From Candidatus Zixiibacteriota bacterium (lineage in GTDB: Bacteria; RBG-13-66-14; B26-G2; WVWN01), in contig JAUWLW010000054.1 of NCBI GenBank assembly GCA_030613505.1, forward strand, positions 1 through 17,274: DNA of 17,274 nucleotides, given 5' to 3'. The number at the start of each line of letters is the position of its first letter. Position 1 is the stretch's first letter. This document shows, in pieces, positions 1-17,274 of the stretch. The translations under genes and the position numbers were made by a program. The notes below the pieces were generated by a model. It was not told the origin of the DNA. It saw nothing but the letters and a program-made list of their open reading frames with translations, and ran no database searches.

Positions 1-420
1 GCCGTAGCGCGTGAAGGTCTTGAAGTCGGCGGTGGTGGCGAGCGATATCACCGTCTCGTTGCGGATGAACGACGTGTACGTGACGGCGTACTCGCCCAGC
101 GGCTCGAGCCACACGACGCGCGGGTCCTCGACGCCGTAGTGTTGCTCGTCGTAGGCGAGGTCGGCGACGAGCGCCGGCTCGGCCTCCACCCGCCACTTCG
201 TCTTGCCGTCGGCGCTGCGTGCGACGGCGAGGTGGGAGAAACCGCGCAGGTCCTCCACCCGCACCAGCAATAGCGTCTCGCCGTCGACGAGGGCCGCGCC
301 GGGGTTGAAGACGGCGTGCGCGCGGTAGGGCCAATTATCCGCGGTCAGGATGGGGTTTTTCTCGTACCGTTTGAAGAGCGCGTCCTCGCTGAGCTCACAA
401 CCTTTTTCGGCGCCGGCCAC
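1..420 (-). CDS. GH130-family glycoside phosphorylase/hydrolase, N-terminal part (cut by window edge)
   Basis: The 140 visible codons match the N-terminal half of glycoside hydrolase family 130, whose members phosphorolyse or hydrolyse beta-mannosides and related oligosaccharides. Family landmarks appear in order: NPILT (residues 22-26), VFNPGA (37-42), LLLVRVED (50-57), SHLAVARSADG (62-72), and YGVEDPRVVW (95-104), whose Asp lies in the conserved active-site motif. ATYTS-type and TADFKTFTRYG strands follow, and the frame stays open to base 1. The start is GTG at 418-420 because AGGAGG sits 5 nt upstream (426-431); an ATG two bases upstream is in the wrong frame. No signal peptide is seen, so the enzyme is probably cytoplasmic. 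It has its own promoter and follows the terminator of the neighbouring gene, so it is not in that operon. Family assignment is strong; substrate, and phosphorylase versus hydrolase, cannot be decided from this part. Confidence 0.88.
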   Translation of the reverse strand, partial: MAGAEKGCELSEDALFKRYEKNPILTADNWPYRAHAVFNPGAALVDGETLLLVRVEDLRGFSHLAVARSADGKTKWRVEAEPALVADLAYDEQHYGVEDPRVVWLEPLGEYAVTYTSFIRNETVISLATTADFKTFTRYG

Positions 421-441
421 ATTAACCTCCTGCGTCCCGCT

Positions 442-471
442 ATCATATTACCCCGGCTCGGGCGTTGTCAA
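442..471 (-). promoter_or_regulatory. Sigma70-like promoter of the GH130 gene
   Basis: On the minus strand a perfect TTGACA (466-471) is followed after 18 nt by TATGAT (442-447). The predicted start near 434-436 lies just upstream of the AGGAGG ribosome binding site (426-431), giving a leader of about 15 nt. Confidence 0.65.
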
Positions 472-492
472 CGGCAAATCGCCTCCGGCCCG

Positions 493-520
493 AAAAAAGC
501 CGGCCTTCCGGCCGGCTTTT
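493..520 (-). terminator. Rho-independent terminator of the EB_dh-type lipoprotein gene
   Basis: Perfect 7-bp arms GCCGGCC (499-505) and GGCCGGC (510-516) enclose a four-base loop. Read on the minus strand the loop is GGAA, a GNRA tetraloop, and six T follow (498-493). It lies 41 nt past the stop codon at 558. The plus strand has only four T, so the main direction is minus. Confidence 0.88.
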
Positions 521-557
521 GGCAATACTTTCCTTCTGGGTCGCGATGCCATATCGG

Positions 558-1559
558 CTATTGCGTCGTTATTACCGCGTCGTCGGCGTTACCGGTATTC
601 AACGCGCGCTTAAACTCAACGGTCCAGGTATTCGTGGCGTCGTTGTACTTGCCCTTGGCCTGTATGTCGCCGCGGCTACCAGTCGGGACCTTGTTTACGT
701 ACGCGGCGAGCTCGTCGCCGTTATTCCACCCATTGGGGGAATACGGGGCTGCTTTCGGTTTGCCCGGTACGTTCAAATATAGGAACGGCGCGTCGGCACC
801 CGGGTCGTTCGGCGCCTGGTAGTCGCGGGTCTGAACGTCGCCGTTATCGGAATACGCGCCGGAACCGTCGTCGCTCGAGCGGCCGGTGCTGTCGCCGTAC
901 TGGTCGTCGGAATAGGAGGCCGGGTTCGTGCGCGTCGCCTTCCAATGCCAGAAATCGGCCTTGCCCTTCGTCGGGTGCATCTCGCCGTGGCAGGCCACCA
1001 TACAACCCGCGTCTTTAAAAGTACCGCGTCCGTCCGCGGCGCCGGCGATATCCCACATGAAAAATACGCGGTCCTCGTTCTCGTCGTTCTCGGACCAGGT
1101 ACCGTTTTTATAGGAATACCGATGCCGCCGCGTATTCTCGGTACCGGTGGGGTCCACCCACGACACCAGGAAGTATATGTCCGTAGCCGTATGTAGCGAT
1201 TTTAACGTCGCCGCGCTTATGTTGTTATTCCCGGACATAGGCGCACAGGCCACGTTCGACGCTGGCGCGCTCGACCATACGCCGTCAACGGAACCGTCAA
1301 TAACCGGCGGCGAGTTCGTGCGAACGGACTTGACATGCGTCGCGTCGCTCTTCGCGTTATCGCCGAACGTAACGTATAGTAAACTCGCGCCGTTGTGGGT
1401 GCCGCCGCTGTTGTCGGTAATGCCCAGCGCGAACGGAACCTCGTGGCTTATAGCCGGGCCGGTCGTGCTCTCCTCGCCGCAAGCGAAAAACAACAGCGAG
1501 GCGATAAGAAACGTCCCGGCAAATAAAAGCGATATATACAATTTCGGTTGTTTAACCAC
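558..1559 (-). CDS. Lipoprotein with ethylbenzene-dehydrogenase-type (EB_dh) domain
   Basis: A 333-residue secreted protein. The GTG start at 1557-1559 is chosen because GAAGGAG lies 7 nt upstream and because it places a clean lipoprotein signal at the N terminus: a Lys-containing start, a hydrophobic stretch to residue 26, then FFAC with the lipidated Cys at 27. The frame extends 44 codons further upstream, but that part crosses the promoter. The mature part resembles the EB_dh domain (PF09459): PPVIDGSVDGVW, YFLVSWVDPT, an EDR segment, then CMVACH (Cys186, Cys190, His191) followed by KADFWHWKATR. The Cys-x3-Cys-His arrangement could be an atypical haem-attachment or metal site; in characterised relatives this fold binds a haem. 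The protein ends soon after a VEFKRALNTGNADD segment, so the usual final strands appear to be missing. No molybdoenzyme or cytochrome partner is encoded nearby. The family is fairly sure; the function is unknown. Confidence 0.8.
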   Translation of the reverse strand: MVKQPKLYISLLFAGTFLIASLLFFACGEESTTGPAISHEVPFALGITDNSGGTHNGASLLYVTFGDNAKSDATHVKSVRTNSPPVIDGSVDGVWSSAPASNVACAPMSGNNNISAATLKSLHTATDIYFLVSWVDPTGTENTRRHRYSYKNGTWSENDENEDRVFFMWDIAGAADGRGTFKDAGCMVACHGEMHPTKGKADFWHWKATRTNPASYSDDQYGDSTGRSSDDGSGAYSDNGDVQTRDYQAPNDPGADAPFLYLNVPGKPKAAPYSPNGWNNGDELAAYVNKVPTGSRGDIQAKGKYNDATNTWTVEFKRALNTGNADDAVITTQ

Positions 1560-1607
1560 TGCGTAGCTCCTTCGTCGTTGGTCAGGGTTTAAAGGTGGTA
1601 GATGTTC

Positions 1608-1632
1608 ATATATTACTATTATAGTAATATAT
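1608..1632. promoter_or_regulatory. 25-bp AT-rich perfect palindrome, probable operator
   Basis: Two 12-base arms (ATATATTACTAT at 1608-1619 and its reverse complement at 1621-1632) surround a single central T at 1620. The palindrome covers the -10 box and the predicted transcription start of the lipoprotein gene, the classic place for a repressor site. Its sequence does not resemble the inverted repeat over the arsR-like promoter, so a different regulator is implied. It lacks a GC stem or T-run and is not a terminator. Confidence 0.6.
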
Positions 1633-1649
1633 AACCTCCAAAAAGTCAA
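1621..1649 (-). promoter_or_regulatory. Promoter of the EB_dh-type lipoprotein gene
   Basis: On the minus strand TTGACT (1644-1649) is followed after 17 nt by TACTAT (1621-1626), a 4/6 match to the -10 consensus. The predicted start near 1614 gives a leader of about 55 nt, longer than the other leaders in the window. The -10 box lies inside the palindrome at 1608-1632. Confidence 0.5.
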
Positions 1650-1685
1650 TTCCATTTCTCTGTAACTAACCGTCGCCGACGCCGA

Positions 1686-1699
1686 CGCCAACGTTGGCG
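1686..1699. promoter_or_regulatory. 14-bp GC-rich palindrome upstream of the lipoprotein promoter
   Basis: The sequence CGCCAACGTTGGCG is a perfect palindrome. Its centre is about 78 bp upstream of the predicted transcription start at about 1614, a position compatible with an activator site. It is preceded by short CGCCGA repeats. There is no T-run, so a terminator is unlikely. Confidence 0.3.
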
Positions 1700-1762
1700 C
1701 GAAATGTTTTCTCGTAAAAGCCCTCGCCGCGGTTATGTGACGCTCGCCGAAATGACGCCAAT

Positions 1763-1785
1763 AAAAAGCCGGCCTCGCGGCCGGC
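1763..1785 (-). terminator. Rho-independent terminator of hicBA
   Basis: Arms GCCGGCC (1768-1774) and GGCCGGC (1779-1785) are identical to those of the terminator at 493-520. On the minus strand the loop is GCGA, again a GNRA tetraloop, and is followed by five T (1767-1763). It lies 14 nt beyond the hicA stop codon. Confidence 0.87.
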
Positions 1786-1799
1786 TTTCTCTCGGCGTC

Positions 1800-2027
1800 T
1801 TACAGCGACTCGAGGAACTCATCGCGCGTCAGGCCCGCGTCGCGGATTACGCACCGAAGCGTACCTCTTTTAACCGGCTTATGTGCAGGTAACGTTAATT
1901 TAACCGGCCCTTCGGCCGTCTCCTTTTGGAGTCGTATATGCCCGCCGCGTTGCCGCACCACTAAAAACCCGCGCTTACGTAACGCGCGGATTATATCAAG
2001 ATAGCTCAGCGCCGGTAAGCGCGTCAT
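1800..2027 (-). CDS. hicA: HicA-type mRNA interferase toxin
   Basis: A 75-residue protein with the HicA/YcfA double-stranded-RNA-binding-like fold. It shows LSYLDIIRALRKRGF, RQRGGHIRL (His30 is the expected catalytic residue), a basic KPVKRGTLRCVIRDAGL segment and an acidic DEFLESL end. HicA toxins bind and cleave mRNA, blocking translation, and are neutralised by HicB. The start codon overlaps the end of hicB by 4 nt (ATGA), so it is translationally coupled and made after the antitoxin. A terminator follows. All family landmarks are intact, so the toxin is probably functional. Confidence 0.92.
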   Translation of the reverse strand: MTRLPALSYLDIIRALRKRGFLVVRQRGGHIRLQKETAEGPVKLTLPAHKPVKRGTLRCVIRDAGLTRDEFLESL

Positions 2028-2227
2028 AACGTTATATCCACGAGCTCGTACTCGGCCTCTATAACGAGGTCGTCTTCTACCGGCTCGAGGTAAAGGGCGA
2101 ACGCCTCTTTAATATTTTCGAGCGCCTCCTCGCGCGTATCGCCCTCGCTTATACATCCCGGCAGAGCAGGGATGTACACGGTGTACCCGCCCTCTTCCGC
2201 CGGTACCAATACTACCTTAACTTCCAT
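2024..2227 (-). CDS. hicB: HicB-type antitoxin, short form
   Basis: A 67-residue protein with the partial RNase-H-like HicB fold: a VVLVPAEEGGYTVYIPALPGC strand pair, then GDTREEALENIKEAFALYL. It should bind and inhibit the HicA encoded directly downstream. It stops after the core fold and lacks the C-terminal helix-turn-helix or ribbon-helix-helix domain that many longer HicB proteins use for autorepression. The ATG start follows GGTGG by 7 nt. It is the first gene after a perfect-consensus promoter. The family call is secure; how transcription is regulated without a DNA-binding domain is open. Confidence 0.92.
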   Translation of the reverse strand: MEVKVVLVPAEEGGYTVYIPALPGCISEGDTREEALENIKEAFALYLEPVEDDLVIEAEYELVDITL

Positions 2228-2242
2228 AATATCACCACCGAA

Positions 2243-2271
2243 ATTATAACCCGCCCGACGACCTTTGTCAA
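2243..2271 (-). promoter_or_regulatory. Perfect-consensus sigma70 promoter of hicBA
   Basis: On the minus strand TTGACA (2266-2271), a 17-nt spacer and TATAAT (2243-2248) match the consensus exactly. The predicted start near 2236 leaves only 8-10 nt before the hicB ATG, so the transcript begins inside or next to the GGTGG ribosome binding site (2235-2239). Confidence 0.85.
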
Positions 2272-2349
2272 TCGTTTCGCCGTTCGGGCTATCGCTGGCT
2301 AACTACAAGGCCGGATTAAAATGCAACTGGGCTCCCAAATCACCGGTAC

Positions 2350-3039
2350 TTACAATACCTCAAATATATATTCCATACAGTAGTAGATACCGACGAGGAT
2401 AAAGACGACGCCCGTGACGCGGCGCGCCCACCACTCGAACTTTTGCAGCTTGTGGAACGCCGCGCCGAGCGAGCCGACGCCCAGGCCGATTATCACCGCA
2501 AAGACGAAGACCGGGAGCGCGGTCCCGACGCCGAAGACGCCGGGCAACAGTATCCGCGAGTCGTACTTCACCGCCAGCGATATGAGGCTGCCGAAGAAGA
2601 GCGCCGCCGATATCGGGCAGAACGACAGCGCGAAGATGACGCCTAACGCCAGCGCGCCGGCCAAACCCCACCCTTCGACCTTCTTGCCGAGCTTCTCGCC
2701 CACGCCCGGGCCGCCGCCGCCGAACTTTATAAGCTCGAGCAAGAAAAGGCCGACGACGATGAGGAGCGGCCCCAATACCTTATTCATATAGTCCTGGAGG
2801 AAGGTCGAGACGCGCGGGATGGATTGCAGGCCGGCGAGTATCACGACCGCCAGGCCGACGTACGCCACGGTCCGCCCGACGGTGTACAGGACGCCACCCA
2901 GCAACACCTGGCGCGGGCTGCCGAGTCGTTTGCCGATGTACGAGATTGCGGCGACGTTGGTCGCCATCGGGCACGGGCTTATAGCCATTAATATGCCGAA
3001 CCACAGCGCCGACGCCGCGCCTATTAAAAGGGGTCCCAT
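2350..3039 (-). CDS. CcdA/DsbD-like membrane protein resembling the ArsG family
   Basis: A 229-residue, almost wholly hydrophobic protein with about six membrane segments in two related halves. The first half carries SPCPMATNVAA (Cys23) and the second LSFCPISAALFFG (Cys141). This paired-cysteine pattern is that of the CcdA/DsbD transmembrane domain, which passes electrons from cytoplasmic thioredoxin to periplasmic thiol proteins. The nearest named family I recall with this neighbour order is ArsG, described as a permease for trivalent aromatic arsenicals. The start ATG directly abuts the TAA of the upstream gene, with GGGTGAG as ribosome binding site in that gene's end, so the two are tightly coupled. 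It is the last gene of the cassette, and no clear terminator follows before the hicBA promoter. Electron transfer, export or both are possible. Confidence 0.8.
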   Translation of the reverse strand: MGPLLIGAASALWFGILMAISPCPMATNVAAISYIGKRLGSPRQVLLGGVLYTVGRTVAYVGLAVVILAGLQSIPRVSTFLQDYMNKVLGPLLIVVGLFLLELIKFGGGGPGVGEKLGKKVEGWGLAGALALGVIFALSFCPISAALFFGSLISLAVKYDSRILLPGVFGVGTALPVFVFAVIIGLGVGSLGAAFHKLQKFEWWARRVTGVVFILVGIYYCMEYIFEVL

Positions 3040-3567
3040 TTACTCACCCGGTAAATATGCCCGGACTTCGTCTTGGATGTACTTAATAAAAAGCCCTTTA
3101 TCGCCGGTAAGCTGCCATACTTTCGTTAAGCTCTTCCAACGGGCCTCCTCGCCTTCGCGCAGCTCGGATACTATAACGGCCTTGGCGAAAAGGCCGTAGT
3201 CTTCATTGAAGTGGCGATTCTGGGGCAAGTCCGTATCGGTAGGCCTCCAGAGAACCGAACCTTCCGCGAGCTCCTTCGCGAAGCCCCGCTCGAGCGCCTC
3301 TTTGGTATATCTCTCTATCTTCAGGCACGTAACGCACCGCTTCCCGAAGTAGAAATAATAAGCTACGACCTGCCCGCCCAAAGCGGCGGTTTCTTCCTCC
3401 TCTTCCACGGCAGCCTCCGCGGTCGGTGCGGCAGCCGTCGACGGGGCCGCGTCGGCGGCGGCGCCTTCCGGCGCCCTCGCGTTTTTTACCTCCTTCACGA
3501 CGAGGTACGCGACGGCCACGGCGACGAAGGCCAGGATAACGACCGTCAATATCGTCTTAGGTTTCAT
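3040..3567 (-). CDS. Membrane-anchored thioredoxin-fold protein resembling the ArsF family
   Basis: A 175-residue protein. Residues 5-24 form one membrane segment, 30-64 an Ala/Pro/Glu-rich linker ending in EEEEE, and 66-175 a thioredoxin-like domain. The redox motif is RCVTC (Cys78, Cys81), followed by LKIERYTKEAL, RPTDTDLPQNRHFNEDY and a WK-containing helix. This layout matches the family annotated as nitrophenyl compound nitroreductase subunit ArsF, as I recall it. The likely topology is N-in with the redox domain outside the membrane, though flanking charges are positive on both sides. It overlaps the preceding thioredoxin-like gene by 4 nt (ATGA) and abuts the CcdA-like gene, its most likely electron donor. 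The natural substrate is not visible from sequence. Confidence 0.75.
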   Translation of the reverse strand: MKPKTILTVVILAFVAVAVAYLVVKEVKNARAPEGAAADAAPSTAAAPTAEAAVEEEEETAALGGQVVAYYFYFGKRCVTCLKIERYTKEALERGFAKELAEGSVLWRPTDTDLPQNRHFNEDYGLFAKAVIVSELREGEEARWKSLTKVWQLTGDKGLFIKYIQDEVRAYLPGE

Positions 3568-3800
3568 TCAGAGAGGATCTCCTTTATTTCGTCCTTGGAC
3601 GGCACCTTGCCGACGGCCTTAACGTCGCCGTCGACCGCCAGCGCCGGCGTCATCATAACGTTGAAGGCCATGATGGCCTCGATGTCGGTAACCTTCTCGA
3701 CCTCGCACTCCAGGCCGAGCTCTTTGGCCGCGGCCTCGGCGTTCTCCGCGAGCTTCTTGCACTTGGGACACCCGGTCCCCAATATCTGTATCCGCTTCAT
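3564..3800 (-). CDS. Small thioredoxin/glutaredoxin-like redox-active disulfide protein
   Basis: A 78-residue protein beginning MKRIQILGTGCPKCKK, with a CPKC redox motif at residues 11-14, and later the MMTPALAVDG segment holding the cis-proline expected opposite the active site. This is the compact redox-active disulfide family common next to DUF318 permeases in anaerobes and archaea. It has no signal peptide, so it should act in the cytoplasm, either as a thiol donor to the CcdA-like protein or as a metalloid-binding chaperone for the permease. GGAGG lies 5 nt before the ATG. It starts 9 nt after the permease stop and overlaps the next gene by 4 nt, so it sits in the middle of the operon. 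Confidence 0.85.
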   Translation of the reverse strand: MKRIQILGTGCPKCKKLAENAEAAAKELGLECEVEKVTDIEAIMAFNVMMTPALAVDGDVKAVGKVPSKDEIKEILSE

Positions 3801-3809
3801 CGGGACCTC

Positions 3810-5111
3810 CTATCCAAACAACGCGCCGTATATCAGGCCCGTAATAGTCGCCATTATAACCACCAACAAAATAAAAACAACCGTCTTCCTCGTACCGATG
3901 ACGCTCCTTATCACGAGCATGCTGGGCAGCGACAACGCCGGCCCGGCGAGGAGAAGCGCTAACGCCGGCCCCTTCCCCATTCCGCTGCCGATGAGGCCCT
4001 GAAGGATGGGGACTTCGGTCAACGTGGCGAAGTACATAAAGGCCCCCGCTATGGAAGCGAAGAAGTTGGCGCGGAGCGAGTTGCCGCCGACGGCCGCGCT
4101 CACCCACGACGACGGTATAAGGCCCTCTTGCCCGGGCCGCCCCAACAGCGCACCCGCGACGAGCACGCCCAAGAGCAGCAGCGGCAATATTTGCTTGGCG
4201 AAACCCCACGTGGCGTCGAACCAATCGCGGGCCTCGCCTTTGTCTGTGGCCGTTACGAGCGAGATGCCGACGGCGCCGGCGGCAAACGGGACCAGCGGCT
4301 CGCGCGGGAAGAAAGCGGCCAAAGCCGCCGTGGGCGCGGCGACTAACGCCACCTTCCACCACTTCACGCCGAACCAGATAACGAGCATGACGCCGAGGGC
4401 CAGAGCCGAGGCGGATGCCAACAACCATTTGAGAGAGTATACCGTAAACCAAATCCCCGCTTCCGCGGTCGGCTTGCCCCAATTGGCGAAGACGAGGACG
4501 CCGACCATAGCGCCGAAATAGAGTACGTTTTGCCACAAAGGCCGCGCCACCTCCGGCTCGGGCATCGCGGCCTGCGTTTCCGCCTTAGCGACCTCTTCCT
4601 TGCGAAAGAAGAAGTGCATGGCTAGGCCGATGACGACGCTGAAGACGACCGCCCCCACGGCGCGCGCCACGCCCATCTCCAGGCCGAGTATGCGTGCCGT
4701 AAGTACGATGGCGAGGACGTTGATGGCCGGCCCCGAGTAGAGGAACGCCGTCGCGGGCCCCAACCCCGCACCCATCTTATAAATACCGGCGAAGAGCGGC
4801 AGGACCGTACAGGAGCAAACGGCCAGGACCGTGCCGGAGACGGACGCGACGCCGTAGGCCAGGACCTTGTTGGCCCGGGGGCCGAGGTACTTCATAACCG
4901 AGGCCTGGCTAACGAAGACCGAGATGCCGCCGGCGATGAAGAACGCCGGGACCAGGCATAACAAGACGTGCTCGCGGGCGTACCACTTGACGAGGGCCAG
5001 CGCCTCGAATATGGACCTGTCGAAGCGCGGCACCCCGACCGGCAAATAAAAACAGGCCAGGAAGGCGACGACGATCGCCGCCAGCACCTTCCACTCTCGC
5101 TTCCAATCCAT
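3810..5111 (-). CDS. DUF318/ArsP-type permease (PF03773)
   Basis: A 433-residue polytopic membrane protein with roughly ten to twelve hydrophobic segments. Two internally repeated motifs, SGPAINVLAI (about 126-135) and AGPALSLPSML (about 389-399), mark the two pseudo-symmetric halves. A conserved CSCT motif (Cys99, Cys101) follows the fourth segment. A hydrophilic loop near 168-190 contains KEEVAKAETQ. Family members include ArsP, an exporter of trivalent organoarsenicals, and other heavy-metal or unassigned permeases. The gene lies 79 nt after the ArsR-type regulator and 9 nt before the thioredoxin-like gene. The start is ATG with AAAGGG upstream. The role is inferred to be export of an arsenic- or metal-thiol species; the exact substrate is unknown. 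Confidence 0.87.
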   Translation of the reverse strand: MDWKREWKVLAAIVVAFLACFYLPVGVPRFDRSIFEALALVKWYAREHVLLCLVPAFFIAGGISVFVSQASVMKYLGPRANKVLAYGVASVSGTVLAVCSCTVLPLFAGIYKMGAGLGPATAFLYSGPAINVLAIVLTARILGLEMGVARAVGAVVFSVVIGLAMHFFFRKEEVAKAETQAAMPEPEVARPLWQNVLYFGAMVGVLVFANWGKPTAEAGIWFTVYSLKWLLASASALALGVMLVIWFGVKWWKVALVAAPTAALAAFFPREPLVPFAAGAVGISLVTATDKGEARDWFDATWGFAKQILPLLLLGVLVAGALLGRPGQEGLIPSSWVSAAVGGNSLRANFFASIAGAFMYFATLTEVPILQGLIGSGMGKGPALALLLAGPALSLPSMLVIRSVIGTRKTVVFILLVVIMATITGLIYGALFG

Positions 5112-5128
5112 AAGGTTAATTTCCCTTT

Positions 5129-5188
5129 GCTATCGTATAGCTACGCGGCCGGCGGAACCGGCTGTCGGCTACGTTTAAGGCCGGTTCC
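5129..5188 (-). other. Intercistronic stem-loops between the regulator and permease genes
   Basis: Two inverted repeats lie in the 79-nt gap. A perfect 9-bp pair, GGAACCGGC (5154-5162) with GCCGGTTCC (5180-5188), begins 2 nt after the arsR-like stop codon. A smaller repeat, GCTAT/ATAGC around CGT, spans 5129-5141. Neither is followed by T residues, so a full terminator is unlikely. They could be an attenuator, an RNA-processing or stability element that sets the regulator-to-permease ratio, or a second operator. Confidence 0.4.
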
Positions 5189-5190
5189 AC

Positions 5191-5511
5191 CTACTCGACG
5201 TGGCCGAGGCTCTCCCGCGCGACTGATTTTATGACCGACTCGACGCACCCAAAAAAGCTAAGGACGCAGGGCATCCTTAGGTTGTAGTAAATCCGGGAAC
5301 CTCGCTTTTCGGAGGCTACGATGCCGGCGGCCTTTAGAACCGCTAAGTGCTTCGAGACTGTGGATACGTCGGCGCCTATCAAATCGGTCAATTCGCAGAC
5401 GCAACGCTCGCGGCTGGAAAGTTGGTCTACGACGAAAAGGCGCGTGGGGTGCGCCATCGCTTTGATGACCGCAGCCAAAGCTTCAAATCGCGCTTGCGTT
5501 TTAGGGTCCAT
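5191..5511 (-). CDS. ArsR/SmtB-family metalloid-responsive repressor
   Basis: A 106-residue winged-helix regulator. The N-terminal helix contains AMAHPTRLFVV; RCVCEL (Cys37, Cys39) matches the start of the arsenite site of ArsR; the recognition helix is DVSTVSKHLAVLKAAG (48-63); the wing is KRGSRIYYNL. The third cysteine of the E. coli ArsR site is Thr42 here. Two others appear near the C terminus in MPCVLSFFGCVE (Cys82, Cys89), so the sensor site may be built differently. Such repressors leave DNA when As(III), Sb(III) or a related thiophile binds. It is the first gene of the cassette, and its promoter contains an inverted repeat over the -10 box, which points to autoregulation of the whole operon. 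The inducer is inferred. Confidence 0.92.
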   Translation of the reverse strand: MDPKTQARFEALAAVIKAMAHPTRLFVVDQLSSRERCVCELTDLIGADVSTVSKHLAVLKAAGIVASEKRGSRIYYNLRMPCVLSFFGCVESVIKSVARESLGHVE

Positions 5512-5531
5512 ATAAAACCACCTGGATAATT

Positions 5532-5567
5532 ATTTGGCATTATAACCAAATCGCCAAACTAAGTCAA
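5532..5567 (-). promoter_or_regulatory. Promoter with overlapping operator for the ArsR-permease-redox cassette
   Basis: On the minus strand TTGACT (5562-5567), a 17-nt spacer and a perfect TATAAT (5539-5544) form a strong promoter. The inverted repeat ATTTGG (5532-5537) and CCAAAT (5546-5551), 8 nt apart, encloses the -10 box, so bound repressor would block RNA polymerase. An extra GCCAAA at 5553-5558 may be a further half-site. The predicted start near 5532 gives a leader of about 20 nt. Confidence 0.8.
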
Positions 5568-5618
5568 GGCCGAAAACGTGAACCGCCGGTTAACTCGCCT
5601 GCCGGCGTACCCGTAACG

Positions 5619-5649
5619 AAAGCCCGGGCCGGGGCCCGGGCTTTTTTTT
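5619..5649 (+). terminator. Strong hairpin terminator, T-run on the plus strand
   Basis: Arms of 12 bases, AAAGCCCGGGCC (5619-5630) and its complement (5633-5644), are followed on the plus strand by eight T in total (5642-5649). On the minus strand only three T follow. It lies 16 nt after the SPFH gene's stop codon, so it presumably ends that minus-strand transcript. Yet its best orientation is plus, where no convincing gene precedes it. It may act in both directions. Confidence 0.75.
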
Positions 5650-5664
5650 AACCAAGAGCGCGGC

Positions 5665-6585
5665 CTACTGCCCGCCGAGTATAACCGGAACCTTGCTGTC
5701 GCCGAAGATGATAACTTTCGCGTTCGGCGACGCGGCCAGCTTCTCTGCCGCCTCGATGCCTTTCCATTGGATGAGGATCGGCGAGATACCTTGGGAGACC
5801 GTGATCTGGTAATCGCGGATACCTTCCGCCTCGATCCGCTTCCGTTGCGCCTCTTTCGTTTCGACCAAGAGCTTGTAATCGTATTCCTGGTTTTGCTGCT
5901 CGCGTTCTTTTTTTCGTTCGATCGCCGCCGTCACGACCTCCGGGAGGACGACGTTCCGGAGATTAACCAGAACGCAGGTGCAACCGTTTTTGGCCAACAG
6001 CATACCCGCCAATTCACGGATATCCTCGCCGATCTGGGCACGTTTAATGGAATACATCTCCTGCGCGGAGTACCGCGCGCATACGTCGCGGATAGCCCGG
6101 CGGATCTCGGGGCGAACGTACTGGTATTCGAAATTCGTGACGTTACCCCAAACCTTATTATTCAAGATCCACGGCGTCTTGTCCGCTTTGATCTGGTACT
6201 GGACCGTTATGTCTATGTCGACCTTCATGCCCTCTCGGGTCAGGACCGTAATAATATCCGTCGGGTCAATCTGTCCCGCCTTGGCCGTAACCCCCATCGT
6301 ATAAGCTCGTTCCTGGACACTCATCTTAATAATCTCGGCCACGGGCCACTTGAAATGCAACCCGGAGGGGTAGGCGGTATCGCTCACCGCGCCGAATATC
6401 ACCGGGACGCCGACGTGCCCCGGCGGAACAACCACCAGCGACGATAATAGAAGCAACAACAAACCCACCGCCACCGCGACCGACGGTAGGAACCTGAAAC
6501 CACCTCTCACGCCGACCCATTTCCGCATCGCGAAGAGGACCACAGCGCCGACGATTACCAGTACAGATAATACGAAGACGAACAT
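5665..6585 (-). CDS. SPFH-domain / prohibitin-like membrane protein
   Basis: A 306-residue protein with two N-terminal membrane segments (about 2-20 and 34-53). An SPFH/Band 7 domain starts at VVVPPGHVGVPVIFGAV, then a charged, probably coiled-coil stretch follows (about 222-256, ERKKEREQQ and KEAQRKRIEAEG). The end is typical of bacterial prohibitin-like proteins: LIQWKGIEAAEKL and LAASPNAKVIIFG. These proteins form large membrane rings that organise lipid domains or modulate membrane proteases such as FtsH. The start is supported by a perfect AAGGAGG 6 nt upstream of ATG. It is 85 nt after rsmD, with no promoter seen between, so it may be the last gene of the long operon. A strong hairpin follows it. 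No protease partner is adjacent. Confidence 0.9.
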   Translation of the reverse strand: MFVFVLSVLVIVGAVVLFAMRKWVGVRGGFRFLPSVAVAVGLLLLLLSSLVVVPPGHVGVPVIFGAVSDTAYPSGLHFKWPVAEIIKMSVQERAYTMGVTAKAGQIDPTDIITVLTREGMKVDIDITVQYQIKADKTPWILNNKVWGNVTNFEYQYVRPEIRRAIRDVCARYSAQEMYSIKRAQIGEDIRELAGMLLAKNGCTCVLVNLRNVVLPEVVTAAIERKKEREQQNQEYDYKLLVETKEAQRKRIEAEGIRDYQITVSQGISPILIQWKGIEAAEKLAASPNAKVIIFGDSKVPVILGGQ

Positions 6586-6600
6586 CCTATACCTCCTTAA

Positions 6601-6628
6601 GTCGCGGGAATCTCAGCGAACCCGCGGC
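6601..6628 (-). other. Stem-loop between rsmD and the SPFH gene
   Basis: CGCGGG (6603-6608) pairs with CCCGCG (6621-6626) around a 12-nt loop, ending 4 nt before the AAGGAGG ribosome binding site of the SPFH gene. There is no T-run, so it is not a terminator. It could stabilise a processed message or affect initiation of the SPFH gene. This rests on sequence complementarity alone. Confidence 0.3.
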
Positions 6629-6670
6629 TAGTTGGAACGCACCGAAAAATAAAGCGCGTTCGGCTCGAGC

Positions 6671-7261
6671 CTAAGATACTTTACCGCCAAAGCCGGCGGC
6701 GCGGTTCGAGCGCACTTTGCCGAAAAAAGATAGATTGTCATCACCCAACTGCCGCACGTCCAGTAAGGTAAGCGGCGCCGGCCCGGCGAAGCGTTCCTTT
6801 TTAAACGTCTTGGATATTCCCAACGAACCTTCGCCGAAGCCCGCCCACGTCGCCAACCTCTCGACGGCCCGAAACGCCAGGCCGCGGCCGTACGGCGGGT
6901 CCAAGAACACGACGTCGTAAGGAGTACTAGGTCGCGTCGTCTCGAAGTAGGCAAACACGTCCTCGCAATATGTGCGCGACGCGTCGGTCAAACCCAAAGA
7001 CCGTAAATTTTCCTCCAACGCGTCGACCAAGCCGGCGTCATTTTCGACGAACGTGGCCCGCGCCGCGCCCCGGCTCAGCGCCTCCACGCCGAAAACGCCC
7101 ACGCCGGCGAATAAATCGAGCACCGCGGCCTCCCGTACCGTTTCGCCGAGGTAATCGAACAACGACTGTTTTAGCCGACCGGCCAGCGGGCGGTAATGCT
7201 CCCCTCGCGGCGCCGCCAGCACCCGGCCCTTTAATAAACCACCGCCTACCCGGAGCGACAA
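6671..7261 (-). CDS. rsmD: 16S rRNA (guanine-966 N2)-methyltransferase RsmD
   Basis: A 196-residue Rossmann-fold methyltransferase. Visible landmarks are the RVGGGLLKGRVL start, the RP motif at 24-25, the S-adenosylmethionine-binding LDLFAGVGVFG (48-58), EALSRGA (60-66), and the catalytic DPPY (121-124). It should methylate G966 of 16S rRNA in the small ribosomal subunit. The start is TTG at 7259-7261: a GGTGG sits at the end of the preceding gene 9 nt before it, no ATG or GTG offers a better fit, and the resulting N terminus matches the family. It begins 6 nt after the phosphoesterase stop. The common partner coaD does not follow here. The C-terminal tail (about 180-196) is variable in this family. 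Confidence 0.9.
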   Translation of the reverse strand: MSLRVGGGLLKGRVLAAPRGEHYRPLAGRLKQSLFDYLGETVREAAVLDLFAGVGVFGVEALSRGAARATFVENDAGLVDALEENLRSLGLTDASRTYCEDVFAYFETTRPSTPYDVVFLDPPYGRGLAFRAVERLATWAGFGEGSLGISKTFKKERFAGPAPLTLLDVRQLGDDNLSFFGKVRSNRAAGFGGKVS

Positions 7262-7267
7262 TCGCCG

Positions 7268-8059
7268 TCACCACCCGTAGTGAAGTCGCTCGGCCAGTAC
7301 GCGCGGCAAACCGGCCTTTAGAATCTTCGCCGCGGCGGCGTCTACGTCGTAATCTACTCGCACGAATTCCAGCCGGGCGTCGCTCGCGTCGTATACCACG
7401 TAACACGCCCGGTGGTCGCCGTCGCGCGGTTGGCCGACGCTGCCCGCGTTAACCAACCACCTGCCGTCGGCCCCGAATTCGTCGCGGGGCGCCGCGGCGG
7501 AGCGGCCCTCCCGATCGGAAACGACTACCGGCTGATGGTTGTGGCCGTAAAAAATAACGCGCGCCTCGGTCGCGGCGAAAGCTTCCCTCGCGTCGGCGAC
7601 GGAAGTTACGTAATGGAATTCCTCCGGCCTCACGGGCGTAGCGTGAACGAGCAGCGCGTCGCCCTCGGTTGCCGTCAAGGGCAGGTTTTGTAGAAAGTGG
7701 GAAGCCGGCGGCGAAATCGCCGCCGCCGTCCAAAGGGCCGCGGCCCGCGCCGCTTCGTTAAAATAATTTATTATGGCGTGGCCGAAAGCCGCGGCGTCGT
7801 GATTGCCCAGAACTACGTACCGCAGCTTTCCCGCCAGCTCTCCTATCGCTCCCGCGAGCTCTTCGTCGACCGCGGGCGGCGGTCCGGAACCGGCCAACGC
7901 AAGCGTAATCTGGACGCAAATTTCCGGGTCCGCGCCGTAGCCCACGACGTCCCCCAAACACCATAACTCGCCGACGTCGCCGCGCCGCGCGATATCCAAT
8001 ATAGCGGCCCGGTATGCCTCTAAATTACTATGAACGTCGGAAAATACGGCTATATTCAA
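7268..8059 (-). CDS. Calcineurin-like metallophosphoesterase
   Basis: A 263-residue soluble protein with the complete metallophosphoesterase signature: SDVHSN (Asp8, His10), GDVVGYG (Asp37), GNHD (86-88 region, Asn86, His87), a late LLVHATP (His139) and GHNH (172-175). These residues should bind two metal ions and hydrolyse a phosphomonoester or phosphodiester. The GDVVGYG form and overall length match small stand-alone bacterial phosphoesterases related to YfcE-type and protein-phosphatase-like enzymes; the substrate cannot be read. The start is TTG (8057-8059) because the N terminus MNIAVFSDVHSN fits the family exactly and no in-frame ATG or GTG exists before the upstream stop. No strong ribosome binding site is seen, so translation may depend on coupling to nusB, 34 nt upstream. 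Confidence 0.88.
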   Translation of the reverse strand: MNIAVFSDVHSNLEAYRAAILDIARRGDVGELWCLGDVVGYGADPEICVQITLALAGSGPPPAVDEELAGAIGELAGKLRYVVLGNHDAAAFGHAIINYFNEAARAAALWTAAAISPPASHFLQNLPLTATEGDALLVHATPVRPEEFHYVTSVADAREAFAATEARVIFYGHNHQPVVVSDREGRSAAAPRDEFGADGRWLVNAGSVGQPRDGDHRACYVVYDASDARLEFVRVDYDVDAAAAKILKAGLPRVLAERLHYGW

Positions 8060-8093
8060 AGAGGTATTCGCCCGACCGGAAAGCGTTGGTCAG

Positions 8094-8513
8094 TTAACCT
8101 TTAATTACGTAGCGCCGATAGACGTTGTTCAGGACGCCGTTAACGAATTGGAATGAGCGCTTAGTAGAGCCGTACATCTTGGCGATCTCTATAGCCTCGT
8201 TTATCGAGGCTTTCGGGGGCACGTCGTCCAAGTACAACATTTCGGCCGTCGCCAAGCGGAGCAAATTACGTTCGACGCGAGCGATGCGGTTTAACTCCCA
8301 ATTGTCCACCGATTCCTTTATGATTTCGTCTATCTTCGGCTGGTGGTCAATTACCTTCTTGACTAAAAGAGACGCGAAGAGCTCAACGTCGGTATCCGCC
8401 GGATGGTCCTCCCAAAACGTCCGAATCGTCGCCTCGTGCGCTTCGGGGCGAACGAGCTCGAGTTGGTAAAGGAGCTTCAAACCCAGCTCGCGTGCTATGC
8501 GCCGTTTACCCAA
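8094..8513 (-). CDS. nusB: Transcription antitermination factor NusB
   Basis: A 139-residue all-helical RNA-binding protein. It shows GKRRIARELGLKLLYQLEL at the N terminus, then WELNRIARVERNLLRLA, EMLYLDDVPPKASINEAIEIA, and FVNGVLNNVYR, all diagnostic of NusB, which joins NusE on boxA RNA in rRNA antitermination. I choose the TTG at 8511-8513 as start. AAGGGG lies in the last codons of ribH with good spacing, it is 1 nt beyond the ribH stop, and the product starts where NusB proteins normally do. An ATG ten codons upstream (8543) lacks a ribosome binding site and would extend into ribH. The ribH-nusB order is common in bacteria. Confidence 0.95.
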   Translation of the reverse strand: MGKRRIARELGLKLLYQLELVRPEAHEATIRTFWEDHPADTDVELFASLLVKKVIDHQPKIDEIIKESVDNWELNRIARVERNLLRLATAEMLYLDDVPPKASINEAIEIAKMYGSTKRSFQFVNGVLNNVYRRYVIKG

Positions 8514-8514
8514 T

Positions 8515-8994
8515 CTACTTCCCCTTACCTCCCAACTTGCCATAGAGGTCGACCAACTCGAGCGTCGCGAGCGCGGCCTCTCTCCCTTTGTTCCCGGCCT
8601 TCGAACCCGCGCGCTCCACGGCCTGTTCCAACGTGTCCGTCGTCAAGACGCCGAAGACGACGGGTACCCGGGCCTCGAGCGCCACGGCGGCGACGCCTTT
8701 TGCCACTTCCGCGGCAATGTACTGGAAATGCGGGGTATCGCCGCGTATGACGGCGCCAAGGCATATTACGCCGTCGAACCCTCCGGCCTCGGCCAAACGC
8801 TTCGCTACCGTCGGGAGCTCGAACGACCCGGGGCATGAAACCACCGTTACGTCGTCCTCGGCTACCTCGTGACGTTTAAGCGTGTCGAGCGCGCCGTCCA
8901 AAAGACGCTTGGTTACAAACTCATTCGTTCGGCTGAGGGCAATTGCGAACTTCCTACCTCGGCCCGATATTATGCCTTCGACGACCTTTGCCAT
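8515..8994 (-). CDS. ribH: 6,7-dimethyl-8-ribityllumazine synthase
   Basis: A 159-residue enzyme that condenses the ribityl-pyrimidinedione from RibD's pathway with dihydroxybutanone phosphate to make lumazine, the penultimate riboflavin step. Landmarks are SCPGSFELP (53-61), LGAVIRGDTPHF (79-90) with catalytic His89, and GVLTTDTLEQAVERAG (115-130) with the phosphate-binding Arg128, then KAGNKGREAA. The length is normal, so an icosahedral or pentameric assembly is expected. GGAGG precedes the ATG by 7 nt. It follows ribBA by 84 nt and is 1 nt from nusB, whose ribosome binding site lies inside its last codons. Confidence 0.97.
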   Translation of the reverse strand: MAKVVEGIISGRGRKFAIALSRTNEFVTKRLLDGALDTLKRHEVAEDDVTVVSCPGSFELPTVAKRLAEAGGFDGVICLGAVIRGDTPHFQYIAAEVAKGVAAVALEARVPVVFGVLTTDTLEQAVERAGSKAGNKGREAALATLELVDLYGKLGGKGK

Positions 8995-9078
8995 TCCGGA
9001 ACCTCCGCCGTTTGTAAGTCGAAAACCTTCGAAAGCTCGCGTAATTAACGCCGTTCGATAAATCTAAAAAGCAGGCCC

Positions 9079-10344
9079 TTATTTACCGCGATTATCTTCC
9101 TTATCCGAATCCAGCTCGAGAATGTGGCCCATCTTGTCTTTCTTGGTTTTAAGGTAGTCGTAGTTACGTTCGTGCGGCTTCGCTTGGAGGGGAATCCTCT
9201 CGACTATTTTCAAGCCGTAGGCCTCCAGCCCCACCATCTTCGTCGGATTGTTAGTCATTAAACGGATGGTAGTCAGGCCGAGGTCGGCCAGGATCTGAGC
9301 GCCGATGCCGTAGTGGCGCTCGTCCGCTTTGTACCCCAAGAGGAGGTTGGCGTCCACGGTATCGACACCTTCGTCTTGTAAAATATAAGTCTTGATTTTA
9401 TTTAAAAGGCCGATGCCGCGGCCTTCCTGCCGCATATAAAGGAGTACTCCCTCGCTCTCGGCGGCTATTTTTTCCAGCGCCCGTTGGACCTGGTCGCCGC
9501 AGTCGCACCTCAGCGAATGGAAAACGTCGCCCGTGAGGCATTGCGAGTGGACCCGAACCAGAACGTTCTCTTTGCCTGCGACGTCGCCCATCACCAGCGC
9601 CAGGTGGTGTTCGTCGGGCGTGGTGAGCGAATCGTAAACGTGCATGGTAAATTCGCCGTATACCGTGGGCAGCGGCGCCGTAAGGATATTGCGGACGAGT
9701 TTCTCGTGACGACGCCGGTATTCGATGATGTCGCGGATGGTGACGATGCCGATGCCGTGCCGCCCCGCCACCTCGGCCAGCGCCGGCAGCCGCGCCATCG
9801 CGCCGTCCTCGTCCATTATCTCGCACAAAACGCCCACCGGCGAAAGGCCCGCAAGCCGCGCCATGTCCACGACGGCCTCGGTATGGCCGGCGCGCTCCAA
9901 CACGCCACCCGGCTTCGCGCGCAACGGGAAAACGTGGCCCGGGCGGGCGAGGTGCTGCGGCCTCGTCGCCGGGTCGGCAAGTATCTTCACGGTCGTCGCG
10001 CGGTCGGCGGCGGAAATGCCGGTGGTCGTACCCTCGACGGCATCTACGGAAACTGTGAACGGCGTGCCCATAAGGCCCGTATTCTCGGACGTCATGGGCG
10101 GCAAGCCGAGCTCGTTGGCGCGCTCCGCGGACATCGGCGCACAGATTAAACCTCGGCCGTGGGTCGCCATGAAATTTATCACGTCCGGCGTGATCGCTTC
10201 GGCAGCCGTTATAAAGTCGCCCTCGTTCTCGCGGTCCTCGTCGTCGGTGCAGATAAGCACGCCGCCGCGCTTGAATATCGCGATCGCCTCGTCAACAGCG
10301 AGAATCGGATTGCCGCGATCCCGTTTATCTTCTTCTGACTTCAT
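9079..10344 (-). CDS. ribBA: Bifunctional dihydroxybutanone phosphate synthase / GTP cyclohydrolase II
   Basis: A 421-residue fusion. The RibB half (about 13-212) makes 3,4-dihydroxy-2-butanone 4-phosphate from ribulose 5-phosphate and has DDEDRENEGDF (34-44), HVFPLRAKPGG and ERAGHTEAVVD (His154). The RibA half (about 213-410) opens GTP as the first step of riboflavin synthesis and has VRVHSQCLTGD with HSLRCDCGDQ, giving zinc ligands Cys269, Cys280 and Cys282, then RQEGRGIGL (305-313) and MTNNPTK. Both active sites look intact. It begins 13 nt after ribE; the ribosome binding site is weak, suggesting coupling. Together with ribD, ribE and ribH it completes the pathway to riboflavin, except the unassigned phosphatase step. 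Confidence 0.97.
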   Translation of the reverse strand: MKSEEDKRDRGNPILAVDEAIAIFKRGGVLICTDDEDRENEGDFITAAEAITPDVINFMATHGRGLICAPMSAERANELGLPPMTSENTGLMGTPFTVSVDAVEGTTTGISAADRATTVKILADPATRPQHLARPGHVFPLRAKPGGVLERAGHTEAVVDMARLAGLSPVGVLCEIMDEDGAMARLPALAEVAGRHGIGIVTIRDIIEYRRRHEKLVRNILTAPLPTVYGEFTMHVYDSLTTPDEHHLALVMGDVAGKENVLVRVHSQCLTGDVFHSLRCDCGDQVQRALEKIAAESEGVLLYMRQEGRGIGLLNKIKTYILQDEGVDTVDANLLLGYKADERHYGIGAQILADLGLTTIRLMTNNPTKMVGLEAYGLKIVERIPLQAKPHERNYDYLKTKKDKMGHILELDSDKEDNRGK

Positions 10345-10357
10345 ATACTCGGTCTTA

Positions 10358-10999
10358 CTAATCGCCGTAACCCAGCTCGGCCAACCGCTCGAGCGTCAGG
10401 CCGCGGCCCGAGCTCGAGCTCAAAAAACGCTCCACGTACTTCGCTATCAAGTCGACTTCCACGTTAATTCGGTCGCCCGGGCGCCTGTGCTTAAACGTTG
10501 TATTTTCGTACGTATAAGGGATAATCGCCGCGCCGAACGCGCCGTCGCCGACGCCCACAGCGGTTAGGCTTATCCCGGCGACGGCAACGGAACCTTTTTC
10601 CACGACGTAGCGGCTTATTTCAGGCGGAACCGCGAGCTTAAGCAAGTACCCGTCGCCCGACGGCGTCATCGCCGCAACCGCACCGACGCCGTCGACGTGC
10701 CCCTGGACGAGGTGGCCGCCGAGCCTGCCGCCGGCGGGCGTCGCCAACTCAAGGTTGACGGCCGCCCCGGCCCTAAGTTCGCCCAACGTCGTCGTCGTCG
10801 CCGTCTCCGCCGAGACGTCGGCTTCGAAGAAATCGGCGCCTACCTCGGCCGCGGTCAAACATACCCCCTCGACGGCGACGCTGTCGCCCGGGGAAAGCGC
10901 TCTGGCCGTTTCGCGGCCTTTGATTCTAATCCGCCCCCCGGCGGCGCTCACGGCGGCGCGCGCGACTTCGCCCACCTCTGATATTATACCGGTAAACAT
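10358..10999 (-). CDS. ribE: Riboflavin synthase alpha chain
   Basis: A 213-residue enzyme that dismutates two lumazines into riboflavin. Two tandem lumazine-binding barrels are visible: the first begins MFTGIISEVG and holds GVCLT (45-49); the second begins near GGHLVQGHVDG (94-104) and holds GISLT (142-146), followed by IIPYTYENTTF. A short C-terminal helix likely forms the trimer. The gene lies between ribD (28 nt upstream) and ribBA (13 nt downstream). The start ATG is followed by the invariant FTGI, so the start is certain even though the ribosome binding site (AAAGG, close to the ATG) is poor. It is called ribE here; the same gene is named ribC in some species. Confidence 0.97.
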   Translation of the reverse strand: MFTGIISEVGEVARAAVSAAGGRIRIKGRETARALSPGDSVAVEGVCLTAAEVGADFFEADVSAETATTTTLGELRAGAAVNLELATPAGGRLGGHLVQGHVDGVGAVAAMTPSGDGYLLKLAVPPEISRYVVEKGSVAVAGISLTAVGVGDGAFGAAIIPYTYENTTFKHRRPGDRINVEVDLIAKYVERFLSSSSGRGLTLERLAELGYGD

Positions 11000-11027
11000 C
11001 GGCCTTTTACAACTCGCCCCTCGCGTC

Positions 11028-12185
11028 TCAGCGAGTAATCCCGGTCACGCGCGGTACGCCGGCGAATAAGTCGTCCACGTTCGTTAAATACCCCTCGAGC
11101 ATCACGTCGTCGCCTAACGCACGGCGCTTTACCTCGACGAGGTTCTTAGCTTCTCCCGGACCCGCAACGCCCCGACCGCCCACCGGCGACTTCGCCCGGG
11201 CACCGCCGACTATCTTCGGCGCGACGAACGCCACGACGCGGTCCACAAAGCTCGCGTCGAAATAAGCGCCCAATAATCTTTCCCCGCCCTCGACGAGCAC
11301 GCTGGTAATCCCCCTCGCGGCGAGCTCGCGAAGCAAGTGGCCCAGCGAAACGCGGCCGCCGTCTTCTTCGCACATTATAATCTCTACGCCCAGCCGGGTC
11401 AACCGCGCTATGTTTCGCTCGCCGGCGCGCTCGGTGCAAGCCAACCAAATCGGCGGCCGGGGCGAATCTTCGAAGAGCCGCGCGCCCGCCGGGATAGCAG
11501 CGCGGGAAGAAATTACCAGCCGCACCGGCCCGTCCGAAACGTCGCGCCCGCGGAGGCGCACCGTCAACCGGGGGTCGTCGGCCCTCACGGTCCCGGCGCC
11601 GACGGCCACCGCGCCGTGTTCCCACCGAAGTCGGTGAGCGCGCCGGCGCGCGGCCGCTCCCGTTATCCACGCCGCTTCGCCCGTGCGCGTGGCGATCTTG
11701 CCGTCCAGCGAAGCCGCGAACTTAGCCGTAACCCAGGGCACGCCCGTCGTCACGAACTTCGCGAAATCCTCGACGAGATGCCGGCACTCGCGCTCGCGAA
11801 CGCCGACCTCCACCCGCAGCCCCTCTTTGGCCAAAACGGCGACGCCCTCGCCAGCGACGCGGGGATGGGGGTCGAGCGTACCTACGACAACCCTCCTCAC
11901 GCCGGCCCTAACAACCGCCGGCGCGCACGGCGGCGTCTTACCCTCGAAGGAGCACGGCTCGAGCGTCACGTAGAGCGTCGCACCCCGCGCGGCCTCCCCC
12001 GCCTCCTTCAACGCGACGACCTCGGCGTGGGGCGCGCCCGCGCGTTCGTGAAAACCTTTCCCCAAAACCCTGTCGCCCGCCGCCACTACGGCGCCGACCG
12101 CCGGGTTAGGCGCGGTTCTACCCTTACGTAAGCGGCCGAGCTTAACAGCCTCGGCCATCAATCGCTCGTCGCGCGTTGCTACCAA
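11028..12185 (-). CDS. ribD: Bifunctional riboflavin deaminase-reductase RibD
   Basis: A 385-residue two-domain enzyme for riboflavin steps 2 and 3. The N-terminal deaminase has TAPNPAVGAVV, the zinc residues in HAE (His53, Glu55) and LEPCSFEGKTPPC (Cys78, Cys87). The C-terminal reductase (from about residue 149) has VTAKFAASLDGKIA, GAGTVRADDPRLTVR and LVEGG (297-301). I favour the TTG at 12183-12185: it lies 16 nt after the penicillin-binding protein stop, GGCGGGG precedes it, and it gives a family-typical N terminus. An ATG at 12254 would overlap the previous gene by 53 nt and add an atypical tail; an ATG at 12158 would cut the first helix. It is the first riboflavin gene of the operon, and no leader large enough for an FMN riboswitch precedes it. 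Confidence 0.93.
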   Translation of the reverse strand: MVATRDERLMAEAVKLGRLRKGRTAPNPAVGAVVAAGDRVLGKGFHERAGAPHAEVVALKEAGEAARGATLYVTLEPCSFEGKTPPCAPAVVRAGVRRVVVGTLDPHPRVAGEGVAVLAKEGLRVEVGVRERECRHLVEDFAKFVTTGVPWVTAKFAASLDGKIATRTGEAAWITGAAARRRAHRLRWEHGAVAVGAGTVRADDPRLTVRLRGRDVSDGPVRLVISSRAAIPAGARLFEDSPRPPIWLACTERAGERNIARLTRLGVEIIMCEEDGGRVSLGHLLRELAARGITSVLVEGGERLLGAYFDASFVDRVVAFVAPKIVGGARAKSPVGGRGVAGPGEAKNLVEVKRRALGDDVMLEGYLTNVDDLFAGVPRVTGITR

Positions 12186-12201
12186 TTGGCTAGCCCCGCC
12201 G

Positions 12202-14562
12202 TTAAAAATCGGGTCGCGGCTCCTCGGCCTTCCCCCCTCCCGAAGCGGCCTCAACGTCTTTTAGGGCCCAGTCGGCCGGCTCGTGCATATCGCAAAATTT
12301 CGTAGGTACGGTGCCTCTTAAAAAAGACTCCGATATAACGCGGGTGCATTTACTCGTAGCCAGCAGCCCGGATTCCTCGCAGATGCGGGCGCCTGCTATG
12401 TCGGGGGAATTCTCGAACTTTGCGTCGCCGCGCTCGCCGAGGGCCTCGCTCATAAATTTCGACCATATAGGGACGGCGAACGTCTCGCCGGTCGCCGTGT
12501 GCCCCAGCGTTTCGTGGTCGTCGCGCCCCACCCAAACGCCCGCGACCAAACCCTCCGGTACGAAACCTATGAACCAGGTGTCCGCCGCGCCGTCGGTCGT
12601 CCCGGTCTTCCCGGCGCCGCGCCCCTTGAAGCCGTAACGCCTTGCCAGCGACGCGGTCCCCCGGTCGATGACGCCCTCCAACAAATTTACCATGATGGTG
12701 CAGGTATCCTCCCCCACCACCACCTCGCGGCGGACGGGAAACTCCTCCAGCGCGTTTCCGTAGCGGTCCTCGACCCGCGTTATGACGCGCGGCTCGACGT
12801 GTACGCCCATATTGGCGAGCGTGGCGAACCCGTCCACCATATCCATCAGCGTTACGTCGCTGGAGCCCAGCGCCAGCGAGTATACCGGGACCAGTTCGCT
12901 CTTTACGCCCATGCGGTGAGCGTAGTCTACTACGGTCTCGATGCCCACCTCGTCTATGATGCGGGCCGCGACGATATTTATGGATTGCTCGATGGCGCGC
13001 CGTATGGTCATGGGGCCCGACGTCGAACGACTATAATTGTGCGGCTGCCACACTACGCCGTCGGCCTCGATCCGAAACGGCACATCCAGCACAACGTCCG
13101 CGGGGGTGAAGCCGTTGTCGATGGCCGCCGTGTACAGGAACGCCTTGAAGGCCGACCCCGGCTGCCGCTTCGCCTGGACCGAACGGTTGAACTTCGACTC
13201 GTCGAAGTCGGCGCCGCCGATCATCGCGAGGACGTCGCCGGTCGGGGCGTCCATGACCAACATCGAACATTGTAAGAATGGCTCTTCCTCGTAGGCCAGC
13301 ATCACTTTCTTCTTCTTGGTGTATACGCCCACCACCTTGGCGGATATCTCCTGGCCCACTTTGACGACGTCGGACGGCTCGAACGGGAAAGACCACACCG
13401 CCGGCGAGATGTCCATGGTGCCGGTTATGCCGCCGCCGAGGTCGCATATCGCGACCGCTTTGGTCATATCAGTTACCTTGACGTACCGGACCTGGCCCGT
13501 CTCCAACTTCTTGAACGTCAAGTTAGCGTCGTAACGGGCGAACCTTTTGCCGTGGTTCTTCTCAAGGCGCGTCAAGCCCCAGGCCATCGTCTTGTCCGCG
13601 ATCCGTTGGTATTTCAGGTCCAACGTCGTGTAAACGCGCAAGCCCGCCCGGAATACCTGTTCCGAGCCGTACCGCCGAACCAAAATCCGACGCACGTACT
13701 CCGTGAAGTACGGCGCCCGGTCCGGGTCGCGCTTCACCGGCGCGACGGTTACGGGTGTAGCCCGGGCCTTTTCGTAGCGTCCTCGGTCGACATAGCCCAG
13801 CTCGTACATTTTGTCCAGTACGGTGTTGCGCCGTTTAAGGGCCTCGTCCGGGTCGACGTACGGCGAAAATCTGCCCGGCGACCTCGGCAACCCCACCAGC
13901 GTAGCGCATTCGGCTAGAGTTAAATCCTCGACGTGTTTGTCGAAATATACGCGCGCCGCGGCCTCGGCGCCGTACGCGTTGTGGCCGTAATAAATCTGGT
14001 TCAAGTAGAAATATAAAATTTCGTCCTTGGTATAAGCCTCTTCGATCTTGCCGGCGAGCAGGACTTCCCGGATCTTCCGTTCCCACGTCCGCTCCATCGT
14101 GAGGAACAAGTTGCGGGCCAGCTGTTGCGTGATGGTCGAACCGCCCTGGACGATGCGTCCGGCTTTGACGTTGGCCCAAGCCGCCCGCAATATCCCGATA
14201 TAGTCGACGCCGTGGTGTTTGTAGAACCGTTCATCTTCGATGGCTAGCGACCCGTTAATGAGGTCTTGCGGAAACGCGTTGTAGGGCTTGAGGTAACGCC
14301 TTTCTACCTGGAACGACGTTATTAAGCCGCCGTTGCGATCGTATATCCTGGTAGGCAGTGCCGGCTCGTACGTCTCCAATCCCGATATGGGCGGCAACCC
14401 TCGCGAGAGCACCGTCATAAGGCCGAACCCGACGCCTACGGCGACGAGCCCGCTCCAATAAAAGGCCCAAAACAACGCTCGCGTTACGCGCGAGACGCGG
14501 GGTTTCTTCTTGACGCGTCGCGTGCGCCGGCGATTCAATTCCGGGAAATATTCTTTTACCAT
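12202..14562 (-). CDS. Class A penicillin-binding protein (PBP1A-type transglycosylase/transpeptidase)
   Basis: A 786-residue peptidoglycan synthase. A basic cytoplasmic tail (11-28) precedes one membrane anchor (about 30-52). The GT51 glycosyltransferase follows with EDERFYKHHGVD (109-120, catalytic Glu), GGSTITQQLARNLFL and RKIREVLLA. A region near 395-425 (VGQEISAKVVGVYTKKKKV) resembles an S1/OB-type insert found in many PBP1A proteins. The penicillin-binding transpeptidase has Ser470-x-x-Lys473 in PGSAFK, SIN (527-529) and KTGT (652-655). The C terminus is Gly/Glu/Pro-rich. Both activities appear intact. GGAG lies 5 nt before the ATG. It is the first gene after a clear promoter and runs into ribD 16 nt downstream, so it probably leads the riboflavin operon. 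Confidence 0.95.
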   Translation of the reverse strand: MVKEYFPELNRRRTRRVKKKPRVSRVTRALFWAFYWSGLVAVGVGFGLMTVLSRGLPPISGLETYEPALPTRIYDRNGGLITSFQVERRYLKPYNAFPQDLINGSLAIEDERFYKHHGVDYIGILRAAWANVKAGRIVQGGSTITQQLARNLFLTMERTWERKIREVLLAGKIEEAYTKDEILYFYLNQIYYGHNAYGAEAAARVYFDKHVEDLTLAECATLVGLPRSPGRFSPYVDPDEALKRRNTVLDKMYELGYVDRGRYEKARATPVTVAPVKRDPDRAPYFTEYVRRILVRRYGSEQVFRAGLRVYTTLDLKYQRIADKTMAWGLTRLEKNHGKRFARYDANLTFKKLETGQVRYVKVTDMTKAVAICDLGGGITGTMDISPAVWSFPFEPSDVVKVGQEISAKVVGVYTKKKKVMLAYEEEPFLQCSMLVMDAPTGDVLAMIGGADFDESKFNRSVQAKRQPGSAFKAFLYTAAIDNGFTPADVVLDVPFRIEADGVVWQPHNYSRSTSGPMTIRRAIEQSINIVAARIIDEVGIETVVDYAHRMGVKSELVPVYSLALGSSDVTLMDMVDGFATLANMGVHVEPRVITRVEDRYGNALEEFPVRREVVVGEDTCTIMVNLLEGVIDRGTASLARRYGFKGRGAGKTGTTDGAADTWFIGFVPEGLVAGVWVGRDDHETLGHTATGETFAVPIWSKFMSEALGERGDAKFENSPDIAGARICEESGLLATSKCTRVISESFLRGTVPTKFCDMHEPADWALKDVEAASGGGKAEEPRPDF

Positions 14563-14583
14563 ACGAACTCCGATTTTAGAGAA

Positions 14584-14612
14584 ATTCTACCATAAATGGA
14601 CGTAGTTATCAA
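14584..14612 (-). promoter_or_regulatory. Promoter of the PBP1A-riboflavin operon
   Basis: On the minus strand TTGATA (14607-14612), a 17-nt spacer and TAGAAT (14584-14589) each match the consensus at five of six bases. The predicted start near 14577 lies just upstream of the GGAG (14568-14571), giving a leader of about 15 nt. It is divergent from the promoter at 14653-14681. Confidence 0.75.
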
Positions 14613-14652
14613 CGGCGGCGGCTTGACCGGGGCCACCGTAGGCCGTAATCGC

Positions 14653-14681
14653 TTGACGAGCCGCCCTCGTTGCGATAATAT
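14653..14681 (+). promoter_or_regulatory. Promoter of the DUF5683-like gene, probably leaderless
   Basis: TTGACG (14653-14658), a 17-nt spacer and TAATAT (14676-14681) precede the ATG at 14692 by only 10 nt. Transcription would start within a few bases of the start codon, and no Shine-Dalgarno sequence is present. Confidence 0.6.
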
Positions 14682-14691
14682 CGCCGCGACG

Positions 14692-15276
14692 ATGCGACGC
14701 GCCGTTATAATAATGTGTGCGCTGGCGACCGGCGCCGCCGCGGTAGACATCAACGTCGCCGAAGACGAAGCCAAAAAGGCGGAGGCGGCGATGTTGGCGC
14801 CGCTCGAAGGAGAGGGTTACTACGACTCGGTAGCGCTGGCCGAGCTCGCGCTGGCCCGTAAAAAGCGCTCGCCTACGGGCGCGTTGTGGCGGTCGTTCGC
14901 GGTCCCCGGGTGGGGTCAGATCTACAACGGCCAGTACTGGAAGGCGGGCGGGATAATAGCCGCCCAGGCGGGGACTCTCTACATGGCAGTCGACAACTAT
15001 CTAGTCGCGAGGAGTTACAAACGCGAAGCCCGCGAAGCACCCACCAAGGAATTGAAACGCGAAAAACTCGCCAGGCACAACGAATACATCGTGGAAACGG
15101 AGTTCTGGGGATGGCTCTTCGTCGGCATCCTCACGTTCTCGATGATGGACGCGTACGTCGACGCTCACCTTGCCGACTGGGACGTCTCGGACCTGCCGGC
15201 CGACGAGGAGGCGCAGTCGCGCGTTAAAGTCGAACCTACCGCCACCGGCCTTACGGTCACCATCGGCCTGCTCTGA
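14692..15276 (+). CDS. DUF5683-like small envelope membrane protein
   Basis: A 194-residue protein with an N-terminal signal peptide (MRRAVIIMCALATGAAA, likely cut before VDI). A charged region follows, then the DUF5683 hallmark SFAVPGWGQIYNGQYWKAG (68-86), and two hydrophobic segments (about 86-104 and 137-157) separated by a Lys/Arg/Glu-rich loop. A strand-like LTVTIGLL ends the protein. The function of this family is unknown; members are frequent in diderm groups of the Bacteroidota-like superphylum. I start at the ATG 14692 rather than an in-frame ATG at 14596, because the later codon begins the signal peptide and follows a promoter that overlaps the earlier part. It is the only plus-strand gene in the window and diverges from the PBP1A operon. 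Confidence 0.8.
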   Translation: MRRAVIIMCALATGAAAVDINVAEDEAKKAEAAMLAPLEGEGYYDSVALAELALARKKRSPTGALWRSFAVPGWGQIYNGQYWKAGGIIAAQAGTLYMAVDNYLVARSYKREAREAPTKELKREKLARHNEYIVETEFWGWLFVGILTFSMMDAYVDAHLADWDVSDLPADEEAQSRVKVEPTATGLTVTIGLL

Positions 15277-15308
15277 ACGACGCGCTGCAGACGACGTTAC
15301 GGAAATTG

Positions 15309-15338
15309 AAAAGACCCGGCCCACGGCCGGGTCGTAAA
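15309..15338. terminator. Bidirectional terminator between convergent genes
   Basis: A perfect 9-bp stem, GACCCGGCC (15313-15321) with GGCCGGGTC (15325-15333), closes a 3-nt loop. On the minus strand four T follow (15312-15309), and on the plus strand GTAAATTTTC follows. It lies 36 nt after the DUF5683-like stop and 18 nt after the FprA stop, so it serves both. Confidence 0.8.
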
Positions 15339-15351
15339 TTTTCTATCGAAC

Positions 15352-16542
15352 CTACGCCGGTTTAAGCGCCGCGGCGAAGTCCAGGCCGAAAGCGCGGCAT
15401 CGCTGGAATACCTCCTCGTCGGGTGCGAAGTCTACCGCCAACGCCGGCTTGGTTAACTTCGCTCCTGCTTCCCTCAAACGGGTCTCCACCCGCTGAACCG
15501 GCTCGCCCGTCGTACCGAACGGCCCGAACGCCGCCGCCGGTTTCCCGGCGACGACGTCCGCCGCCTCCGCCAAAATCCTCTCCACCGGCTCGAGCGCGTC
15601 GTCCGCGAACGCGGGCACGCCTACCAATAGGCCGGCGGCGCCACCGAGCACCGCCGAAACTTCCTCACTTTTTATTGTAGCTACGTCCCGCAACGTCGGC
15701 TCGACGCCCGCGGCGATCAAACCCCGCGCGATTTGGTCGGCCATCTGAGCGACGTTGCCGTAGCCACCGGAATAGAATACGGCTACAACTGGTTTAACGC
15801 TTCCCTCGGCCGGCTCCTCGCTCCACGCACGGTAGAGCTCGACGTATTTACGGGGATCCGTCCTTAAAATCGGGCCGTGGCCTGTACAAATTACGTCCAC
15901 GTCGAGGGCGGCAATTTTATCAACCGCCGCGCGTACTTTGTCGCTGAACGGCCGCATAATATTGTCGAAGTAGTATCTGTACGGACCGGCGAAGTCGCCG
16001 GCCTCGTCGTCAAAGACCGCATTCTCGTCGCAGTAATGGACGCCGAAGGCGTCGCAGGTAAACAAGACGCGGTCCCGCGGCGAATAGGTGAACATCGTGT
16101 CGGGCCAATGGAGGAACGGCGCGCTGATAAACGTAAGCTCGCGGTCGCCCAGCTCCAGACTGTCGCCGTCGCCCACACCCAACGGTTCCCGCTCGAGGTG
16201 GAAGAGCTGGTGTATCTGGCGGCTCGCGGCCTTCGACGTCACGACCCGGGCGTTGGGCGCTACTTCCACGACCCAGGGAACGGCGCCGGAATGGTCAGCC
16301 TCGGTATGATTCAATATGAGATATTCTATCTTAAGGGGGTCGATCAAGGATTTCAATTTCTCGAGGTACTCGTCGCGAAACGTGACCTTTACGGCCTCTA
16401 CCAAAGTAGGCTTTCCCGCCATAATTAGATAAGAGTTGTACGTCGTCCCCCACGGCGTCGGCAATACCACCTCGAACGCGTCGAGTTGCGGGTCGTGTAC
16501 GCCGAGCCAATAGATATCGTTTTTAACTAATACGGGATCCAT
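15352..16542 (-). CDS. FprA-family flavodiiron protein (A-type flavoprotein)
   Basis: A 396-residue cytoplasmic oxidoreductase that reduces O2 to water and/or NO to N2O in anaerobes. The metallo-beta-lactamase-like half has all expected diiron residues: NHTEADHSG (His79, Glu81, Asp83, His84), LHWPDT (His145), CDAFG (Asp164) and TGHGP (His222). The flavodoxin half starts near 252 (VVAVFYSGGYGNVAQMADQ). Its phosphate loop departs from the usual S-M-Y-G-N-T pattern: the final Thr is Val and a glycine appears to be inserted. No rubredoxin or flavin-reductase domain is fused, so a separate donor is needed. GAGGGG lies 5 nt before the ATG. It starts 17 nt after an MscS-type channel gene and is probably cotranscribed with it. 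Choice between O2 and NO as substrate cannot be made from sequence. Confidence 0.93.
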   Translation of the reverse strand: MDPVLVKNDIYWLGVHDPQLDAFEVVLPTPWGTTYNSYLIMAGKPTLVEAVKVTFRDEYLEKLKSLIDPLKIEYLILNHTEADHSGAVPWVVEVAPNARVVTSKAASRQIHQLFHLEREPLGVGDGDSLELGDRELTFISAPFLHWPDTMFTYSPRDRVLFTCDAFGVHYCDENAVFDDEAGDFAGPYRYYFDNIMRPFSDKVRAAVDKIAALDVDVICTGHGPILRTDPRKYVELYRAWSEEPAEGSVKPVVAVFYSGGYGNVAQMADQIARGLIAAGVEPTLRDVATIKSEEVSAVLGGAAGLLVGVPAFADDALEPVERILAEAADVVAGKPAAAFGPFGTTGEPVQRVETRLREAGAKLTKPALAVDFAPDEEVFQRCRAFGLDFAAALKPA

Positions 16543-16559
16543 CTTGTCCCCTCTATTAC

Positions 16560-17273
16560 TTACCGTTTGGGTAAGTATACCGTCTGCGTCGGGTACGCGA
16601 AGTCAATTTTACGCCTGGCGAACTCGTCGAACATAGCGACGTTTATCTGCTGTTGTATGTCCATATACTTCTTGTAGTCGTTGTCCCGGACGAAGTAAAT
16701 TATGTCGTAGATTAGGCTAAAATCGCCGTAGGAGTGGAAGTGGGCGCGGTCGAAATCGGCGTCTTCGACGTCGGCTATAATCTTCTCGACTATACCGGGG
16801 ATCTCTCTCAATTTCTTCCCCGGCGTTTCGTACGTTACGCCGATATTGAACGCCACCCGGCGCTGCTCCATACGCTTGTAATTTTGGACGCGCGAGTCGG
16901 TGAGGTCGGCGTTGGAGAAAACGAGCTGTTCGCCGCTAATGCTCCGCAGCCGAGTCGTCTTGACGCCGATGTGCTCCACCGTCCCCTTCTTATCGCCCAC
17001 GGCGATAAAATCGCCTATCTCGAAAGGCCGGTCGAACAATATGGCGAAATAGCTGAAGAGGTCTTTTAGTATCGCCTGGCCCGCGAGCGCTACCGCGACG
17101 CCGCCGATGCCGAGGCCCGCGACGACGGTCGTCACCTTGAAGCCGAGATTGTCGAGCAGGAAGATTAGGGCCACTATCCATACCGTTATCTTGATAATGG
17201 GCATCAGCGCCCTAAACGTCCGCTCCCGCGTCTCGTCATCCCTCTTGGTTACCCAATAATATTTTACGGTATT
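16560..17273 (-). CDS. MscS-family mechanosensitive channel, C-terminal part (cut by window edge)
   Basis: About 237 codons are visible, and the frame stays open to the right edge through YYWVTKRDDETRERTF, so the ATG at 17204 is internal and not the start. One membrane segment is followed by the pore-lining TM3 with VAGLGIGGVAVALAGQA. The MscS beta domain follows (ILFDRPFEIGDFI, KKGTVEHIGVKTTRLRS, VFSNADLTDSRVQNY), then the mixed C-terminal domain ending FAYPTQTVYLP. These channels gate open in the inner membrane under osmotic downshock to release solutes. It lies 17 nt before the FprA gene, probably in one operon. The N-terminal sensor region is outside the window, so the subclass is unknown. 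Confidence 0.93.
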   Translation of the reverse strand, partial: NTVKYYWVTKRDDETRERTFRALMPIIKITVWIVALIFLLDNLGFKVTTVVAGLGIGGVAVALAGQAILKDLFSYFAILFDRPFEIGDFIAVGDKKGTVEHIGVKTTRLRSISGEQLVFSNADLTDSRVQNYKRMEQRRVAFNIGVTYETPGKKLREIPGIVEKIIADVEDADFDRAHFHSYGDFSLIYDIIYFVRDNDYKKYMDIQQQINVAMFDEFARRKIDFAYPTQTVYLPKR

Positions 17274-17274
17274 T

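Follow-up and report, generated by a model that had tools for sequence, protein, structure and literature searches.

What do a metalloregulator, an export permease, two thioredoxin-like proteins and a CcdA-type membrane protein do together in one short operon? The question is raised by five genes in a 17,274-nucleotide stretch of DNA (the window) from an uncultured Coatesbacteria species. Judged by its sequence, the five-gene set is an arsenic-type resistance operon of this species, and its elements are known: ArsR, an ArsP-type permease and the named ArsE-ArsF-ArsG trio, a set that has already been described. Here, we describe the organization and regulation of the operon, propose how its products may act together, and weigh this proposal against three other readings.

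Organization of the operon and closest known systems

The five genes, arsR, an ArsP-type permease gene, arsE, arsF and arsG, occupy positions 2350-5511 on the minus strand behind one promoter. The intergenic gaps, from arsR to arsG in order, are 79, 9, -4 and 0 nt, and arsE-arsF-arsG are contiguous in that order (3800-2350, minus strand). The features are:

5529..5567, minus strand: promoter (11/12 match) with an operator-like inverted repeat, the position of which is conserved within the genus
5191..5511, minus strand: arsR, ArsR/SmtB metalloregulator, 106 aa, Cys37/39/82/89 (NF033788, PF01022)
3810..5111, minus strand: ArsP-type permease (ArsP_1/DUF318), 433 aa, CSC motif with Cys99 and Cys101 (PF03773)
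3564..3800, minus strand: arsE, small thioredoxin-like protein lacking an export signal, 78 aa, CPKC with Cys11/14 (TIGR00412)
3040..3567, minus strand: arsF, membrane-anchored thioredoxin-fold protein, 175 aa, RCVTC with Cys78/81 (NF040494; fold model)
2350..3039, minus strand: arsG, CcdA-type polytopic membrane protein, 229 aa, Cys23 and Cys141 (NF040495, PF13386 DsbD_2)
3020..3480, minus strand: stretch with a separate history, covering the greater part of arsF and the beginning of arsG (identity to the related genome G006; AU tests)

A preliminary description of this DNA had listed five genes with gaps of -4 to 79 nt, one promoter and a cysteine pair in every product, all of which is confirmed, positions included. 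Its view of a coherent, arsenic-type set with a permease is also supported: the curated models for ArsR, ArsE, ArsF and ArsG are passed and Pfam ArsP_1 is matched. The combination is not, as had been suggested, poorly described, since ArsEFG has already been named in print and is covered by curated family models, and CcdA and thioredoxins were reported in ars operons in 2010.

The organism of the 2019 ArsEFG study is reportedly Shewanella putrefaciens. In the window, ArsE, ArsF and ArsG each exceed their curated cut-off, and their genes follow one another as E-F-G. In contrast to the published ArsEFG (Chen, Zhang and Rosen 2019, Environ Sci Technol 53:6182), this set begins with ArsR and an ArsP-type permease, its host belongs to Coatesbacteria, its mechanism is read here as a transmembrane thiol relay, and close relatives have a probable selenocysteine (Sec) form of ArsF. 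The same kinds of proteins as in the window, namely CcdA, thioredoxin and redox-active disulfide protein 2, were found in ars operons by Castillo and Saier (2010, PMC2963123), who raised transmembrane electron flow through CcdA and later judged it less likely. Their system is tied to ArsC (arsC in 7/8 cases), whereas the window's operon lacks arsC and has ArsF, ArsG and ArsP.

Promoter, operator and ArsR

By pattern, the promoter reads TTGACT-17 nt-TATAAT at 5567-5539 (TTGACT at 5567, TATAAT ending at 5539; 11/12 matches), and its -10 box is overlapped by the inverted repeat ATTTGG-N8-CCAAAT at 5532-5551. The repeat is intact and in the same position in 3/3 other genomes of the genus, in two of which the sequence upstream of arsR is just 52-56% identical to that of the window; it is absent from the 165 other loci examined, including the acr3 operon of the same genome. 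A single match with up to two mismatches arises in 64/200 shuffles and is thus not rare by chance, and we credit the repeat as operator-like because its position is conserved, not because the match is rare. ArsR itself scores 86.9 bits with NF033788 (family cut-off 55) and matches PF01022. All four ArsR proteins of the genus have Cys37, Cys82 and Cys89, which would make up a putative three-cysteine As(III) site, and two of the four also have Cys39; in a wider set, Cys37 alone is conserved. A thiophilic trivalent metalloid, most likely organic or inorganic arsenic, would release ArsR from the operator over the -10 box.

A proposed outward thiol relay

We propose, with a probability of roughly 0.6, that the five genes form an ArsR-repressed metalloid resistance operon in which export by the ArsP-type permease is combined with an outward thiol relay from ArsE via ArsG to ArsF. 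In this model, electrons would come from the cytoplasmic ArsE and enter ArsG, a carrier of the CcdA type whose two cysteines lie within the membrane. ArsG would in turn reduce ArsF, which has a thioredoxin fold and is anchored at the outer side of the membrane. The target that ArsF then reduces would be extracytoplasmic, either the metalloid compound or a thiol site that this compound has oxidised or blocked.

The three proteins are assigned to their families by clear scores. ArsE reaches 114.7 bits with TIGR00412 (cut-off 62), its best solved relative is MtH895 (1ilo), and its cysteine pair (11/14) is invariant in 15 proteins. ArsF reaches 98.3 bits with the subfamily model NF040494 (cut-off 60), its predicted structure has a thioredoxin fold (pLDDT 85), and the RCxxC motif is invariant in 17 proteins when two Sec forms are counted as Cys. 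The N-termini of ArsF relatives bear signal peptides, anchors or lipoboxes, and because of these the CxxC domain is placed outside, the side of the membrane on which the relay needs the CVTC domain. ArsG reaches 284.3 bits with the equivalog model NF040495 (cut-off 200) and 46.4 bits with PF13386 DsbD_2 (gathering score 24.9), and its Cys23 and Cys141 are invariant in 15 proteins. Divergent full-length CcdA-type partners also keep both intramembrane cysteines, in SPC and GPC. The ArsG profile matches the CcdA structure 5vkv (E 0.00038), which is also the sole Foldseek match of probability 1.00 (E 0.016, TM 0.48) to an ArsG model of modest quality (pLDDT 73.5); for the same model, the VIA-align Z scores are 6.2 (5vkv) and 8.0 (NqrE), values at which common arrangements occur. 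ArsG resembles CcdA/DsbD-type carriers in its sequence profile, its two conserved cysteines and the company of an outer thioredoxin, and differs from them in that its second cysteine lies in FCP rather than GPC, in belonging to a separate NCBIfam family and in its ars operon context.

In the curated databases, ArsF is named a nitroreductase subunit and ArsG an efflux permease, apparently on the basis of one study. The 2019 ArsEFG work is cited as showing that ArsG is an efflux transporter and that ArsE and ArsF confer organoarsenical resistance, which speaks against the relay. Taken at their word, the curated names, which come with model cut-offs that the window's proteins reach, describe an operon in which ArsE and ArsF jointly carry out nitro reduction of aromatic arsenicals, with ArsG exporting the amino product. 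We consider this unlikely: ArsF is extracytoplasmic by its signals, ArsG resembles CcdA and keeps the CcdA cysteines, the operon already has an ArsP-type permease of its own, and the set occurs in two phyla although nitroaromatic arsenicals are mainly synthetic. The relay is favoured over the names 'nitroreductase' and 'efflux permease' because the CcdA-type cysteines are kept, CcdA is the nearest relative of ArsG with a solved structure and ArsF bears export signals; the outward thiol relay with export put forward in the preliminary description is plausible. The families, the gene linkage, the invariant cysteines, the ArsF export signals and, in two sister species, a probable Sec at the nucleophile of ArsF can be read from the sequences, and from these we infer the direction of electron flow, the contacts between partners and the substrate. 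If the relay is true, the names of ArsF and ArsG mislead, and the real reaction, which becomes directly testable, is extracytoplasmic thiol or selenol chemistry acting on a metalloid.

A probable selenocysteine form of ArsF

In two sister species (G004 and G006), an in-frame TGA in arsF takes the exact place of the first catalytic cysteine, giving the active-site motifs RRUTSC and KRULSC, compared with RCVTC in the window. ArsF of these two species, and not that of the window, is probably a selenoprotein with Sec in place of Cys78, because the TGA falls at the catalytic cysteine in genomes that encode SelA, SelB, SelD and tRNA-Sec; SelD itself has a TGA. A pseudogene or sequencing error is rejected, since the site is common to two genomes, the frame is open and under selection (dN/dS about 0.21 downstream of the TGA) and the Sec machinery is present. 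Both Sec forms have a hairpin, 22 nt after the TGA, whose loop starts with G. As a SECIS element it is compatible with this reading and is rejected as strong proof, since the usual rule, which it fits, is also satisfied at 19% of background codon positions and its energy is unexceptional, synonymous shuffles yielding similar values. Rfam gives no SECIS in loci L019 or L043 and no match of any kind in the window, and no Sec form was seen in Bacteroidota, where none of the ArsF matches listed has an internal stop.

ArsF is absent from a 2026 catalogue of 119 families, and its Sec form, new in this work, would extend the prokaryotic selenoproteome by one family and mark Cys78 as the attacking residue. 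A wider proposal, which we hold tentatively and at a little under even odds, is that ArsG is an electron carrier and not a pump, that ArsF is a new selenoprotein family, that reducing power crosses the membrane to an outer selenol or thiol catalyst, and that the Sec and Cys versions are swapped among close relatives by replacement of one gene.

A separate history of arsF

The window encodes a Cys-form ArsF that is far from the Sec-form ArsF of its nearest relative, G006, while the rest of the operon is about 90% identical between the two. Identity drops to about 55-65% across 3020..3480, with flanks at about 90%; arsF has a history of its own, apart from the rest of the operon. A point mutation is rejected as the source of the Sec/Cys difference between the window and this relative, because almost the whole of arsF past the anchor differs. 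The tree of ArsG alone does not decide between clades (AU tests, p 0.067 and 0.175).

The ArsP-type permease

The permease reaches 245.5 bits with PF03773 (ArsP_1; gathering score 32.3), its Cys99 and Cys101 are invariant in 10 proteins, and it may export a trivalent species via this CSC site. It shares the Pfam family and the CxC motif with the ArsP permeases for trivalent organoarsenicals but, at 433 aa, has an extra central segment, also found in the permease of locus L042 and missing from permeases of 315-349 aa. The metal efflux permeases SO_0444 and SaoE are related as well, and for SO_0444 a UxC Sec form has been listed (PMC13188914), whereas the probable Sec of the window's relatives sits in ArsF instead of the permease. 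The matches to the SO_0444 (Cu/Zn) and SaoE models, at 106.6 bits far under the equivalog cut-offs of 300 and 325, might hint that this operon type serves another thiophilic metal (Sb, Hg, Cu or an organometal) and that its arsenic linkage elsewhere reflects kinship only; acr3, arsC, arsM, arsA or arsD adjoin the set in many relatives, and we regard this reading as very improbable.

Distribution and gene neighbourhood

The gene set is linked across two phyla, so that the synteny expected in the preliminary description extends far beyond close relatives. At 52 Bacteroidota arsF loci, ArsE is encoded in 49/52, ArsP in 45/52, ArsG or a CcdA-type protein in 48/52 and ArsR in 42/52, together with acr3 (24/52), arsC (21/52) and arsM (19/52). 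Half of these loci also encode a second exported thioredoxin, which, like the folds of ArsF and ArsG, would suit a CcdA/ResA-like thiol-repair module, recruited to keep thiols of the envelope in the reduced state during metalloid stress, with ArsF acting on protein disulfides only and having no metalloid substrate. We give this reading somewhat less weight still than the one based on the curated names, since the constant linkage to ArsR, ArsP and other ars genes suggests a metalloid-specific role and a Sec nucleophile suggests a demanding substrate. The proposed relay is not bound to ArsP only, as L039 and L091, both Bacteroidota loci that carry arsA, arsD and acr3, lack the ArsP gene.

A scan of genome contigs with a single ArsG query yielded three loci, phyla such as Desulfobacterota lying outside the sample. 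Within the limits used, plasmids gave no relative of ArsF or ArsG, and viral contigs gave one arsF-arsG fragment (L068). The genome of the window also has a separate arsR-thioredoxin-acr3 operon, which probably handles inorganic arsenite; the five-gene operon therefore probably serves another arsenic species, for example methylated or aromatic arsenicals.

Operon make-up and control region

The window is part of a draft genome, that of a species of Candidatus Coatesbacteria with the Coatesbacteria chromosome CP070633 as a same-genus relative. Its five-gene ars operon occupies 5511-2350 of the minus strand, with intergenic distances of 79, 9, -4 and 0 nt, and by profile matches encodes:

5191-5511, minus, ArsR/SmtB regulator
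3810-5111, minus, ArsP_1 permease
3564-3800, minus, ArsE-type thioredoxin (TIGR00412)
3040-3567, minus, ArsF (NF040494)
2350-3039, minus, ArsG (NF040495)

All five products score well above their own curated NCBIfam or Pfam cut-offs. The promoter agrees with the consensus at 11 of 12 bases. Its -10 box sits within the inverted repeat ATTTGG-N8-CCAAAT, which is unbroken at the same position in all three other same-genus genomes and was found at none of 165 other loci compared. Gene calls, family scores, promoter and conserved repeat thus confirm the five-gene cassette and operator-like repeat of the preliminary description, and the operon is very probably of the arsenic resistance type. ArsEFG was named in 2019 and is reported to confer roxarsone and nitarsone resistance; the window cassette alone is a further instance of this known system. 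What goes beyond it, a probable selenocysteine (Sec) form of ArsF together with the replacement of arsF, is seen in sister species rather than in the window.

The window's genome has a second ars operon, arsR-thioredoxin-acr3 (L093, 4145-5954), at which the operator repeat was not found. Because it stands elsewhere and without this repeat, a division of labour is suggested, with arsenite handled by the acr3 operon and a different arsenical by the five-gene operon.

A proposed outward thiol relay

Cytoplasmic ArsE, an intramembrane cysteine-pair carrier (ArsG) and an outer thioredoxin (ArsF) would be the components of a CcdA-type relay, and from their presence we infer that electrons may flow through ArsE, ArsG and ArsF. 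We give such an outward relay a probability of roughly 60%, as against the database annotation of ArsF as a nitroreductase and ArsG as an efflux pump.

In alignments, ArsE Cys11/14, ArsG Cys23/Cys141, permease Cys99/Cys101 and ArsF Arg77/Cys78/Cys81 are invariant. Full-length CcdA-type partners, divergent ones included, have the first-helix cysteine after SP (AP in one) and the second at FCP or GPC. Searched against solved structures, the ArsG profile has one meaningful relative, CcdA 5vkv (E 0.00038), and the same chain is the sole Foldseek match of probability 1.00 to the ArsG model. Among the top VIA-align rows are NqrE/RnfA, with a Z of about 8, and CcdA, with a Z of 6.2, both electron-transfer membrane proteins; Z values of this size are not decisive, and the model is modest (pLDDT 73.5). 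The ArsF model (pLDDT 85) has a thioredoxin fold, with a best VIA-align Z of 11.3 and an rmsd of 2.0 across 87 residues. Read by eye, its N-terminus in the window looks like an uncleaved anchor, and many Bacteroidota proteins carry a signal peptide there and several a lipobox, so the CxxC domain is predicted to lie on the outer side of the membrane.

Probable selenocysteine in ArsF

Two of the four genomes in the genus, G004 (which includes record WVWN01000008) and G006, the window's nearest relative, have an in-frame TGA in arsF precisely at the Cys78 codon, giving the motifs RRUTSC and KRULSC; the corresponding motif is RCVTC in the window's ArsF and RCATC in that of G005. Past the TGA, the reading frame runs on to its normal end and shows selection (dN 0.125, dS 0.585). 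All four genomes encode tRNA-Sec, SelB, SelA and SelD, and SelD has its own in-frame TGA, probably Sec, in each of the 13 Coatesbacteria genomes that yielded a SelD (L123-L128 among the loci), from which it follows that TGA is read as Sec in this lineage. A SECIS-type hairpin lies 22 nt past the TGA in both arsF genes, a weak test that 19% of background positions also pass. We consider Sec in both proteins highly likely. In thioredoxin-fold selenoproteins, Sec at the first CxxC position is the attacking nucleophile, and ArsF position 78 would therefore be marked as such.

A 2026 inventory of prokaryotic selenoproteins (119 families and subfamilies; PMC13188914) names neither ArsF nor NF040494 nor a nitroreductase among the entries in its text, and our literature search found no paper with ArsF and selenocysteine together. 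Sec near these families is not strange, as both the SO_0444 permease (UxC) and Thioredoxin_3 proteins have Sec forms in the same inventory (PMC13188914).

Separate history of arsF

Over the permease gene, arsE and arsG, the window and G006 share 87-92% identity; downstream the figure is 94%, and over arsF it drops to 66% (about 55-65% between 3480 and 3020); arsR is lower too, at 74.5%. The ArsF tree rejects a window-G006 clade (AU p 0.0016) and the permease tree a G004-G006 clade (AU p 0.000014). This drop and the agreeing trees indicate that arsF, minus its anchor, was replaced in one of these lineages. Between G006 and G004, arsF is 85.6% identical, like arsE and arsG, and because of this equal divergence the sequences suggest that the Sec form is older within that pair and that the window lineage acquired a Cys form.

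Linkage across genomes

Among 14 genomes of the phylum Coatesbacteria, ArsF occurs in five, all with ArsG and Acr3 above cut-off; Acr3 reaches its cut-off in just one further genome, which, in this small sample, suggests an Acr3-ArsF link. Bacteroidota genomes were reached via one Bacteroidota-type relative (partly overlapping samples of 296, 395 and 391). Profiles built from sequences of the present analysis assigned ArsE at 49, ArsP at 45 and ArsR at 42 of 52 ArsF loci there, an ArsG-type protein at 44 and a weaker CcdA-type protein at four more, a second exported thioredoxin at 26, and acr3, arsC and arsM at 24, 21 and 19. Gene orders vary (ArsR-ArsE-ArsF-ArsG-ArsP, ArsP-ArsE-ArsF-ArsG or ArsP-ArsF-ArsE-Trx-CcdA), a variety that gives the association more weight than a single inherited block would have. 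Synteny confined to close relatives, which the preliminary description regarded as fatal to its proposal, is thus not what these 52 loci show.

Some Bacteroidota loci (e.g. L040, L138, L143 and L164) have a second architecture, in which ArsF and ArsE are joined by an exported thioredoxin, with a canonical CcdA (SPC...GPC) replacing the ArsG type. At L094 (3455-6310; G008, a Coatesbacteria genome of a different family), in a stretch partly of N, thioredoxin, ArsP and ArsR adjoin a weak ArsG relative without ArsF. The IMG/VR contig L068 (2-936) has the end of arsF and a complete arsG at its edge, then ParB-like and terminase-like phage genes, and appears to be a provirus carrying, or adjoining, this operon.

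Neighbouring genes

Three further features of the window are:

8515-12254, minus, riboflavin genes (RibD, riboflavin synthase, RibBA, lumazine-synthase-like ORF) with nusB
558-1691, minus, ethylbenzene-dehydrogenase-type haem-binding protein with a CxxxCH motif (GCMVACH)
1800-2227, minus, HicB-HicA toxin-antitoxin pair immediately downstream of arsG

No FMN riboswitch scored above the Rfam threshold within the window. L019 and L020 encode close homologues of the haem-binding protein in the vicinity of the operon. The Hic pair has a perfect TTGACA-17-TATAAT promoter (2271-2243); a similar pair apparently follows arsG in G006 (L043, 485-841), not in L019 or L020, and at the Bacteroidota locus L092 arsP and arsE are separated by a HicBA-like pair (6589-7001).
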